From a virus, in IMG/VR virus record IMGVR_UViG_3300031578_000034, positions 1 to 59,340 of that record: a stretch of DNA of 59,340 bases; one strand, written 5' to 3'. The notes below the pieces were generated by a model, which was given only the letters and a program-made list of their open reading frames with translations, was not told where the DNA came from and did not search any database. Of this stretch, positions 1 to 59,340 are shown piece by piece (position 1 is the stretch's first letter; the number at the start of each line of letters is the position of its first letter). A program made the position numbers and the translations under genes.

Positions 1-24
1 TTTAGACTAATGATTATTGAGCAT

Positions 25-54
25 ATAGATATTAGCCGTTAGGCTAATATCTAT
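25..54. repeat. Perfect 13-bp inverted repeat
   Basis: ATAGATATTAGCC at 25-37 pairs perfectly with 42-54 across a GTTA loop. There is no T run after either arm, so it is not an obvious intrinsic terminator. It may be an operator or part of an origin or RNA structure. Confidence 0.7.
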
Positions 55-298
55 TGATCAATGATCATATACGCAAATGGTGCAATGCAACAAAATATAA
101 ACGCGGGCGCGGCACAGCGCCCGCAGGGGAACCCGCTGCGCGGGCATCCCCACAGAGGTACCCCAGAGGCCCAGAGAGCCGCTGTAAGACATTTACGCAC
201 AAAATAGGACACTACCCCTCAGTGAGCAAATACACCTCACCAGAGCCTTTCTGTTGCCTGCGAGCGCAGCGAGCCGCTTTTATAAAGTAGGGCTGTGC

Positions 299-361
299 GT
301 GCTACGTATTACAAAAGTGTGCTACGTGGCACGTTGCACTGTGGCGTATTCTGTGTATAAT
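299..361 (+). promoter_or_regulatory. Promoter with paired direct repeats upstream of the metallopeptidase gene
   Basis: TTGCAC (334-339), a 16-bp spacer and TATAAT (356-361) form a sigma70-like promoter 31 bp before the ATG at 393. Just upstream, GTGCTACGT occurs twice, at 299-307 and 319-327, exactly 20 bp apart (two helical turns), and GCACGTTGCAC follows at 329-339 overlapping the -35 box. The spacing fits binding of a regulator to one face of the helix. No AGTTAA box is present, so this is not the late promoter type. Confidence 0.6.
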
Positions 362-392
362 GACTTGGAACAACAAATAAGGAGACTGTACA

Positions 393-929
393 ATGCCAAG
401 AGGAAGACCAAAGGGATCTGGAAATAAAACCAAGGCAGTTCCAGTCCAGTATGACTTTTGTGGAGAAACTGTGGAAGACTTAGCTAACGAGTTGATTTCT
501 AACTACCATCCGCACCTGGCGAACTGTGGAATAGCGTACTTATTTAAAAACAAGGGAATTACACTTAAAGGAATGCCCGCTGTTGCAACTGCTGAAAAAT
601 GTAGCCCAAAGGTACACGCTTTGTGTGATAAGCATTTTGTAGTTACAATATGCTATGAAGATTGGAATAATTGTACAGACCAGCAAAAAAAAGCCATATT
701 AGACCATGAGTTATCACATTGTTGGATCACTGAAGCAGAAGATACAGGTGACACAATGTATAAAATTTTGCCTCATGATTTCGAAGATTTCGGGGAAATC
801 ATACGTAGGTATGGTGCGTACTCACACAGCATTGAGAAATTAAAGCATGTTATGGACTCAATAGATCATGCAGACTCTACAAGTCTCGATGTATCCTCTG
901 ATGAAAGTGACGAAGATCTCCTAGATTAA
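393..929 (+). CDS. Putative phage zinc metallopeptidase
   Basis: The 178-residue protein carries the zincin motif HELSH at residues 105-109, preceded by a hydrophobic/acidic strand and helix typical of the 'putative phage metallopeptidase' family. The zinc would be bound by both histidines, with Glu106 as the catalytic base. The N-terminus RGRPKG is an AT-hook-like basic motif, suggesting nucleic-acid contact, and the C-terminal 25 residues are acidic and disordered. The start is set by AAGGAG at 379-384 and a promoter at 334-361. It lies first in a three-gene + strand group opposite the late genes, so it is probably expressed early. The substrate is unknown. A second, unrelated zincin-like protein lies at 52573-53151. 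Confidence 0.75.
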   Translation: MPRGRPKGSGNKTKAVPVQYDFCGETVEDLANELISNYHPHLANCGIAYLFKNKGITLKGMPAVATAEKCSPKVHALCDKHFVVTICYEDWNNCTDQQKKAILDHELSHCWITEAEDTGDTMYKILPHDFEDFGEIIRRYGAYSHSIEKLKHVMDSIDHADSTSLDVSSDESDEDLLD

Positions 930-938
930 AAATAATCC

Positions 939-980
939 TTGACATGCCCCTCCTAATCTGCTATATGTAGTACTAGGAGG
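939..980 (+). promoter_or_regulatory. Sigma70 promoter with inverted repeat over the -10 box and SD
   Basis: TTGACA (939-944), 17-bp spacer, TATATG (962-967). The repeat CCTCCTA (949-955) / TAGGAGG (974-980) is centred on the -10 box, and its right arm is the Shine-Dalgarno sequence of the gene at 986. The predicted start of transcription (about 974) would place the SD at the very 5' end of the message. A protein bound to the repeat would block the promoter; the repeat would also occlude the SD in read-through RNA from upstream. Confidence 0.6.
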
Positions 981-985
981 AAGCC

Positions 986-1336
986 ATGTCAGACTATGAC
1001 TACGGAATGACAGCCCTCATTGGCCTTGTAGTGCTTCTTATCCTTATTTTACAAGCTGTTAAGAATAGGATCCGTATGAGGGCGGAGCGAATTCAAATGC
1101 AGGCAGTGCACACTTCTAGGGGAATGGCGCCAGCTAAGCGTGCAGCTGAAGAGCGCGCCAGCCAAGAGCGCCTTGAAAAGTACCAAAGTCTGAGCAGGAT
1201 CTTGTCAGAGGTCGTTCGTCTTCGTAAAGCTGGTGTTACACAAGTAAGCCGCGCACCAGAACCGGCGAAGACTACAAAATGCACTAATTGTGGCGCCCCG
1301 AAGCGCGGGGCATATTGTGACTATTGTGGTACCTAG
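986..1336 (+). CDS. Small membrane protein with C-terminal zinc ribbon
   Basis: 116 residues. A single transmembrane helix spans about residues 8-24, followed by a basic, helical, coiled-coil-like stretch and a C-terminal zinc ribbon with cysteines 99, 102, 111 and 114 (CTNC...CDYC). The domain order suggests a protein anchored in the cytoplasmic membrane with its zinc ribbon in the cytoplasm. AGGAGG at 975-980 fixes the ATG. It has its own TTGACA-type promoter and precedes the exported protein at 1349 by 12 bp, so the two are probably co-transcribed. I do not recognise a family beyond the zinc ribbon; the function is unknown. Confidence 0.65.
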   Translation: MSDYDYGMTALIGLVVLLILILQAVKNRIRMRAERIQMQAVHTSRGMAPAKRAAEERASQERLEKYQSLSRILSEVVRLRKAGVTQVSRAPEPAKTTKCTNCGAPKRGAYCDYCGT

Positions 1337-1348
1337 AAAGGCATAATT

Positions 1349-1723
1349 ATGCGAATTACAATCATTATTACGTGCCTCTTAATTTCTATTTGTGGGTGCA
1401 GCTATGCTCTTCCAGAAGATAGCATTTGTGAAAAAGTTTTAGAGTGCAGTAACTTAGATCTTTCTGACGTACAATATTCTGATATGCTGTACTTCTGCAA
1501 TAATCATGTAATGCATAGCGTTATTATTGCTAATACTCCTAGCGGTGCTGAGATAGGTGCCATGTCGTGCACCCAGTTTCGTGACTCCCTATTTGCTACG
1601 TGCGCAAAGACATGCACAGAGTTGTGCTCTTCAAATTCACAATATACTACCGATAGCGTAGAGCTTTTGTGTGGAGAATTTATAGAGGATCCAAATTTAG
1701 TGTACTGTTGGTGCGTAAGTTAA
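1349..1723 (+). CDS. Cysteine-rich exported protein or lipoprotein
   Basis: 124 residues with an N-terminal hydrophobic signal sequence. Residues 14-17 (ICGC) fit a lipobox, with Cys17 as the lipidated residue; cleavage by signal peptidase I after SYA (residue 20) is the alternative. The mature part has about a dozen cysteines, which implies a disulphide-bonded domain in the periplasm or at the cell surface. AAAGG precedes the ATG. Its stop lies 12 bp from the stop of the tail fibre gene on the other strand. Phage-encoded exported proteins of this kind can act in superinfection exclusion or envelope modification, but nothing in the sequence shows which. Confidence 0.6.
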   Translation: MRITIIITCLLISICGCSYALPEDSICEKVLECSNLDLSDVQYSDMLYFCNNHVMHSVIIANTPSGAEIGAMSCTQFRDSLFATCAKTCTELCSSNSQYTTDSVELLCGEFIEDPNLVYCWCVS

Positions 1724-1735
1724 CTCGCGCATCCA

Positions 1736-4504
1736 CTATACTGTAGCCACTAGAGGAATTAGGCACGTTCCATACACAGGCACAGACACTAATATACCAC
1801 TATTAAGTAATGCTCCAACTGTTGCTACAATGGGTGCAGATATCTCTGCAAATATCTTAGACGCCCACACCTGCATTCCTGTTCCATTCGCAACAGTTGC
1901 ATCAAGCCTAGCTGCTACTCCTGCTGCAGCAGAAACTTTAGCTAATAACCCTATTACTCCAGCCAAACCACACACACCTACACCAGCTGCCCCAGCCTCA
2001 CCAAAAACACCATACGCCAAAGCACCAGCTTGACCAGTGCCAGCTAGCCCATAAACGCCTGTGCCATAAGATACGTGCGCAGCTTGGCCGTATACTCCTG
2101 TGGCTGCTGATCCACCAACGTAACCATTTACACCCACAGCCTTCTGTGCAGCACCCACGTTCCCCGCCGACCCATAAAGGCCAACTATATTGGCTGCTCC
2201 GTTATTACCATTAGCGACAAAGTATCCGGCTAAATCTGCGGCTGTGCCGCGAACACCAAACGATGCTGATGCAGATCCGTACACTGCTTGATTTCCTGCA
2301 CCAAAACTACCGCCGTACGTTCCTGGAACCGTTCCTAAAACGGCGCCATCTCCTTTTGCAGTAACGTATATTCCACTATCCACAAAAGCACTAACGTAAA
2401 TTCCAACATTTCCTCCAGTGGCATTAACGCGCATTCCAGTTTCTTTTGCTTGTACAAATGCTCCAGTATTTCCGCCAACTGTTACATACGCACCAGTATT
2501 TCCGCCAGCTACGATATATGCACCAATATCTGCTACTGCTGCCGCATATACACCAGTGTTGACTTGGGCCACAAACGATCCTCCGTAATCGTTAGCAGCC
2601 CCACCAATTACACCCTTGTCACCGCCAGCTTCGCCGTATACCCCACTATCAACTGCAGCAATGCAGTATGCGCCTACATCTGTATCTGCAACTGCTAGAG
2701 CGCCCATATTTGGAGCCCATGCGTAAACGGCCGGTCCAGTAGCATCAAAAACCTTTAGTCTTGCACTAATAGGTTTTGTGTGCCTACCATCGGAATCGTG
2801 CTCTTCGTACAATTCATCTTTTGTGTCTGCAGTTCTAAACGTCCTTATATCTCTAAGATTATAGTGGATATCTCCAATGTTGTTCCAGGTTACAATCCCT
2901 ACACGCAAAAATTCGTCAAAAGGCTGATCTGAAATATTTAAATCTATATCGAATGTTGACGCGTTGTCTCCACCTAATGCACCTGTAGAAACTCCTATAA
3001 TTATCCAGTTATCTGTATCTTGTGAGTATATCTTGTAAATACCTGCGTATCCGAGCATACCAATACCTGCGTCAAATAGCTTCACAGCAGTTCCAGCCGC
3101 ACCATCTCCAGGAGCTTGCCACTCTAGTGTTTGATCCGCCGCCGTCCAAGTTAAAGTTCCATTTCCAGAAACCTTATTTTGCATGTCAAGGATCTCTAAG
3201 AACCCAGAAAACAGCACCCGCTCATCTGCGGCGTTCAAAGGCGCATACTCAGCAATTTTTACGTATTGTAAATCACCAGCGCTGTTAACATATATCATGT
3301 AGTCGCCAGAAGCTAGCGCTGGCGTTATATCAAAGTATAGCCTCCCATCTGTTCCAGCAGCAATATTATTTAGAGTTTGATAGTTTATACCGTCCACTAA
3401 AAATGTATTACTAAAACCACCTATGTTAGTTACATCTATAGAATCTGCAACAGCATTTATTGTAGGAGCTAACTGCGTACTGTCAGCGTCATAAGATATA
3501 CCATTTTTATGAAACAAATCAGCGTGGTCAAACGTACCACCTTCAATATCATTCATTGTGATACCGTGCGGGTTATTCTTGGCGGGCGTACCAGAGCCAG
3601 TCAAATCTCTGTGCACCGTATCTTCTGCACTAAATTTAGGTATTGTACTTCCGTATAATGCCTGTATGTATATTGTGTCAGACTGATCTACTACAGGCAG
3701 ACCAGAGTATGTTACGTCAGCTTTTATCCAGTAAGTAGAATCGTTGGAATAAACAGTATATTCACCACTCGTAGTTATTGGAATGCCTGCGCCCTCAGCA
3801 TCTCCGGGAGCTTTCCAATATAGCGTTTTTGTTGCTGCCACAAACCGTAATGTGCCGTTTCCGATAAGTGTTTCATCAGAGATGGACGAAAGCGTTACAC
3901 CTGTTATATTAGATGGTTGCGTTGGTGTCGGGTGCGTTTTAGGCTGCACGACTTGTTGTATGTTTGCCGCTTGAAGAGCAGTTCCTGCACCTTGTGCAGT
4001 TACCTTAGCAACTAAAATTCTTTGTCTTAGATTGGATGTAGTAAGTGCCGCCCATTGTGTAGCTGTTAATACCGATACACGATAACTTTCTGCTACAATT
4101 GTGTCGTGTTCTGTATATGGAAGCGTTGTTTCAGCTAATGGAATAGTTTCAGTCTCGGAATATACCAATGAGACATAATTAATAGTGCCAGATGTATAAC
4201 TTGCGAGCGCCTGTCCGGAGATTGTTCCACCGGTAACTTCAGTTGTAAGAGTTGAAATTCGTTCTCCAGCGTCATCTCCATTTACTTCAGCTTGAAGATA
4301 TTTTCCACCGCAATAGCCAATGCCTGCACCGATATCAATCAATGTAGCGTCAACAGCGTTTACAGTTACACGAAAACCCTCAGCGATACCCATCTGGCAC
4401 GCACTATCAATCCGGCGAATTATAGCTTGTCCCTTAGAGGATTCAGTATAGTTCAGCTGTGTCTGTGTTGGTCTAGTATAATTGAAATATTTTGATCTTT
4501 CCAT
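1736..4504 (-). CDS. Long tail fibre / receptor-binding protein with 10-residue repeats
   Basis: 922 residues. The N-terminal third holds beta-rich segments typical of phage virion-attachment domains. The middle contains two related blocks built around phrases such as GNGTLTW and GNGTLRF, followed by APGDA/G. The last third (about 1900-2710 in DNA) is a run of degenerate 10-residue repeats of the form G-[AI]-[YF]-V-x3-G-N-T, very rich in Gly, Ala and Val, which fits a triple-stranded or solenoid beta fibre. The C-terminus is hydrophobic. It is the last gene of the tail-fibre group and converges on the + strand group. It most likely contacts the host surface. The gene ends 12 bp from the convergent exported protein. 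Confidence 0.65.
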   Translation of the reverse strand: MERSKYFNYTRPTQTQLNYTESSKGQAIIRRIDSACQMGIAEGFRVTVNAVDATLIDIGAGIGYCGGKYLQAEVNGDDAGERISTLTTEVTGGTISGQALASYTSGTINYVSLVYSETETIPLAETTLPYTEHDTIVAESYRVSVLTATQWAALTTSNLRQRILVAKVTAQGAGTALQAANIQQVVQPKTHPTPTQPSNITGVTLSSISDETLIGNGTLRFVAATKTLYWKAPGDAEGAGIPITTSGEYTVYSNDSTYWIKADVTYSGLPVVDQSDTIYIQALYGSTIPKFSAEDTVHRDLTGSGTPAKNNPHGITMNDIEGGTFDHADLFHKNGISYDADSTQLAPTINAVADSIDVTNIGGFSNTFLVDGINYQTLNNIAAGTDGRLYFDITPALASGDYMIYVNSAGDLQYVKIAEYAPLNAADERVLFSGFLEILDMQNKVSGNGTLTWTAADQTLEWQAPGDGAAGTAVKLFDAGIGMLGYAGIYKIYSQDTDNWIIIGVSTGALGGDNASTFDIDLNISDQPFDEFLRVGIVTWNNIGDIHYNLRDIRTFRTADTKDELYEEHDSDGRHTKPISARLKVFDATGPAVYAWAPNMGALAVADTDVGAYCIAAVDSGVYGEAGGDKGVIGGAANDYGGSFVAQVNTGVYAAAVADIGAYIVAGGNTGAYVTVGGNTGAFVQAKETGMRVNATGGNVGIYVSAFVDSGIYVTAKGDGAVLGTVPGTYGGSFGAGNQAVYGSASASFGVRGTAADLAGYFVANGNNGAANIVGLYGSAGNVGAAQKAVGVNGYVGGSAATGVYGQAAHVSYGTGVYGLAGTGQAGALAYGVFGEAGAAGVGVCGLAGVIGLLAKVSAAAGVAARLDATVANGTGMQVWASKIFAEISAPIVATVGALLNSGILVSVPVYGTCLIPLVATV
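1900..2710 (-). repeat. Coding repeat array in tail fibre (about 30-bp period)
   Basis: The protein read from the minus strand shows repeated units of about ten residues, for example GAYIVAGGNT and GAYVTVGGNT, then more diverged copies. The period of about 30 bp makes the array prone to slippage, which could alter fibre length or receptor contact between isolates. Confidence 0.55.
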
Positions 4505-4516
4505 GTAACTTCTCCC

Positions 4517-4966
4517 TTATTGGGTGTACGCTTCTGCAAATCGTAGCGGGTGTGCGAATGCATCCCCCGCTAGTGAGGAATCTCGCGCCATCCGCAAAAA
4601 CAATAACTCTGGATTACTAGCAAACAGAGCAGTTATATCTATAGCAACAGGTACGACGGTATTTGCTACATTTGGTATTGCAACTAATTGAGTAATCCCC
4701 CCCGAGTCTACGATAACTCCTGCAGAAGAAATCCCATACCAAGTAAAATCTACTCTGGCAGTTCCTGCCCCTACGCCGTCGTCTAGAAAATTTGTATTAA
4801 GAGTCACAGTAGTTTTAGCATTTATTACGGGAGGAATATATTTTGTCCAACCACATGAATGTTCAACGCCGTCTGCTGGAAATACTAGCGAACCAACGTC
4901 CTCAGTTGGGCCGAACGCATCATCTTTTGATGCTGCTCCTGCTAAAAGTTCGATATAAGTGCTCAT
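4517..4966 (-). CDS. Small tail-fibre-associated protein, duplicate of a neighbour's C-terminal domain
   Basis: 149 residues, beta-rich. It resembles the C-terminal 140 or so residues of the 707-residue protein upstream: both share an xSLxFxADGxE box, an aromatic-x-x-xIP pattern and a closing LLFxxxxRDS motif. It starts 8 bp after that gene ends, so the pair looks like a tandem duplication in which one copy became a free-standing domain. It may be a fibre adaptor or carbohydrate-binding module. Function beyond the tail is not shown. Confidence 0.55.
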   Translation of the reverse strand: MSTYIELLAGAASKDDAFGPTEDVGSLVFPADGVEHSCGWTKYIPPVINAKTTVTLNTNFLDDGVGAGTARVDFTWYGISSAGVIVDSGGITQLVAIPNVANTVVPVAIDITALFASNPELLFLRMARDSSLAGDAFAHPLRFAEAYTQ

Positions 4967-4974
4967 TTGTTTTC

Positions 4975-7098
4975 CTATTTTGTCCTTCCGTCCATGTACA
5001 ATAAGGACGTATTTAGCGTGTCTCCAGAATCGTCGGAGTCTCTACTTATAGTAAAGAATAGCAACCTAGAATCTGAGTTTACCACATTACTAATGTCTAA
5101 CTCCACATATGTCCCTAATCCTGCATCTAGATCAACTTCTAATACGTCGGTAACTACAATGCTTGCGGGGTTTCCAGAGGAATTTGTTGTGTAATATTGT
5201 ACTCCTAGCTTCGCTACACCAGAAACTGCAAAGTCTCCTGAGAAGAAGAACATACGTATTATATGCTCATTTCTGGATATAAAATCTATAGGAGTATGGG
5301 CAACCCATGCAGCAGACCTTTCAATCCCATCAGCAGCAAAGAGCAAGCTGCCGTTATCTGTCTCAGGAGGATTTGTCGCATCCTTCAAGGCAGATCCGGG
5401 CTCAAACTCTATGAAGAATGTATCGCTTATAGCTTGTGTTTGCGGAAGAGTATCATCTCTTGCTGATTCGTACCCGCGTAAACAAAGGCCTATAAATTCG
5501 TAATCAGCCCTCCTGTTAACTTCTGAAACGTCGATCTTAAATTGAACATACTTACTACTTATAGTAAAGTATCCTCCGACGGTATTGTTAATTTCCGTCC
5601 AATCAGACATGGAAGATTCTGCGTCTCCCTGTCGGTAGAACAAATCTCTATTAGTATTTTCGCTCCAGATCCTATCGAGAAGTGAAACCTCTATTTCTCC
5701 ACCAGAAACACCGACTCCAGAGACGTTTATTGATGAAGTATCTAACAACGGAGTAACCGCTCGCCCGCTCGTTCCCGTCTGGTCTATAGAAATAGCAAAG
5801 TTGTCGTTGTAAATCATATTAGTAAGAGTGCAGCTTTCAAACTCATTCCACATGTCTGTAAAGAGCAAATAGCCATCAGGTTGTGGCTCGTCGTGCACAA
5901 ACCACTTCACAGGAGCTACATCTGCAATGGAATCCATAACATTGTTGTAGCATTCGCCAGAGGCTGATTCGGAAATTGTAGACGTGCCTAGGAAATCTAT
6001 GTAAATTCCGTACCGTTGTCCCTCTAGACCAACCAAGTAGTTGTCTATATCTATGTAGGATTCTCCTATTATCCAAGCGTCCGTCCAATCTTCTAGGCGT
6101 TTGAAGAATGAAGGGAACAGATTGTACCCTCCGATAGATGTATTGTAAGACTCAGTTGTAGCAGCATTTTGAGTTGCGTACCAAAGCATTCCTACTTTTC
6201 TGTTAAACTTGGATCCATTCTGATATCTAGCATACGTTGGGAACAGCGATGAAAATCCCAATGAAGAATCCATAGTCTTTATGAAGTAGTCCCGTTTTAC
6301 TTGCGAATTTGTTACTTCCGACTGCGCGAATATTCTGCTTTGGAGTGCTTTTATAAACGAAACCTCTCCAGACTGTTGCTTTTCCACATTCCAAAAAGAG
6401 TTGTCGAGTAGGTTATAGAAATACTTTATTTGTGCAGTTTGTTCAAGCGCAACAGAAGATTCGATTCCTCCAATATCAGGATTTTCTACGCGTAGCGGGT
6501 TCTCCGTTCCAGAATTTACAAGCACAGATATGTAATCTGGAGTAAGATCATCATTCTCCTCATCTATGTACAGAACTCGTGCGTTCTCTATATGAGACCC
6601 AAGCGTTACATGCCCAGATCCTAATACACCCAATCCAAAATGCTTAATGTAGCCTACGTTAAGGACAGCAGACCCTGTGGCGAAGAAGCCAACATTGCCC
6701 TTGTAAAGCTTCCAATCCTGCCCAGCCGTCAAGGCAATGTTCCTGAACGTACCAGAAGAGCTAGAGCGAATTTCAATATCACAGTTGTGCACAGTGGCAT
6801 TGTACACGTCTAATGTTGGTATGTTATCAAGCTCAACACCTACGTCCGCGCGGCTCGCCACATTGTAAATTATCATTGCTGTCGTGCAATTCGATACCTG
6901 CAGTCCTCTTGATATGCCACCGTTGGCCCTAATCCGCACTGCTTTATTATTTTTAACGACTGTAGAGATGCTATTTTTTACCTCTATGCCTATAACATTC
7001 TTTCCGTAGCAGTCAGATACAGAATTACCGCGTGCTTCGAGCGTAGTTGCCTTATTTAGCGTAACATTATCAATGTAGGCTGACGGAAGTGTTGCCAT
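4975..7098 (-). CDS. Beta-helix tail fibre / tailspike-like protein
   Basis: 707 residues. Residues 1-160 look like coils of a right-handed parallel beta-helix (short repeated strands with N, V, G at turns: VIGIEVKN, STVVKNN, GLQVSNCT, MIIYNVA). The middle is a less repetitive beta-rich region, and the C-terminal 140 residues form the domain duplicated in the next gene. The beta-helix fold is common in phage tailspikes that bind or cleave polysaccharide, but I cannot point to catalytic acids. Its start overlaps the upstream stop (TAATG), indicating translational coupling within the fibre operon. Confidence 0.6.
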   Translation of the reverse strand: MATLPSAYIDNVTLNKATTLEARGNSVSDCYGKNVIGIEVKNSISTVVKNNKAVRIRANGGISRGLQVSNCTTAMIIYNVASRADVGVELDNIPTLDVYNATVHNCDIEIRSSSSGTFRNIALTAGQDWKLYKGNVGFFATGSAVLNVGYIKHFGLGVLGSGHVTLGSHIENARVLYIDEENDDLTPDYISVLVNSGTENPLRVENPDIGGIESSVALEQTAQIKYFYNLLDNSFWNVEKQQSGEVSFIKALQSRIFAQSEVTNSQVKRDYFIKTMDSSLGFSSLFPTYARYQNGSKFNRKVGMLWYATQNAATTESYNTSIGGYNLFPSFFKRLEDWTDAWIIGESYIDIDNYLVGLEGQRYGIYIDFLGTSTISESASGECYNNVMDSIADVAPVKWFVHDEPQPDGYLLFTDMWNEFESCTLTNMIYNDNFAISIDQTGTSGRAVTPLLDTSSINVSGVGVSGGEIEVSLLDRIWSENTNRDLFYRQGDAESSMSDWTEINNTVGGYFTISSKYVQFKIDVSEVNRRADYEFIGLCLRGYESARDDTLPQTQAISDTFFIEFEPGSALKDATNPPETDNGSLLFAADGIERSAAWVAHTPIDFISRNEHIIRMFFFSGDFAVSGVAKLGVQYYTTNSSGNPASIVVTDVLEVDLDAGLGTYVELDISNVVNSDSRLLFFTISRDSDDSGDTLNTSLLYMDGRTK

Positions 7099-7715
7099 TA
7101 TTTTTTGAACCTAAATTTCAATTTTAAAATTGACATCCCAGTAAAATCAACATCCTGCGATATACTAAAAATTCTATTTGGACGAAAACTGAATACAGCG
7201 TTGTTTTCGTCGCCCAGACAGTACACGTATTGTCCACTTGCTGGTACAAAGTCAGTTGGTATTATGCGCCCTCTCGTGACGCCCCCACCCACACTTAGCA
7301 CGTTTTCCTCATCCGACACTTCCCAAAATGCCGCTACACCATCCCCGTAGCTTGGTAGCTCAAAATCTCCGTTGCGTACACGGCCAGTCATGTTGTATGT
7401 TAGTTCTGGTGCAACAACTCCGGTATTCGTCTGTGGGACATTCAACGAGAGAATAGCACTTTTTTGAGTAGTCCTATTTCTGTCGGCCCATAGGCGAACA
7501 GCGTATACGCCATAAGCGTCAAGCGGGCCAAATGTAGTTTGTTCCGCTACTGGGCTTTTAAACGCTGTGGACGCGTTTCGTGGGATTGATAAATATTCCC
7601 ACTCGTATTGTGTGGCTGCATAGCCACTAGAGGATAAAAGCATAGTTGCCCCAAGCGTAACGCGCTTTGGAGCAGTTCCTGCCCCTGCTATTATGGAGGA
7701 AGAGATACTAAGCAT
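7098..7715 (-). CDS. Fibre-module protein with Ig/PKD-like domain
   Basis: 205 residues. Residues 15-90 have the features of a PKD/Ig-like sandwich (YEWEYLS strand, FGPLDAYGVYAVRLWADR strand-turn-strand). The C-terminal half is another beta-sandwich resembling carbohydrate-binding modules. It overlaps the upstream gene by 8 bp and the downstream gene by 3 bp, so it is co-translated with them. It is probably a structural or adhesion component of the tail tip; no enzymatic motif is seen. Confidence 0.5.
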   Translation of the reverse strand: MLSISSSIIAGAGTAPKRVTLGATMLLSSSGYAATQYEWEYLSIPRNASTAFKSPVAEQTTFGPLDAYGVYAVRLWADRNRTTQKSAILSLNVPQTNTGVVAPELTYNMTGRVRNGDFELPSYGDGVAAFWEVSDEENVLSVGGGVTRGRIIPTDFVPASGQYVYCLGDENNAVFSFRPNRIFSISQDVDFTGMSILKLKFRFKK

Positions 7716-8307
7716 CTTTTAATCCATCCATTAGAATTCCCCAGCAATAGTTAACTCCAGATATTGAAGCAACTGGACAATTTATTGCAGGTATTCCCTT
7801 AGTCCAAATTCCATGTGTAGTCTGCCCAGCACAATTGAAGTTAGACACTTCGCAACGTTCCACACGCCCTTTTTCTGCAGACGCGAAGATTCCAACCCCA
7901 TTTCCAGAAGGAACATCGAAGTCGTAAACAGCACAAGTATAGCACAAAAATGTTTCTATGTTCTCTGCGTATATTCCAACTAAGTTTCCAGAGCTATCTG
8001 CCGCCTGAAGCACATTTATACCCTGAAGCGTGAATCTGCCCGATTCAAGGATTGCTACACATGCTCTATGCTTAGTCGTCTTTAGCGGTTGGACATACAC
8101 AGAATACGGATCTTCCGCAAATATAGATCCATCTAAACCAGATATAACAATGCTGTCTGTAGTCACATATGTTCCTGGAAGAATTCTAATTTGATCCCCA
8201 GACGCAAAGACAGTTAAGGCTTTATCAATTGAATAGTATGGACTTTGCCGAGATCCATCACCGGATCCATCGCTACCAGATTGCGAATCTACCCAAATAA
8301 TGGTCAC
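7708..8307 (-). CDS. Pectin-lyase-like beta-helix protein
   Basis: 199 residues. It opens with VDSQSGSDGSGDGSRQSPYYSI and ALTVFASGDQIRILPGTY, the classic entry (capping) pattern of single-stranded right-handed beta-helix (pectate-lyase-like) proteins, followed by about six coils. The helix appears to be cut short at the C-terminus, ending near GILMDGLKDA, while another helix-like start occurs in the gene at 4975-7098, so the fibre may be assembled from separate chains. Overlaps on both sides indicate one operon. Confidence 0.6.
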   Translation of the reverse strand: MTIIWVDSQSGSDGSGDGSRQSPYYSIDKALTVFASGDQIRILPGTYVTTDSIVISGLDGSIFAEDPYSVYVQPLKTTKHRACVAILESGRFTLQGINVLQAADSSGNLVGIYAENIETFLCYTCAVYDFDVPSGNGVGIFASAEKGRVERCEVSNFNCAGQTTHGIWTKGIPAINCPVASISGVNYCWGILMDGLKDA

Positions 8308-8573
8308 ACGAGACCTCGTATTCTAAACGTCAACGCTTGTACGCCTGTAAATGCACTGATATCTATAGCTACATCTGCGCTTGGAAATGCATTTTGCTTC
8401 GACCACACAACGATGTTTCCTACTAGGATTTCAAAAATAAAATCGCTTGCTTGAGGAGTTGGTATCGGGCCTCCTGGGGGACCTAAAGGGAGTCCGTCCC
8501 CCCATTCACCAGAAGTATCTGGGGGTAGTGGTAAGGGGAGCCCATCTCCCCACTCTCCGAAGTCATCTGCCAT
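8304..8573 (-). CDS. Small fibre-module protein with GEWGDGLPL repeat
   Basis: 89 residues. The N-terminus carries two copies of GEWGDGLPL separated by a proline/glycine linker, then a beta-rich domain of about 45 residues. It overlaps its downstream neighbour by 4 bp and abuts the upstream gene (shared base at 8573), typical of tightly coupled phage genes. It could be a linker or chaperone for the beta-helix proteins. No known family is recognised. Confidence 0.5.
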   Translation of the reverse strand: MADDFGEWGDGLPLPLPPDTSGEWGDGLPLGPPGGPIPTPQASDFIFEILVGNIVVWSKQNAFPSADVAIDISAFTGVQALTFRIRGLV

Positions 8574-10825
8574 TACTTAGTCACACTCAGTCCGTCTGCA
8601 TAAATATCTAAAGTTGGAGGCCAAACAGGGGTATAGCCATTAACTCCTGACAGCTTTCCACGTACGGCAACATAAATATATACAACTCCGCGCCAGTCAG
8701 CAGTTCCGGTTACTGTAACTTTTTCCCAAATATTGTTTACATCAGACATTTCATCATAATCTGAGTATAGGTTGAACCCGCACCCCTGCAAGGCTAGCCT
8801 TGGGCGCCAACCAGCAGTAGCTACAGCTTCGTCTTTGCGTAAGTACAAGTCTACAGTTACTGAAGCACCATCAGCCACGTAAAATGATCCTGCTGTAATA
8901 TAAGAATGTGAATTTGTTGCTGTAGGCGTAATTTTCATTTTTATGTTGCTTGTGGTGTAATTGGTAACAGTATCTCTAGAAATTACAGATCCACCCGGCC
9001 CCCAACCGACAATATCATATTCTACACCATCTTTATTATGTAATGCAAAATAAGAGTCGTCAGGAATATACCCCACATATGACGATCCGGTGGAACAACT
9101 TTCTAAATATATACCATCCGATGGCATACTTCCACAGGTTAATGCATTAGCCGGGGCTGCTAATAAACACTCATTGCAGACACCTTTTCCACGCCCGCCA
9201 GCAGATGTGTACTGCGGGGGAGCCCACATGATGTTTGAGCGATAATTTGCAGTGGTTTGACCAAATAATTCACGATTACCGTGGTAATAAAAATCATAGG
9301 CATCTATAAACAAACCACTTTGTGCTGCATTATTATCAGTATTACAGTTGTCGTAAGTATTATCATTCGATATGATATATGTAGTGCCTTGTGTAGGAAT
9401 GATTTCAACACAGAAGTCGCCGCAAGAATCAATATCATTATTGTAAAAGTGTAAAGATCTCCCACGCATCTCAAAACAACTCGCCCCAGAATTTCTGACT
9501 TCATTGTATGCGATGGTTTGCAACATCCCGCGAGTATAGTTCGCTGATTCGCTGAGTGCGGCAGCGTTTATAGTTGTTCCGTGTAAAATAGAATTTGTAA
9601 CATTAAACGTCGAATTCGTAAACTGCAAACATCCTGAACCGTGACTGCACCAAAAACCGTCTATTAAAACGTCACCAAGTGATCCAGAGGCAGTTATGCC
9701 ATACCCCAAAGCTGACGGACCTTCAAAAGCGGACAAATCTTGTACAGTCTTTTGTTCTAGAAACAAGCCAGTCTGAAGGAAAATACCATTCCCTCCACGG
9801 TAGTCAAATGCTATCAAGCCTTCTATTTTGGTCCATGACGCAGCATTGAAATAAAAACATGCAACTGCAGCACCATCTTCACAATTTAATGCGGCCACAT
9901 GATTAACTGTTCCCATGGAAAGCGCGGAAGTATTGTACATTAACGCGGCGGCGTTGGTGGCATCGCCCATCTCATCTAGTAGTACCCAGTTGATATCATA
10001 AGGATCAGCAATTCCCGCACTGTAAATTCTAGAATGTATGGCAGCACTGTCTGAACGTATGATAAAGTTCCTGCTAGCATTTACAACTAAATCACCTATT
10101 TGATGATCTTCAGTTAAAGTTACTGCAGCTATTTGGTTATCTGCAGGAGCAGTCCACGATGTAATTTCTTCTGGGTCATCCCCTGCTGCAGGTGCTACAG
10201 CAGCATTTCCACCAATACCTATGAGTATTCTATCACCACTCCAACCAGAACTAGCATTCCAATTTACAGCAGGGTATAGCCGCAAGGTTCTACCTGCCCC
10301 GGCAGTACAAGCAGGGGCGCATGCTGCGATGCGAGAACGATGTACAGTACCAGAAGCCGTATCAAAATTTTCACATCCATACACTTTTAGATTACCACCA
10401 GCAATATACATTGTATACTTCTGACTTGCTGCAGACGTGGCAAATTCCCAAATACCTGTATTGGCACAGTTAAGGGGATTGACCGAGGTGCCTACTTGTA
10501 TTTTACCAGCACCTTGTACTCTGACTGAAGAGTACGCCGTGAATGTCCAATTTCCAGCAGGGTTTGATGGCCAATACAGGGTTCCAGAAATATCCAAGTC
10601 GTAGGTAACTGTACTCGCTGGCGAAGTACCGACCGATGTGTTGCCGTCGATAGTAATTGTGTGTCCAGCCTGAATAGTCGCGCTGTCTCCTACTCCTGGT
10701 ACACCCCCACCACCCCAAGTAGCCGGGACGCTCCAGGCACCATCTCCTGAAGACGTATATGCTACTGCCCACGAAATATTAGGAATTAATAAACATAATA
10801 AAAAAAGAATAGATCGCATTACCAC
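8573..10825 (-). CDS. Cysteine-rich beta-helix protein with a Sec signal peptide
   Basis: 750 residues. The first 20 residues form a textbook signal peptide: Arg at position 4, a hydrophobic core (ILFLLCLLIP) and a cleavage site after SWA. The mature start (GDGAWSVPATWGGGGVPG, then IQAGHTITIDG) resembles the N-terminus of secreted G8/beta-helix proteins. The body contains several coils of a right-handed beta-helix and well over a dozen cysteines, which would form disulphides only outside the cytoplasm. The C-terminus is a jelly-roll-like domain. It lies 2 bp after baseplate J. An exported protein in a tail operon is odd, because virion parts assemble in the cytoplasm. Confidence 0.65.
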   Translation of the reverse strand: MVMRSILFLLCLLIPNISWAVAYTSSGDGAWSVPATWGGGGVPGVGDSATIQAGHTITIDGNTSVGTSPASTVTYDLDISGTLYWPSNPAGNWTFTAYSSVRVQGAGKIQVGTSVNPLNCANTGIWEFATSAASQKYTMYIAGGNLKVYGCENFDTASGTVHRSRIAACAPACTAGAGRTLRLYPAVNWNASSGWSGDRILIGIGGNAAVAPAAGDDPEEITSWTAPADNQIAAVTLTEDHQIGDLVVNASRNFIIRSDSAAIHSRIYSAGIADPYDINWVLLDEMGDATNAAALMYNTSALSMGTVNHVAALNCEDGAAVACFYFNAASWTKIEGLIAFDYRGGNGIFLQTGLFLEQKTVQDLSAFEGPSALGYGITASGSLGDVLIDGFWCSHGSGCLQFTNSTFNVTNSILHGTTINAAALSESANYTRGMLQTIAYNEVRNSGASCFEMRGRSLHFYNNDIDSCGDFCVEIIPTQGTTYIISNDNTYDNCNTDNNAAQSGLFIDAYDFYYHGNRELFGQTTANYRSNIMWAPPQYTSAGGRGKGVCNECLLAAPANALTCGSMPSDGIYLESCSTGSSYVGYIPDDSYFALHNKDGVEYDIVGWGPGGSVISRDTVTNYTTSNIKMKITPTATNSHSYITAGSFYVADGASVTVDLYLRKDEAVATAGWRPRLALQGCGFNLYSDYDEMSDVNNIWEKVTVTGTADWRGVVYIYVAVRGKLSGVNGYTPVWPPTLDIYADGLSVTK

Positions 10826-10827
10826 AC

Positions 10828-12246
10828 CTACACTATTGTTGCTTGCCCGAGAACAACATATTGTTTATTGTTAACTGGAATTATCTCGTTTGTGGGCATA
10901 GTAGAATTTCCGCTTTCGTCGCGTAAATAATAACTGTGTATGATTACTGCATCTACGCTTGTAACCGGATAATCACCGTATCCTTCTTGCAGAACTATGA
11001 TTAAATCGCTCTTTTGAATGTCATTCCCAAGCCTGTAATTTTCATTTATATATTGGGATAGTGCATTTCTAACCCGGTTTCTTACTGTAGCGCCATCTGC
11101 ATTTGGTAACAATGTTAGGGAGGCATTTATGTATAAATACATCGGGTATGCTTGTTTCAGCAAAACGTCTGCTGTCAATATATTGTTTTCCGGAAGATCA
11201 AAATTTCCTTGAGAGTTGTACAACGTCTCTGGGTAGGTGTACGAAATAGTAAATGTCTCGCCCGCTGACAATGCCGCTGCTGTACTTATCTCTACATAAT
11301 CTATTGCTTCTGTACTTCTGCGCCGCCCCGATGTAGAGTCTTTTGTAACCGAATATTGAGACGATGGCAGCGTTCCAACGCTCACTGCTACAGGAGCAGA
11401 GGCCGCAATTATCGGACGTTTGCTAAAGTAGTATCTAGGCTGCGACGGATCGTAGGTAAAAGTGTCAGTCTTTGCCGCTAAACTTGTATCTATGACAAAT
11501 GCATCGACACCTGTAGTTCTTTCTGCGTCCGAATCTTCCGCACTAATTGCGTAAGCATCGATAAACCCCAAGTCTTTAAGATACTTTCGAAGACCATTAA
11601 CTACGTTAAGCTCCCGTCCTGTTTTAGCTAACCGAATACGGGCACGCAGATCGTCATCTAATTCTTCGTCCCGGCCACCAATAGCAGCTGTTCTGTTTGT
11701 TACACCAGCAATATCAGAGACAGCAGAAACAATAGTATTTATAAACGTGGCGCCCACATTACCAACCGTCCCAGATATGTCACACACAGCTGCAGCCGTA
11801 AATTCGTAGCGAGATCTGTCGTACGAATAATACGCCGGCATGCTGCCAACAGCAAATCTAGCCTCTGCCACTGTCGTAAACGTTACTGGTGAAACAAAGG
11901 AAGTTCCCGATGTTCTGACCGACGTGCCCGCTGGAATAACAATGTCGCTGCTTGGCAATGTAGTAGCATAAAATGTCAACGTTACTGTTGCATATGAGCC
12001 TGTCAGGCGCTCTTTTTTGTAGTTAGTTGCTTCATTGTCTAAGTCTGTTCCCGCTAGGCGGTCTAGAATATGTAAATTTTGAACTTTTGAAATCTCTCCC
12101 ATTATTATCTTTCCGCCAATAGAAAACGGAAGAAGTAAAAGATCTTTCGCTATACTGTTATCACTGGTGTCTAGACTTCTGTTAAAGGCCCGCAAGAATG
12201 TCTTTATCTCAGCCAGCAGCGTTTGAAGCGTTTTAATAGACGCCAT
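10828..12246 (-). CDS. Baseplate J-like protein
   Basis: 472 residues, matching the baseplate J / gp47 family in length and motif: the region IPAGTSVRTSG...F followed by IVSAVSDIAGV and GGRDEELDDDLRARI is the family signature of contractile-tail wedge proteins. The C-terminal half is the usual alpha/beta domain that ends with a short conserved beta hairpin. It would form the wedge ring that links the hub to the fibres and triggers sheath contraction. It sits between the gp25/FnIII-like wedge gene and the fibre genes, the normal order. Confidence 0.85.
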   Translation of the reverse strand: MASIKTLQTLLAEIKTFLRAFNRSLDTSDNSIAKDLLLLPFSIGGKIIMGEISKVQNLHILDRLAGTDLDNEATNYKKERLTGSYATVTLTFYATTLPSSDIVIPAGTSVRTSGTSFVSPVTFTTVAEARFAVGSMPAYYSYDRSRYEFTAAAVCDISGTVGNVGATFINTIVSAVSDIAGVTNRTAAIGGRDEELDDDLRARIRLAKTGRELNVVNGLRKYLKDLGFIDAYAISAEDSDAERTTGVDAFVIDTSLAAKTDTFTYDPSQPRYYFSKRPIIAASAPVAVSVGTLPSSQYSVTKDSTSGRRRSTEAIDYVEISTAAALSAGETFTISYTYPETLYNSQGNFDLPENNILTADVLLKQAYPMYLYINASLTLLPNADGATVRNRVRNALSQYINENYRLGNDIQKSDLIIVLQEGYGDYPVTSVDAVIIHSYYLRDESGNSTMPTNEIIPVNNKQYVVLGQATIV

Positions 12247-12248
12247 AT

Positions 12249-12971
12249 TTATCCCACCTTAACTGTTTTATTAGATATAGACACTTGATTGCCAGTAAGA
12301 TCTTTGACTGTTAAATTTACTATAAATTGTCTTGGCTCGTCGCTTGCCTGGTATGCTTCTATTGTATCAATTGAGTCAACCAACTCAGAACCCTTAAATC
12401 GCCTGTTGTAGTCCAAGTAAAACGTAACTTGATTGCTCTCTGGAAGTGCAATTACCTTTTCTCCAATAATAATTTCTTGTCTAGACGCAAAGCTTGACGG
12501 CGTTGCTGTAAACGTCTCTAAGAAGTTTGTCTCATAGATGTTCTTAAACACCTTTGAAACTCCATACTCATAGGCTGTCCCATTATTTACGCCAGTATCT
12601 GTAAACTTCCAAGTTTGTGCCCGATCTGAAATGCGAGTAAATTGCTCTGTCGTTCCTGCCCCACGTCTCCAGATAGAAAAACCAGACAAGTCTGGGTCTG
12701 TAAGTGAAACTTCATCTAACTGCACCTGTCGGAAGGCGCGCGCTATAATATTTATTAACGTCTTTACATATCGGTATTTCACTGCCTTTTGGTTAATAAG
12801 GGCTTTTCCAACTGATTGATCATTTATTACAGCCCGGACTAACTGCGCTACAAGCTTAAAATGCCCGTCCACCAGCTGGATGTCTCCAGTCGGAGATAAC
12901 GCAAGAGTACATTTTTTTACTTGACCCTCTGGAATAAGCACCTTTAGGTCTGTTTGGTATGGGAGTGTCAT
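12249..12971 (-). CDS. Baseplate wedge protein with FnIII-like domain
   Basis: About 240 residues from the ATG at 12971, which overlaps the previous stop as ATGA; an upstream GTG would add three residues but lacks a ribosome-binding site. The N-terminal 90 residues (TGDIQLVDGHFKLV, then a helix-rich stretch) resemble the gp25/W-type lysozyme-like wedge fold. Residues 95-160 look like an FnIII domain (SIWRRG, YEYGVSKVF), and the C-terminus is a second Ig-like domain. Position directly before baseplate J supports a wedge role. The fold assignments are inferences from pattern. Confidence 0.55.
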   Translation of the reverse strand: MTLPYQTDLKVLIPEGQVKKCTLALSPTGDIQLVDGHFKLVAQLVRAVINDQSVGKALINQKAVKYRYVKTLINIIARAFRQVQLDEVSLTDPDLSGFSIWRRGAGTTEQFTRISDRAQTWKFTDTGVNNGTAYEYGVSKVFKNIYETNFLETFTATPSSFASRQEIIIGEKVIALPESNQVTFYLDYNRRFKGSELVDSIDTIEAYQASDEPRQFIVNLTVKDLTGNQVSISNKTVKVG

Positions 12972-13444
12972 GATCCACACGAGTCAATTGCTTCAACAAA
13001 GTCATCGAATAATTGACTTATCCTATCAATAGTAGTAGTTAGTTTATTTTTATCATCTAATGCAGCAATGTATTGGTTTAGCTCATATTGGCGCTCTTCT
13101 ATATCAGACAACGCTAAATCCTTTGCGCTTGTAATTGCTGCGGCAATCTGGGCAACTGGGTCGCAATCTGCATATGGGCGTATGAAGCTTTCAAGTATTG
13201 CTAATGGCGCACTTATTGGGTCCACAATCTGTTCCCACGCAGCTAGCTCAGCTTGATATTGTAGCTTGCGCAATTCATCCTCGTAATCAGCCCCAGCTAT
13301 TAAAAGAGCCGTTTTAATAACGTCTAAAATAGCTTCTAATGACGTGACTAGGTTCTTCAGGTCTGCTTTTGCTCCGCTTCCTAAGCTCCCAACGAACGCA
13401 CAAAAACATTCAATGCCTTCATCGCTATTATCACCAAATGCCAC
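12968..13444 (-). CDS. Helical baseplate or tail accessory protein
   Basis: 158 residues, mostly alpha-helical. The start is a GTG at 13444 with AGGAGG five bases before it. It is the first gene behind a late-type promoter (13465-13497) that diverges from the DHH phosphoesterase promoter, so it begins the baseplate/fibre transcription unit. It contains a few cysteines at both ends and a coiled-coil-like stretch in the middle. I do not recognise a family. Confidence 0.5.
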   Translation of the reverse strand: MAFGDNSDEGIECFCAFVGSLGSGAKADLKNLVTSLEAILDVIKTALLIAGADYEDELRKLQYQAELAAWEQIVDPISAPLAILESFIRPYADCDPVAQIAAAITSAKDLALSDIEERQYELNQYIAALDDKNKLTTTIDRISQLFDDFVEAIDSCGS

Positions 13445-13464
13445 ACAGACCTCCTATTTAGCAG

Positions 13465-13497
13465 ATTTTACCCCCGTTTCTTAGAAGGGATTTAACT
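13465..13497 (-). promoter_or_regulatory. Late-type promoter, AGTTAA-N21-TAAAAT
   Basis: On the minus strand AGTTAA lies at 13492-13497, followed by 21 bases and TAAAAT at 13465-13470. It precedes the baseplate/fibre unit starting at 13444. The upstream context CACT matches other copies in the window. Confidence 0.65.
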
Positions 13498-13521
13498 AGT
13501 GGAAGATCATCTCTGTATAAT
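13490..13521 (+). promoter_or_regulatory. Late-type promoter variant for the DHH phosphoesterase
   Basis: ATTTAA (13490-13495), 20 bases, TATAAT (13516-13521). This is one base off AGTTAA and overlaps the AGTTAA box of the divergent promoter, so the two promoters share DNA and may compete or be co-regulated. Confidence 0.5.
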
Positions 13522-13536
13522 AGTGTGGGAGGTAAA

Positions 13537-14472
13537 ATGGAAAAAGGAATTTTAGTTATTTCGCATAACGACTTAGATGGTGTTGCGTGCGTCATACTGC
13601 TGAAAAGAAGCACTGATAAGCCAGTCGAGTATGTTCTTGCAGACTACAACAGTGTAGATTACGAAATTAACCAAAGGATTACGCGCGAAGCGCAGCATAA
13701 ATATAGCCAAATTTTCATAACAGATATTTGCCCGTTAGAAGGTACATGTATGCATATAAACCAGCAATATTCTGCTGGGGTTCAAGTAAAGCTTTTAGAT
13801 CACCATACGACGAGATCTTGGGTCAACGACTATCCTTGGGCAACGTACGAAAATCATATTTGCGGGTGCGAACTCGTGTATGAATACATTACCAAGCATT
13901 TTCCTGTAGGGGAAAGCAAAGCCGCAGAACAAGACTGGATGTTTGCACAGGCAGTTGGTGCTTGGGATCTTTGGCGAGTAAGTAGCCCCCATAGACCTAG
14001 AGGAGAAGAGTTAAACAGCCTACTACGATTTATAGGAAAAGATTCATTTATTAGAGTTTTTTCTGAAGATATAAATCAGGACAAAAAAGAATTTCAAAGC
14101 ACCATATCCTACCTAGCAGATAAAAAGAAAAGGTATGTGGGCAGTGTTCTTGCAAATCAGCTAGATAGTGCCCCGATCCATTCTGATGGACAGGGGCTTC
14201 AGTTCAAGATCATATTTGCAACTGACTACGTAAGTGACATAGGCGACTCAATATTAAGGCACCCAGACTACGAAGATATCGATTACGTTGTGCTTGTAAA
14301 CCCAGTAATGAACGCGGTATCACTGCGTTCCAGAAAGGGCGATGTCGATGTGGCCAGACTTGCCAAACGTCTTGGTGGTGGGGGGCACAAATCAGCTGCT
14401 GGCTTCTCTAAAAATTTTACGTATGGAATAGACAAAAAACTGTCTAATCTACTTAACCTATTAGAATACTAA
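13537..14472 (+). CDS. DHH/DHHA1 phosphoesterase
   Basis: 311 residues from the ATG preceded by GGGAGG. The N-terminal DHH domain shows the metal-binding motifs HNDLDG near residue 10 and DHHTT near residue 90, and the C-terminus has the DHHA1 glycine-rich motif GGGGHKSAAG. Members of this superfamily (NrnA, c-di-AMP and pGpG phosphodiesterases, RecJ) hydrolyse short oligonucleotides or cyclic dinucleotides using two Mn ions. Here it stands alone on the + strand within a minus-strand tail module, with its own promoter, and its end overlaps the convergent spike gene by 4 bp. Possible roles are nanoRNA recycling, nucleotide salvage, or removal of a host signalling nucleotide. Confidence 0.85.
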   Translation: MEKGILVISHNDLDGVACVILLKRSTDKPVEYVLADYNSVDYEINQRITREAQHKYSQIFITDICPLEGTCMHINQQYSAGVQVKLLDHHTTRSWVNDYPWATYENHICGCELVYEYITKHFPVGESKAAEQDWMFAQAVGAWDLWRVSSPHRPRGEELNSLLRFIGKDSFIRVFSEDINQDKKEFQSTISYLADKKKRYVGSVLANQLDSAPIHSDGQGLQFKIIFATDYVSDIGDSILRHPDYEDIDYVVLVNPVMNAVSLRSRKGDVDVARLAKRLGGGGHKSAAGFSKNFTYGIDKKLSNLLNLLEY

Positions 14473-15530
14473 ACTGTTTTTACTTTTGGTGACAACGCTG
14501 GGGACAGCGCAGATTTGAACGCCTCAAGAGCGATTTTCATAGTGACTATCTGCGCTTGCATATTTATGGCGGTTGGTGATGCTGGCCACGGAATTGTGGG
14601 CGCTGGAGTCAACAGAGGAACACTTGCAAAGTATGCCGTCATCCAGTCTAAAAATGTTGAAAACGCTATTAAAAATGTATTTTCTGCAGCCGTATACTGG
14701 TTTCCTTTTATAAGCTGCTCTGAAGCAGCTACTCCTCCTAGTTGTACTTCAGTGCCGTCAACAAGAGCTTTTCCAGTTTTGGCTACTAATTCAGCATTGC
14801 CAGCTTCGTCTAAACCAATAGATGCAACAGGATTTCCCCCTACAAGGGATTGAAACAGTACCCGTAATTTACTCCCATAAGAGCTAATGTCTGGAACAGC
14901 GCCTAAAGTCGTATCCTTTATTTCGCCCAAGTGCATTCTAGCTAGTTTAACGCCGCCCTTTGCAACCTCAATAAAGGCCTCTACAGTGGGCACTGCACCC
15001 TCTAGGATGACCGTAGCGCCCTTTCCGGGTAGATCCCTAACGGTGGACCCTAGACCAGCCTTAATTCCATTCCCGGCAATCCTAAGGGTCATAGCGCCTA
15101 AGCGCAAGATTCTTCCTTTTGTAAAGTATTTAAGACCCTCATTTAGCCCATTTAACAGCCCAAAGTCCCCTGAGTTGGTTAAAGACAGCCAGACACGTTT
15201 TGACAGGTTTGATAAGAAAACCTCACCACCCTTGACCTCTTTCGCTAGAACAGTTTCTCCAGTCTGATTGTCTTTTGTTGTTCCAGCTATTTTATTGATA
15301 TAATTGTACTCTAGCTTGCCTAAGTAATATTCCCAATCATCTGCAAACAGAATTAGCCCATATTCTCCCACTTTTGGCATGGAAAAGTCGCCAGATCCTG
15401 ATATAATTGGGATGTTGGTAGCGCCGGATTCTTGCCCAAGCCATTTTATATCGACTGTGCGCGACGCAGAATTTACGCTTATAACCTCACCGGGCTGTAC
15501 GTACAATCCTTGAGTATGTGCTATTGCCAT
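14469..15530 (-). CDS. Baseplate spike protein (gpV/gp5 OB-fold type)
   Basis: 353 residues. The N-terminal 80 residues form an OB-fold of the gpV/gp45/gp5 family (QPGEVISVNSASRTVDIKW, PKVGEYGLILFADDW). The middle is glycine-rich and beta-repetitive, compatible with a short triple-stranded beta-helix spike, and a helical tail follows. It would sit under the hub and puncture the outer membrane. Its neighbours are the hub protein upstream and wedge genes downstream. The C-terminal end overlaps the convergent DHH gene by 4 bp. Confidence 0.75.
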   Translation of the reverse strand: MAIAHTQGLYVQPGEVISVNSASRTVDIKWLGQESGATNIPIISGSGDFSMPKVGEYGLILFADDWEYYLGKLEYNYINKIAGTTKDNQTGETVLAKEVKGGEVFLSNLSKRVWLSLTNSGDFGLLNGLNEGLKYFTKGRILRLGAMTLRIAGNGIKAGLGSTVRDLPGKGATVILEGAVPTVEAFIEVAKGGVKLARMHLGEIKDTTLGAVPDISSYGSKLRVLFQSLVGGNPVASIGLDEAGNAELVAKTGKALVDGTEVQLGGVAASEQLIKGNQYTAAENTFLIAFSTFLDWMTAYFASVPLLTPAPTIPWPASPTAINMQAQIVTMKIALEAFKSALSPALSPKVKTV

Positions 15531-15538
15531 AAGTAACC

Positions 15539-17608
15539 TTATAATAGAGGGTTTTCAAAGGCACTAGAAATCCCCTCAGAGATTTCTTTGCTCTTTTTAT
15601 CGTAGTATTCCATCGCGCTATCAAATTTTTTCTCGTAATCAGTTTGAAACCGAAGTCCAGGAAGCTCTGGAAGCTGGTCTTTTCCAGTATTTACGCGGTA
15701 TAAGTTTTCTGACTTTACAATATACGTATACAGATCCGGAGCGGGCATCAACTCAGATCTCCCAAAATTGGAGTTTATAGATGTTGTTGGCTCCGCGCCA
15801 ATTGGAATGTTGTGCGTTAGCGAGTTCACGTAGAATATTTCTCGATCTGGAACAATAAAAAGTGGAGATGCAACTTCTAGCTCTGGGCGAAATACAATAT
15901 TATCCTGTCTTGTATACAGCTGCGCGTTTTCAAACATCAAGAGTTCCCGCGCAGCAAGATCCATAAATTTGACATGATCTCCATCACGAGTGACTAATTT
16001 TGGGTTAACATTGAACAGCGGGTTAGTGACTGATCCACGGCGGTATCCGAATCTACGCAGCAGGTTTGTGGCTGTATAGCTACCAACTAGGTCAACTACC
16101 CTAGGGTCTGCATCAGAAAACGGGTAAAACCCCTCTAAATGTAAGAATGTTTTTAGCTCTTCGACATTATATGAGCTAGATGTTGATATGATCTCTTCTG
16201 GCCCGATCACCTGCATTCCGGGAAAAAGCCGTTCGTGGTGCACAGGATCGTTGTTTTCCTTTAGATACACTAAATCATACTTTAAAAAATCTGTTCCCAG
16301 ACGTATGGGGTGGTAGCGCACATTCCCAAACCCGTCAACGTACAAATTGTAGTACACCATTTCTGCCACGCCCTGGATTATACTTAGGCGCGAGTCAAAA
16401 GAGGACTCAAACGTTTTAACAGATTGCGTATTCCAAATCCTATATGGCGTGGTCTCAGACCCCCAACTGCTAACAAAGCGCTTTCTAGTATGCTTAGTCA
16501 ATTCCAAGGCTTTGCGTAGACTGAAATTATCCTTTCTGTACGCACCGTTCTCTACAAAGAGGTCTAAGGCCTCATCCGTACCACCAGATCCGTCAGCAGT
16601 TGCATTTGTGGCAACTCCAAAATTTCCAAGACCAAAGAAAGATAGATACCCACTTTTTTTATTTTTAGATTTCGCATCTGTATCAGCAACTGTTATATCT
16701 GCGATGCGCCCCTTTACGGGATCCCACTTTAAAGATCCGCCAACAAACATTGCGTTTATTATTTCAAAATGATCTATCCCGTAAAAAGGTTTATTGAATA
16801 TATTTATGGCCTCTTTAGTGCTACGCTCACCTACTTGGATAATGGAAGGTTGTACCATCTCATAACTAACGCGCGCTAGTTCCAGGGAATCTCGGCATTC
16901 TAATGTAAGTGACGTAAATCCCTCTGTATTAGAATCACTGATTGACGTTATGTACCCATCAAACAATGGAAAGGTCCAATCTTTATACATGCGTCCCTTT
17001 GACCAAACCATAATTGGAAGCATCGGAGCAAATAATTGACTCAGTATGTTAAACGTTTTGTCGAAGAACAGACGCAACTTTCCGTCTCTAGTCAAATTGT
17101 AGCTATCGCGGATATCTATTGTAGATGTACCTATTCCGGAAGATACCTTATTTACTACTACATTGGTAATGAAAAAGTTGATCAAGTAGTTTATAAACAG
17201 AGATATATCTTCGTCATTTCCCATGACGCGAGCTTGCTGAAGGGCATCATAGAGTGGAGACTTCTTCCAGTTCTTTCCATACGATAAAACGTACTCAAAG
17301 TAATATGAAAAAAACTGTAATAGGTTGTGCCCCACACGCTTAAGTGTTTCTCGGGATACAGGGCGTTGCCCTGCCAACGGCTGCCCGTCATCATCGGTTT
17401 CAGAAAGCACAAAGGTGTGATTGAAGTCAATAGACACAAGTATCTCAGGCCTATACGTGTTATCTGGAACTATATATGGGATGCCTAGGCTTGGAACAAA
17501 GTAGTTTTTTACGAACGGAAAAAACGCTTCGTGCTGCTGTCCCGGTCCATGACGAACAGAATAGCTATATAGCTCTTTCGCTAGAGCACTAGCAATCACA
17601 TCAGGCAT
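15539..17608 (-). CDS. Baseplate hub protein (gp27/gpD-like)
   Basis: 689 residues, beta-rich. The stretch around WTFPLFDGYITSISDS and FTSLTLECRDSLE matches the way gp27/late-control D/XkdQ-type hub proteins describe their first tube-like domain, and the length fits hub proteins with an inserted domain. It lies between the LysM-domain-like tail protein and the spike, the position hub genes occupy in contractile phages. The last 40 residues are helical and charged. The start codon shares a base with the previous stop. Confidence 0.65.
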   Translation of the reverse strand: MPDVIASALAKELYSYSVRHGPGQQHEAFFPFVKNYFVPSLGIPYIVPDNTYRPEILVSIDFNHTFVLSETDDDGQPLAGQRPVSRETLKRVGHNLLQFFSYYFEYVLSYGKNWKKSPLYDALQQARVMGNDEDISLFINYLINFFITNVVVNKVSSGIGTSTIDIRDSYNLTRDGKLRLFFDKTFNILSQLFAPMLPIMVWSKGRMYKDWTFPLFDGYITSISDSNTEGFTSLTLECRDSLELARVSYEMVQPSIIQVGERSTKEAINIFNKPFYGIDHFEIINAMFVGGSLKWDPVKGRIADITVADTDAKSKNKKSGYLSFFGLGNFGVATNATADGSGGTDEALDLFVENGAYRKDNFSLRKALELTKHTRKRFVSSWGSETTPYRIWNTQSVKTFESSFDSRLSIIQGVAEMVYYNLYVDGFGNVRYHPIRLGTDFLKYDLVYLKENNDPVHHERLFPGMQVIGPEEIISTSSSYNVEELKTFLHLEGFYPFSDADPRVVDLVGSYTATNLLRRFGYRRGSVTNPLFNVNPKLVTRDGDHVKFMDLAARELLMFENAQLYTRQDNIVFRPELEVASPLFIVPDREIFYVNSLTHNIPIGAEPTTSINSNFGRSELMPAPDLYTYIVKSENLYRVNTGKDQLPELPGLRFQTDYEKKFDSAMEYYDKKSKEISEGISSAFENPLL

Positions 17609-18339
17609 TACACATCTCGGCTGATAAAGTCATTGTTAGGAAATTCACGATCTTCACGATTTTTGCTTTCAGCCAGATTTTTTAGATTTACAATGCTCAT
17701 TGTGTATTTCCAATTCCATGGTGTTTCTGCATTCTGTTCAAATGAAAACTCGTTTAAGTATATCCTTAAGATTTCTTCCCCCATCTCAAGTGTCATTATA
17801 TCTCTATCAGCATCAAATAGATCAAACATAGTTTCTAGTCTTTTAAACGTTCTGTACTTTGGCGACATTCCGATAAGCTCAAAGTAAGATAGGCGCCCAG
17901 ATAATACACTGTTTAGCGTCCCAACAGGTAAATTCCCGCCTAGAGATCCTGTTTCTAAACCAGGGCGTACTTCCTGGATAACTGCATCAACAACAGGCTT
18001 TATTGGATTATACCCGTCTTGGATAACCGTTGGTAACAAATTTCCTGTTTGTCCGTTTATCGTAATCATTTCTAGATCAGTTCCCCAGTCGAATACTACA
18101 AATCGTCCTGGTGCTGACGTTTGCACCTTCTGAGTTATCTTTTGCTTACTGTATGAAATGGATGACGGGTTGACTTTAAGCGTAACCACATCTTTTGGAA
18201 GAATAGAATCTATTGCGCCGCGCTGCGCGAAGTACGCGATTTCAGACCCAATGTAGCGCCTAAACGTGAGCCTTTCTGTCTGCCCAGAATCTGTTAGTAG
18301 ACCTACAGCGGATCTTGCGTAATCACCAGCTGTGGGCAT
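17608..18339 (-). CDS. Hub-associated tail protein (XkdP/gp53-like by position)
   Basis: 243 residues. It has the pattern TLKVNPSSISYSKQKIT, a short basic strand, then FDWGTDLEMITINGQTG, which resembles the tail-tip proteins encoded between tape measure and hub (XkdP and relatives) that carry the tape measure to the hub. A LysM repeat could not be seen clearly. It starts 12 bp after the tape measure stop. The assignment rests on pattern and gene order. Confidence 0.5.
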   Translation of the reverse strand: MPTAGDYARSAVGLLTDSGQTERLTFRRYIGSEIAYFAQRGAIDSILPKDVVTLKVNPSSISYSKQKITQKVQTSAPGRFVVFDWGTDLEMITINGQTGNLLPTVIQDGYNPIKPVVDAVIQEVRPGLETGSLGGNLPVGTLNSVLSGRLSYFELIGMSPKYRTFKRLETMFDLFDADRDIMTLEMGEEILRIYLNEFSFEQNAETPWNWKYTMSIVNLKNLAESKNREDREFPNNDFISRDV

Positions 18340-18351
18340 AGTAGTGTCCCC

Positions 18352-20301
18352 CTACCTTGAAGATCTAATGTTATATTTAGAAACAATAATAATCTTTTTA
18401 GCAATAGCTTCCTTTAGTTTACGTTCAAATAGTGCTACAGCCTCGTTCATCTTACCTTGCGCCTCAAGCGCAGCTAAGTTTTTTATTATGTTAGGGTCTA
18501 GCTGCTTCAATTTCATGAGGTGATATCCAACAGATTCTGTATAGCCGCCACTGAACCCTTGAAAACGGAGCATCTCCGCCTTTTGGCCCACAACATCGGA
18601 TCCCTTGAGTCGATCTTTTAATTCTTGAGATAATGGCTTTGCGAAGCTTTGAAGCTGCGCAGCAGTAGCAGCAATTTGTTCTCGTCCAATCTCTTTACCG
18701 TGACTAACTAAGCCTTTACCAAGCAGTTCTATAGTATCGATTGGACTTAAAATAGCCTCTCCTGCCTCTTTAGCCTCACCCTTAGTCGGGAACCTCAAAT
18801 TAAGCGCTTTTATACCAGCGCCAATAACTTCTACAAGGGCCTCTATCCCCTCGGTTAAACGCAGAACTAGTGGACGAAGCTCATCATGAATATAGTTTTT
18901 TATTTTCTGCTCTAAAGATGTTAGATTTGTAGCAATACTAGATCCTGCTTTCAGTAATTTCTTTCGGAGATCTTGTGCGCGGGCCTCCAACGTCTCTCCA
19001 GATACACGCTGTTCCCTAATAGTAGTCATAACGTTTTGAAGATTCTTTTCATTGAACGCACCCTCTGTAAACGCATCAGACATTGCTTTCTGCATCTCTT
19101 TGGACGTAAATCCAAAGTTTTTAAGCAACTCGCGGACTACTATTTTTTGGGTATCACCAGTATATGCGGATGCTTTCTCATTGATAAAGCTAGCAAAGCG
19201 CTCAAACTGCTCTGGAACACCTAAAGATTCAAAGTCTAAAATTTTTCCGGCGATTGAGCTTCCTTCTCCTAGTGCAGCTTTCCAGCCGTCCTCTAATTCT
19301 GCGGAAAAACCAGCTACTGTTTTCGACAACTCTTGACGAAGAGCAACCGGCATTTGCCCAAGTCCAATGTCTGCTGCTTTTTTTATTAGCGTGTTGTACA
19401 GCGCAGTTGTGCCGAGCAAGTCAGTGTTATACGCCTTCCTCTTGTCAACAAGCTCTGTCCAAGTATTTACATACTCGCCCATGGACATCATTATGCCCTC
19501 GTCCCCAAGAGTCTTTGCCTCTTCCCGTAAGAGCACTAAATGATCTTGTGCAATGTCTGTTGCTAATCCGAAGCTATTAACGAGGCCCTGTAACTTTGAT
19601 ACTTGATCTGCTACAGATTGTCCCTGTGCGTACTGTATTCCAAGTAGTTCACTTGCGAGCCCATTCATATCTTTCTGTTCCATGCCCGCCTTAGCTAACG
19701 AGTTTAGATATTCTCCAATAGCGTCGTACGACAATTTGAAGTTACCGCGCAGTTCTCCCATTAAGCCCGTAGCGCTCTTTAGACTTTTGTTTTGGGTATC
19801 CCATTGGCCTTGTATTTGTTTAGACATGCCCGCAATACGATTAGACTCATTGTATATCTTCAGGAATAGGGCAAGAATACCAAGCAGGCTAAGCTGTACA
19901 CCTGTAACGCTTGAAGCTGCACTTTTTAGTGTAGTGTTGATCTTTTTAAAGCTATCTACAGTTTTACCAGAAGACTTGCTCGCCATTCCTGTAGCCTCTG
20001 CAACATCCTTTCTGTTCTTCGCCTCTTCAGCAGTTAGCGAAGTGATTTCCTTTTGCAACCGTTGTATTTCTTTTAAAGGTACACCTAGCTGGAACAGAAA
20101 CCTATTTAGCTCCTCTGCTGTATCGCGCTCCTCTGGCGATATAATCTTGTTCTTACCCAAGCTCTGCAGGTCTGTCATTATGTCTCGAATCTGAGCGATA
20201 TTCTGCATGGCACCCTCAGATTCTGATCTGGCAGTCTTTAAACTCTCTGTCCACGCGCCCACAGCGGCTACGTCAAGATTAAAATTTTCACCCTCTGCCA
20301 T
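18352..20301 (-). CDS. Tail tape measure protein
   Basis: 649 residues, almost entirely helical, with heptad-like leucine/alanine patterns, a hydrophobic patch near residues 130-150 (SVTGVQLSLLGILALFLKI) and charged ends. It directly follows the frameshifted chaperone gene, the universal place of the tape measure. With about 1.5 Å of tail per residue, this length would set a tail of roughly 95-100 nm. The start ATG abuts the stop of the chaperone extension. Confidence 0.75.
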   Translation of the reverse strand: MAEGENFNLDVAAVGAWTESLKTARSESEGAMQNIAQIRDIMTDLQSLGKNKIISPEERDTAEELNRFLFQLGVPLKEIQRLQKEITSLTAEEAKNRKDVAEATGMASKSSGKTVDSFKKINTTLKSAASSVTGVQLSLLGILALFLKIYNESNRIAGMSKQIQGQWDTQNKSLKSATGLMGELRGNFKLSYDAIGEYLNSLAKAGMEQKDMNGLASELLGIQYAQGQSVADQVSKLQGLVNSFGLATDIAQDHLVLLREEAKTLGDEGIMMSMGEYVNTWTELVDKRKAYNTDLLGTTALYNTLIKKAADIGLGQMPVALRQELSKTVAGFSAELEDGWKAALGEGSSIAGKILDFESLGVPEQFERFASFINEKASAYTGDTQKIVVRELLKNFGFTSKEMQKAMSDAFTEGAFNEKNLQNVMTTIREQRVSGETLEARAQDLRKKLLKAGSSIATNLTSLEQKIKNYIHDELRPLVLRLTEGIEALVEVIGAGIKALNLRFPTKGEAKEAGEAILSPIDTIELLGKGLVSHGKEIGREQIAATAAQLQSFAKPLSQELKDRLKGSDVVGQKAEMLRFQGFSGGYTESVGYHLMKLKQLDPNIIKNLAALEAQGKMNEAVALFERKLKEAIAKKIIIVSKYNIRSSR

Positions 20302-21259
20302 TATCCGAGATCCCCATCTTCATCCTCTGGAACAACATAGTCATGCGTTATAAATGATCCATCTGGTGCGCGTTCTACAAATGTGCGCTCTATTGGAACT
20401 GCACGCTTTTCATCTTGATAAAACTCGTGTATAGCATCACGCATGAATTTTGGAGACCGAAGCTCGCCAGTTTCTCTAGCGTAGGCTATTTGCTCCTGCT
20501 GTGCTGAGTTTTTTCTATCAAACCCGTCGTCATTATCAATTTCGTTCTCTGCAAAGTATGCTTCTGGGTTTATGTACATTTTTAATTGGTCTAATGCCGC
20601 TGTAGCTAAATTCATTATGCCACTCCTATCATCACCAATAGAAGATAGTAACACCAATTTTTGAACAAAGTTTAAGTCCCGAAATCGCTTATCGGTAGGT
20701 AGAACTTTGAAATATCGTATTATAGCTAAATTTAGCTGAAGAAGCTCAGATTTTTCTATTTTTTTTTAAGGTTGGTTACAGTTTCTGTTACTGTGTTGCG
20801 AAAAGTTTCATACGCTTCCCACAAGGCGTCTATAACTGCAGGAGATTTTATCTTTTCTGTTAATATTATTTTTGCTTGGTCTAGGGGTGTGACGGCTTTA
20901 TCCTCTGGAAGACCTACGCGCTTTAGGTACTCTGCCTGATCGGACGCAGAGAGTAACAGGGGCATCCTATTGATAAACTGAATTGCCCGCGCGAGAGTTT
21001 CTAACCGCTCAGATATACGCTGTGCGAAAAGGCTTCCATGGCACCCAGCTGCTTCGTACACGGCCATAAGTTCACTAGGCGTAACAGTCCTAAAAACCAC
21101 GTTTACTTCAAAGTTATTTTCCTTATCCTCAAACACCGTAATCGGGTCTGACTTAGTAAATCCCAGAGTAAATATGTCCTCTAAAACAGATATGTCTCTC
21201 TGGTCTTTTAACGAAATAATTGGATCTGCGTTGGGGATAGCTGCAGGCTCGATAGTCAT
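20301..21259 (-). CDS. Tail assembly chaperone gpGT-like, made by -1 frameshift
   Basis: The first frame (21259-20756) ends Lys-Lys-Lys-stop in a run of nine A followed by TAG. If the ribosome slips back one base there, it continues ATA GAA AAA TCT GAG without any stop into the second open frame, which ends at 20301. The fused product would be about 319 residues (167 plus 152). The second frame has no good start codon or ribosome-binding site of its own. Position between the tube and tape-measure genes, the -1 direction and the A-rich slippery run are the hallmarks of gpG/gpGT-type programmed frameshifting, which produces two chaperone forms in a fixed ratio. Confidence 0.8.
20752..20772 (-). 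promoter_or_regulatory. -1 ribosomal frameshift site (A9 slippery run)
   Basis: On the minus strand CTT AAA AAA AAA TAG contains nine consecutive A residues; tRNA-Lys can re-pair one base back. The stop directly after the run marks where the 0-frame ends. No strong downstream hairpin is obvious, which is common for A-rich slip sites. Confidence 0.75.
20756..21259 (-). CDS. Tail assembly chaperone gpG-like (non-shifted form)
   Basis: 167 residues, the normal product without frameshifting. It is helical in its C-terminal two thirds, with acidic N-terminal strands (ISVLEDIFTLGF), similar to other gpG-type chaperones that bind the tape measure and keep it from aggregating. It sits between the tail tube gene and the tape measure. 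The last codons are AAC CTT AAA AAA AAA TAG, which form the slip site of the longer form. Confidence 0.7.
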   Translation of the reverse strand: MTIEPAAIPNADPIISLKDQRDISVLEDIFTLGFTKSDPITVFEDKENNFEVNVVFRTVTPSELMAVYEAAGCHGSLFAQRISERLETLARAIQFINRMPLLLSASDQAEYLKRVGLPEDKAVTPLDQAKIILTEKIKSPAVIDALWEAYETFRNTVTETVTNLKKK

Positions 21260-21294
21260 ATAGTTTTCCTTTTTCGTTTTCGCTAAGCGACTAA

Positions 21295-21762
21295 TTATCT
21301 ACGGCGACCACGTACAGTTCTAACTTCGAAAGCCATGGATTCAACTCTGCGTGTAGTACCGGTATCTGTGGTTTTGCTCCAGCTTGTAGCAACCGCATCC
21401 ACAAAAGTGAGCACACGCTGGCCGCCCCCCCGCTCTGGAGGAAGCTGCATAATCTCAGTAATGTTAACCGGGAAAGTAAAATCTTCTAGCGTATGGAGAG
21501 ACGCGCCGAATGCCTCTAAAAATGATTTCTCGTAATATTCAACTCTGTTGCAGGTAACTGTTGTATCTGTCCCGCCCCAGACGATTTCCTTTATTTCTGG
21601 ACCACGGGAAAATAAGACTTCGCGGATTTTTTCCACACCCTGCCTGTTTGAAGACGGGGCAAAACTTTCTAACGATCCAATCTCAACACCATTAATATGT
21701 ATCGAGTATGCATAAAATACAGAGTGCTGAGTATTAGGAACGGCTCTTTGTGGGTATGCCAT
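21295..21762 (-). CDS. Tail tube protein
   Basis: 155 residues, beta-rich and compact, with INGVEIGSLESFAPSSNR at the start and a C-terminal RRVESMAFEVRTVRGRR. Length, fold pattern and position next to the sheath fit the tail tube protein family of contractile phages, whose rings stack inside the sheath and around the tape measure. The gene starts 11 bp after the sheath gene stops, and the chaperone gene follows after 35 bp. Confidence 0.7.
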   Translation of the reverse strand: MAYPQRAVPNTQHSVFYAYSIHINGVEIGSLESFAPSSNRQGVEKIREVLFSRGPEIKEIVWGGTDTTVTCNRVEYYEKSFLEAFGASLHTLEDFTFPVNITEIMQLPPERGGGQRVLTFVDAVATSWSKTTDTGTTRRVESMAFEVRTVRGRRR

Positions 21763-21773
21763 CTACGAACTCC

Positions 21774-23132
21774 TTACAAGCTCAATGCGAACGTGAACGT
21801 TACATCAATCCACTGTAAAGATGCCGCCGGCTTGACCTTACCAGTTACATTAACTTGGCGGATTTCTACGTCATCTTGAACTATAGAAAGGTTCTTATAA
21901 TCTGCTATGATTTCCTCTGACAGCAATGTCTGCATTATGTTTTCAGAGGAGTCTTCCATTGCAAGAATCAAATTCGTGGTAATTTTCTTATTTCTGTACA
22001 GTGGGTACAAACCCTCGCGCCAGAACTTTTTGATGTAGTCCTTTTCATCCTGGATACCGAGGTCTTCTGTTAGGGCAGACGTTGTGTCGGTTGTAATGGC
22101 TAGAACATTTCGAACCACTCCGCCGGCCTGATTTGCTGGCGAAACACCACGCTTAACCATGTAATCAAGCTCTTCTGGCGTAAACGTGTCAGAGAACGTA
22201 ATGTTTGGTATAATTTCGTCTGAAATTCCCAAGCCGATCTCTGTAGAGCAGATTTTTCCTGCCAATGCAGCAACGTAGAAACGCGTGTCAAACACGCCCG
22301 CGTGCCCAGCGGGAGTAGCTGCTCCTCCCGGCGTTGCAGGAACCACCATGCGCTCATGCCCGTAAGTCTGAGCAAAACTGGCATAGGTGTCATACGTGGT
22401 GCCGTTTGGCATTACTGCCATCGTTGTGCGCTCTTGCGCGCGTGCCGGTTGAGAGGCAATAACACTGTGGTTAAAGAAAATGTTTGCCGCTGTAGTAGTG
22501 TTTAACGTCCCCGACGACAACGGTACCAAGAACAGCTTATAACCAGTGATCTTATTTAGCAAAATACGCATTGCAATAAACGATGTTTCCAATTCGCTAT
22601 TGGTCGGATTCTCTGGATCTACCCATGCCGTAGGATTCAGCTGTGCAATAATGACTCCGCCAGCACCCGCGTTAATGCCCAAGGAACCTGAAACAGAGAC
22701 ATCGTTTATATTGCTATCAGTTTTAATCTGTGCTCCATGGTTTACGTATATCTTATTTTCATTCAAATACAAAATCGGCTCATACGCAGTAACTGATCGG
22801 GCCTCTGTAAAAGTTAAGTAATAGTTTTCTCCGGTTGTGGGGCCACTTCCACCGCCGAGCCATTGAACAGCACCAGCAGTTAGCTGGTAATCTGTTCCAG
22901 ATACATATTTGGCTACTCCAGGAAGATCGCCAACTGATACAATCTCATTAACTGAAGTAACTGTTGGGATTACGTCGCTTCCGCCAGCCCCACGAATCAT
23001 TTGGTAGTCAGAGACTAGCTTATATGGATCCCCAACACCAATGTAGACTGGATAGCGCTCAAACAGGGGCGGAGCAACTGTTCCAGTATCATTCTCAATC
23101 TCTATGATTAGACCAGGTACCCGTTTTGCCAT
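21774..23132 (-). CDS. Tail sheath protein
   Basis: 452 residues. The conserved C-terminal sheath pattern is present: a basic linker region (SEEIIADYKNLSI, QDDVEIRQVNVTGKV) ending in the beta strand WIDVTFTFAL, and the GISDEIIPN / DTFTPEELDYMVKRGV region. The sheath contracts during infection and drives the tube through the envelope. It starts the tail operon behind its own AGTTAA-type promoter at 23192-23224. Confidence 0.8.
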   Translation of the reverse strand: MAKRVPGLIIEIENDTGTVAPPLFERYPVYIGVGDPYKLVSDYQMIRGAGGSDVIPTVTSVNEIVSVGDLPGVAKYVSGTDYQLTAGAVQWLGGGSGPTTGENYYLTFTEARSVTAYEPILYLNENKIYVNHGAQIKTDSNINDVSVSGSLGINAGAGGVIIAQLNPTAWVDPENPTNSELETSFIAMRILLNKITGYKLFLVPLSSGTLNTTTAANIFFNHSVIASQPARAQERTTMAVMPNGTTYDTYASFAQTYGHERMVVPATPGGAATPAGHAGVFDTRFYVAALAGKICSTEIGLGISDEIIPNITFSDTFTPEELDYMVKRGVSPANQAGGVVRNVLAITTDTTSALTEDLGIQDEKDYIKKFWREGLYPLYRNKKITTNLILAMEDSSENIMQTLLSEEIIADYKNLSIVQDDVEIRQVNVTGKVKPAASLQWIDVTFTFALSL

Positions 23133-23191
23133 TATACTCTCCGATTTTTAGTCACAGATGTGAGCATGCTGCACGCCCACTAACATTAGAT

Positions 23192-23224
23192 ATAATATAA
23201 TGATTCATCTAAAAATGTTTAACT
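23192..23224 (-). promoter_or_regulatory. Late-type promoter, AGTTAA-N21-TATTAT
   Basis: AGTTAA at 23219-23224 (its TAA is the stop codon of the upstream gene), 21 bases, TATTAT at 23192-23197. Predicted transcription would start about 53 bp before the sheath ATG. The intervening leader could form a stem (GTGGGC/GCTCAC) but has no T run. Confidence 0.65.
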
Positions 23225-23866
23225 GCCGTCATCAAAATCAAAGTCTGCTACAATGTCAGCCACAATAGCATTTAGTCTTGGGCCAGCTACCTCTTCTCGG
23301 TAGTCCCACTGCCCCATTAACTCAAAGCTTATAGAGGATGTGTATAATGGAAAGTCTATACCGGGCGCCGATACAGTAGACTCCCCACTCACACTTGGGT
23401 GTCTCGGAATCACAACGTTGTGCTGACCAAAAAATTCCTTTGCGTCAGGATGGACTAAGTACAAGCACACTGTATCGACTAAGTTATCTTTTTCTATTAT
23501 TGTTCTTGCCCGCACAGCGATATTTAACGCTACTGTGATATCTCCCCCATAGTGCCGCCACTGATCGCCTGCAGCAACCTCATCGTCTACATCCCCAATG
23601 AATTCCTTGGAAAACGATAGCGGCGTAAATGTTACGCGGCTTTCACTGATGAGAACAGCTGGAACGTATTGCTCGTGCCAGGAGAGTGTTCCGCCGACCC
23701 AAACACCGTACGTAGATTTATTAGTCAAATCTGTGAACTCAATGCGCTTTGTTCCGTCCGTAAGCAGCAGTTGCCCTTTTTCGGCAGCATAAAAGGTGGC
23801 CTTTAAATACGTAATAAGGTAGTTCTTAATGAACCTTGACCCTCTGTAGTACATCTGAAGTGGCAT
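23219..23866 (-). CDS. Tail terminator / completion-like protein
   Basis: 215 residues, mixed alpha/beta, with an N-terminal helix (YRGSRFIKNYLITYLKATF) and strands ending in IDFPLYTSSISFELMGQW. Tail terminators and tail-completion proteins of contractile phages have this size and lie just before the sheath gene. I see no specific motif; the assignment rests on position and size. Confidence 0.5.
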   Translation of the reverse strand: MPLQMYYRGSRFIKNYLITYLKATFYAAEKGQLLLTDGTKRIEFTDLTNKSTYGVWVGGTLSWHEQYVPAVLISESRVTFTPLSFSKEFIGDVDDEVAAGDQWRHYGGDITVALNIAVRARTIIEKDNLVDTVCLYLVHPDAKEFFGQHNVVIPRHPSVSGESTVSAPGIDFPLYTSSISFELMGQWDYREEVAGPRLNAIVADIVADFDFDDGS

Positions 23867-23869
23867 AAT

Positions 23870-24781
23870 CTACCCCGTTACTATAGGAACTTGGTATATG
23901 CTAGACCGTGGATCCAGGTTGCTTAAATCAAAATGTTGACTGCATAAGACATCTTCAACGTATATTGGGGTGTAGTTTACAATCTGGTAACGTTCCCCAG
24001 TTGATGCTCGAACTACAACATCCCACTCATGCACCACAGGCGAGTAATTCGGAGGTGTCGTCCAATAAGACGTTTTAGATTCACGAATAAAACCACTGTC
24101 CGTAACCAGCAAGTCTGTTGCAGTTCCTGGAAATGCCAACAAAAACCTATGCGGAGTTCTTCGCATTCGAATAACAGCGTCTATGTCAAGCCACTGCTCA
24201 TAGCCAAACAAGGAATCGTAGAATCCTGGCTCATCCTCAACGTCAGGTTGCATCCTATCGAAATCGACCGCTGGAGAGATAGTTCCGTAGTTAAACGTTA
24301 CAACGTTAAACGCTGTAAATGGCGGCGTGTTGAACACCACGTACATTGCGTCCTCAATGGCATCACCATTATAGTCTATTTGGTTTCTAAATATATCAAA
24401 TGCAAACTCTTTTCGGTCGTCAACAAAAGAGTATTTATCTACAGCGGCTTCCCACACGTCTGTACTGCCACTAGCCTGTACAGTAGCTGTCAATGCAAAG
24501 ATGTCTGGATACTCATCTTGCTCGCTAACGCTCTGACGCCACAGTGGAAAGCGCAACATTCCAGTGTCTGGATCTACGTTATATGAATACGCAGATGCAG
24601 TCTGCGTTATAGTGCTCACTTTTCTATCTGAAAAGTGTCGCGTAGCAGAGGCGCTTGCCCCCCGCTTGAGCAAATAGCACGCCTCTCCTAATACCTCTAG
24701 TCCTGTGTGATTTTGCTTCACAGCAAAACTAAGTATATTATTGCTGCGGCGTATTCTATATGGGGGAGACCAACCGGGCAT
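23870..24781 (-). CDS. Neck or head-tail connector protein
   Basis: 303 residues from the ATG at 24781 (GAGG eight bases before). A more upstream ATG at 24808 lies inside the promoter -10 box and is rejected. The protein is beta-rich with acidic patches (DVEDEPGFYDSLFGYEQWLDID). It precedes the tail terminator-like gene, where neck proteins are encoded. No family motif is recognised. Confidence 0.5.
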   Translation of the reverse strand: MPGWSPPYRIRRSNNILSFAVKQNHTGLEVLGEACYLLKRGASASATRHFSDRKVSTITQTASAYSYNVDPDTGMLRFPLWRQSVSEQDEYPDIFALTATVQASGSTDVWEAAVDKYSFVDDRKEFAFDIFRNQIDYNGDAIEDAMYVVFNTPPFTAFNVVTFNYGTISPAVDFDRMQPDVEDEPGFYDSLFGYEQWLDIDAVIRMRRTPHRFLLAFPGTATDLLVTDSGFIRESKTSYWTTPPNYSPVVHEWDVVVRASTGERYQIVNYTPIYVEDVLCSQHFDLSNLDPRSSIYQVPIVTG

Positions 24782-24806
24782 ACAAAAAACCTCGCAATCT
24801 TGTAAC

Positions 24807-24839
24807 ATTCTACAAGATCACAAGGATTTTTATTTAACT
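24807..24839 (-). promoter_or_regulatory. Late-type promoter, AGTTAA-N21-TAGAAT
   Basis: AGTTAA at 24834-24839 within CACAAGTTAAAT, then 21 bases, then TAGAAT at 24807-24812. It corrects the start of the downstream neck gene to 24781. Confidence 0.65.
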
Positions 24840-24852
24840 TGTGACAGAAAAG

Positions 24853-25290
24853 CTAGTGAATGAGGCCAAATTCTAGGGGTCGCATGCTCCCATAATCCAA
24901 TGTAACTTCATTTGTTTCGTAATTTGGAGTGGCGCGCAGTTCAATGAGTATTATCCCATACATAAACTTTTTATCTGTTTTTTGTGCAAGTTGTGCGCGG
25001 TACTCGTCTGGAACAGGCATTTCTAAATATAACTGCATAACAAATATGCCAATACCAGATTTACAAAATGAATCTAGCATCTCGTACTTATATTTTCGCA
25101 CATTGTCAAATTGCTTAGGAGAAAGCATGTAGTATTCTGAAATAAGTCGCTCGCCAGACATTAAAAGAGCTTCGCAGTCTTCAGGGAATAGCTCTTTATG
25201 CGAAGCGATTGGGGCATCTGGAATCGCAGAAACGGAGCAAGAAACTGCGCTACACAGCAATAGTAGACTCAGGAATTTTAGGCGGACCAT
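24853..25290 (-). CDS. Small exported lipoprotein
   Basis: 145 residues with a basic start (MVRLKF), a hydrophobic core and the lipobox-like AVSC around Cys18, so it is probably a lipoprotein. The rest is helical and acidic with one further pair of cysteines. It overlaps the HAD phosphatase gene upstream by about 40 bp, so the two are translated from one message. Function is unknown; membrane lipoproteins in late regions often serve lysis or exclusion. Confidence 0.55.
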   Translation of the reverse strand: MVRLKFLSLLLLCSAVSCSVSAIPDAPIASHKELFPEDCEALLMSGERLISEYYMLSPKQFDNVRKYKYEMLDSFCKSGIGIFVMQLYLEMPVPDEYRAQLAQKTDKKFMYGIILIELRATPNYETNEVTLDYGSMRPLEFGLIH

Positions 25291-25756
25291 ACCACATTAC
25301 CTCCCAGCATTCAGGGGCTTTAAATGTTAGTGCTGCACCACGCATCCTAGACAATACATATGCATCGTCATCAAACAACAAAATAGGTAAATTCATTGGT
25401 ATTTTTGGGCGAATAAGCCTGTTGAACGAATTAAATTTGTGGTCAGACGCTGGAGAATTCTGGCCTGTAGGGCGCATTATTAGCCGAGAGTACTCTACTT
25501 CTATATCGAACGCTTTCTCTAGCCAGAAACTCGTTACGTCCCTAAGATAGTCTTCCCTGCTAGTTAAAAAGAAAAAATCGGCACATGTATCTAATAGATA
25601 TTTAAGCGGTTTTTCAGCAGCTACAATTTTTTTGTCTTTGCTAACTTCATCCACAGACAAAAACGCAGCCCAATCTGGCGGGTCCTTTTTAACGTAGTGG
25701 AGCCTGTGTTCGGGATCGGCTATAGTAGAGTCTATGTCACATACGACAACGTACAT
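25250..25756 (-). CDS. HAD-family phosphatase (polynucleotide 3'-phosphatase-like)
   Basis: 168 residues from ATG 25756. Residues 6-11 give CDIDST, the HAD nucleophile motif DxDST, followed by an FFLTSRED motif and an ILLFDDD motif that fit motifs II and III/IV. This set is typical of the 3'-phosphatase half of T4 polynucleotide kinase and of related stand-alone HAD enzymes, which remove 3'-phosphates from nucleic acids. A TATAAT box ends six bases before the ATG, so a transcript from it would be leaderless; no Shine-Dalgarno is visible. The 3' end overlaps the lipoprotein gene. Confidence 0.75.
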   Translation of the reverse strand: MYVVVCDIDSTIADPEHRLHYVKKDPPDWAAFLSVDEVSKDKKIVAAEKPLKYLLDTCADFFFLTSREDYLRDVTSFWLEKAFDIEVEYSRLIMRPTGQNSPASDHKFNSFNRLIRPKIPMNLPILLFDDDAYVLSRMRGAALTFKAPECWEVMWYGPPKIPESTIAV

Positions 25757-25774
25757 ACAAACATTATACAAGAA

Positions 25775-25951
25775 CTAGATTTGCTCAATGTGCACAATAG
25801 ATTTTTTTTGTATAAGTTTTATCTTAAACACCCCACCTATGTTGCTTTTTATTTCTAAAAAGTCCCGATCAAATGAAACCAGTATACCAACTACACACTC
25901 TTTGTCACACAGTTTAATTTGCAGGACTTTTCCCTTTAGGCCCTCTAGCAC
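25775..25951 (-). CDS. Sm-like (Hfq/LSm-fold) mini-protein
   Basis: A 58-residue frame from GTG at 25951, with AAGGAG six bases upstream; it lies in what would otherwise be a gap. The sequence follows the Sm fold: a short N-terminal helix-like LEGLKGK, strand KVLQIKL, then the Sm1-type box CVVGILVSFDRDFLEIK (compare the GxLxxFDxxxxLxL pattern), a turn at NIGG, and the Sm2-like strand KKSIVHIEQI. Hfq and LSm proteins form rings that bind RNA. The length is shorter than Hfq (about 70-100 residues). Function as an RNA chaperone is an inference from the fold pattern alone. Confidence 0.55.
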   Translation of the reverse strand: MLEGLKGKVLQIKLCDKECVVGILVSFDRDFLEIKSNIGGVFKIKLIQKKSIVHIEQI

Positions 25952-25993
25952 CAAAGACTCCTTAGAATGTAAACGTTTTGAGAAAAAGTATAA

Positions 25994-26857
25994 CTATTGG
26001 TATGCTGCGCTTAATAGTCTGCTCCAGAAACCGGCCGGCATCGCGTTGAGCACCCTCGCTGCCCGTACGCCTCCGGGCATCCATTGATACATAACGAGCC
26101 CTTTAGAGCGGAACTGTTGTTTAAATTTAATTACCAATGTGTTAAAGCGGTTGAGGATATTACTAATCATAGTTGATAGCTTGCTAAAGTGATCGATAAC
26201 TAGCGAGTTTCCGCCTAAGCTGTAACTAAAATCTGTGTCAATAGCAAAAATACCCTGAGACTCAAGGGCCGCAATAGTAGCTGCGTCTATTAGGATAGAC
26301 CCATATTGGTCAAATGGAAATGTCGATACTGAAAATCCTGTATAAGGAGGAATGGCATTTATTATCTGTGCCCCACGTTCTAGATAGAAGATAAGATTTT
26401 TGTCGTCATATCCAAAGAAGAACTGAATGCTAGGTTCTCCAGTCGGTTTATCAATATTTTGTATGTCATCTTTTATACTCTTACGGGCTTTATCAACCTG
26501 TAGTCGGAGCGCTGCGGCATATGCAAACTGGCGCACAGGAACAGACTTCACATAAATACTTTGGTGAATCCGCTCATCAGACAGTGCACAGTTGAAATCA
26601 AGAACGTATTCGGAGTTGTATGTAGAAGCGTCAAACGTATACTGATAAACTCCAGTAGACGGATGCGCTACTACACCTCCTCCTGCGGCTGTAAAACTTT
26701 GAGTCACAACATTCACATCGTCGGAAACGCGTGCCATATTGAACGTGCTTGTAGACGCAACATCTGTAAGAACGCCTGTTGCGGGATCGCGCACGAATAC
26801 AGTTAGCGGCTCTGTTTGGTTAGCACGAACAATATCAAAATCGGTAAATGATTGCAT
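25994..26857 (-). CDS. Head completion or neck protein with N-terminal Ig-like domain
   Basis: 287 residues. Residues 10-100 form a beta sandwich of the Ig type (LTVFVRDPATGVLTDV, HPSTGVYQYTFDAS), like the fibrous head proteins of large phages. The C-terminal half is helical and basic. It is followed closely by the Sm-like frame and preceded (8 bp) by a small protein, all in the head-tail connector region. The function is inferred from position only. Confidence 0.45.
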   Translation of the reverse strand: MQSFTDFDIVRANQTEPLTVFVRDPATGVLTDVASTSTFNMARVSDDVNVVTQSFTAAGGGVVAHPSTGVYQYTFDASTYNSEYVLDFNCALSDERIHQSIYVKSVPVRQFAYAAALRLQVDKARKSIKDDIQNIDKPTGEPSIQFFFGYDDKNLIFYLERGAQIINAIPPYTGFSVSTFPFDQYGSILIDAATIAALESQGIFAIDTDFSYSLGGNSLVIDHFSKLSTMISNILNRFNTLVIKFKQQFRSKGLVMYQWMPGGVRAARVLNAMPAGFWSRLLSAAYQ

Positions 26858-26865
26858 TTACTAAC

Positions 26866-27120
26866 TCATCCAGATTTCTGTTGTTTAGAACTGTACACTA
26901 AGCGCTTTAGGTCTCTAACAGCGGCATCAAATATTACAATATCGGAGTTCACCAGATCGACCTGCAGCTGTTCTATATTATTGGGCTGCACAAATATGAA
27001 TTTAAAACTGTCTCCCAACTTCTTAGCCCGCAGTAGTGTACACCCGCGCATCTTTAGATAGGCTGCTAGCGTCATGTCATTTGTTACAAATTCTTTATAT
27101 TGTGTAACTGCGTCTGACAT
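26866..27120 (-). CDS. Small connector-region protein
   Basis: 84 residues, alpha/beta, no recognised domain. It may fold as two helices and three strands. It lies 8 bp upstream of the Ig-like gene and 24 bp downstream of the 239-residue gene, in the same transcription unit. Function not known. Confidence 0.5.
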   Translation of the reverse strand: MSDAVTQYKEFVTNDMTLAAYLKMRGCTLLRAKKLGDSFKFIFVQPNNIEQLQVDLVNSDIVIFDAAVRDLKRLVYSSKQQKSG

Positions 27121-27144
27121 AGGGGAACTCTTTTCGGAAATATG

Positions 27145-27864
27145 TTAGGCTAAAGTCAAATTCCACTTATCAAGCACGTACCCGCATATGCCATTAGTAT
27201 CTTCAACAGCAATAATATTTTTGCCATTGTACACGAGTGCCCCAACTACTGTAAATGTCTCTCCTGGCCAAAGCTCATGCGCCACAACAGTGCCTGGTGC
27301 TAGGTCTCCAAGGATGTCTATGCCGGCAGCGACCTCTAACTTATAGGCGCGATCATTGAGCTTAGAGGCTATACTCTTAAACTCCTTCGCCCCAGGAGCC
27401 TTCGCTAGTAAGAACTCGCTGTACAAGTCAGATCCAAAATCTCTAATTCTAGAGTTCAGGTATTTTATCGCAACTACAGGATCATCTATTACAGACGCTC
27501 TTTGCAGCATAGCAATAAAAGAGTTTTCTGTCATCCCAAGCAGCGTGTACCAATTTCTTTCTTTTGGTTCCTTAACGTGTGCGTCCGCTATTTTTTCTGT
27601 AAACTTATCAAACGTAGCGCTTGCGGCATGTCTAGACAGTGGATCACTTGGGTACAAGTCAAATAAGAAACGGTGCAAAGTTTCACACCACTCCTCTGGT
27701 GCTTCCACGCCAGACTTCTTTGCAAACTCCGTGATTTTATCCTGATCTCCGTCCATACCTTTCCAAAACTCTTTCCATTGCGACTTCTGAGCTTCTACAA
27801 AGGTATACAAGCTGCGCGGAGGCTGCTTTCGATCTTTGTTCTGTGCGGTTAATACCATAGGCAT
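27145..27864 (-). CDS. Head-associated protein with C-terminal SH3-like barrel
   Basis: 239 residues. The N-terminal 170 residues are helical; the C-terminal 60 (GTVVAHELWPGETFTVVGALVYNG) look like an SH3-type barrel. Head completion and connector proteins of contractile phages often pair a helical part with a small barrel, but I cannot name the family. It lies in the head-to-tail joining region. Confidence 0.45.
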   Translation of the reverse strand: MPMVLTAQNKDRKQPPRSLYTFVEAQKSQWKEFWKGMDGDQDKITEFAKKSGVEAPEEWCETLHRFLFDLYPSDPLSRHAASATFDKFTEKIADAHVKEPKERNWYTLLGMTENSFIAMLQRASVIDDPVVAIKYLNSRIRDFGSDLYSEFLLAKAPGAKEFKSIASKLNDRAYKLEVAAGIDILGDLAPGTVVAHELWPGETFTVVGALVYNGKNIIAVEDTNGICGYVLDKWNLTLA

Positions 27865-27879
27865 AGTCTACGCCCCCAA

Positions 27880-28311
27880 TCAATCGCCATTCGGTGAAGC
27901 TCGCATACTATCGAACTCTTCGCAGCAGGCGTACACGGAAAAAGTCTGGTCTACAGCAGCATTATTTTGTAGATTTAATACCATTTTAATTGGCCGTAAT
28001 ATTTTATTTGCTTGTGCAAATGACGGTATGACGTTTCCTCCCAGCGTAGGTGGAAAAATTACGTCTTTGTAGTTCATTACGGCAATAACTTTATCTGTGG
28101 CATCCGGAAAAGAATGGGCCTCTAAGGTTTCACCATCTAAAGTAACTGTTGCCACATACTGCGCAGTAGACCCACCAATAGGCACAACAAACAGCGTTAG
28201 ATTTTTTATAGCGCTCGATGATTGAATAACAGGATCTACCTCGGCAATTCCGCCACTTGCAGAGACAGTGACTGTTTTTACAAGCACAACAGCAGAAGTT
28301 GACGCAGCCAT
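27880..28311 (-). CDS. Small beta-rich head protein
   Basis: 143 residues. Beta-strand patterns (AAVVLVKTVTVSASGG, TVTLDGETLE) suggest a small beta-sandwich that could decorate or close the head. It follows a strong intrinsic terminator (28331-28360), so its expression depends on read-through or on leaky termination. No family recognised. Confidence 0.45.
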   Translation of the reverse strand: MAASTSAVVLVKTVTVSASGGIAEVDPVIQSSSAIKNLTLFVVPIGGSTAQYVATVTLDGETLEAHSFPDATDKVIAVMNYKDVIFPPTLGGNVIPSFAQANKILRPIKMVLNLQNNAAVDQTFSVYACCEEFDSMRASPNGD

Positions 28312-28330
28312 GATTAACCCCTCATCGGTA

Positions 28331-28360
28331 TAAAAAAGCGGGGGAGGAGACCTCCCCCGT
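28331..28360 (-). terminator. Intrinsic terminator
   Basis: On the minus strand a nine-bp perfect stem (CGGGGGAGG/CCTCCCCCG, arms 351-359 and 339-347 of the 28 kb block) with a three-base loop is followed by six T. It lies just after the stop of the gene ending at 28366. Confidence 0.9.
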
Positions 28361-28365
28361 CTGCA

Positions 28366-28989
28366 CTACTCGTTAAACGACTCTTCTACCGGGTCAGTCG
28401 CAAAGGAAGACAGCATTTCCTTCGCCCACTCCTTCACACTGACGAAAACACCATTGGAAGCCAAATACGCAAAATCTTGCTCTTTGAAAGCACCACTCTG
28501 CTCTATTAAAGCCTCCAACATAGTCTCTTCAGATACACTCTTGTGTTTGGCCTTAAGGCACAGCGGAGCAATCTTAGGATTTAGCTCTGCTGTTGCAGAC
28601 GCGCGCACGTATCCAGGATCCTTTACGTCTTCTCGCGCTCGACTGACGTACTTTTTGATCTTTGCGTCTATGCGGGCTTTCCGCTCGACATTCTGCGCAT
28701 AGTACGTCTCTGCCTGATCCGGGTCCAACAACTCTAAGGCGTTGCGGTAGATGAGTTTAAACAAATCCCTACAACCCTTTAGCGACTCGGGATCTACTTG
28801 ATCCGATATACATACCGGATCTTTTCCTGGAGGAACATAGATCGGCTCTGCAGAATCGGGGCTGATTTGAAAAACAATAGGCCCCGCGTCTGGTAGCGCA
28901 TCTGTTGTGCCAGTTAGATTCCTCACCCAAACTTCCTTACCCTCTTGAATCAATTTTTGTAGAGTAAGCCTCTTTGTCTTAGCTGCCAT
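28366..28989 (-). CDS. Capsid-region protein of unknown function
   Basis: 207 residues from ATG 28989, chosen because AGGAG precedes it and the AGTTAA promoter's -10 box lies at 29033-29038, upstream of it; an earlier in-frame start lies inside the promoter. The protein is alpha/beta, with a conspicuous basic stretch (ARIDAKIKKYVSRARED). It ends just before an intrinsic terminator. Its function is unknown; the position points to a head role. Confidence 0.55.
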   Translation of the reverse strand: MAAKTKRLTLQKLIQEGKEVWVRNLTGTTDALPDAGPIVFQISPDSAEPIYVPPGKDPVCISDQVDPESLKGCRDLFKLIYRNALELLDPDQAETYYAQNVERKARIDAKIKKYVSRAREDVKDPGYVRASATAELNPKIAPLCLKAKHKSVSEETMLEALIEQSGAFKEQDFAYLASNGVFVSVKEWAKEMLSSFATDPVEESFNE

Positions 28990-29032
28990 GATAATCTCCT
29001 TTTCGTTTTCGGCAGGTTTAAAATACAAGTAC

Positions 29033-29064
29033 ATTATAGAACATATACACGTAAAACCTTAACT
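29033..29064 (-). promoter_or_regulatory. Late-type promoter, AGTTAA-N20-TATAAT
   Basis: AGTTAA at 29059-29064 (overlapping the upstream stop codon), 20 bases, then a perfect TATAAT at 29033-29038. It drives the gene at 28989. Confidence 0.75.
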
Positions 29065-29400
29065 CTTGTCGAATTGTACATGATTTTTAGTTACAAAATC
29101 CATGATTTCCTGATACGGAACAAGATTTTGCTTTGTTATTATTGTAGATCCATCAAGCAATATAGATCCTAACTGAAGTTGCTGCCCGTTTATCGATTTT
29201 ATTTGTGCTGATATTAGGTGCCCTTGACTAGATTCTGTTTCTGTTGACGAAATTGCGATCCCAAGCTTTTCCAACTCTGCAACCTTGCTATTTAGGTCGG
29301 GCGCAGAATTTGGATTGAAGTAAGTACCCTTTATCAGATATAGATCAGGGTTAGTTTCCACAATTTTTTTTATTTTGTTTGTGACTTGATCTATAAACAT
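29059..29400 (-). CDS. Small capsid-region protein
   Basis: 113 residues from ATG 29400 (GGAG nearby). An upstream in-frame ATG at 29439 lies within the terminator stem and is rejected. The protein is alpha/beta with a helical N-terminus. Its TAA stop is part of the AGTTAA box of the next promoter. Function unknown. Confidence 0.5.
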   Translation of the reverse strand: MFIDQVTNKIKKIVETNPDLYLIKGTYFNPNSAPDLNSKVAELEKLGIAISSTETESSQGHLISAQIKSINGQQLQLGSILLDGSTIITKQNLVPYQEIMDFVTKNHVQFDKS

Positions 29401-29410
29401 GTCGGCTCCG

Positions 29411-29444
29411 AAAAAAATTGGCGTGCCCTGTAAGAGCACGCCAA
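29411..29444 (-). terminator. Intrinsic terminator of the capsid unit
   Basis: Nine-bp perfect stem TTGGCGTGC/GCACGCCAA (arms 436-444 and 418-426) with a nine-base loop, followed by seven T on the minus strand. It sits after the basic head protein that follows the major capsid gene, and just upstream of the ATG at 29400. Partial termination here would make capsid transcripts most abundant. Confidence 0.9.
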
Positions 29445-29468
29445 TATGTTATCAACTAGACCTTGTGT

Positions 29469-29864
29469 TTAGTCTTGCAGTTTTTTTTCAAGGCGTGCAA
29501 GACGACGCGCTAGAAAAGCAACCTTAGTTTCGAGGTCTGTGCCCTTCTCTTTTCCAGCAAGGCGCCCCTTGCGAGCCCCACGAAGCGAAGCATCAGCAGG
29601 TGCCTTACGCGCATCTGCACGCGCCTTTAGACGGGCAACTACGTCACTCTTTGCTTTTGGAGCTACCTTACCATCTCTGCGGTCTGCTTCCATGTTGATC
29701 TTGGTCAACTTGGCGCGGATGGCTGGCACACTCTCAGGAGTTGCCTCCATAAGTGCTTTGTTGGTTTCATCTACGTGCTTTGCCAGATCAACATACCCCT
29801 TGTCCTCTAACTCCTGGGCCGCTAGGTCTAGTTGTCGCTGGAGAGCTTTTTTATTAAAACGCAT
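29469..29864 (-). CDS. Small basic head protein
   Basis: 131 residues, highly basic and helical, with an alanine/lysine/arginine-rich stretch at about residues 65-110 and a C-terminal coiled coil (FLARRLARLEKK). Small basic proteins just after the capsid gene may bind DNA inside the head or act as assembly factors. AGGAGG precedes the start. Terminator follows. Confidence 0.55.
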   Translation of the reverse strand: MRFNKKALQRQLDLAAQELEDKGYVDLAKHVDETNKALMEATPESVPAIRAKLTKINMEADRRDGKVAPKAKSDVVARLKARADARKAPADASLRGARKGRLAGKEKGTDLETKVAFLARRLARLEKKLQD

Positions 29865-29907
29865 AATAAATCCTCCTATTCGTGCTAACTGTTATCTCCA
29901 AGACAAC

Positions 29908-31023
29908 TTATACCTTGTCGCCAAGAGCAACGCCGGCTGCGTTGATTAGGACCATGGAAATCAACTCGTACCAGAACCATCCCTGACGTGGCTTCCCTAG
30001 AACGAACTCGTTGACTGCTTCAGAGAATAGCTCAACGCGGATAGGCATACCACCCAAGTACTCAGGCGCCGTTGTGGCAACCACAGAACCAGGCTGTAGA
30101 ATTTCATAGGTGTTGGTACCTGCGGTTGTGATGATGTCCGCATTCAAGATACGGCCTATGTAGCCAGCCATGATTAACTCGCGCTGGGTTACGGGGTCAA
30201 CCTCGGTACGCACTTGGTTCACAAGGTCACTTACTTCTTGACGGTGAATGATGAACTTGTCGCAGATTAAGCGGTGGCGTTCAATCTGGTAACGCATTGC
30301 TTCAAAAGCAGCCATATTCAATGTAGCGAAGAAGCTGGTTGCGTTGACGGCGTTTCCACCGCTCTGAAGCAGGTTGATAGCTGCCAAGTCTTCTTTGTGC
30401 TCGATATCCTGACGCGCACGATCCTGAATACGCGCTAGAATGTCAAACTGTGCACGGTACTTGTCCTTGATCTCAATGCTTGGGAAAGCAGTGATCTCAA
30501 ACTCAGGCGGGTATACGTAGGTGGACTCAACAACGGATTGTGGAGTTTCACCGTCTTCTGCGATCTGGTACGCAGTAACAAAGATGTCTTTGTCGTAACG
30601 TACGATCTCACCGGCCTTAACTGTGCGTGGTGCCCAGACTTTACGAGCTAGGCCCTCATAGTCGATGACTTCTTTGATCGGGTTTAGTAATGCCTGCCCG
30701 ATCTGGTGGAAGCCCTCGCCTCCTGGATCCGCGAAAGCTTCGCGCACGATGCTGTCAGCTTCAGCAGCGTCTATATCCATGGATGCTGTGCGCTCAACCT
30801 GATAGGACCCATCATGAATCCCATCCAAGATGCCCTGAATCATGTCCAACGCTTCACCAGTGTTGCCGGCGTTTAGCTCACCACTAGCGTTGAATAGATT
30901 TTCCATTGCAGACGCCTTGCGAATTCCTGATTTCCCCTTAGGACCAAACGCACGGGGATTAAACTCGTCACCCGTCTTTTTGTCCACAACGGTTTGCTTC
31001 TTGCCATTTAGATAAGGATTCAT
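29908..31023 (-). CDS. Major capsid protein (HK97 fold)
   Basis: 371 residues. The N-terminal 100 or so residues are charged and helical and are probably removed or ordered during maturation. Later sections show the spine helix and P-domain features of HK97-type capsids (KDKYRAQFDILARIQDRARQD, the long helix near residue 240, IIHRQEVSDLV, and an ending with hydrophobic strands). Length, position after a decoration-like gene, and downstream of the protease support the call. AGGAGG precedes the ATG. Its message ends at the terminator 29411-29444. Confidence 0.8.
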   Translation of the reverse strand: MNPYLNGKKQTVVDKKTGDEFNPRAFGPKGKSGIRKASAMENLFNASGELNAGNTGEALDMIQGILDGIHDGSYQVERTASMDIDAAEADSIVREAFADPGGEGFHQIGQALLNPIKEVIDYEGLARKVWAPRTVKAGEIVRYDKDIFVTAYQIAEDGETPQSVVESTYVYPPEFEITAFPSIEIKDKYRAQFDILARIQDRARQDIEHKEDLAAINLLQSGGNAVNATSFFATLNMAAFEAMRYQIERHRLICDKFIIHRQEVSDLVNQVRTEVDPVTQRELIMAGYIGRILNADIITTAGTNTYEILQPGSVVATTAPEYLGGMPIRVELFSEAVNEFVLGKPRQGWFWYELISMVLINAAGVALGDKV

Positions 31024-31050
31024 TTGGTAGCCTCCTGTATTAAAATTCTA

Positions 31051-31773
31051 TTATGAAGTTACTCTTATCTGGTCCAGTCCTAGGAATGGATCAGCAGCAG
31101 TAGGGACCTTAATTACTCGACCACACACGCTGTTTCCGCTCGTAGTGTTGCTTGTCCAGCGGCTCTGCGCGTCAAATGTCAGCGGGTTGTTGATTGCATA
31201 AGTCATAGTTGGATCGTACTGATCCGTGTAAATTTTTGCGTCACCTTCGATAACAACGATCAAGCCGCTACCAAGAGTGTCGTCTGGCTGACGGTCATAG
31301 TTAACGCCACGAGTGTCCCGTGTACCAGACTTGTCCCACGCCACCTGGGATGCAGATAGTGTATAAGAATACCAAACTACAACAGTTGCGGCAGCGGCAA
31401 TTGCCCCACCAACAATACGTGTCACTAGTCCATTTGCAAGCGTAACAGTGTAATCAACGCCCTGAGTATATGTAACTGCGCCTGCGGCGTTAGTCACCTT
31501 GATGCTTGCGGTGTTTACAACGTTACCACCGTTTAGAGTAATAATGTTGTTAGCGTTGAATGTTTTTGTCTCAACCGTGGTTCTGCGCCACGAAGAGTCA
31601 GCGTCCTTCCAAAATGTTCCAATAGGAACTGTTCCGCTAGCTGCAGTTGTAGCAACAGTAACGCCGGACCCGTTGGTAGCCAAAAATGCAACCATACCTG
31701 ATGTAACGCTAACGTTCTCGTCTACGGGATAAAACGGGCGATTCTTGTAGTAGCCTCTTTTTTTGTCTAACAT
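31051..31773 (-). CDS. Head decoration-like protein
   Basis: 240 residues, almost all beta, rich in Ala, Thr and Val, with repeats of the kind VTVATTAASGTV. Decoration and capsid-stabilising proteins of large phages have this composition and lie next to the major capsid gene. The gene is 27 bp upstream of the capsid gene in the same unit. No definite family match is possible by eye. Confidence 0.55.
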   Translation of the reverse strand: MLDKKRGYYKNRPFYPVDENVSVTSGMVAFLATNGSGVTVATTAASGTVPIGTFWKDADSSWRRTTVETKTFNANNIITLNGGNVVNTASIKVTNAAGAVTYTQGVDYTVTLANGLVTRIVGGAIAAAATVVVWYSYTLSASQVAWDKSGTRDTRGVNYDRQPDDTLGSGLIVVIEGDAKIYTDQYDPTMTYAINNPLTFDAQSRWTSNTTSGNSVCGRVIKVPTAADPFLGLDQIRVTS

Positions 31774-31818
31774 TTGAGTTCTCCTCTTGAATTAATCAAC
31801 AATTAGTTACTGTACTTA

Positions 31819-33309
31819 TCAAAATCTAGTAGGTCTATTTATTAGCTTAGCGTGCTTTTGAATTCCGGCGAGCTTCGGAGACGCGCCATTAAACTGAAGG
31901 GCTGCGCTAAGCCGCGACACCTTATCCTCAACCTGTGCGGGTGCGTCGGTGTGTGTGGTAATGGGCACAGATCCCTGCGCTGCGCGCTTTCGTATAGAAG
32001 CGGCTCTTTGAGACATAAACGCAGTATCATCCATGTCATCAGATGCCTCAGGGATCTGAGTTTCTGTTTCGCCAATAGCTGCTTCGTACTCAACAAATGC
32101 AGTATCGTCCATGTCCATGTACTTATCGGCCTGGTCGATCACGAGGTCAATAAACTCATCTGCGTTCGAACGGAAGCCGGCTTCGATCACACCGCTTGCT
32201 ACGTCAGGCTGTAGGCCGCCAACCTTAACCAGCATTTCGTACATGCTAGCCTTGATCGGGTGCACACCACGATTGACAAGATTCTTGTTCATAGCTGTCA
32301 TGGCAAGCTTCAGCGCACGAGCGTACTTCAACTTGATATCAATCAAGGAAGCCGTATTCGCCTTTGCGCCCACCTTGTCATCTTCCTTTTTATCCTTCTT
32401 CTTCATCTTCTTCATGTCATCTTTATCAACAGCACCACATTCTGCAACGCGGGCCTTGTATGCAACCAAAGTCTTTTTGATACCAGCATGCTTCATACCC
32501 TTTACTAGGGATGCCACGTAGTCTCTGCTTGCAAACTCATCTTCTGGAAGCTCATCTGGCTTATCGATAGTAAAAATAGGTTGGTCGTCTTTGTCCAACA
32601 CATCCCAGGCAGTCTTATCAGCATTTAGGGAAAAAGAAAGATCGCTAACCTTAAGCATCTTGGGAATCTCGTCTTTTTTCACTTTTGTGATCTGCGGAGC
32701 GGGTGCTTTTGGTCCGGAACGCTTTTTCTTGTCTGTCTCATAGTTGAACTCTTCGCTCAGCGTCTTTGAGTTGCCATCTCCATACTCAGCAACCTTGGCT
32801 AGACGAGCTTTGCGTGCATTTCTTAGGCTAGCCGTCATGGTTTCCTCCTCATTTGATAAGATCAAACTTTCTGGTTCTAGTCCAAATTCGTCAACTGAAA
32901 TGTCTTCCTCTTCGAGGTCATTCTGCTTGTCCTTGTAATCCTCTAGCTCGTCGTCTTGATCATCTTCATCGAGCAGTGATTTTTCCAAGACATCTTTTAT
33001 ATCCGTAAGAACGTCTACTGTTTCTTCGCTAAACTCGTCTAGTTTAGTCTCTAAGGACTTTAGGCGCTCTTCTTCCAACTTCTCGTCAACAACTTTGTCT
33101 TCTACTTTTTTTTCAATATCTTCCTTGGGCGCGCCCTTCGGCGGAGGAGGAATAGCTGGAGCGCCCTGTTGCGGTGGTTGCGCCACCGGTTGTTTCGCGG
33201 GGGCACCCTCAGGACCCATATCTGTAACCTTTGGTTGTGGGGCCGGGACCTGTTGAGCGCTTTTGATAAACGATCCTAACTTTTTAGCAGCATTAGTACG
33301 CAATGGCAT
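31819..33309 (-). CDS. Scaffold or internal head protein
   Basis: 496 residues. The N-terminus is proline-rich and disordered (QVPAPQPK...), followed by a long acidic coiled-coil-like stretch (residues 60-140, many E, D and K), a central acidic/lysine-rich domain, and a helical C-terminus. Scaffold proteins and protease-processed core proteins look like this. It sits between the prohead protease and the decoration and capsid genes. It starts behind an AGTTAA-type promoter (33331-33362), which suggests a strong late transcript. Confidence 0.55.
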   Translation of the reverse strand: MPLRTNAAKKLGSFIKSAQQVPAPQPKVTDMGPEGAPAKQPVAQPPQQGAPAIPPPPKGAPKEDIEKKVEDKVVDEKLEEERLKSLETKLDEFSEETVDVLTDIKDVLEKSLLDEDDQDDELEDYKDKQNDLEEEDISVDEFGLEPESLILSNEEETMTASLRNARKARLAKVAEYGDGNSKTLSEEFNYETDKKKRSGPKAPAPQITKVKKDEIPKMLKVSDLSFSLNADKTAWDVLDKDDQPIFTIDKPDELPEDEFASRDYVASLVKGMKHAGIKKTLVAYKARVAECGAVDKDDMKKMKKKDKKEDDKVGAKANTASLIDIKLKYARALKLAMTAMNKNLVNRGVHPIKASMYEMLVKVGGLQPDVASGVIEAGFRSNADEFIDLVIDQADKYMDMDDTAFVEYEAAIGETETQIPEASDDMDDTAFMSQRAASIRKRAAQGSVPITTHTDAPAQVEDKVSRLSAALQFNGASPKLAGIQKHAKLINRPTRF

Positions 33310-33330
33310 TCCACAACTCCTATTGTTATG

Positions 33331-33362
33331 ATTTTATGTTAAACGAAAAAAATTCTTTAACT
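33331..33362 (-). promoter_or_regulatory. Late-type promoter, AGTTAA-N20-TAAAAT
   Basis: AGTTAA at 33357-33362, 20 bases, TAAAAT at 33331-33336. It precedes the scaffold-like gene at 33309 and lies upstream of the decoration and capsid genes. Confidence 0.6.
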
Positions 33363-33378
33363 GTCGTTCTATATTTTT

Positions 33379-34257
33379 TTACCAAAGTTTATCTATAAGT
33401 TTTATAACAGATTCAGGAAGGCGGCTCATGTTAGCCTTAAAATACCTAGCAGCTTCAATCTGGTCGTCCTTGGATAGTATTGCGTTTACGGCACGAACTA
33501 CATCAGACCCATGTGAAGCCGCCTTTCTCATTGCTGCTCGCTGTAGCATTCTCTGTGTCAATGCATCTGGGTCTGCTGGGCTTCCAACATTTGATAATTC
33601 CTGGAACTCCACACCAAAGCATTTTTCATGCACAGTTTCGCCATCGATATTTGCCATCTTATAAAATTTTAGGCAGTCGCAAAGATCGGAGTCCGTATAT
33701 GCAGTCTTATTACAATGAGAACACTGCACACTATCACACTGGCAGCCCATTGACCATCCTGAAGCCTTCCCACTTAAGATCGCTTCAGCCAACGGAATAT
33801 CCTTGGTGGTATCTATAGCAGCAACTGCAATTACGTGCATGTCTTCTGGATCACCCTGCACATAATGGACATCTGGGATAAATCCGCGCGCCGCTTTAGG
33901 ATCAAAAGCTACGTGCTCGATATGGATAGGGTCATTAGTAAACGTTTGATATACCATGCAGCGATGGTTTGCTGAAAAACGCGTCAGTTCCTCGTGTGTA
34001 AATAGATCACCGTTGTTATTCCACTTATTAGCTGTTACCGCACGAGGAACAGGAAAAATGTAGTCATCAATATTTCCGCTTAGGGCGTATACCTTTGCAA
34101 TTGCTTTGATCGCACCCTTTGATATTAGGTTCAACGATCTTTTAACAGCCGCATCTTCTTCTTCTGTAAGGTCAGCTGTCTTAGACGCGAGCTTATGAAA
34201 CTTTCCAGAGGATTGATATACACCTAGGATAGGAACACTTGCAGTTCTGTATAACAT
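33379..34257 (-). CDS. Prohead protease with zinc-binding insertion
   Basis: 292 residues. A candidate His (residues 112 or 115 in IHIEH) and Ser (residues 166 or 169 in SGWSMG) fit the herpes-type prohead protease family (T4 gp21 relatives), as does the VGSPADPDA sequence after residue 223, a common feature of phage prohead proteases. Between these lie six close cysteines (172, 174, 179, 182, 193, 195), a zinc-knuckle-like insertion not typical of the family. It would cleave the scaffold and capsid N-termini. Its start has GGGAG, and it has its own promoter at 34296-34328. Confidence 0.65.
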   Translation of the reverse strand: MLYRTASVPILGVYQSSGKFHKLASKTADLTEEEDAAVKRSLNLISKGAIKAIAKVYALSGNIDDYIFPVPRAVTANKWNNNGDLFTHEELTRFSANHRCMVYQTFTNDPIHIEHVAFDPKAARGFIPDVHYVQGDPEDMHVIAVAAIDTTKDIPLAEAILSGKASGWSMGCQCDSVQCSHCNKTAYTDSDLCDCLKFYKMANIDGETVHEKCFGVEFQELSNVGSPADPDALTQRMLQRAAMRKAASHGSDVVRAVNAILSKDDQIEAARYFKANMSRLPESVIKLIDKLW

Positions 34258-34295
34258 TACACTCTCCCGATTGGTTCAGATCAGCGCTACGGGAA

Positions 34296-34328
34296 AGTAT
34301 AGTGTATTTATTGCTATTTCTTTTAACT
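34296..34328 (-). promoter_or_regulatory. Late-type promoter, AGTTAA-N21-TATACT
   Basis: AGTTAA at 34323-34328 in the context AACACTAGTTAA, 21 bases, TATACT at 34296-34301. The same 12-mer AACACTAGTTAA recurs upstream of the receiver gene at 54603. Confidence 0.7.
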
Positions 34329-34350
34329 AGTGTTTAGGGCTGAGGGAAGA

Positions 34351-34491
34351 TTACTTTTTTTCTTTATCTTTTTTTTCGGGAAGGATTTGCTTACCACATT
34401 TTGGGCATTTTGCGGCTGGGCTGCAAAGCTCTGCGCCGCACTTACAAAACACCTTAGCGATCTTTACATCTCCAGATTTCTTAAAACCCAT
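34351..34491 (-). CDS. 46-residue zinc-ribbon protein
   Basis: A small frame in the gap between the protease and the nuclease genes: ATG at 34491 with GGAGGG upstream, stop at 34351. It has four cysteines arranged CKC...CPKC (residues 16, 18, 29, 32), plus Cys23, and ends in a lysine/glutamate tail. It is a rubredoxin-like or zinc-ribbon mini-protein, perhaps a cofactor for the neighbouring nuclease. Function unknown. Confidence 0.65.
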   Translation of the reverse strand: MGFKKSGDVKIAKVFCKCGAELCSPAAKCPKCGKQILPEKKDKEKK

Positions 34492-34500
34492 CGGACCCTC

Positions 34501-35277
34501 CTAAGTAACGGCGTCTTCCCCCAGACACCGTGCAGCGTAGTCGCAAACTCTCCCGCAATACTTGTATTTAAAATTTTGCTCAAACGTGCAGGATCCACTG
34601 CTCAACGCCTCTGCTGTTTTTATGTACTTTTCTTTTGCAGTGGACATCATATCTTCCGTTACAGGATACGTTCTAATGCCAGCTTTTCTATCTACGTGGC
34701 GGAGATATTGGTACTCTCCAGTAATCTCTGCTTCTTTGTCTATGTCATTTAGCACCCATAATCCGTACGTTGGAATTTGTACAGACGCAAGCTCGTCCTT
34801 TTTTGGGGCCGGTTTAGACGAAGTTTTATAATCTACAACCTTATACCTGTGCTCCCCTAGAATGTCTAACCTATCCGCCTTCATCTGCACAGTAATATTT
34901 CCAATTGGAAACTTGTACATTTTTTCAACACATTTTACTACTGGCATGCCATTTATGTCTATATTTTTAATATACTTTAGAAGCATCTCTTTTATATTCA
35001 AAAGGTCTTGGCGTACTATGACTCCAGCAGATATCTTTTTGTTAGCCCCATATTTCTCTATAGCTGTACGAAAACATTCGCCCATAAATTTTTTCAAGCT
35101 TACATTTTTCTTAGATCTTAGCAACTCTTCGTGGAACAGTTCTAAAGCTTTGTGCGCAATATTCCCAATAAGAAAATATTTATTTTCTCCAGTTGGAAGC
35201 CGCTTTATGTATCTGTAAAAAAAAAGCCGGGGGCAGCCCGCAAAACAATCCACTTTAGACGGCGATAAGTTAGTCAC
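34501..35277 (-). CDS. Cas4/RecB-like PD-(D/E)XK nuclease with probable Fe-S cluster
   Basis: 258 residues. Motifs: an N-terminal Cys (11 or 15), His42, Asp138 (RLD), then Asp149-x-Lys151 (VVDYKTSS), and a C-terminal cysteine triplet 241, 245, 251. One N-terminal and three C-terminal cysteines flanking a RecB-type core are the layout of Cas4/AddB/Dna2-type nucleases with a 4Fe-4S cluster. Known members are 5'-3' ssDNA exonucleases. It lies in the head/lysis region next to a phosphoesterase and abuts it (shared base). A role in recombination, genome end-processing or degradation of foreign DNA is an inference. Confidence 0.8.
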   Translation of the reverse strand: MTNLSPSKVDCFAGCPRLFFYRYIKRLPTGENKYFLIGNIAHKALELFHEELLRSKKNVSLKKFMGECFRTAIEKYGANKKISAGVIVRQDLLNIKEMLLKYIKNIDINGMPVVKCVEKMYKFPIGNITVQMKADRLDILGEHRYKVVDYKTSSKPAPKKDELASVQIPTYGLWVLNDIDKEAEITGEYQYLRHVDRKAGIRTYPVTEDMMSTAKEKYIKTAEALSSGSCTFEQNFKYKYCGRVCDYAARCLGEDAVT

Positions 35278-36479
35278 TACTGTTCTCCGTTCACTACAGT
35301 ATGGATCTCTTTTGGTACAGAGTACGATTTGAATGTCGGCGTACAGCTAGATATTTTTCCGTACGAGTCTACTTCCAAATCTACAATTATACCACCAATA
35401 GATGGTATAAAATCAAAGTACTTTACGAACATATTTTCATTCTCAAAGCAGGGGCACATAAATGCGTGTATGCCGTTCAATTCCCAATAGCCACTAGTGT
35501 GCCTGTGCCCAGCAAAAATCATGTCTGGGTGGTGGCCCTTAGATATAATCTTGGCAATGTGCTTTTCTAACGCGTACGATTTTGCATGGGCCGACGACTT
35601 TATGTGGCAAAGCTCTATTAATATTCCAACTGGATCTAGAACAAACGTAGCTTTCAGATGACCTAGTATAATTATATCTTTTCGCATATGATTTAAAATA
35701 TATCCTGGATCTATCCCAGCTATTTTTATAAAGTTAACATCGTGGTTTCCCAAGATCGCATAGTACTTCAGCCCGTCTAATTCTGGAAGCATTTCAGACG
35801 CAGCCTCACATTGACGCGTGCACCCCCACATATCTAGCTCAGCAACCTGTGCGCGATACACGCTGTTACCTGTTAAAATATCACCTCCGTGCAGGATTGT
35901 TCTAATCCCATGCTTCTTGTATGCAGTGTGTACAAAATCTTGTACGTGCTCTTTCATTGCAGCGGAACTTCCCGCATGTGTGTCCGAGATCACAGCAAAT
36001 TTTACATGCCGTGTCTTGCCATTGGCCACTTTAATTTTTGGAATCTCTTCTTGAAGTTCACTTTCGCTATTTATGTACAAACTTCCAGATTCAACGTTAA
36101 TTGTGTACCCCAGTGTAACTGCCTTATTTATTAATGCTTCCGCCTTTTTAGGCGGAACGTCTAAGGCGTCACAAACATCACGCAGGCTAACTAACCTTTT
36201 TCTAGATCGTTTTTTCTTTAGAAGTGAAATTAGAGCGTTGACATCTGGGGGCAGCTTTTCGATGGGTGTCAGCTTTGTGCCCTTTTCTTGCGTACCCACT
36301 AGTAGCTCTAGTGTTCCATCTTCCCCATTCCTCTTTAGTGCACTCCGTATGCTGTCGGCAGTAATGTTCTTCCCAAACTTTTCGCTAGCTGATTTAAGTA
36401 CGTCCTTTACAGATGCTGCCTGACTGAATAGCACTTTAACCTCAGCTAGTCTCTCTTTAGTCCAAAAAACGACAGCCAT
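35277..36479 (-). CDS. Calcineurin-like metallophosphoesterase with N-terminal winged-helix part
   Basis: 400 residues. The C-terminal 230 residues hold the metallophosphoesterase motif set: ISDTHAG, HGGDIL, LGNHDVN and AGHRHT, for a two-metal site. The first 150 residues are helical with a winged-helix-like pattern (LKSASEKFGKNITADSIRSALKRNG, CDALDVPPKKAEALINKAV), which may contact DNA. It is paired with the Cas4-like nuclease, much as SbcD-type enzymes work with other nucleases. Its exact substrate (DNA ends, nucleotides, or phosphoproteins) cannot be read from sequence. Confidence 0.75.
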   Translation of the reverse strand: MAVVFWTKERLAEVKVLFSQAASVKDVLKSASEKFGKNITADSIRSALKRNGEDGTLELLVGTQEKGTKLTPIEKLPPDVNALISLLKKKRSRKRLVSLRDVCDALDVPPKKAEALINKAVTLGYTINVESGSLYINSESELQEEIPKIKVANGKTRHVKFAVISDTHAGSSAAMKEHVQDFVHTAYKKHGIRTILHGGDILTGNSVYRAQVAELDMWGCTRQCEAASEMLPELDGLKYYAILGNHDVNFIKIAGIDPGYILNHMRKDIIILGHLKATFVLDPVGILIELCHIKSSAHAKSYALEKHIAKIISKGHHPDMIFAGHRHTSGYWELNGIHAFMCPCFENENMFVKYFDFIPSIGGIIVDLEVDSYGKISSCTPTFKSYSVPKEIHTVVNGEQ

Positions 36480-36487
36480 GCTAACTC

Positions 36488-37021
36488 CTAACCAAAAATT
36501 TTAGCCATGTACTTCTTCTGTCGAGTTTGTAGCTGCATTTCGTCTATGCTTCCGCTTAGATATACCCTGTAATCGGGCATCCATATATTTGGGCACGTTT
36601 TCTCGGTTTCATACCTTGGATCGATTAGACCCGCCTCGTAATGCCCAAATACGTCGTTCACAGTCAGCCCAAACTTCTCCAGTAGATACAGTATTAAACT
36701 TTTACTTGATTTATACTGTTTTGTCGTAAATCTCCTATTGCCTATTATACACACTCCGACCGAGCCACTATTGAAACCATACGTGTGCGATCCTAATTCG
36801 TTAGGCTCAAAGGTAGAATCGTCGTCTAGATGTCGGCCAGCCTCAACACTGCCGTCAGCAAATGGCCATTTGCTTTTCTGAAAACCCGAGTATAGCCCGT
36901 TAGATACCACAAAATGGTACCCTATCCCAGTCCATCCACGGACTTTGTGCCACGCGTCAAACAGCAGTGCCGACCCATACTCGGTAGCCGAGCAGTGTAC
37001 AAAGATCCTCTCAAATTTCAT
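36488..37021 (-). CDS. Endolysin, N-acetylmuramoyl-L-alanine amidase
   Basis: 177 residues, compact amidase_2 fold: zinc-binding His9 in FVHCSAT, a second His in FGHYEAG, and the third ligand region near DPRYETEKTCPN, where cysteine or aspartate can bind Zn. It cleaves the bond between MurNAc and the stem peptide. There is no signal peptide, so export depends on the holin at 47248-47619. The gene abuts the portal gene (one base between) and ends 8 bp from the phosphoesterase. Confidence 0.8.
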   Translation of the reverse strand: MKFERIFVHCSATEYGSALLFDAWHKVRGWTGIGYHFVVSNGLYSGFQKSKWPFADGSVEAGRHLDDDSTFEPNELGSHTYGFNSGSVGVCIIGNRRFTTKQYKSSKSLILYLLEKFGLTVNDVFGHYEAGLIDPRYETEKTCPNIWMPDYRVYLSGSIDEMQLQTRQKKYMAKIFG

Positions 37022-37022
37022 G

Positions 37023-38930
37023 TTATTCTCCCGAAGGCTCCCCAGAAAGGAAAGCAGATGTTACTGGTGGGATTTGATACTCGGCTTCTGCGGCTGTTAG
37101 CTTTTCGTCTAGTGCTGAATTGTTATGCAGTGCGTCATCTATGGCGTCCTTCACATCATCAACATGAATAAGATTATCAGTATTTATGTACTGATCTAGT
37201 TCTTCTTCAATGGAATCCTTCAGTGCTGCGATTACATAAGGGTTGTGTGTGCTGTACCTTTTAATCTTGTGGTCAGAGGCTCCAGGAGCCCCGCTAAGCC
37301 CGCCACCTCCGGGCGCAGGGGGCATGGGTACCCCTCCGCCTGCCGGCGGCTTTGCGGCCCCCCCAGGGGGCTTAGCGCCTGCTGGTCCGCCAGGAAGCGC
37401 CCCACCAGCTGGTGGATTAGCTTCTGGTGGTGGCCCATATATTTCCGGGTGCTCCAGCCGGTACTTTGCCTCCTCAATCTGATTTCTACGCTCAACGTCC
37501 AGATCTACGCCGGCACCAGATGAGTATGAACGTTCTGACAACATCCCTTGTGCCTTTAAGTCTCTCCACACACCCAAAATTGCGGGGTCTTGCGTTGGGT
37601 CTAAAGATTTTCGCCACTTTACCTTAGGAATTATTAATTCCTGCTTGTCCTTGTCCTTTATCCTAATACGATGATCCAAATGTGCCTGCGGAATCTTGTA
37701 AAAGTCGTTCATCTCACCGACAGGTTTACAGAGCTTATCGACCATCCACTGCTTTTCAAACTTATTTCTAAGTGCTGAAAGCCTCTCTAGCAAAGTCTGC
37801 AAACCAGCAATTGCAGCAGCAAAGGAAGTTTCGCCAACTAGGAACGACTTTGCCACACCTAGAGCCAACAGTTTTACACGCTCTATGAAATCCCACTCTT
37901 TAGAAATTAAGAGCATACGATCAGACACGCCCACAAGTTCCACGCTAACATTGTGGTGCATGACGATGGCAGCTAATGGATCTGATTCCGCAATGGACAG
38001 CATTTCAGAAAATGCAGCTTCGTCATCTTCATCTGGAAGCCACCCTGTAGTTGGGTCTCCCAGCTTAAATATTCTCAGGGGAACGGCATTTCGCTGTGCA
38101 ACAGCCAAGCTCGCATTAACTATAAAGTCTTCGTACATTACAATTCTAAATAGTCTAGTATACAGGCTAGTTCCACGAATCTCAGTTGAACTGTTCAACC
38201 GTGGCAGAAATGTTGTGTTGAGGGCGTCTAGAGGAACTTCTCGTCCCATACGAAATGCGTTTCTGATCTCTCTCGGAATAATAGCTTGAAGCTTACGCAT
38301 TCTAGGGTCTGTCGCAGCAAGGAGACGCTTTATCTCTGGCGTGGGTAGCAACGATAAAAGCGGCTGTTCTGCCACTAATGGAACTCCATCTACTTTTATA
38401 TAGTCTGGATCGTGCGGTATTACGCGATCCCAATATCCCTTGGTTCCGTTGAAGATAGCATGTAGTATCAATTCGCCAGTAATAAAGTAGTCCCTTGTAA
38501 ACGGTTGAAGTTTGGGGACAAGATTCAAGTCATTAAACATATCCTCATATCTACGTTTTATGCTTGCGTCGTCTATCCCAACCAAGTCAAATTCCGACCA
38601 GGGAAGCTCTGCATACATATCTGTGGCTGTTGCAATTGCCGGGTCACGAAGGTATATGGACCGCCAAATACTGTTAGCTACAACTCTATTTCTTGGAAAG
38701 TAGTATTTATCTGGTGTACTGTACCGATAATCGTAGTACAGCGGAGACTGTGCGACAGACTGAATAGCACCAGTTTGTGCAGAGCTAAACCCGCCGACTG
38801 AGCCACCGCTCATAGTTGCTGCTCTACGCTTCATAATCCCATGCGACTTTGTACGTATAATATTCGGACCAGCCACGGTGGGCTTTGGGCTTGCTGCTGT
38901 TTTTATCTTATTCGCGTTTCGTTTTAGCAT
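37023..38930 (-). CDS. Portal protein
   Basis: 635 residues. The N-terminal part has the portal pattern (YRYSTPDKYYFPRN, DPAIATATDMYAELPW, FITGELILHAIFNG), continuing to a helical stem/clip region and a wing. A disordered Pro/Gly/Ala-rich stretch of about 60 residues lies near residues 500-560, followed by a helical tail. It would form the dodecameric ring for DNA entry. The gene begins inside ATGCTAA, overlapping the stop of the 72-residue gene, which implies translational coupling. Confidence 0.75.
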   Translation of the reverse strand: MLKRNANKIKTAASPKPTVAGPNIIRTKSHGIMKRRAATMSGGSVGGFSSAQTGAIQSVAQSPLYYDYRYSTPDKYYFPRNRVVANSIWRSIYLRDPAIATATDMYAELPWSEFDLVGIDDASIKRRYEDMFNDLNLVPKLQPFTRDYFITGELILHAIFNGTKGYWDRVIPHDPDYIKVDGVPLVAEQPLLSLLPTPEIKRLLAATDPRMRKLQAIIPREIRNAFRMGREVPLDALNTTFLPRLNSSTEIRGTSLYTRLFRIVMYEDFIVNASLAVAQRNAVPLRIFKLGDPTTGWLPDEDDEAAFSEMLSIAESDPLAAIVMHHNVSVELVGVSDRMLLISKEWDFIERVKLLALGVAKSFLVGETSFAAAIAGLQTLLERLSALRNKFEKQWMVDKLCKPVGEMNDFYKIPQAHLDHRIRIKDKDKQELIIPKVKWRKSLDPTQDPAILGVWRDLKAQGMLSERSYSSGAGVDLDVERRNQIEEAKYRLEHPEIYGPPPEANPPAGGALPGGPAGAKPPGGAAKPPAGGGVPMPPAPGGGGLSGAPGASDHKIKRYSTHNPYVIAALKDSIEEELDQYINTDNLIHVDDVKDAIDDALHNNSALDEKLTAAEAEYQIPPVTSAFLSGEPSGE

Positions 38931-39142
38931 TTCGGTATAGTATCGTCTTTCAAGCAGTTAATCCAAAAATAATCTTGCTCGTTGCAAATACAATCGTTAC
39001 ACGCAGACATACCTGAATATGGACATACTCCGTTACAAAAGTTAACAGATCGAGTAATCCCACATGGCGGATCGACTACAAGGGTGCGCGGAGCAGTACA
39101 ACTAGTCCTACGCAGAAGTTCTGTTAGCGATTCTTTTAACAT
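38924..39142 (-). CDS. Small cysteine-rich protein coupled to the portal
   Basis: 72 residues with ten cysteines in pairs and CxxC-like groups (SACNDCICN), compatible with zinc binding. The stop overlaps the portal start (ATGCTAA), so its translation feeds the portal. The 5' end overlaps the preceding gene by 35 bp. Function unknown; small zinc proteins often accompany DNA-packaging or transcription factors. Confidence 0.5.
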   Translation of the reverse strand: MLKESLTELLRRTSCTAPRTLVVDPPCGITRSVNFCNGVCPYSGMSACNDCICNEQDYFWINCLKDDTIPKC

Positions 39143-39332
39143 TATCCATTTCTACGGCTTGCCCCATGTTAAACCGCGCACGTAGAACCGCCTCACGAGC
39201 CTGACTCGGAGTATACCCATATTCCTGTAGCTTAAGAAGTGCATGCGTCATTGGGCCTAAGAATTCCACTCCGCGCTCGTCTGATTCCAAAGTTAACATG
39301 TCAGACAGTCTATCGTAGTACAGGTATTCCAT
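39108..39332 (-). CDS. Small helical protein
   Basis: 74 residues from ATG 39332, chosen because GAGGT lies seven bases upstream; a longer upstream extension would run through the neighbouring frame. The chain is helical with a UBA-like pattern around KLQEYGYTPSQAREAVLRAR. It overlaps the previous gene by 23 bp and the next by 35 bp. Function unknown. Confidence 0.5.
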   Translation of the reverse strand: MEYLYYDRLSDMLTLESDERGVEFLGPMTHALLKLQEYGYTPSQAREAVLRARFNMGQAVEMDNVKRIANRTSA

Positions 39333-39549
39333 CTTTCTTACCTCTATCATTATACAGTATGTGCGTGCAAAACCGAAGAAAAGCATCTTTATCTATGTGC
39401 ACACGAAAGTCACCAATTGAAATTGTTACATGTGGTGGAACGTACTTGCTTGGCTTGTCAATCGTAGGACAATACATCTCACAATCGCCTGAATCAACGA
39501 AGCTCAGCACGCCAGCACAGCTTTTGTATACCTTAGCGGCAGCTTTCAT
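39310..39549 (-). CDS. Small protein of unknown function
   Basis: 79 residues. Beta-strand patterns (HVTISIGDFRVHIDKDAFL) suggest a small mixed fold; a few cysteines near the start (SCAGVL, DCEMYC) could bind metal. It overlaps both neighbours, in a chain of short coupled genes leading to the portal. No family is recognised. Confidence 0.45.
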   Translation of the reverse strand: MKAAAKVYKSCAGVLSFVDSGDCEMYCPTIDKPSKYVPPHVTISIGDFRVHIDKDAFLRFCTHILYNDRGKKDGIPVLR

Positions 39550-40844
39550 TACTCCAACCCGTAATGCTTTAGCGCAGCGCCCAGATTAACTTCCCGAGAA
39601 CTACTCTCTAGCCTAGCAGTGGCGGCATCTATTTGTTCACTAACACTATCAATTTTGGGGAATAGACTAAAATACATAGAACTGGTCGCGGCCTTTACTT
39701 TTTCCCAAGATCGTGTAAACCAAGCTAGTGCCTTATCCAAAAGTTGACCCGACTTCTTTTTAGGTGGGGGATACATAGCAAACGTCTCATGTATGCGCTC
39801 TACAATAGTAGTATTTTCTTGCTTCCAAGTATCTAAAATATCTAAAACCTGTTTTGCTATCTCAGGAGCATTATTTTCCAATATCTCTTTTAGTGCAACA
39901 AGCTCGTCAAGAACTCCAGGCTCTTGTGGAAGATTATGAATTGTGCGCTGAAGCCCAACTATCTTGTTCTTGTACTTTTGGAAAAACGTAACCTCTAAAT
40001 CATTTATAGCCTCATTCTCAGATCCAACAACAGAAAATAGTTGTTTTGCTAACTCAGCTTCTTGCTTCTTTAGGTCTTTTTGCCTGCCTCGGTAGTCCTT
40101 TGCCATAGAATTTAGTTCTTGTAGCTCAGACTCAACTGTAGCAAGTTCTTTTTCAGCCGCATCGATTTGGGAAAGAACAGTAGCTGCTAGTGCGCTAACT
40201 TCCTCAACTTCACTAAATTGCGGTGTTAGATCCCCCCACCCGCTGGGCGCTTTTTCCGTCACCTTCACGTCAAGCTTCTCTAGCAACTGCGGCTGCACCT
40301 GCATCTGGCTTTGTGGTGGGCCTGGCATTATCGGGCTCTTAGGAATAATCTTCTGCACTCCTCCAGGGGTTTCATCTGTTGGGGCCGCTTTGACTATCTT
40401 ATACGCGCCCAGACGGAGTAAATACGCCTCTTTTAATTTCATTGACGAAGAACGATCTATTTGTTCTACACGCACAGATACAACACTTTGATCATGCAAG
40501 TCTATAATGTTCACATGTTCTCTGAACGCATCAGCCAATTGGCCAATAAATCCAGTTGTGAGCTTTATAAGCTGACCTTCCTTATACATGCTAAATGGCC
40601 CGTCATTAAGAACATCGCGCGCAAATGTTTGTGTCCGAGAAATTGCATTGTTTATAACTTTCTGGACATAACCCATGTCCTCCAGGGTTGCGGATATTTC
40701 TTCCCATGTCCACCCCATCCACCAATGTGCCTTTGCATGCTCGAACGCCTCATCCACCGGAGATAGTGCAGTATCTGCTACGATAGTAACATTACCTTCA
40801 GCAGGAAAAAGCTCAGCAACGAAGTCTTCAGCTGTAAATTTCAT
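39549..40844 (-). CDS. Coiled-coil head- or tail-region protein
   Basis: 431 residues. Residues 215-330 form a long coiled coil (ELQELNSMAKDYRG, KKQEAELAKQLFS), with helical regions before it. The N-terminal 100 residues are alpha/beta with helices and include a WMGWTWEEI tryptophan cluster. It abuts the DUF192-containing gene. The function is not apparent; it may be an accessory head protein packaged with the genome. Confidence 0.45.
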   Translation of the reverse strand: MKFTAEDFVAELFPAEGNVTIVADTALSPVDEAFEHAKAHWWMGWTWEEISATLEDMGYVQKVINNAISRTQTFARDVLNDGPFSMYKEGQLIKLTTGFIGQLADAFREHVNIIDLHDQSVVSVRVEQIDRSSSMKLKEAYLLRLGAYKIVKAAPTDETPGGVQKIIPKSPIMPGPPQSQMQVQPQLLEKLDVKVTEKAPSGWGDLTPQFSEVEEVSALAATVLSQIDAAEKELATVESELQELNSMAKDYRGRQKDLKKQEAELAKQLFSVVGSENEAINDLEVTFFQKYKNKIVGLQRTIHNLPQEPGVLDELVALKEILENNAPEIAKQVLDILDTWKQENTTIVERIHETFAMYPPPKKKSGQLLDKALAWFTRSWEKVKAATSSMYFSLFPKIDSVSEQIDAATARLESSSREVNLGAALKHYGLE

Positions 40845-42209
40845 TTATTCTACCTCGACGAGTGATCCCAATTTTAAGCCGATACTTCGACAAGTGCCGC
40901 CAGGAAGCTCAACCACAGCAACCACGTTATTCTGCGCCCATCTACCTGGATCTCCCGGCTGGACATTATGAACAATTTTAGATGCCTGAAGTCCGATAGT
41001 TGTATCCATCAGAAAAATAATATCGATTGGAAACTTCACTGACCCCATATGAAACGTAACGTGCTGCGCTGCCTCAAACGGAAATAGCATGCCTTCTTTT
41101 TCGTGTAGCACATCGAAAGCTTCTAGGCCAACAGCCTTTTGATTATCATTTGCTGCAATATAGGTGGTAAACTTATTGTTGTTAAACCCGACTATTGTTT
41201 TAGCGCCAAAATCAAATGCCTTTTTAGCTTCTACAACCACATGGTCTTCAACTGGATCAGGCTCTTCATCATTTGCTGGGTTGCCGGGTGTACTAATCTT
41301 GCGCGTGCTCTTCTCAGCAAGCTTCTTTGCGTAGTACTTTGGTGTGAGGTCTAAATCAACAGATTCTTCATCCTCTGTTTCTAAATCAACAAACTCTGAA
41401 TACTCTTCGGTTGGGCGAGCTTCTTGTTGCTCGTTTGATCCCCAAAGCGCTTCCCAAATTCTCTGAAGCTCAGAAAAATCAGTTGCCTGCTCTATGGCCA
41501 CAACCCACTCGTCAACATTGGGAACAGCCGGATTCCATGCACGAATTGTATCTTCTAAGCGCCGCTTTTCTTCATCTATACGCTGCGCGGTCTTCAAAGC
41601 TGCAAGCTTCTTTTCATCGAACTTTTTCCACGTCGGCAGGAACTCGTCCTCACCTACGCGTAACGAATTAATCACGTCGTTTAGTTTGTTTTTTTCAATC
41701 TTCTTATCAACCTTTGGCATGTCTTTGGCTGGATTTGTATTTACAGTGTCAGCCGCAGTTCTAACTTTTGGCCCCTTTATCTTATTTATATTTGGGTGTT
41801 TTACTGTGTTTACAACGTCTTCTTTATACTTAGATCCTGGGGAAGACCTTGGTGCACCCAATGCGGGCTGCTTTTTAACTGGAACGCCCCCTCCAGCAAG
41901 CCATATATTTATTTCACCAATAACACGGGGATCCGATATGTTGTAGCAGGCATTATGATAATCATTTTCATATACACAGCCCTGGCGCTTTGCTAGAGCC
42001 AAAAAATGATTTTTTAGATCTGTTATTTTCTTTGTATAGTCTGCCATTGCTTCCACCCTAAGCCCCTTGTTGACCAGCACAGCAGTAAATGTAACATGGT
42101 CTTCCGCAGGTAAACGTTTTAGTAATGCCTCATAGGCTGTAAGCCCTATTTTCCCATCTTTTGCCCCAGATTGTGCTAGGACTAGTGCCTTATCTAAAGT
42201 TAGGCTCAC
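40845..42209 (-). CDS. Protein with C-terminal DUF192 domain
   Basis: 454 residues. The last 110 residues match the DUF192 pattern (GMLFPFEAAQHVTFHMGSVKFPIDIIFLM and NVVAVVELPGG), a small beta-barrel usually found as a single-domain secreted or membrane protein in bacteria. The first 340 residues are helical and charged, with a serine/threonine/proline-poor linker. Fusion of DUF192 to a phage head-region protein is unusual. Its 3' end abuts the coiled-coil gene and its start overlaps the next gene by 4 bp. Confidence 0.6.
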   Translation of the reverse strand: MSLTLDKALVLAQSGAKDGKIGLTAYEALLKRLPAEDHVTFTAVLVNKGLRVEAMADYTKKITDLKNHFLALAKRQGCVYENDYHNACYNISDPRVIGEINIWLAGGGVPVKKQPALGAPRSSPGSKYKEDVVNTVKHPNINKIKGPKVRTAADTVNTNPAKDMPKVDKKIEKNKLNDVINSLRVGEDEFLPTWKKFDEKKLAALKTAQRIDEEKRRLEDTIRAWNPAVPNVDEWVVAIEQATDFSELQRIWEALWGSNEQQEARPTEEYSEFVDLETEDEESVDLDLTPKYYAKKLAEKSTRKISTPGNPANDEEPDPVEDHVVVEAKKAFDFGAKTIVGFNNNKFTTYIAANDNQKAVGLEAFDVLHEKEGMLFPFEAAQHVTFHMGSVKFPIDIIFLMDTTIGLQASKIVHNVQPGDPGRWAQNNVVAVVELPGGTCRSIGLKLGSLVEVE

Positions 42210-42775
42210 TTATCTTGTTCCAAAAGCTCAGCAATCAACTCATCCGCTGACTTTTTGTATATACTAATGTTTGCTTCTTTTGCCGTGCTGCGAAGGTCGT
42301 TCCACTTAAGCCCAGCTAATGCGGCGCGCCGATCTTCTTCTGAGGACACCTCAGGCAAAACCTCTACTGCAGGCTCTGCCTCAACGGGCTCTTCAGTGTA
42401 ATTAGAAGAAAGATTGAGGTCAGACTCGTCTAGCTTCCCTTCTACGTAGGCGTCTAACTTATCTAACTCGTCCGGATCTGGTAAATTACTAAAGTCTACA
42501 ATTATAGTATCGCTTCTTGGCGTTTTTTGTGGTTTGCGGGCGCTAGAAGACGAAACGGCATTTCCAGTTGGGTGTTGTGCTATTTTATCAGCTGAGTCAA
42601 AAACAACGACTAGAAGGCCACTTTTAATGAATCTTTGCAGGTCCCGATCTGTCTTTATCCAATGTCGAGAACAATACGCCTCTAAATCAAAGTTCTGCCC
42701 AGTCTTAAGCGTCACACTTCCCTTTTCCATTATTATAGAAAGCGTCCCTGCAACCACACATTTTACGGTGAACAT
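42206..42775 (-). CDS. Protein with C-terminal SAP-like motif
   Basis: About 189 residues from ATG 42775 (AGGGG seven bases before). The N-terminal 65 residues are beta-rich with a helix, the middle is acidic and disordered, and the last 40 (LKWNDLRSTAKEANISIYKKSADELIAELLEQ) resemble a SAP-type helix-turn-helix that binds DNA or RNA. It heads the operon that runs to the portal and lies next to the terminase; it could be a packaging cofactor or small-terminase-like protein, but this is inference. Confidence 0.5.
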   Translation of the reverse strand: MFTVKCVVAGTLSIIMEKGSVTLKTGQNFDLEAYCSRHWIKTDRDLQRFIKSGLLVVVFDSADKIAQHPTGNAVSSSSARKPQKTPRSDTIIVDFSNLPDPDELDKLDAYVEGKLDESDLNLSSNYTEEPVEAEPAVEVLPEVSSEEDRRAALAGLKWNDLRSTAKEANISIYKKSADELIAELLEQDK

Positions 42776-42801
42776 ACACAAACCCCTTTCGTTTATGGAA
42801 T

Positions 42802-42834
42802 ATCATAACCTCAAAACACAAATATGATTTAACT
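42802..42834 (-). promoter_or_regulatory. Late-type promoter, AGTTAA-N21-TATGAT
   Basis: AGTTAA at 42829-42834 in the context CAATAGTTAAAT, 21 bases, TATGAT at 42802-42807. It drives the unit from 42775 leading to the portal and lysin. Confidence 0.65.
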
Positions 42835-42844
42835 ATTGTTTTGC

Positions 42845-44770
42845 CTAGCGGAACTTGTTCAAGCGAACTATGTTGCCTATCTTTTTAGGGAAGGTTTTGT
42901 GCGCGTATATTTGACTACCCAGGGTCTTTCGAATAATACTCTTTTGCAAAATTTCTTCTGGCACAGCAATCAAGCGGTGTAATCCAACACAGCATTCTGC
43001 AATGTCGTTATGCCCACCTGGCGGGTGGTCTACTTTCCTGCCATTGTCATTTAAACGCTTTAGCTCGTACAAAACTTTTGCAACAGGTACGTTTCGCACT
43101 GCAGAAAAACCAATTTGATTATGGTCAATCTCACGCTTCGGGAAGCGCACATTTCCAGCCTTCAGAGTGTTTAAAAATCTCATGTAGTCATCTCTACTAA
43201 AGTTTTTTTGCACAGCAAGCACTTTGTTGTCACGCAGCCGATGCACCTGCTCTGTATTGTTCCACTTGTCATACGAGACAGCAAACAGAGATACTTTCTT
43301 ATTTATTTCTAATATAATGTCTGTTACACATGGGAAATACGCTTCCCGAGGAAGCAGCCCAGCTTTATTTCCCTTAGGGATAGGCCTAATTTCAATACAA
43401 CCGTCTACAATAACTTTGTCTCCGTCCTTGTGCCCAATTGCTAGTGCAAAGCTATCCCGCTTCTGGCCTGGATCGCAGTGGATTGCGTAGTCAACTAGGT
43501 TATTAAACCTAAAGTTATCCATTGATATTTTTACGTAATCAAATCTGATTCCGTTTATTACCTGATCAAAAAATTTTTCTGTGAGATCGAAGCACGACAT
43601 ACGATTATGATCAATTGAAGCTTCTAATATTTCAGGGTTTTCTATAAATGGGTTTTCCGCCCCAGGTGGGTTAGCTCCATAATCACGCTCTGCGCCAAGC
43701 GGATCAGACTCAAATTCTTCTGCTAAGTCAGCCTGCGTCACTTCTGGATTAAAATCCCATGTGGGCGAGTGAAAGACATACATTTTTTTATTCGTGTCTG
43801 CCTGCCGCATCAGCGTCATTATCATATCGTCTTCATACAAAGGCGATGATATACAAATCATTTTCCCATCTGGAACTGTGTAATCTCCCTGCTGTCGCAG
43901 CTTGTTTACCTTTGCGCGGACTGTAACTAATGACCTGTTCAAAACGCGATATACTTCTACAGCAGATATCTTGCTCTCGCCGCGATCCATACGAGCAAGC
44001 TCATCAATAACAGTTAACAGTCGTGTGTGGCCCGCCATACCACCGGAGTTTGACGTTCGCGCTTTAACAACTATGCGTTTATCGTTGAACTCTATCGTTG
44101 AACTTCCTGGCTCACCTTTGTAGAGCATATACCTACGGAGTTCTGGATCTGAAATTTCTAAATTGCGTAGCGTTTTAACATAGTTTTGAAACCAGGGAGA
44201 CGCGTCAAAAAAATCTCGGAATCGTCCATACACAGTTTCAGAGGCCTGTTCTCCGGTGGATGCAACAAATGCTATCTCTAGTGGCTGCTTAGTAACTAGG
44301 GCATACTTTTTGTACAAGTTTTCAGCACAGAGTGCACTATGTATTTCCCACCCGGCCATACCTGCAGCCAAGACACTTTTTCCTCCGCGCATACCAACTA
44401 CCCCAGTTAGCGCGTTGTACCACATTAGATTGTCTGGATTCTCGAATTTGCTGTAGCCGCAAATAGGGCAAGTATCATACTCAAATAATATTTGATCGTT
44501 ACGGGGAATGTCATCCTGAGCCAGTATACGATCTACATCATTACACATCGGACACAATAGCTCGTAAAAGTCTCTAACAACTTTAAACTGTGGGTAGTTT
44601 AATGTGTACGCATTTAAATAGTCTGCATGCTCAATGAATACAACGGGATTTGGAGCACGAGACAGCTGGACACGCCCGCCAGTAAGCGCTTTGCGCTCTG
44701 GTGGTTTTCCTGCCAAGAGCCCATCTAACGAAGCAAACGGATCAGAATCTGATTGAAACTCATTATTCAT
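42845..44770 (-). CDS. Terminase large subunit
   Basis: 641 residues. Walker A is GMRGGKS at 126-132; the Walker B region is VIDELARMDRG; the RNase H-like nuclease has an Asp in HCDPGQKRDSFA and later acidic residues near GGHNDIAECC. A zinc ribbon is inserted near the N-terminus (C73, C76, C101, C104), which is not universal in terminases. It is the ATP-driven packaging motor and DNA-cutting enzyme. The start overlaps the upstream zinc-ribbon/WYL gene by 8 bp. The small terminase subunit is not recognised in this window. Confidence 0.85.
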   Translation of the reverse strand: MNNEFQSDSDPFASLDGLLAGKPPERKALTGGRVQLSRAPNPVVFIEHADYLNAYTLNYPQFKVVRDFYELLCPMCNDVDRILAQDDIPRNDQILFEYDTCPICGYSKFENPDNLMWYNALTGVVGMRGGKSVLAAGMAGWEIHSALCAENLYKKYALVTKQPLEIAFVASTGEQASETVYGRFRDFFDASPWFQNYVKTLRNLEISDPELRRYMLYKGEPGSSTIEFNDKRIVVKARTSNSGGMAGHTRLLTVIDELARMDRGESKISAVEVYRVLNRSLVTVRAKVNKLRQQGDYTVPDGKMICISSPLYEDDMIMTLMRQADTNKKMYVFHSPTWDFNPEVTQADLAEEFESDPLGAERDYGANPPGAENPFIENPEILEASIDHNRMSCFDLTEKFFDQVINGIRFDYVKISMDNFRFNNLVDYAIHCDPGQKRDSFALAIGHKDGDKVIVDGCIEIRPIPKGNKAGLLPREAYFPCVTDIILEINKKVSLFAVSYDKWNNTEQVHRLRDNKVLAVQKNFSRDDYMRFLNTLKAGNVRFPKREIDHNQIGFSAVRNVPVAKVLYELKRLNDNGRKVDHPPGGHNDIAECCVGLHRLIAVPEEILQKSIIRKTLGSQIYAHKTFPKKIGNIVRLNKFR

Positions 44771-45404
44771 AACTCACTAGTTTGTCCTCAATCGGAAATT
44801 GTGGGTCAAAGCTATAGTTGGATTTAGAACAATTTGCCATCCTTTGTATCTTGAACGTTCTGATACCACGCCCCTCTAGGCAGTATCCGTATAAAATAAT
44901 GTCACCTTTTTTGTCAAGCGTAAGTTTGTATGGCTCTACATTTCTAGATGTCTCCTCCCCACGCGCGCTGATATATGTAAATTCTAATATTTTTGCGTCC
45001 TTCATTCCGCCTTTTATTGTATTTACAGTTTGCACCGTTGCGGACTCGTCTTCTTCAGATGGCAAATTTTCATCCTTAAATACGTCTTCTGCCTTTTTGG
45101 GATCTCGCGTAACAACAACTTGCTCCTGTGTTTTTTCTGGCTTGGATTTATCTCTGAGCGTAATACCCCCAAGCTTTTGAACCTTACTCGGGGCGTCGTT
45201 CTTCTTAGCTGGAATTTGTGTATATGTATTTATAGCCCCACAGCTTGAGCACTTATACGTAATTCTATCCCTGTAAACCTCATATGGTGTTGCCTGCTCG
45301 CCACAATTCGGGCAAGTTTTTGTCGGGACATTCCCCTCTTTTGCTGCTTGTCGTCCCCATTCTTTTTTAGGTCCCAGTTTTTTCTTGTACAAGAAAACGC
45401 CCAT
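44763..45404 (-). CDS. Zinc-ribbon and WYL-domain protein
   Basis: 213 residues. Residues 30-60 form a zinc ribbon (CPNCG...CSSCG). Residues 140-195 resemble a WYL domain: ILEFTYISARGEE, then RNVEPYKLTL, GDIILYGYCLEGRG, RTFKIQRM. WYL domains bind nucleotides or oligonucleotides and control transcription, defence systems or helicases. Between them is a disordered linker. It is co-translated with the terminase gene. A role as a regulator or as a terminase cofactor is conceivable, but no direct evidence is seen. Confidence 0.6.
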   Translation of the reverse strand: MGVFLYKKKLGPKKEWGRQAAKEGNVPTKTCPNCGEQATPYEVYRDRITYKCSSCGAINTYTQIPAKKNDAPSKVQKLGGITLRDKSKPEKTQEQVVVTRDPKKAEDVFKDENLPSEEDESATVQTVNTIKGGMKDAKILEFTYISARGEETSRNVEPYKLTLDKKGDIILYGYCLEGRGIRTFKIQRMANCSKSNYSFDPQFPIEDKLVSYE

Positions 45405-46120
45405 TAGAGTTCTCCAGCTAGAGAATTTGCAAGTTTAAGACTTTCGTGCGTACCAGCGTCAGACCACCAACCTGAAAAAACAGAATATTGCAATTCTCCC
45501 CACGCAAGGTACTCGTTGTTAACATCTGTTATTTCTAGCTCCCCGCGCGCAGACGGTCTCAATCTAGAAATTATATCGAACACGCGTTGATCGTACATGT
45601 AAATTCCTGTAACAGCATATTCCGACTTGGGATTTTGAGGTTTTTCTTCTATTAAAGAGATGTTTCCTTTGGCGTCTAGCTCAGGCACACCGAATCTTTG
45701 TGGGTCTGGCACAGCCTTAAGTATCACGCGCGCACCGCGCTCTTGTAATGCGTACTCCTCTATGTAGGAACTCAGTGGGTCTAAAAACATATTGTCCCCA
45801 AGTACAACACACATACGCTCTCCGTATGTAAAACCCCTAGCAAGGCTAAGCGCCTGTGCAATACCACCGGCCTCGTCTTGTACTCGGTATGTCAACTTGC
45901 AATCTAAATCCTTACCTGATCCCAAGCAGTTAATTACTGATCCAGCGTGCTCCTTACCAGTTACCAACATTATGTCTTTTATTCCAGCCTGAACCAACTT
46001 TTGTATGGGCCAGAATATCATTGGTTGGCGCCCAACAGGTAAAAGATGCTTATTTATGCCAGCACTCGTCAGCGGGGCGAGTCGAGATCCGTTTCCACCA
46101 GCTAGTACAATGCCTTTCAT
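45404..46120 (-). CDS. rmlA: Glucose-1-phosphate thymidylyltransferase
   Basis: 238 residues from ATG 46120, with GGAG six bases before; the ATG overlaps the upstream stop as ATGA. The nucleotidyltransferase motif LAGGNGSRLAPLT at residues 6-18, followed by INKHLLPV and the VLGDNMF motif, matches RmlA-type enzymes, which make dTDP-glucose from dTTP and glucose-1-phosphate. The family is usually about 290 residues, so the C-terminal region is shortened. It pairs functionally with the RmlB gene on the opposite strand. Confidence 0.85.
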   Translation of the reverse strand: MKGIVLAGGNGSRLAPLTSAGINKHLLPVGRQPMIFWPIQKLVQAGIKDIMLVTGKEHAGSVINCLGSGKDLDCKLTYRVQDEAGGIAQALSLARGFTYGERMCVVLGDNMFLDPLSSYIEEYALQERGARVILKAVPDPQRFGVPELDAKGNISLIEEKPQNPKSEYAVTGIYMYDQRVFDIISRLRPSARGELEITDVNNEYLAWGELQYSVFSGWWSDAGTHESLKLANSLAGEL

Positions 46121-46542
46121 TTTGTGCTCCACACAACAGCAGCTGTAGATGCTACCCCAAGACCCAAACCAATAGCGAACCACAACCATGGATCTTTGTA
46201 CCATTTTCGATCTGCTTCTAGTTGTTCTCGAAGATTCACATTGTCTTTTTTAACTACACCCACTTGCTCCTTTAAATTTGATATTTGACCACCTTGCATA
46301 ATAATGATACGTTCTTTTATTTGTAGGCTTTTAGACAGGGCCTCAACAGAGAGCTTCAGCGTAGGAAAATCCATTCGCATTTTTAAAAGCACCTTGGCAT
46401 CTTCTGCTGTAAACGCTAACCATTCGGCATCCTCTATGGATACAACACGTACATCAATAAGTAGATCAGTCGTGCCAGCTTGTTGGCCAAGCACTGTGGG
46501 ACACACAAATAACATGGCTAAAAATACAGATAAAACTTTCAT
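46117..46542 (-). CDS. Exported coiled-coil protein with C-terminal membrane helix
   Basis: 141 residues. A signal peptide (residues 1-19, cut after VLG), a helical coiled coil around residues 60-110, and a hydrophobic helix at 118-137. The topology, with the gene next to another membrane coiled-coil protein, suggests a spanin-type or envelope-bridging role in lysis. Its stop overlaps the rmlA start, and its start overlaps the gene before it by 4 bp. Confidence 0.5.
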   Translation of the reverse strand: MKVLSVFLAMLFVCPTVLGQQAGTTDLLIDVRVVSIEDAEWLAFTAEDAKVLLKMRMDFPTLKLSVEALSKSLQIKERIIIMQGGQISNLKEQVGVVKKDNVNLREQLEADRKWYKDPWLWFAIGLGLGVASTAAVVWSTK

Positions 46543-46877
46543 GGCAATCCTAGCTCTCTAAATTTCTGAGCTATTTCCTCTGGAGTCATATCATCTGGAA
46601 GCTTTTTTAGTAAGTCTTCCTTCAACTGTTTAATTTGTTTTTCAACTTCAGCATCTTCCTTTTCTAAATATTTAATTTCCTCTACAGCTATGTTATACGT
46701 AGCGGCTAGCTTTTCTAGCTTTAACGTCGTCTGAAGCTCGTACAATTTGGTTTCTAAACTCTTTATTGCCCGACTCTTGGCACGAAAGAGGAAGAAAAAT
46801 ATAAAGAATACGATGAATCCAAGTATTAGGATTACGAACTTAGTGTTTCTTTTAATCCAGTTCCAGGCGTTTGACAT
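46539..46877 (-). CDS. Inner-membrane coiled-coil protein, i-spanin-like
   Basis: 112 residues with an N-terminal transmembrane helix (residues 14-32, N-in) followed by a charged coiled coil (residues 38-90). This is the arrangement of inner-membrane spanins, which fuse the two membranes after the peptidoglycan is broken. It lies between the holin-like gene and the exported coiled-coil protein, supporting a lysis module. No outer-membrane lipoprotein spanin is evident directly beside it. Confidence 0.5.
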   Translation of the reverse strand: MSNAWNWIKRNTKFVILILGFIVFFIFFFLFRAKSRAIKSLETKLYELQTTLKLEKLAATYNIAVEEIKYLEKEDAEVEKQIKQLKEDLLKKLPDDMTPEEIAQKFRELGLP

Positions 46878-47248
46878 TTAGGTAGGATCCTTTCGTTGGC
46901 GTTTATTGCTCGCGCATGCCACTCACGCGGCAGTGCTTCTTGGGCCTCTTCCCACGAATTAAATGTTTTTATCCCCAAGTAGTGTATTCGTGGCTCTAGC
47001 TTTTCGACACCAATTTTTCCGTTTGGCATGCGTAGAACGTCCCATAGATTGCCCTCTTCGTCTAACAAGCGGAGCCTATCGGGCTCTCCGTGCGCAGAAA
47101 AGGTGCTCTCTAAGAGATTTGCTGTTTCATCATAGGCCATGTCATCTTTGATAGCAAACTGAATTTCCTCTTCAGGGATTTCCTCAATGATTGGCTTGCG
47201 CATATTCATTTTCTCCTGCGCAAAAATATCTTTTGCCGAGAACTTCAT
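46832..47248 (-). CDS. Lysis-region protein of unknown function
   Basis: 138 residues, alpha/beta, acidic at the start (EEIPEEEIQFAIKDDM). Its 3' end overlaps the i-spanin-like gene by 46 bp. The stop/start base is shared with the holin-like gene. No membrane segment is seen. Function unknown. Confidence 0.45.
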   Translation of the reverse strand: MKFSAKDIFAQEKMNMRKPIIEEIPEEEIQFAIKDDMAYDETANLLESTFSAHGEPDRLRLLDEEGNLWDVLRMPNGKIGVEKLEPRIHYLGIKTFNSWEEAQEALPREWHARAINANERILPKCQTPGTGLKETLSS

Positions 47249-47619
47249 TATTTTGCAAACTTACCCTTTACTTTACTGACTGCCCAGTCAATGAGGTACT
47301 TACCGATAGACTCGTGCGTAAAGGTAGCAAACATAGATGCAAATGCAACCATTACGATTTTCATTCCAGTTGTCTCAAACGTAGTCAATCCTAGCGCAAA
47401 AACGCCGACAGTAGCGAGCACAATATTTATGGGGGCGATCAACCACTGCCATTTTTCAGTAAAAAGGCGTTCCTTTACTGGCGTAATCGCCCGCAGAAGC
47501 ATAATAATTGAGTACACACCCACAAGTAAACCAAGATGTTCCTCACTGAACACTTGCTCTGCAAATACAAGCTCCGCCTTTTCAGCAGCCTGAATCCCCG
47601 CGTTTATCATGTGTTCCAT
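47248..47619 (-). CDS. Holin-like membrane protein
   Basis: 123 residues with three hydrophobic helices, near residues 29-47, 58-78 and 84-101, and a basic C-terminal tail ending KGKFAK. The small size, three helices and basic tail fit a class I holin. It would let the amidase at 36488-37021 reach the peptidoglycan. The start lies in a GGAAGG-rich context. Function is inferred from topology and neighbours. Confidence 0.6.
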   Translation of the reverse strand: MEHMINAGIQAAEKAELVFAEQVFSEEHLGLLVGVYSIIMLLRAITPVKERLFTEKWQWLIAPINIVLATVGVFALGLTTFETTGMKIVMVAFASMFATFTHESIGKYLIDWAVSKVKGKFAK

Positions 47620-47764
47620 CGCCTTCCTCTTCCTCAGTAGTTGCCTCGCTCAACGGAACGAGTCTATAGCCACAATTTGGACATGCACTGTCGTAATTTT
47701 GATTCACATCAGTTTGCTGTATTGATTTGCAGACTGAACACAAAATCATCCTACACGTCTTCAT
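47582..47764 (-). CDS. Small zinc-ribbon protein at the head of the lysis operon
   Basis: 60 residues from ATG 47764. Two cysteine pairs (CSVC...CPNC) form a zinc ribbon, followed by an acidic tail. A TATAGT -10 box ends six bases before the ATG, so a transcript from the promoter at 47771-47803 could begin at the start codon itself (leaderless). It overlaps the holin-like start by 38 bp. Function unknown. Confidence 0.55.
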   Translation of the reverse strand: MKTCRMILCSVCKSIQQTDVNQNYDSACPNCGYRLVPLSEATTEEEEGDGTHDKRGDSGC

Positions 47765-47770
47765 CGTACC

Positions 47771-47803
47771 ACTATACTGCACTCTACTAGCACACTTTTA
47801 ACT
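47771..47803 (-). promoter_or_regulatory. Late-type promoter, AGTTAA-N21-TATAGT
   Basis: AGTTAA at 47798-47803, 21 bases, TATAGT at 47771-47776. The predicted +1 coincides with the A of ATG 47764. It opens the operon from lysis genes to terminase. Confidence 0.65.
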
Positions 47804-47830
47804 TTCGGCTACAAAACTTGAAAAACCAGA

Positions 47831-47862
47831 AATTAACTAAATCGATACAGCGTATGTATAAT
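47831..47862 (+). promoter_or_regulatory. Late-type promoter variant for rmlB
   Basis: AATTAA (47831-47836), 20 bases, TATAAT (47857-47862), followed by AAGGAG at 47873-47878 and ATG at 47886. One base differs from AGTTAA. Divergent from the lysis-terminase promoter at 47771-47803. Confidence 0.55.
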
Positions 47863-47885
47863 TGGAGTTGAAAAGGAGAAACCAT

Positions 47886-48851
47886 ATGAAACTGTTAGTC
47901 ACTGGCGGCGCGGGGTTTATCGGGTCAAACTTTGTAAACTACTGTGATCAGATAGGATTAGACGTGTGCGGAGTAATTGATAAATTGACATACGCTGCAG
48001 ACCCCGATAGAATACCAGCGCATATCCCATTATTCAGACAAGATATTGCTGACGCCAACTTGTCCTATGTGTTAGAAAAGATTGATCCAGACGTGCTTGT
48101 AAACTTTGCTGCAGAAAGTCACGTAGACAATTCCATAACAGCAGTCGATGAATTTATACAATCTAATTATGTGGGCGTTCATAACATCCTGCGTCATGTG
48201 CGCTGGTTTAACCAACGCTTTAAAAAAGACATACTTTTTTGTCATATTTCGACAGATGAGGTGTGGGGAGACCTCCCACAGGATTCTACGCGGTCTTTTA
48301 CAGAGGGAGATCCAATCAAGCCTAATAATCCCTACTCTGCAACCAAAGCCGCAGCTGACCTGCTAATACAAGCGTTCTACCATACGTACCGAGACTTTAA
48401 GTCTATAATTTGTAGGGCGTCAAACAACTTCGGGCCATGTCAGCACTTTGAAAAACTTCTACCAACTGTAATCCGGAAAGCCCACAATAATGAGCCCATT
48501 CCTGTCTATGGAGACGGGTCAAACGTGCGGGAGTGGCTTTATGTAGATGATTTTACACGAGGAATACTGGCAGCGATAGAGCACATTCCACCAACAGCAG
48601 AGGTTGTTGGGTTTGGAAGCAGCAACGCTAAATCCAATATTGAGACTGTAAAAGAAGTACTTCGTATCATGAAAAAGCCAGAGAGCTTGATCTCGTTCGT
48701 GGAAGATCGGAAGGGACACGACCGACGCTACTCAGTAGACTCTTCTAAAGCCCTCACGTTGACTGGGTGGGCTCCAGAAATGAAATTTGAGGTAGGACTA
48801 CGGATCGTTGTAGAGGACGTGTTAGAGAGGCTTAAATCGAGAACAAGGTAG
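47886..48851 (+). CDS. rmlB: dTDP-glucose 4,6-dehydratase
   Basis: 321 residues from the ATG with AAGGAG upstream. It is a short-chain dehydrogenase of the extended type: GGAGFIG near the start binds NAD; STDEVWG gives the catalytic Thr-Asp-Glu of dehydratases, and PYSATK supplies the Tyr-x3-Lys pair. The enzyme converts dTDP-glucose to dTDP-4-keto-6-deoxyglucose. It stands on the + strand with its own promoter while RmlA lies on the minus strand 1.8 kb away. The two together would produce an activated deoxysugar for modification of the host surface, the virion, or phage DNA. The 3' end overlaps the convergent VWA gene by 20 bp. Confidence 0.9.
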   Translation: MKLLVTGGAGFIGSNFVNYCDQIGLDVCGVIDKLTYAADPDRIPAHIPLFRQDIADANLSYVLEKIDPDVLVNFAAESHVDNSITAVDEFIQSNYVGVHNILRHVRWFNQRFKKDILFCHISTDEVWGDLPQDSTRSFTEGDPIKPNNPYSATKAAADLLIQAFYHTYRDFKSIICRASNNFGPCQHFEKLLPTVIRKAHNNEPIPVYGDGSNVREWLYVDDFTRGILAAIEHIPPTAEVVGFGSSNAKSNIETVKEVLRIMKKPESLISFVEDRKGHDRRYSVDSSKALTLTGWAPEMKFEVGLRIVVEDVLERLKSRTR

Positions 48852-50325
48852 TCTTTGTGTCCCCGTCCTGCGAGAGGTCGTCAATTCGTGTGTAATGATG
48901 ACTAATCGTCTCCAGGTCTGCTGCGTCAGCCCCCAAGACAACCGAAAACAGAGACACGCCCAAGTCATCAAACGCCTCCTTCAGGCTCTTGCTGGTCTCT
49001 GCGTCAATCGTATCCTCACCGTCCGTGATACAGATAATGTCAGCCTTTTTAAGAGAAACGTCTTGTTCACCAACGCGGATATCCTCGATAGCCTCTTTTA
49101 GCGCGCAATTGATATCTGTTCCTCCACCAGAAAAGTATGCACAGGATTCGATGAGCTTTTCAGGGTCCGACGTACCAGCCAGAAAAACGTCTTTTCTCGA
49201 AACCCTAGAATCGAAATGGATAATCTCAAACGTCCTACGCTGTGCCATGGCAATCTGGGCAATAGCCAAGCCGATAGCCTTGCTCCAAATCTCTCGCTGC
49301 CCGCTCATGGATCCAGAGTTGTCAATGCAGAAAACAATCGGACCCTGAGACTGCTTTTCGGTAGACTCCAAGCGGTACTGCATCAGGCCCTGCTCACAAT
49401 AGCCCTTGTAAAAAAGCAGTTCCAGCGTATCGTCTCCGAGCTTCATAAGCTCAGAGGGAAGCAACCGCTCGATATTCGCACCGATTTCGATATCGATCAC
49501 TTCCTCATAGCCGTGCTTGACCTTGTTCCGCTGCACCTTTTTGGCCTCTGCCTGAAAACGTCCAGCAAGCTTAGCAATCTCCTTGAGCTTCTGGTTATCC
49601 GCCAACAGTTTGGCAATCCGCAGCTTCTGTTCCGGGTCGGTAAACCCATCATCACCGGGCTGCTTGCCGATTCCAAAAGCTGACATTTGGGCGTCAATCT
49701 CATCTACCTTGTCTGACGCCTCTTTGATTGCCCTGCGGAGCACTTGACGACCTTCGAAGCCCTGAGCAGAGGCCGCAACCTGTGCCCAACCTTTTTCAGC
49801 GGCGTCCTTGGCACCCTGCGCGTTCTTCGCCGTAACCTTCAGGTTTTCCAGGGCTTCTTCATCGATATCTTCACCATCAGCGTAATTCTGCTCCATCTCT
49901 GAGATCTCTTTACGGATTTTGTCAAGGTCCGCTTGCAGCTGCGCAGGATCATCCTTCGGTGGATCACTCTGAAGGTGCTCAGCGAAATGCTTGGTAAGCA
50001 CTGTCGCAGCCAGGCCCGACCGAAAAGCGTCCATTTTGGTGTCTGCTTCTCTAAGTGTGGAAAACTCGGGCATTTTGCTAAGCTCAGAAAAGGCGTTGCG
50101 CGCCCACTGGGTTTTTGGGTCGCCTTGCGGTTCAGGAAACTTAGGAGCAATCTTGTACATTGCAGAAAACAAGTCTTGGGAAAACTTGTCAAACGGGTAT
50201 CCCTTTGAATTTCCTTTGTCGATTTCCCTCCGGAATGTGTCAGAGGCGCCCTGAAAATCGCCCTTTTCCATTTCTTCCCAGAGTGTAACTTCAGGAAGTA
50301 CCAACCCACGAGATTCGTCGTCCAT
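48832..50325 (-). CDS. VWA-domain protein, partner of the MoxR ATPase
   Basis: 497 residues. The C-terminal 180 residues are a von Willebrand A domain with MIDAS motif DNSGS at 335-339, then GGGTDI and ITDGED. The N-terminal 300 residues are helical. In MoxR systems (RavA-ViaA, CbbQ-CbbO, NorQ-NorD) a VWA protein delivers the AAA+ ring to a substrate for remodelling or metal insertion. It is the third gene of a G+C-rich set, with its own TTGACT-type promoter and AGGAGG ribosome site. Its 3' end overlaps rmlB convergently. Confidence 0.8.
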   Translation of the reverse strand: MDDESRGLVLPEVTLWEEMEKGDFQGASDTFRREIDKGNSKGYPFDKFSQDLFSAMYKIAPKFPEPQGDPKTQWARNAFSELSKMPEFSTLREADTKMDAFRSGLAATVLTKHFAEHLQSDPPKDDPAQLQADLDKIRKEISEMEQNYADGEDIDEEALENLKVTAKNAQGAKDAAEKGWAQVAASAQGFEGRQVLRRAIKEASDKVDEIDAQMSAFGIGKQPGDDGFTDPEQKLRIAKLLADNQKLKEIAKLAGRFQAEAKKVQRNKVKHGYEEVIDIEIGANIERLLPSELMKLGDDTLELLFYKGYCEQGLMQYRLESTEKQSQGPIVFCIDNSGSMSGQREIWSKAIGLAIAQIAMAQRRTFEIIHFDSRVSRKDVFLAGTSDPEKLIESCAYFSGGGTDINCALKEAIEDIRVGEQDVSLKKADIICITDGEDTIDAETSKSLKEAFDDLGVSLFSVVLGADAADLETISHHYTRIDDLSQDGDTKTTLFSI

Positions 50326-50342
50326 CGTTGCCTCCTGATAGG

Positions 50343-50371
50343 TACATACATTGTGGGAGAGGAAAAGTCAA
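50343..50371 (-). promoter_or_regulatory. Sigma70-type promoter for the VWA gene
   Basis: TTGACT at 50366-50371, 17-bp spacer, TATGTA at 50343-50348. The upstream CC of CCTTGACT is shared with the other promoters of this cassette. The -10 box is weak. Confidence 0.45.
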
Positions 50372-50381
50372 GGAGTTTTTG

Positions 50382-51500
50382 TTACTTGGTATCGAATGCC
50401 TTACCGGCTATAACGTTGAGCTTTTCCGATACCTTGTCCAAGCAGTCCTGCAGCATCTTTTCAGTCTTTCCGGTGCGGCCGGAAAGGTCAGCCTTGATGC
50501 GCTCGCGGATCTTGGTCAGCCCGTTGTGGGCCTGTGTCATGGCCTGGAGATCCCAATCGTTATCCGCGCACATCCTGAAAATCTCCTCGGCGGCATCGGC
50601 CCACTGCACAACCTGGACCTTGATAGGATCGGCAAAGCCAATCAACTCCTTCTTCACTGTCTTCTGCTGCTCAGGCTCGTCCCACAGCACATGTGCCAGA
50701 ATGTCAAGCGCCTCAACGCCAACTTCCGATTCGCCGCGAACGTACGCCAGGGCCTGCATCAATCGAACAGCGACCTTCCAACGCCGGTCTGATACTTTGA
50801 TGCCCTTTTTGGCCAACTTGTGTCGCAGATCAATAAGATGCTTAATGATTTGGTCGTCCAGGGGCACATTCTTAACCGCGTCCTGCATTGACTTGATCTC
50901 GTCCAGCGTGATAGACACAGTGGGCTCACTGTTGCCGACTGCACCAGAAAGCAGCCCCTCGAAATTGATGTCATCCTGGATATACTCAACCCAGTAGCGC
51001 AACGGGAACCGGTCGTACAAGGCGCCAAGCTCTTCCCCTTGAGGAAGCTCATTCGACGCGCCGAAGACCGTAATCAGCGGAAGATCGATAGGCTTTCCGT
51101 TATTGTGGAACTTGCGCTCATTGATCGTGGTCAACAGCGCATTGAGAATTGCACTGTTTGCCTTGAAGATCTCGTCAAGGAAAGCGATGTGCGCTTCAGG
51201 GAGCTTATCCTTAACGTTACGCTTGTAGGTGTCTTCCTTCAGCGCTTTGAGCGACAGGGGACCGAAAAGCTCCTCTGGAGTACTGTGCTTCGTGAGCAGC
51301 CACTGAAAGTACTCGCCGCCCTCAATGGCCTTGCAGACCATGTTGGCGAGCATGGACTTGGCAGTTCCCGGAGGACCGAGCAATAGAACGTGCTGCCCTG
51401 CGACAAGAGCTACTAGCGCCCCCTCAATCTCCGCAGGCCGCTCTGTAACGATGCCGTTCAACTCGGCCTGCAACTTCTGCAGTTTTTCGAGGGCTTCCAT
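50382..51500 (-). CDS. MoxR-family AAA+ ATPase
   Basis: 372 residues. Walker A GPPGTAKS at 42-49, Walker B with FLDEIFKA, then the sensor region FGASNELPQGEELGALYDRF typical of MoxR proteins (RavA, CbbQ). They form hexameric rings that unfold or remodel a target together with a VWA partner, here the next gene downstream. The codon use is visibly G+C-richer than the structural genes. It has a TTGACA-N17-TATATA promoter and GGGAG before the ATG. It could be a protein-maturation factor or a counter-defence device. Confidence 0.85.
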   Translation of the reverse strand: MEALEKLQKLQAELNGIVTERPAEIEGALVALVAGQHVLLLGPPGTAKSMLANMVCKAIEGGEYFQWLLTKHSTPEELFGPLSLKALKEDTYKRNVKDKLPEAHIAFLDEIFKANSAILNALLTTINERKFHNNGKPIDLPLITVFGASNELPQGEELGALYDRFPLRYWVEYIQDDINFEGLLSGAVGNSEPTVSITLDEIKSMQDAVKNVPLDDQIIKHLIDLRHKLAKKGIKVSDRRWKVAVRLMQALAYVRGESEVGVEALDILAHVLWDEPEQQKTVKKELIGFADPIKVQVVQWADAAEEIFRMCADNDWDLQAMTQAHNGLTKIRERIKADLSGRTGKTEKMLQDCLDKVSEKLNVIAGKAFDTK

Positions 51501-51532
51501 ATTTTGTCTCCCTTTCGTTATCAGCTACTGTC

Positions 51533-51561
51533 TATATACGGGATCCAGCACACCCTGTCAA
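51533..51561 (-). promoter_or_regulatory. Strong sigma70 promoter for the MoxR gene
   Basis: TTGACA at 51556-51561, 17-bp spacer, TATATA at 51533-51538. Confidence 0.75.
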
Positions 51562-51616
51562 GGAAAAAGATTTGAAAAAGTATAAAAAGTTTTATGTTGT
51601 ATTACGGCAAGTTACA

Positions 51617-52471
51617 TCACTCGCTCAAAAACGCTGCACGCACGTCCTGCTCCAGCGTATCAAGGTCGCTGGTCAGGCTGTCACCCGAGAACCGGAACGC
51701 GTCAGCGTAAAAGCTGACTTGCTCCTTCAGGGCACGGAACTCCTCGATCCGGTCTTTCCAGCACTTCGTCTGCTTGCGCTTGCTGTCCGAATCCTTCTTT
51801 TCTGCGATCTCCTCACGGAACGTGGTAATCTTACCACGCAGATCATCCATGAAGGCTCGTGTGATGCTTGAACGGCTCTTCTCTGCGTCAATCTGCGGAG
51901 CCACTGCAAAGAAGCAATCCCCGCCGATCACGCCGAGCAAGTTCTCCAGCTGCTCAATGACCTGATTGGACGCAGCGTGCAGGTAGTAGATTCCTCCACG
52001 GGCACGAACGGAAATGCTCCAATGCTGGCTGATAACGTCCAGCAGATAAGCGCGAACACCATCCGAGGTAATCTTCTCGGTGAACTCCGCATAAAGCGCC
52101 TTAACGCGGTCAAACGCGCGGTGCGGCCGGTCGCAACTGATATTGCCAGTCTGCGTGTCAAACCGCATTGTAGCTGCGTGGTTGTACCCCAAAGTCTGTG
52201 CCGCTTGGTCAATCTTTTCATCCACCAGACCGAACGCGTACTCATCTGCCTTCTTACTGATCTTTCGAATGAGCAGGCCGTCACGCTGAGCAGACTTCTT
52301 GGCCTCTCGAACCGCCTGCAGAAAAACAGAGCGATCTTTCGACTCCGGGATTTCTTTGGTGAGCCCAACTCCCCTGACGGCAGCATTGAAATCATCCCGC
52401 GAGATCTTTACATCGTGAATACTCCACCATACGAAATATCCCATAACCGACAGGCCAGCGTCATTTGTCAT
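51617..52471 (-). CDS. Accessory protein of the MoxR/VWA cassette
   Basis: 284 residues, alpha/beta with a helical C-terminal half (residues 170-280, coiled-coil-like). It opens with YFVWWSIHDVKIS. The protein resembles proteins I associate with phage and plasmid AAA+/VWA loci, possibly a DUF6744-like family, but I cannot confirm that. It is upstream of the MoxR gene, has its own promoter and AAGGAG, and shares the G+C-rich codon style, so the three genes probably form a functional unit. It could be the substrate, or an adaptor, of the ATPase ring. Confidence 0.6.
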   Translation of the reverse strand: MTNDAGLSVMGYFVWWSIHDVKISRDDFNAAVRGVGLTKEIPESKDRSVFLQAVREAKKSAQRDGLLIRKISKKADEYAFGLVDEKIDQAAQTLGYNHAATMRFDTQTGNISCDRPHRAFDRVKALYAEFTEKITSDGVRAYLLDVISQHWSISVRARGGIYYLHAASNQVIEQLENLLGVIGGDCFFAVAPQIDAEKSRSSITRAFMDDLRGKITTFREEIAEKKDSDSKRKQTKCWKDRIEEFRALKEQVSFYADAFRFSGDSLTSDLDTLEQDVRAAFLSE

Positions 52472-52511
52472 ATCCAGTCTCCTTGTTAGTTAGTATCCTC
52501 TGCTCACAGTT

Positions 52512-52540
52512 CTTATACTAGACCGTGTGCAGCATGTCAA
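52512..52540 (-). promoter_or_regulatory. Strong sigma70 promoter for the accessory gene
   Basis: TTGACA at 52535-52540, 17-bp spacer, TATAAG at 52512-52517. The -35 context CCTTGACATGC is identical to that of the + strand promoter at 939. Confidence 0.75.
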
Positions 52541-52572
52541 GGTATATTTCTAAATTTTTTTAGGTAGAAGTC

Positions 52573-53151
52573 TTACTTTAACAATTTCTTAAAGTTGTAC
52601 AGCCACTTAGGGTCTAAGGAGGGAGCTTTATTTAGGGCTAAGTGGTACCACTGGTCTTCTAGCTTTCTTGGAGAGGGCTTCCCGTACATAAGGTTATACT
52701 TCATTGATATTAAATAATAAAATCTACGTGCGTAGAGGTCTTCTGCACTCCTGCTTATGGATATATTAAATTTTTTTATAAATACTGGAATATACCCCTC
52801 AGCGATTGCCTCTGTCCGCAACAGCGCTATTTTTTGCCGCACTGGGCGTTTAGAGCGCAGCACAAGGTCTTCAGGCATTGACGTGTAGTCTTGCCAGCGA
52901 AGATTAGTGGGTTTTCGGCTGTAGTCCACAACATGCCCATATTCGTGCCCTAAAAGCACAATAAGATCTTCGTACGTATTACGCCCCTTATTTAGAACAA
53001 CTGTGCACTTGTATGGATCCAAACTAACGTATGCCGCTGCGTCTTTAACGCCCATAAAGCGAGTCTTACGCCTGTAAAATATTGTACTTGCCAGCCCTTC
53101 TGTGCGGATCTCCTTCCGCACACGGATAAATTCCTGTTTAGCGCGTGTCAT
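52573..53151 (-). CDS. Zincin-like metallopeptidase
   Basis: 192 residues with HEYGH at about residues 68-72 in the context LLGHEYGHVVDYS, a zinc-binding HExxH helix. The rest is helical, with a basic N-terminus (KQEFIRVRKEIR). It resembles small phage zincins of unknown substrate. The 5' end overlaps the next gene by 14 bp. A role in protein processing or in host take-over is possible. Confidence 0.65.
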   Translation of the reverse strand: MTRAKQEFIRVRKEIRTEGLASTIFYRRKTRFMGVKDAAAYVSLDPYKCTVVLNKGRNTYEDLIVLLGHEYGHVVDYSRKPTNLRWQDYTSMPEDLVLRSKRPVRQKIALLRTEAIAEGYIPVFIKKFNISISRSAEDLYARRFYYLISMKYNLMYGKPSPRKLEDQWYHLALNKAPSLDPKWLYNFKKLLK

Positions 53152-53347
53152 CTACGAGCCCCTTTATTTCGTCTGCCCAAATAGTATAACGTTTTGCATT
53201 TTTAGCACAAGGTAAAAATGTGCCGACGAAGGCTGTCCCAGCAAGGCACTCGATCAAGTAAATCTTTAGCCCATCGAATAGCTGTACGTAGGCCGTACCA
53301 GTGTCTCGTATACTTTCAGCTATTAGGCTTTTCGTTCTGTGTTCCAT
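53138..53347 (-). CDS. Small protein of unknown function
   Basis: 69 residues from ATG 53347; a longer form would extend through the upstream zinc-ribbon gene and has no ribosome site. Strands (TAYVQLFDGLKIYLIECL) and a C-terminal helix suggest a small alpha/beta fold. It overlaps the metallopeptidase by 14 bp and the zinc-ribbon gene by 25 bp. Function unknown. Confidence 0.4.
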   Translation of the reverse strand: MEHRTKSLIAESIRDTGTAYVQLFDGLKIYLIECLAGTAFVGTFLPCAKNAKRYTIWADEIKGLVDDTR

Positions 53348-53544
53348 GATGCCCAATTTACTGCGGTTTTTCCGTGCGCAGTAGGAAGTTTTTTGAACTG
53401 CGTATTTTTGCAAGATTTACAAGAACATCCAAGCGGTTCTAAATCTGCCAAGTCTCCAACCACCAGGCTAGACACCTCAGAGAGGCCTAACATAAATTCT
53501 TGAACTGTGTGGCACTTTTGGCACTCAAAAACGTATATTGGCAT
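53323..53544 (-). CDS. FmdB-like zinc-ribbon protein
   Basis: 73 residues. The start MPIYVFECQKC resembles the FmdB-type regulatory zinc ribbon that opens MPxYxYxCxxC; two further cysteine pairs (CSCKSC, residues about 40-46) complete the metal site. Such proteins are small regulators or accessory subunits. A TATAAT box lies at 53576-53581 upstream, but I see neither a clear -35 nor an AGTTAA box. It is followed by overlapping small genes. Confidence 0.6.
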   Translation of the reverse strand: MPIYVFECQKCHTVQEFMLGLSEVSSLVVGDLADLEPLGCSCKSCKNTQFKKLPTAHGKTAVNWASWNTERKA

Positions 53545-53594
53545 TCTGCCCTCTGAGGAAATCAGATATGCCTCTATTATACACGCAATTGCCG

Positions 53595-53783
53595 CTAGCT
53601 GGCAGCCGCTATAGCAGAATCTAATGAGGCAGAGATGCGTGTAAGACTTGCACGAAGGTTGATAACTGCTGCTTCCTCTGGGGTGATTTCGCCATTTGCT
53701 ATGAGCTTTTTAAGCTCTTCCTCTGCAGATCCGTTAGCTTTAGCTATGCGGTCGATCATCGAAGCGATTACTTGCCCATTCAT
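53595..53783 (-). CDS. Small helical protein
   Basis: 62 residues, two or three helices with a heptad-like alanine/leucine pattern. The start overlaps the previous stop by 4 bp (ATGA-type coupling). Function unknown; it could be a subunit of the membrane protein encoded upstream. Confidence 0.5.
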   Translation of the reverse strand: MNGQVIASMIDRIAKANGSAEEELKKLIANGEITPEEAAVINLRASLTRISASLDSAIAAAS

Positions 53784-54208
53784 CGTGGTGTTTCCTTTTC
53801 TAGCACCGAAAGTTTCTCACGCAACGACTCTATACGATTATCTAGCTGTTCTATCTTAGGATAGATTGCGTCTATTTGGTTAGTAATCAATGACAATTCA
53901 CGGATAAAATCTCCGCGCAAAATAAATTTTTCTATCATCTCCAGCCTAAAACCATCAAGGTTTTTAGCTGCTGCAATTGCATGGTTTATTTGTACGTTCG
54001 ATTCAACCAACGAGTGCAGCATAGTGGCTAGGGCATCTCGATCTTTTTCTATCCTAGAAAGATCGTCTTTTACAGACTTTATTTTATCGTCTGTCGCCTT
54101 GAAAGCACGATTCATAAGCGTTTTCATCAGAGCACCAAGGCCAGCGGCGCCAGCTAGTGCTATGACGCTTAAAATATTAGATATGGTAAACACGCTTGTA
54201 TCTGGCAT
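53780..54208 (-). CDS. Membrane-anchored coiled-coil protein
   Basis: 142 residues. A transmembrane helix at about residues 9-27 is followed by a long coiled coil (KIKSVKDDLSRIEKDRDAL, IEQLDNRIESLREKLSVLEK). This is like a membrane-tethered sensor or tail-fibre accessory, and is co-translated with the receiver gene (shared base at 54208). A link to the receiver is suggested only by adjacency. Function unknown. Confidence 0.5.
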   Translation of the reverse strand: MPDTSVFTISNILSVIALAGAAGLGALMKTLMNRAFKATDDKIKSVKDDLSRIEKDRDALATMLHSLVESNVQINHAIAAAKNLDGFRLEMIEKFILRGDFIRELSLITNQIDAIYPKIEQLDNRIESLREKLSVLEKETPR

Positions 54209-54603
54209 TATCTATCCCCTAGCAACTCAAAAATTTTATTTGCAAATTCTGCAGGCTTAATCGGTTTTGTCATCCACCCACTAGCACCATACTTGGCGCT
54301 GTTGTACCGTAAATCCACAGCATCTACTGCAGATACTATGAAAATAGGTAGGTCGGACTGCACTTTTGTTTTTCTAATTTCTCTAATCATTTCCCAGCCT
54401 GTGAGCTTTGCCATCATTATATCTGTTATTACAAGCTCATATGAATTTTCTTCTAACATTTTTAACGCTTGAATAGCGTCATTCGCCCGAGCTATCTTTA
54501 TTGGCCATGCAGACTTGTAGTCTCTATCTGCATATTTTATAATAACGTCTTCTAAGAATTGTCCAGTTACTTTGTCGTCTTCTACTATCAGAATTCTGGC
54601 CAT
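54208..54603 (-). CDS. CheY-like response-regulator receiver protein
   Basis: 131 residues, a complete receiver fold: acidic pair E8/D9/D10, phosphoacceptor Asp61 in VITDIMM, Ser91 and Lys113 at the active site. There is no output domain, so it would act by protein-protein contact, like CheY or Spo0F. Phage-encoded receivers are uncommon. The ribosome site (AGGAG) lies in the right arm of a terminator-like hairpin (54603-54643). It could interfere with a host phosphorelay. An AGTTAA box lies at 54656-54661. Confidence 0.8.
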   Translation of the reverse strand: MARILIVEDDKVTGQFLEDVIIKYADRDYKSAWPIKIARANDAIQALKMLEENSYELVITDIMMAKLTGWEMIREIRKTKVQSDLPIFIVSAVDAVDLRYNSAKYGASGWMTKPIKPAEFANKIFELLGDR

Positions 54604-54643
54604 AAAAAAAAATCTCCTGCTAGTATGGAGATTAGCAGGAGAT
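54604..54643 (-). terminator. Terminator-like hairpin that contains the next gene's SD
   Basis: A perfect 11-bp stem (ATCTCCTGCTA at 633-643 with TAGCAGGAGAT at 612-622 of the 54 kb block, read on the minus strand), loop of 10, followed by eight T directly before the ATG of the receiver gene. The right arm includes AGGAG, the gene's SD. It can act as an intrinsic terminator for read-through RNA and as an SD-masking hairpin. Confidence 0.85.
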
Positions 54644-54661
54644 TGAGAAATATGCTTAACT
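54629..54661 (-). promoter_or_regulatory. Weak late-type promoter (AGTTAA-N21-TAATCT)
   Basis: AGTTAA at 54656-54661 in AACACTAGTTAA, 21 bases, TAATCT at 54629-54634. The -10 box is poor (3 of 6). If used, transcription would start inside the hairpin loop, leaving the SD unpaired. Confidence 0.4.
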
Positions 54662-54690
54662 AGTGTTTCTTTTTACATGTGTTTATATTT

Positions 54691-55233
54691 TTACGTTGTC
54701 TCTAACGCAGATGTCCAGTACGAAATCGATGCTAGATGGTCCTTCCACTCAGTTGGAACACTGCTCAAATGACGCAGCTTGAACACAACGTAGGGTATGT
54801 TGCTAGGCATGTATGGTTGTTTCCTTAGTACCATGCCTGCGAGTGCTGGAGACTTAGCCCCCTTTCGCAGGTTGCACTGCATACATGCAATTACAATATT
54901 CGTCCAGTTGGTCTTCCCACCACGGGATCTTGGAACAACGTGGTCAAATGTTGCATCCTCTAGCGGAACAGAAGTCTGACAGTACTGGCACTTCCCTCCG
55001 TCCCGCAGATAAATGTTCTGCCGCGAAAACTTTATCTTGCGGCTCTTGCGGGTGATCGCACGCAGCAAGCGCACAACCGCTGGGAGCTTAATTGCAATAG
55101 AAGGCGATCTAACCTCTGTGTCGTACTCTTCGACCACTTCAACCTTACCAAGCCACATCAGGGTAACTGCCCTAGTCCAAGAAATAATTGTAACTGGCTG
55201 ATAGCCTGGATCTAGCAATAGTGTTCGTTGCAT
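54691..55233 (-). CDS. HNH endonuclease (McrA-like)
   Basis: 180 residues from ATG 55233 (GGAGG upstream); a longer in-frame start overlaps the -10 box. The C-terminal part has CQYC, FDHVVPRSRGGKTNWTNIV and CMQCNLRKG, the zinc-bound HNH motif with beta-beta-alpha metal fold. The N-terminal region (PGYQPVTIISWTRAVTLMWLGKVEVVEEY) matches the short upstream domain often found in stand-alone phage and bacterial HNH proteins. It may process DNA for packaging or act on host DNA. Confidence 0.8.
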   Translation of the reverse strand: MQRTLLLDPGYQPVTIISWTRAVTLMWLGKVEVVEEYDTEVRSPSIAIKLPAVVRLLRAITRKSRKIKFSRQNIYLRDGGKCQYCQTSVPLEDATFDHVVPRSRGGKTNWTNIVIACMQCNLRKGAKSPALAGMVLRKQPYMPSNIPYVVFKLRHLSSVPTEWKDHLASISYWTSALETT

Positions 55234-55256
55234 TTTCGATCTCCTCCCATATCTCC

Positions 55257-55288
55257 ACTGTAGCATACCGAGAAAAAGTGGATTAACT
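55257..55288 (-). promoter_or_regulatory. Late-type promoter, AGTTAA-N20-TACAGT
   Basis: AGTTAA at 55283-55288, 20 bases, TACAGT at 55257-55262 (weak -10, 4 of 6). Drives the HNH gene at 55233. Confidence 0.5.
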
Positions 55289-55335
55289 TCCGAACAATAT
55301 TATACTGGGTTTTACACTTTTTGTACAGATAAAAA

Positions 55336-55415
55336 CGCTGGGAGAAGGATTCGAACCTCCGGTGTGTTATAACAGATTAACAGTCTGCTGCCATCGACCA
55401 CTCGGCCACCCCAGC
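55336..55415 (-). tRNA. tRNA-Asn (anticodon GTT)
   Basis: 80 bases. Acceptor GCTGGGG/TCCCAGC with a G-T pair, D-arm GCC...GGC, anticodon stem GCAGA/TCTGT with loop CTGTTAA, T-loop TTCGAAT. The variable region has about 11 bases, longer than the usual five of Asn tRNAs. No CCA is encoded. It lies just downstream of the 214-residue HNH gene and is followed by a T run. Confidence 0.85.
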
Positions 55416-55416
55416 A

Positions 55417-56061
55417 TTATTTAATATTTATTTTATCTCGTTCTTTTTTGGTAAGTTTTTTAACTATTTTTGGATTTTTTCCATAGCTACGGAGCCACTT
55501 TCTGATTGCATTATCCGACACCCCATACTTCCTTCCCGCTCCGCAGTATCCTAACTCCTCTATTTCACTAATTAGTATATCTTTTTCAGGTCGATTTTTA
55601 ACTTTTCTTGTATCCAAAGCCCGACACCTATTAGAGCAATATTTGGTATACTTTGTTGCCCACCAATTGTCTAAAGACTTATTACATACTATACAATTTT
55701 GTATTGCCCTAGAAACCCTTTTTTTGTTTGTTTTCTTATATTTTTTGTAATTTGTAAAGCCCGCATTAAAGCTATTGTATTTTTTTGGCAGCATAGCACC
55801 ACCGTGGTGTAGCATTCTATGGCAATTCGCACAAAGCAGTACGCATTTTCGTAATTCTTTTACTATTGTACTCCATTTTCTCATAGCATTAATTCTAGTA
55901 GACATACCATGCTTTTTATCTTTTGGATCTAAATGGTGAAAATCAAATATACATTCTGGACCAGATACACCACAAATAGCACAATAACCACCAAATGCTG
56001 CAACCATTCTAGTTTTAGTTCTTTTTCTCCATGCAGCCACATAGTCTGATCCCTTACTCAT
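55417..56061 (-). CDS. HNH endonuclease with C-terminal helix-turn-helix, probable homing nuclease
   Basis: 214 residues. CAICG, FDFHHLDPKDKKHG and LLCANCHRMLHHG give a zinc-bound HNH domain at residues 27-95, then a second Cys-rich knuckle (CIVC...YCSNRC), and a C-terminal basic helix-turn-helix (RKYGVSDNAIRKWLRS). This combination is typical of free-standing homing endonucleases, which bind DNA with the extra domain. Its DNA is more A+T-rich than neighbours. It is inserted between two tRNA genes and has its own AGTTAA promoter. Confidence 0.75.
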   Translation of the reverse strand: MSKGSDYVAAWRKRTKTRMVAAFGGYCAICGVSGPECIFDFHHLDPKDKKHGMSTRINAMRKWSTIVKELRKCVLLCANCHRMLHHGGAMLPKKYNSFNAGFTNYKKYKKTNKKRVSRAIQNCIVCNKSLDNWWATKYTKYCSNRCRALDTRKVKNRPEKDILISEIEELGYCGAGRKYGVSDNAIRKWLRSYGKNPKIVKKLTKKERDKINIK

Positions 56062-56084
56062 TTCCTTAGCCTCCTCGGCTAAGA

Positions 56085-56117
56085 ATTATAGTGCAGGATC
56101 AGACTACTTATTTAACT
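56085..56117 (-). promoter_or_regulatory. Late-type promoter, AGTTAA-N21-TATAAT
   Basis: AGTTAA at 56112-56117 in CAACAGTTAAAT, 21 bases, a perfect TATAAT at 56085-56090, then AGGAGG and the ATG of the HNH gene. It is among the best copies of the late motif. Confidence 0.75.
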
Positions 56118-56138
56118 GTTGTTATACGTAGATTAATA

Positions 56139-56210
56139 TGGGCTTAGAAAGACTCGAACTTTCAACAGAAGTTTGTAGGACTTCCATGATCCCTTTTCAC
56201 CATAAGCCCA
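56139..56210 (-). tRNA. tRNA-Val (anticodon TAC)
   Basis: 72 bases. Acceptor TGGGCTT/AAGCCCA, anticodon stem GAAGT/ACTTC with loop CCTACAA, T-loop TTCGAGT. No encoded CCA. Five bases separate it from the next tRNA. The D-stem has three pairs (ATG/CAT). Confidence 0.85.
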
Positions 56211-56215
56211 AAATA

Positions 56216-56289
56216 TGCCTCTGGTCAGATTCGAACTGACACTGTTTCGCTCCTTAGGCGAACGTCTCCTTCCTTTGGACTACAGAGGC
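56216..56289 (-). tRNA. tRNA with anticodon AAG (Leu by code)
   Basis: 74 bases. Acceptor GCCTCTG/CAGAGGC, anticodon stem TTCGC/GCGAA with loop CTAAGGA (anticodon AAG, base 37 G), T-loop TTCGAAT, discriminator A. The variable region has only five bases, whereas bacterial tRNA-Leu normally has a long arm, and an A at position 34 is rare outside Arg. The identity is therefore uncertain. Confidence 0.65.
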
Positions 56290-56296
56290 GTCTTAG

Positions 56297-56302
56297 ATTA
56301 TA
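56297..56302 (-). promoter_or_regulatory. Possible -10 box for the tRNA pair
   Basis: A perfect TATAAT lies 8 bp before the AAG tRNA; 21 bases upstream is TTTTAA, a loose match to AGTTAA, inside the terminator T run. The tRNAs may thus have their own transcript besides read-through. Confidence 0.35.
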
Positions 56303-56325
56303 AGGTGCTAAGCTACCAGTATTTT

Positions 56326-56361
56326 AAAAACAACCAGTCGCGGAGGCGTTTCTCCCACTGG
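56326..56361 (-). terminator. Intrinsic terminator of the giant RNA
   Basis: Stem CCAGT/ACTGG (357-361 with 334-338 of the 56 kb block), extended by GGAG/CTCC, small loop, followed on the minus strand by TTGTTTTT. It marks the probable 3' end of the structured RNA, just before the tRNA genes. Confidence 0.8.
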
Positions 56362-57621
56362 CTCTGTCAGGGTACTAAAAAACTTTACTTTATCCCGCCA
56401 AAGATCCTGCCAAAATGGCGGGAAGCGACAGCTAAGCGGTCTGGAGTACCAGAACGCGCAAACTTTGTGCTACGGTGTCTGTCTGTTAGATTTCACAGAG
56501 CAACTATCGCCAGAGTTGCTGTGTGCGTGTCCGCAGGTTCATCCTAGGCAGTGCTGCTCTCTACAGAGCCCTGAACGCCCCGGCTACAGGGTGGATTATA
56601 CAGGTTCTCGCTCCTAGGCCTCTTGCCTTAGCACAAAAAAGCTATTGGGCATTAAGCAGTATTTCCTTGGCAGCTAACCAAGATTCATTCCCAGTTACCG
56701 CGCATCGTAAGTGATCAGCTTTCCTGGCCTGCGGGATTCACCAGTATAACGATGCTGCCCAATAAACAATTGCGGCACATGCTTCTCTAGACCTATGCTA
56801 ATGTGCTAACGTCCCGCCCACTCTGCGGGTTGTCGTGCCCAGAGCGCGGTATGGCCATCCTATTGGGTAGGCAATTGTGGCGTTTAAGAGCACATTACCA
56901 ACACGATTTGGTTGCACAAGTCAACCTAAAATGATATCTGCTAGGCCAGATTTTTCAACTGGCAACTCCATCAGGGCTCTTAACGGACTTGAGCTATCCT
57001 CTTGTCGGGGCTTCCCCAACGTTGCTCCGAGGATCTAGGCTCCTAAACCTAGAATCTCCCTCTGGGCTTTTCTTAAGCTACTAGCGGAAACTTTAAAATT
57101 AAAGCCTGTCGCGGATCCGCCGCACCGAAGGATCTCCTCCATCCCACAGGCTCTACGCTTACAACGCGAATGGCCTCATCGCCACCGGGACTCGCTTTCG
57201 CGTCGTCCTAGGCACCGTTACGGCGCCCCGCTGGTTCGCACAGCTACAAATCAAAGAACGTCTCCCTAGCGCCCCAACTAGAAAGCCGGCTCACTCATGG
57301 GCCACAACCAGCAGTGTGGGTACACCCACAGCCGCCAGTGTAGCCGGCTAGTGAACCTCGTGGCCGCTCCCATTTACCGACTGCCCGTTGCAGGCAGACC
57401 AGCCACACCCTTTTACTCGCCCTGCAGCAAATCCAGGGCGCGGGGGCTGCACCATTGCTACTTGGCTGGCTACCCCTTTCGCCCACAGTTGCTTCTAGCC
57501 CTCCACTGGTGTTCTCAGCTTCACTAGGCTAGTACCTGCAGACTCCAACCCAGGGCATCGCATCCCTGGATGTCACCGCAATATGTTGTCAAAGACCACC
57601 CACATTCGCTCTTCCCAATCT
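56326..57621 (-). ncRNA. Giant structured RNA (about 1.3 kb), GOLLD/ROOL-like class candidate
   Basis: The region has no plausible gene on either strand, is richer in G+C than its surroundings, and folds densely on the minus strand. Clear helices include 56643-56651/56756-56764 (9 bp) continued by 56702-56708/56749-56755 (7 bp); 57284-57291/57342-57349 (8 bp); 57103-57109/57146-57152 (7 bp); 57211-57217/57221-57227; 57188-57191/57205-57208 capped by CGC-GAAA-GCG (GNRA loop); 57315-57320/57325-57330; 57381-57385/57393-57397; 57550-57555/57564-57569; 56775-56780/56801-56806. It starts behind TTGACA-N17-TATACT and ends in an intrinsic terminator. tRNA genes follow directly. Large ornate RNAs of phages (GOLLD, ROOL) are likewise near tRNAs, but they are shorter. 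Family membership is inference. Confidence 0.75.
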
Positions 57622-57627
57622 ACAATC

Positions 57628-57656
57628 AGTATACGCGATCTAGATCCATTTGTCAA
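57628..57656 (-). promoter_or_regulatory. Consensus sigma70 promoter of the giant RNA
   Basis: TTGACA at 57651-57656, exactly 17 bases, TATACT at 57628-57633. The predicted start is near 57620-57621. It is one of the strongest promoters in the window and lacks an AGTTAA box. Confidence 0.85.
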
Positions 57657-57676
57657 GCTGAAAGAGAGCCCACCAG

Positions 57677-58666
57677 CTATATTTTTATATGAGGAGTATT
57701 TTCTATTGTCGTAGCGTAACTTACACGCTGGAATACTGCTTTTTCTCGCAATTCTGTCAGTGTTCTTGCCCCGACAAGCCCCATCCCCTGACGAATTCCG
57801 TATAACAGCGTTTTGGCAACTTTCTCAGCGGGACCTTTGTTTGGGACATGTGTACTGATGCCCTCTGGAATGATCCCTCGTTTGTTAGCATGTGCGTCTG
57901 ACGAGGCTAATCCACGATAGATTTTTGTTCCTGTGCCGTCATCTAAGGTTTCATCTGTTCCCGCGAACAACCCACCGCACATAACAAATGAAGCTCCAGC
58001 TGCAAGTGCCTTAACGCAGTCCGCAGAACTTTTAGCGCCGCCGTCGGAAATTACGTTTGCTTCGTGTGCACATTCTATAACGGCAGATAGTTGTGGAACG
58101 CCACATCCCGTTACACGCCTGGTCAAACATACTGCCCCTGAGCCAACCCCACACTTGATATAGTCTACCTTCAATGAGCGTAAATCACATGCAGCATCAG
58201 ACGTAGCAACATTTCCAACAACCAGATACTTATCGCTGAAGGTTCTTTTAATCCAGAGAACTTCAGCAAAGATTGCTTCAGTATACGCGTACGCCACGTC
58301 CAAAAAGAATACGTCAACAATTGGCGCTAGCGCAGTAATGGCTGCTCTATCGTCTAAGCCAACAGCTGCAGCTACGGGCATCTTGTACTCATCTTTTAAC
58401 ATAGCTGCATATTTTGCTTCTTCAACACGCTCTTGTAATGTTCTATTTATCCTATTGAACGGCACGATTACACGGAGTGGTGCAAGAGCTTTCCACATGT
58501 CTGGAGTTGCAATATCAATCATATTTGCAACCATAATCGGAGCTAGCCTTTCATACCCAAAGGCGTCAATTGTATAATCCGCGTCGAGCCTACTTTTTAG
58601 TTTGCTGTAGCCTGGGCGCAGCAACACATCATCGAACGTTAATGCATCGTCATCGTAAAACCTCAT
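57677..58666 (-). CDS. guaC: GMP reductase / IMP dehydrogenase family enzyme
   Basis: 329 residues. A TIM-barrel of the IMPDH/GMPR family: FDDVLLRPGYS at the start, phosphate-site GVGSGAVCLTRRVTGCGVPQLSAV with the catalytic Cys and Thr, SDGGAKSSADCVKALAAGASFVMCGG, and an EGIST motif. No CBS domains are present, and the length and CLTRxxTG pattern fit GMP reductase better than IMP dehydrogenase (about 490 residues). The enzyme reduces GMP to IMP and would shift purines toward adenine nucleotides. It overlaps the dCMP deaminase gene by 4 bp. Confidence 0.75.
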   Translation of the reverse strand: MRFYDDDALTFDDVLLRPGYSKLKSRLDADYTIDAFGYERLAPIMVANMIDIATPDMWKALAPLRVIVPFNRINRTLQERVEEAKYAAMLKDEYKMPVAAAVGLDDRAAITALAPIVDVFFLDVAYAYTEAIFAEVLWIKRTFSDKYLVVGNVATSDAACDLRSLKVDYIKCGVGSGAVCLTRRVTGCGVPQLSAVIECAHEANVISDGGAKSSADCVKALAAGASFVMCGGLFAGTDETLDDGTGTKIYRGLASSDAHANKRGIIPEGISTHVPNKGPAEKVAKTLLYGIRQGMGLVGARTLTELREKAVFQRVSYATTIENTPHIKI

Positions 58667-59148
58667 TCGGCCTCTCCAGAAAACGTTATCAAAATATTTT
58701 TTAGGGCGAATTTAATCTGTGCGTAAGCAACGCCAGCGTTTGAAAACATAAGGCGTGCAGCCTTAGCTGAGTCTGACTCATGATACTTGTCTTCTAAGTA
58801 GTACACACGCGCTATGCCTGCTTGTATGATAAACTTAGCGCACTCATGGCACGGGAACAATGTACTATACAGCGTGCACCCCTCCGGGCGAATTATGCTG
58901 TTGTGCAGAGCGTTGACTTCAGCATGGCAAACAAATGGGTACTTCGTCTCCAGAAAGCTACCCTCTCGCGCCCATGGAAATGCATCTTCCTCGCAACCTC
59001 GCGGAAAGCCATTATACCCTATCCCGACAAGCTTATTGTCTGGGCTTGCAACGGTAGCACCCACTTTGGTGTTAGGATCTTTGCTGCGCTTCGCCGCTAG
59101 TAACGCGGCACCCATAAAAAACGCATTCCACGATATTGGTTTGTCCAT
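58663..59148 (-). CDS. dCMP deaminase
   Basis: 161 residues. Zinc-binding motifs HAEVNAL and PCHEC (HAE...PCxxC) define a cytidine/deoxycytidylate deaminase; the length and N-terminal WNAFFMGAALLAAKRSKDPNTKVGA match the dCMP deaminase/ComEB type. It turns dCMP into dUMP for thymidylate synthesis. Co-translated with the GMP reductase-like gene (4-bp overlap), so the pair forms a nucleotide-pool operon near the tRNAs. No Shine-Dalgarno stronger than GGAG is seen just before the ATG. Confidence 0.9.
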   Translation of the reverse strand: MDKPISWNAFFMGAALLAAKRSKDPNTKVGATVASPDNKLVGIGYNGFPRGCEEDAFPWAREGSFLETKYPFVCHAEVNALHNSIIRPEGCTLYSTLFPCHECAKFIIQAGIARVYYLEDKYHESDSAKAARLMFSNAGVAYAQIKFALKNILITFSGEAE

Positions 59149-59161
59149 GCATTCTCCAAAA

Positions 59162-59232
59162 AGCCCGCACCCGGAATTGAACCGGGATCACTAACTTACC
59201 ACGCTAGTGCTCTACCATTGAGCTACGCGGGC
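59162..59232 (-). tRNA. tRNA-Thr (anticodon GGT)
   Basis: 71 bases. Acceptor GCCCGCG/TGCGGGC, D-stem GCTC/GAGC, anticodon stem CTAGC/GTTAG with loop GTGGTAA, T-stem CCCGG/CCGGG with loop TTCAATT. No encoded CCA. Confidence 0.85.
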
Positions 59233-59235
59233 GCA

Positions 59236-59308
59236 AGCCGCCGAGAGGAATCGAACCTCCAACCTGCTGATTACAGGTCAGCTGCTCTGCCAGTTGAGCT
59301 ACAGCGGC
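59236..59308 (-). tRNA. tRNA-Thr (anticodon TGT)
   Basis: 73 bases. Acceptor GCCGCTG/CGGCGGC with one G-T pair, D-stem GCTC/GAGC, anticodon stem GCTGA/TCAGC with loop CCTGTAA, T-stem GGAGG/CCTCT with loop TTCGATT. Position 33 is C rather than the nearly universal T. No encoded CCA. Confidence 0.8.
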
Positions 59309-59340
59309 ATTTTTACTTTATTCTCTTTCTGCTTTTTTTT

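Follow-up and report, generated by a model that had tools for sequence, protein, structure and literature searches.

The window analysed here covers positions 1-59,340 of the IMG/VR virus record IMGVR_UViG_3300031578_000034, which derives from an uncultured phage. It is evidently a large tailed phage, with relatives identified for its terminase, portal and capsid, and the majority of its genes are encoded on the minus strand. In a simple gene call, 56062-57676 is the sole gap exceeding 0.7 kb in the window, the remainder of which is 92% coding. The region of interest lies between a guaB-like gene and the genes for tRNA-Leu and tRNA-Val, all of them on the minus strand. A second IMG/VR contig carries the region unchanged, with a single difference (at 51731) among 7,361 aligned bases, so an assembly error is unlikely. 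The features of the locus are as follows, in the order in which the minus strand would be transcribed for the flanking genes and signals, with the predicted RNA elements in between.

57677..58666, minus strand: IMP dehydrogenase/GMP reductase family (guaB-like) gene, Pfam PF00478 (E 8.6e-69); upstream context, outside the RNA
57651..57656, minus strand: promoter -35 box TTGACA, 6/6
57628..57633, minus strand: promoter -10 box TATACT, 5/6; 17-bp spacer, 11/12 overall
56326..57622, minus strand: putative noncoding RNA gene of about 1,297 nt, its start taken from the promoter and its end from the terminator
57288..57357, minus strand: predicted long hairpin arm (8+7+7+6 bp), pairing probabilities 0.92-1.00, z about -3.0 to -3.4 in local folding windows
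57188..57208, minus strand: predicted GAAA-capped arm GGAC..CGC-GAAA-GCG..GTCC, pairing probability 0.99
56702..57167, minus strand: predicted branched core, closed by 57167-57158/56711-56702 and 57151-57141/56737-56727
56790..56922, minus strand: predicted multi-branch subdomain with a 9-bp closure, drawn from pairing probabilities (model R2)
56643..56764, minus strand: stacked 9-bp and 7-bp helices of the initial annotation, perfectly complementary; an alternative to the core closure
56326..56363, minus strand: intrinsic-terminator-like hairpin (56363-56332) of 11 pairs with an internal loop, then GTTTTT
56216..56289, minus strand: tRNA-Leu (ARAGORN and Rfam), about 36 bp past the terminator
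56138-56210, minus strand: tRNA-Val (ARAGORN and Rfam), following tRNA-Leu

Several other genes in the vicinity merit mention in their own right. An HNH endonuclease gene (54691-55266, minus strand) resides inside the tRNA island, and a 45%-identical homologue adjoins a tRNA-Leu gene in the phage Rctr197k (L007:22227-22760); judged by this similarity, the two genes suggest a mobile endonuclease tied to tRNA islands. The phage also encodes a response-regulator receiver domain (54208-54603, minus strand) as well as a MoxR AAA ATPase adjoining a VWA-domain protein (48832-51500, minus strand).

The initial annotation had described the region as lacking a credible gene, and this description holds. 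The open reading frames of at least 30 aa within 56291-57676 reach lengths of only 31-80 aa, and their codon scores range from -0.27 to +0.09 per codon, using a codon model trained on the phage's own genes, which have a median score of +0.13. A hidden gene in which TGA or TAG is read as sense was likewise rejected, as the codon score yielded no credible gene under recoding either. Structured RNAs typically have a high GC content within AT-richer genomes. At 0.539, the RNA candidate has a higher GC content than any other 1,297-nt stretch in the window (mean 0.444, sd 0.030), a value on a level with the phage's tRNA genes (0.534). The feature is thus real as a gene-sized noncoding unit.

Both ends of this unit are marked by recognizable signals. 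The promoter is located approximately 20 bp past the stop of the guaB-like gene, on the correct strand and at the edge of the gap, and its -10 box ends about six bases before the predicted start at 57622. A perfect TTGACA-N17-TATACT promoter had been proposed; the sequence is indeed present at 57656-57628 on the minus strand, but it scores 11/12 and is therefore not perfect. Since the entire window contains three matches scoring 11/12, versus 3.2 expected from shuffles, the score alone is not significant and the weight of the promoter comes only from its position and direction. Another 11/12 match, at 52540, directly precedes a gene of the same orientation, which suggests that the phage does use sigma-70 promoters. 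At the opposite end, the intrinsic terminator that had been claimed to conclude the unit was recovered as a terminator-like hairpin followed by GTTTTT, which a simple scanner had missed because of the internal loop. The unit is also situated directly before the tRNA genes, as had been noted.

This arrangement is open to a different reading, namely that the 1.3 kb constitutes a long 5' leader preceding tRNA-Leu and tRNA-Val in one operon, which RNase P would trim off and which would have either a regulatory function or no separate function at all. The region shares the strand of tRNA-Leu at a distance of about 36 bp, and the TATAAT found just before tRNA-Leu is paired with a poor -35 and a 19-bp spacing, so transcription of the tRNAs may depend upon read-through from upstream. 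However, a terminator-like hairpin and T5 separate the region from tRNA-Leu, and a GC-rich, structured leader of 1.3 kb would come at an unusually high cost for so dense a phage genome. We consider a leader improbable.

The predicted 1,297-nt transcript folds with a minimum free energy of -512 kcal/mol (z -3.7), whereas the most stable of 60 dinucleotide shuffles reached only -493. Four coding controls of the same size yielded z values of +0.7, -0.2, -0.5 and -2.2, while the minus strand of two further intergenic gaps gave 0.3 and -0.4. As a yardstick, the ORF-less gap encoding the giant transcript of ICP1 reached a z of -2.4 on its better strand, which places the folding support for the candidate at least on par with that of one accepted giant phage RNA. 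Total stability and GC content are the properties of the candidate that exceed chance, whereas confident long-range pairs are not commoner than expected (36 vs 43 +/- 32 in shuffles) and positional entropy is only mildly better than that of the shuffles, about 10% of which do as well. Local stability peaks at 57200-57500 and 56900-57100, and the long hairpin arm belongs to the most stable local stretch. The GNRA-capped arm of the initial annotation was corroborated as the GAAA arm at 57208-57188, whereas its nested helices fared less well. The 9-bp (56643-56651/56756-56764) and 7-bp (56702-56708/56749-56755) helices are exactly complementary, and folding 56643-56764 in isolation produces them, but in the global ensemble they are displaced by 57167-57158/56711-56702 and by 56772-56769/56763-56760 (p 0.98). 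The former of these is one of the two predicted closures of the branched core (10 bp, p 0.96), the other being 57151-57141/56737-56727 (11 bp, p 0.99). No self-complementary hairpin loops, which might serve as multimer contacts, were found in the candidate.

The complementary strand deviates from its own shuffles to a similar extent (z -3.9). Because both strands are equally distant from their shuffles, it is the promoter, terminator and tRNA orientation that set the direction of the unit, rather than its folding. The equivalence of the strands could also be taken to indicate that the region functions at the level of DNA or is decayed, for example as a replication or packaging site, a foreign insertion or the relic of a mobile RNA element, and that it yields no functional RNA. 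The lack of detected homologues (see below) would agree with such an origin, as would the nearby HNH endonuclease genes, which show that mobile DNA can enter the island. Several observations argue to the contrary: 1) the GC content equals that of the tRNA genes, 2) the promoter and terminator flank the region in the right order, 3) no repeats typical of replication origins were found in the region, and 4) the Rfam scan of the region returned no intron or mobile-RNA family. A DNA-level or decayed region is, in our estimation, an unlikely explanation.

Large structured RNAs are known from phages, and the candidate had been compared in style and context to two of them. GOLLD and ROOL are encoded by phages, often beside tRNA islands, and form cages made of RNA alone (PMC12286853, 2025). 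One Lactobacillus prophage did not need GOLLD for phage production (PMC12286853; PMC7567579). The resemblance is upheld in part. The record is that of a tailed phage with five tRNAs, which corresponds to the context of GOLLD (a phage or prophage, frequently with tRNA genes nearby), and the candidate would share with both GOLLD and ROOL the character of a large, structured RNA encoded by a phage close to tRNA genes, with no protein encoded in the case of GOLLD; the tRNA-island setting, the size and the GNRA arm all belong to this likeness. Among the more general features of giant phage RNAs, the candidate displays a long ORF-free unit with a promoter and terminator, along with a fold more stable than shuffles. 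Membership is a different matter. Covariance searches, a check that had been proposed for the region, returned no match at E<=10 in the record for either the 416-position model of the conserved GOLLD 3' region (RF02032) or the 574-position ROOL model (RF03087). This type of scan does pick up diverged RNAs in general, as gauged on Y RNA only: in a sister phage it recovered a YrlA at E 3.5e-14, below the curated cut-off. Assignment to GOLLD or ROOL is thus not supported by these sequence models, and the candidate should not be filed as either.

The wider Rfam 15 cmscan of the region (all families, E<=5) produced no match aside from one tRNA and one sub-threshold match on the opposite strand, and a scan of the whole window found no family fitting the 1.3-kb region. 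The group II intron model RF01998 had no match in the record either. A Y RNA array was also considered and rejected, there being no YrlA (RF02553) or YrlB (RF02565) match within 56326-57656. Elsewhere in the window, a weak YrlA match (E 0.018) at 59209-59264 on the minus strand spans the point where both tRNA-Thr genes adjoin, so that a 3' tRNA half comes ahead of a 5' one, and it is probably an artefact of tRNA resemblance. It is conceivable that a strongly diverged GOLLD or ROOL was overlooked by the Rfam models, given the same tRNA-island context, the same style, the GNRA arm and the poor conservation of the GOLLD 5' region (PMC12286853). However, the GOLLD 3' and ROOL models detected nothing at E<=10, even though YrlA was detectable below threshold, and 1.3 kb exceeds either RNA in length, which makes this a very remote prospect. 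The greater length had been pointed out from the outset and is confirmed, as the candidate spans 1.3 kb versus about 0.8 kb for GOLLD and is more than twice the size of the ROOL model.

Further differences emerge from other phage RNAs. The most abundant noncoding transcript of ICP1 is documented by RNA-seq (PMC7567579) and resembles the candidate as an orphan phage RNA that has no Rfam family and comes from a gap of some 1 kb devoid of ORFs; yet its expression is shown, whereas the candidate is known here from sequence alone, and ICP1 lacks tRNAs, while its RNA has a weaker fold (z -2.4) and a lower GC content. The long noncoding RNAs of phage K (Kayvirus) are likewise expressed, and they were likened to GOLLD and ROOL by tRNA-gene proximity and abundance, not by sequence (PMC9241854); the candidate, for its part, has no sequence match in the phage collection.

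The search for homologues, which had also been suggested as a check, was extensive and yielded none. Searched with blastn, 50,697 phage records and 72,556 plasmid records yielded no homologue of the region, and a DNA search of approximately 60 related phage records returned only short, chance-like matches (best E 0.027). In searches for relatives of the phage, the guaB-like protein alone and the terminase alone recovered just the near-identical contig, whereas terminase and capsid alignments identified about 90 relatives, none of them in genomes. Degenerate-pattern scans by back-translation with four stretches of the region returned only the same phage in IMG/VR, and one stretch scanned against GTDB (84,980 genomes) gave no homologue. 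Single-sequence covariance models R1 and R2 detected only themselves over 61 records, as did the models R1-R3 for three subdomains over 1.25 Mb of the window and its relatives. Smith-Waterman comparisons with the relatives' gaps gave nothing clearly above shuffles except for marginal scores, the alignments of which extend over entire gaps. Only close relatives are within reach of these searches, and many of the records from related phages are fragmentary. Leaving aside the near-identical contig, none comes closer than about 70-79% in the capsid protein; consequently, failure to find a homologue is not proof that there is none. By sequence comparison, the candidate is an orphan for now. The proposal of a new family is inseparable from that of an orphan of uncertain nature for as long as no homologue is found.

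Taken together, composition, the lack of a coding signal, folding energy, promoter, terminator and context support a transcription unit of about 1.3 kb next to the tRNA genes that is self-contained, structured and noncoding. We infer its transcription, its exact fold and its accumulation. Our preferred reading, to which we assign a probability of roughly 0.62, is that 56326-57622 on the minus strand is a stand-alone structured noncoding RNA gene, for which an RNA-only scaffold, by analogy to GOLLD and ROOL, is the likeliest mode of action. For such a gene, a host-type sigma-70 polymerase would initiate at the TTGACA/TATACT promoter and transcribe 1.3 kb of untranslated RNA, stopping at the terminator ahead of tRNA-Leu. 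The RNA would presumably fold into several compact arms and a large branched core and accumulate as a stable particle during infection. More speculatively, and by analogy to GOLLD and ROOL, loop-loop and A-minor contacts could join copies of the RNA into a multimer or cage, which might hold or protect other molecules, such as tRNAs, ribosomes or proteins. We regard the formation of a multimer or cage as doubtful. More doubtful again is the ambitious possibility that the candidate founds a family of giant phage RNAs of its own, exceeds the GOLLD and ROOL chains published so far in size, and self-assembles into a distinct RNA-only particle within the tRNA island of a lineage of large phages.

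When examining related phages, it is evident that the same genomic niche harbors other structured RNAs. The sister phage G002 (L101) contains a tandem array of approximately six Y-RNA-like units at L101:4241-5067 on the minus strand, as part of a locus that also takes in 2584-4173 and 984-2123 on that strand. These units match YrlA down to E 3.5e-14 and YrlB more weakly, all under the Rfam cut-off, and several of them enclose circularly permuted tRNA halves. Genes for Ro60/TROVE and for an RtcB ligase follow directly downstream of the array. A second sister phage, G006 (L113), carries two YrlA-like units among its tRNA genes, at 17157-17298 and 18483-18619 on the plus strand (E 5.5e-7 and 9e-13). 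Sister phages use the same tRNA-island niche for Ro60-linked Y RNAs. These resemble the window's RNA as structured RNAs of tRNA islands, whereas the latter has no YrlA or YrlB match and forms one long unit instead of an array. In the sister phages G009 and G010, an ORF-poor stretch of 0.6 kb (L128:10995-11600; z -9.9 on the minus strand and -5.7 on the plus strand) matches neither an Rfam family nor, by blastn, any phage sequence; as a candidate structured RNA it surpasses that of the window in predicted folding strength. None of the RNAs from L101, L113 or G009/G010 showed sequence similarity to the window's RNA.

Given the Ro60-linked Y RNA arrays and the strongly folding 0.6-kb region of the sister phages, the tRNA islands of large uncultured phages are a place to look for giant structural RNAs. 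If a third, unrelated and larger RNA does occupy this same niche, it would indicate repeated evolution of giant structural RNAs beside the tRNA genes of phages.
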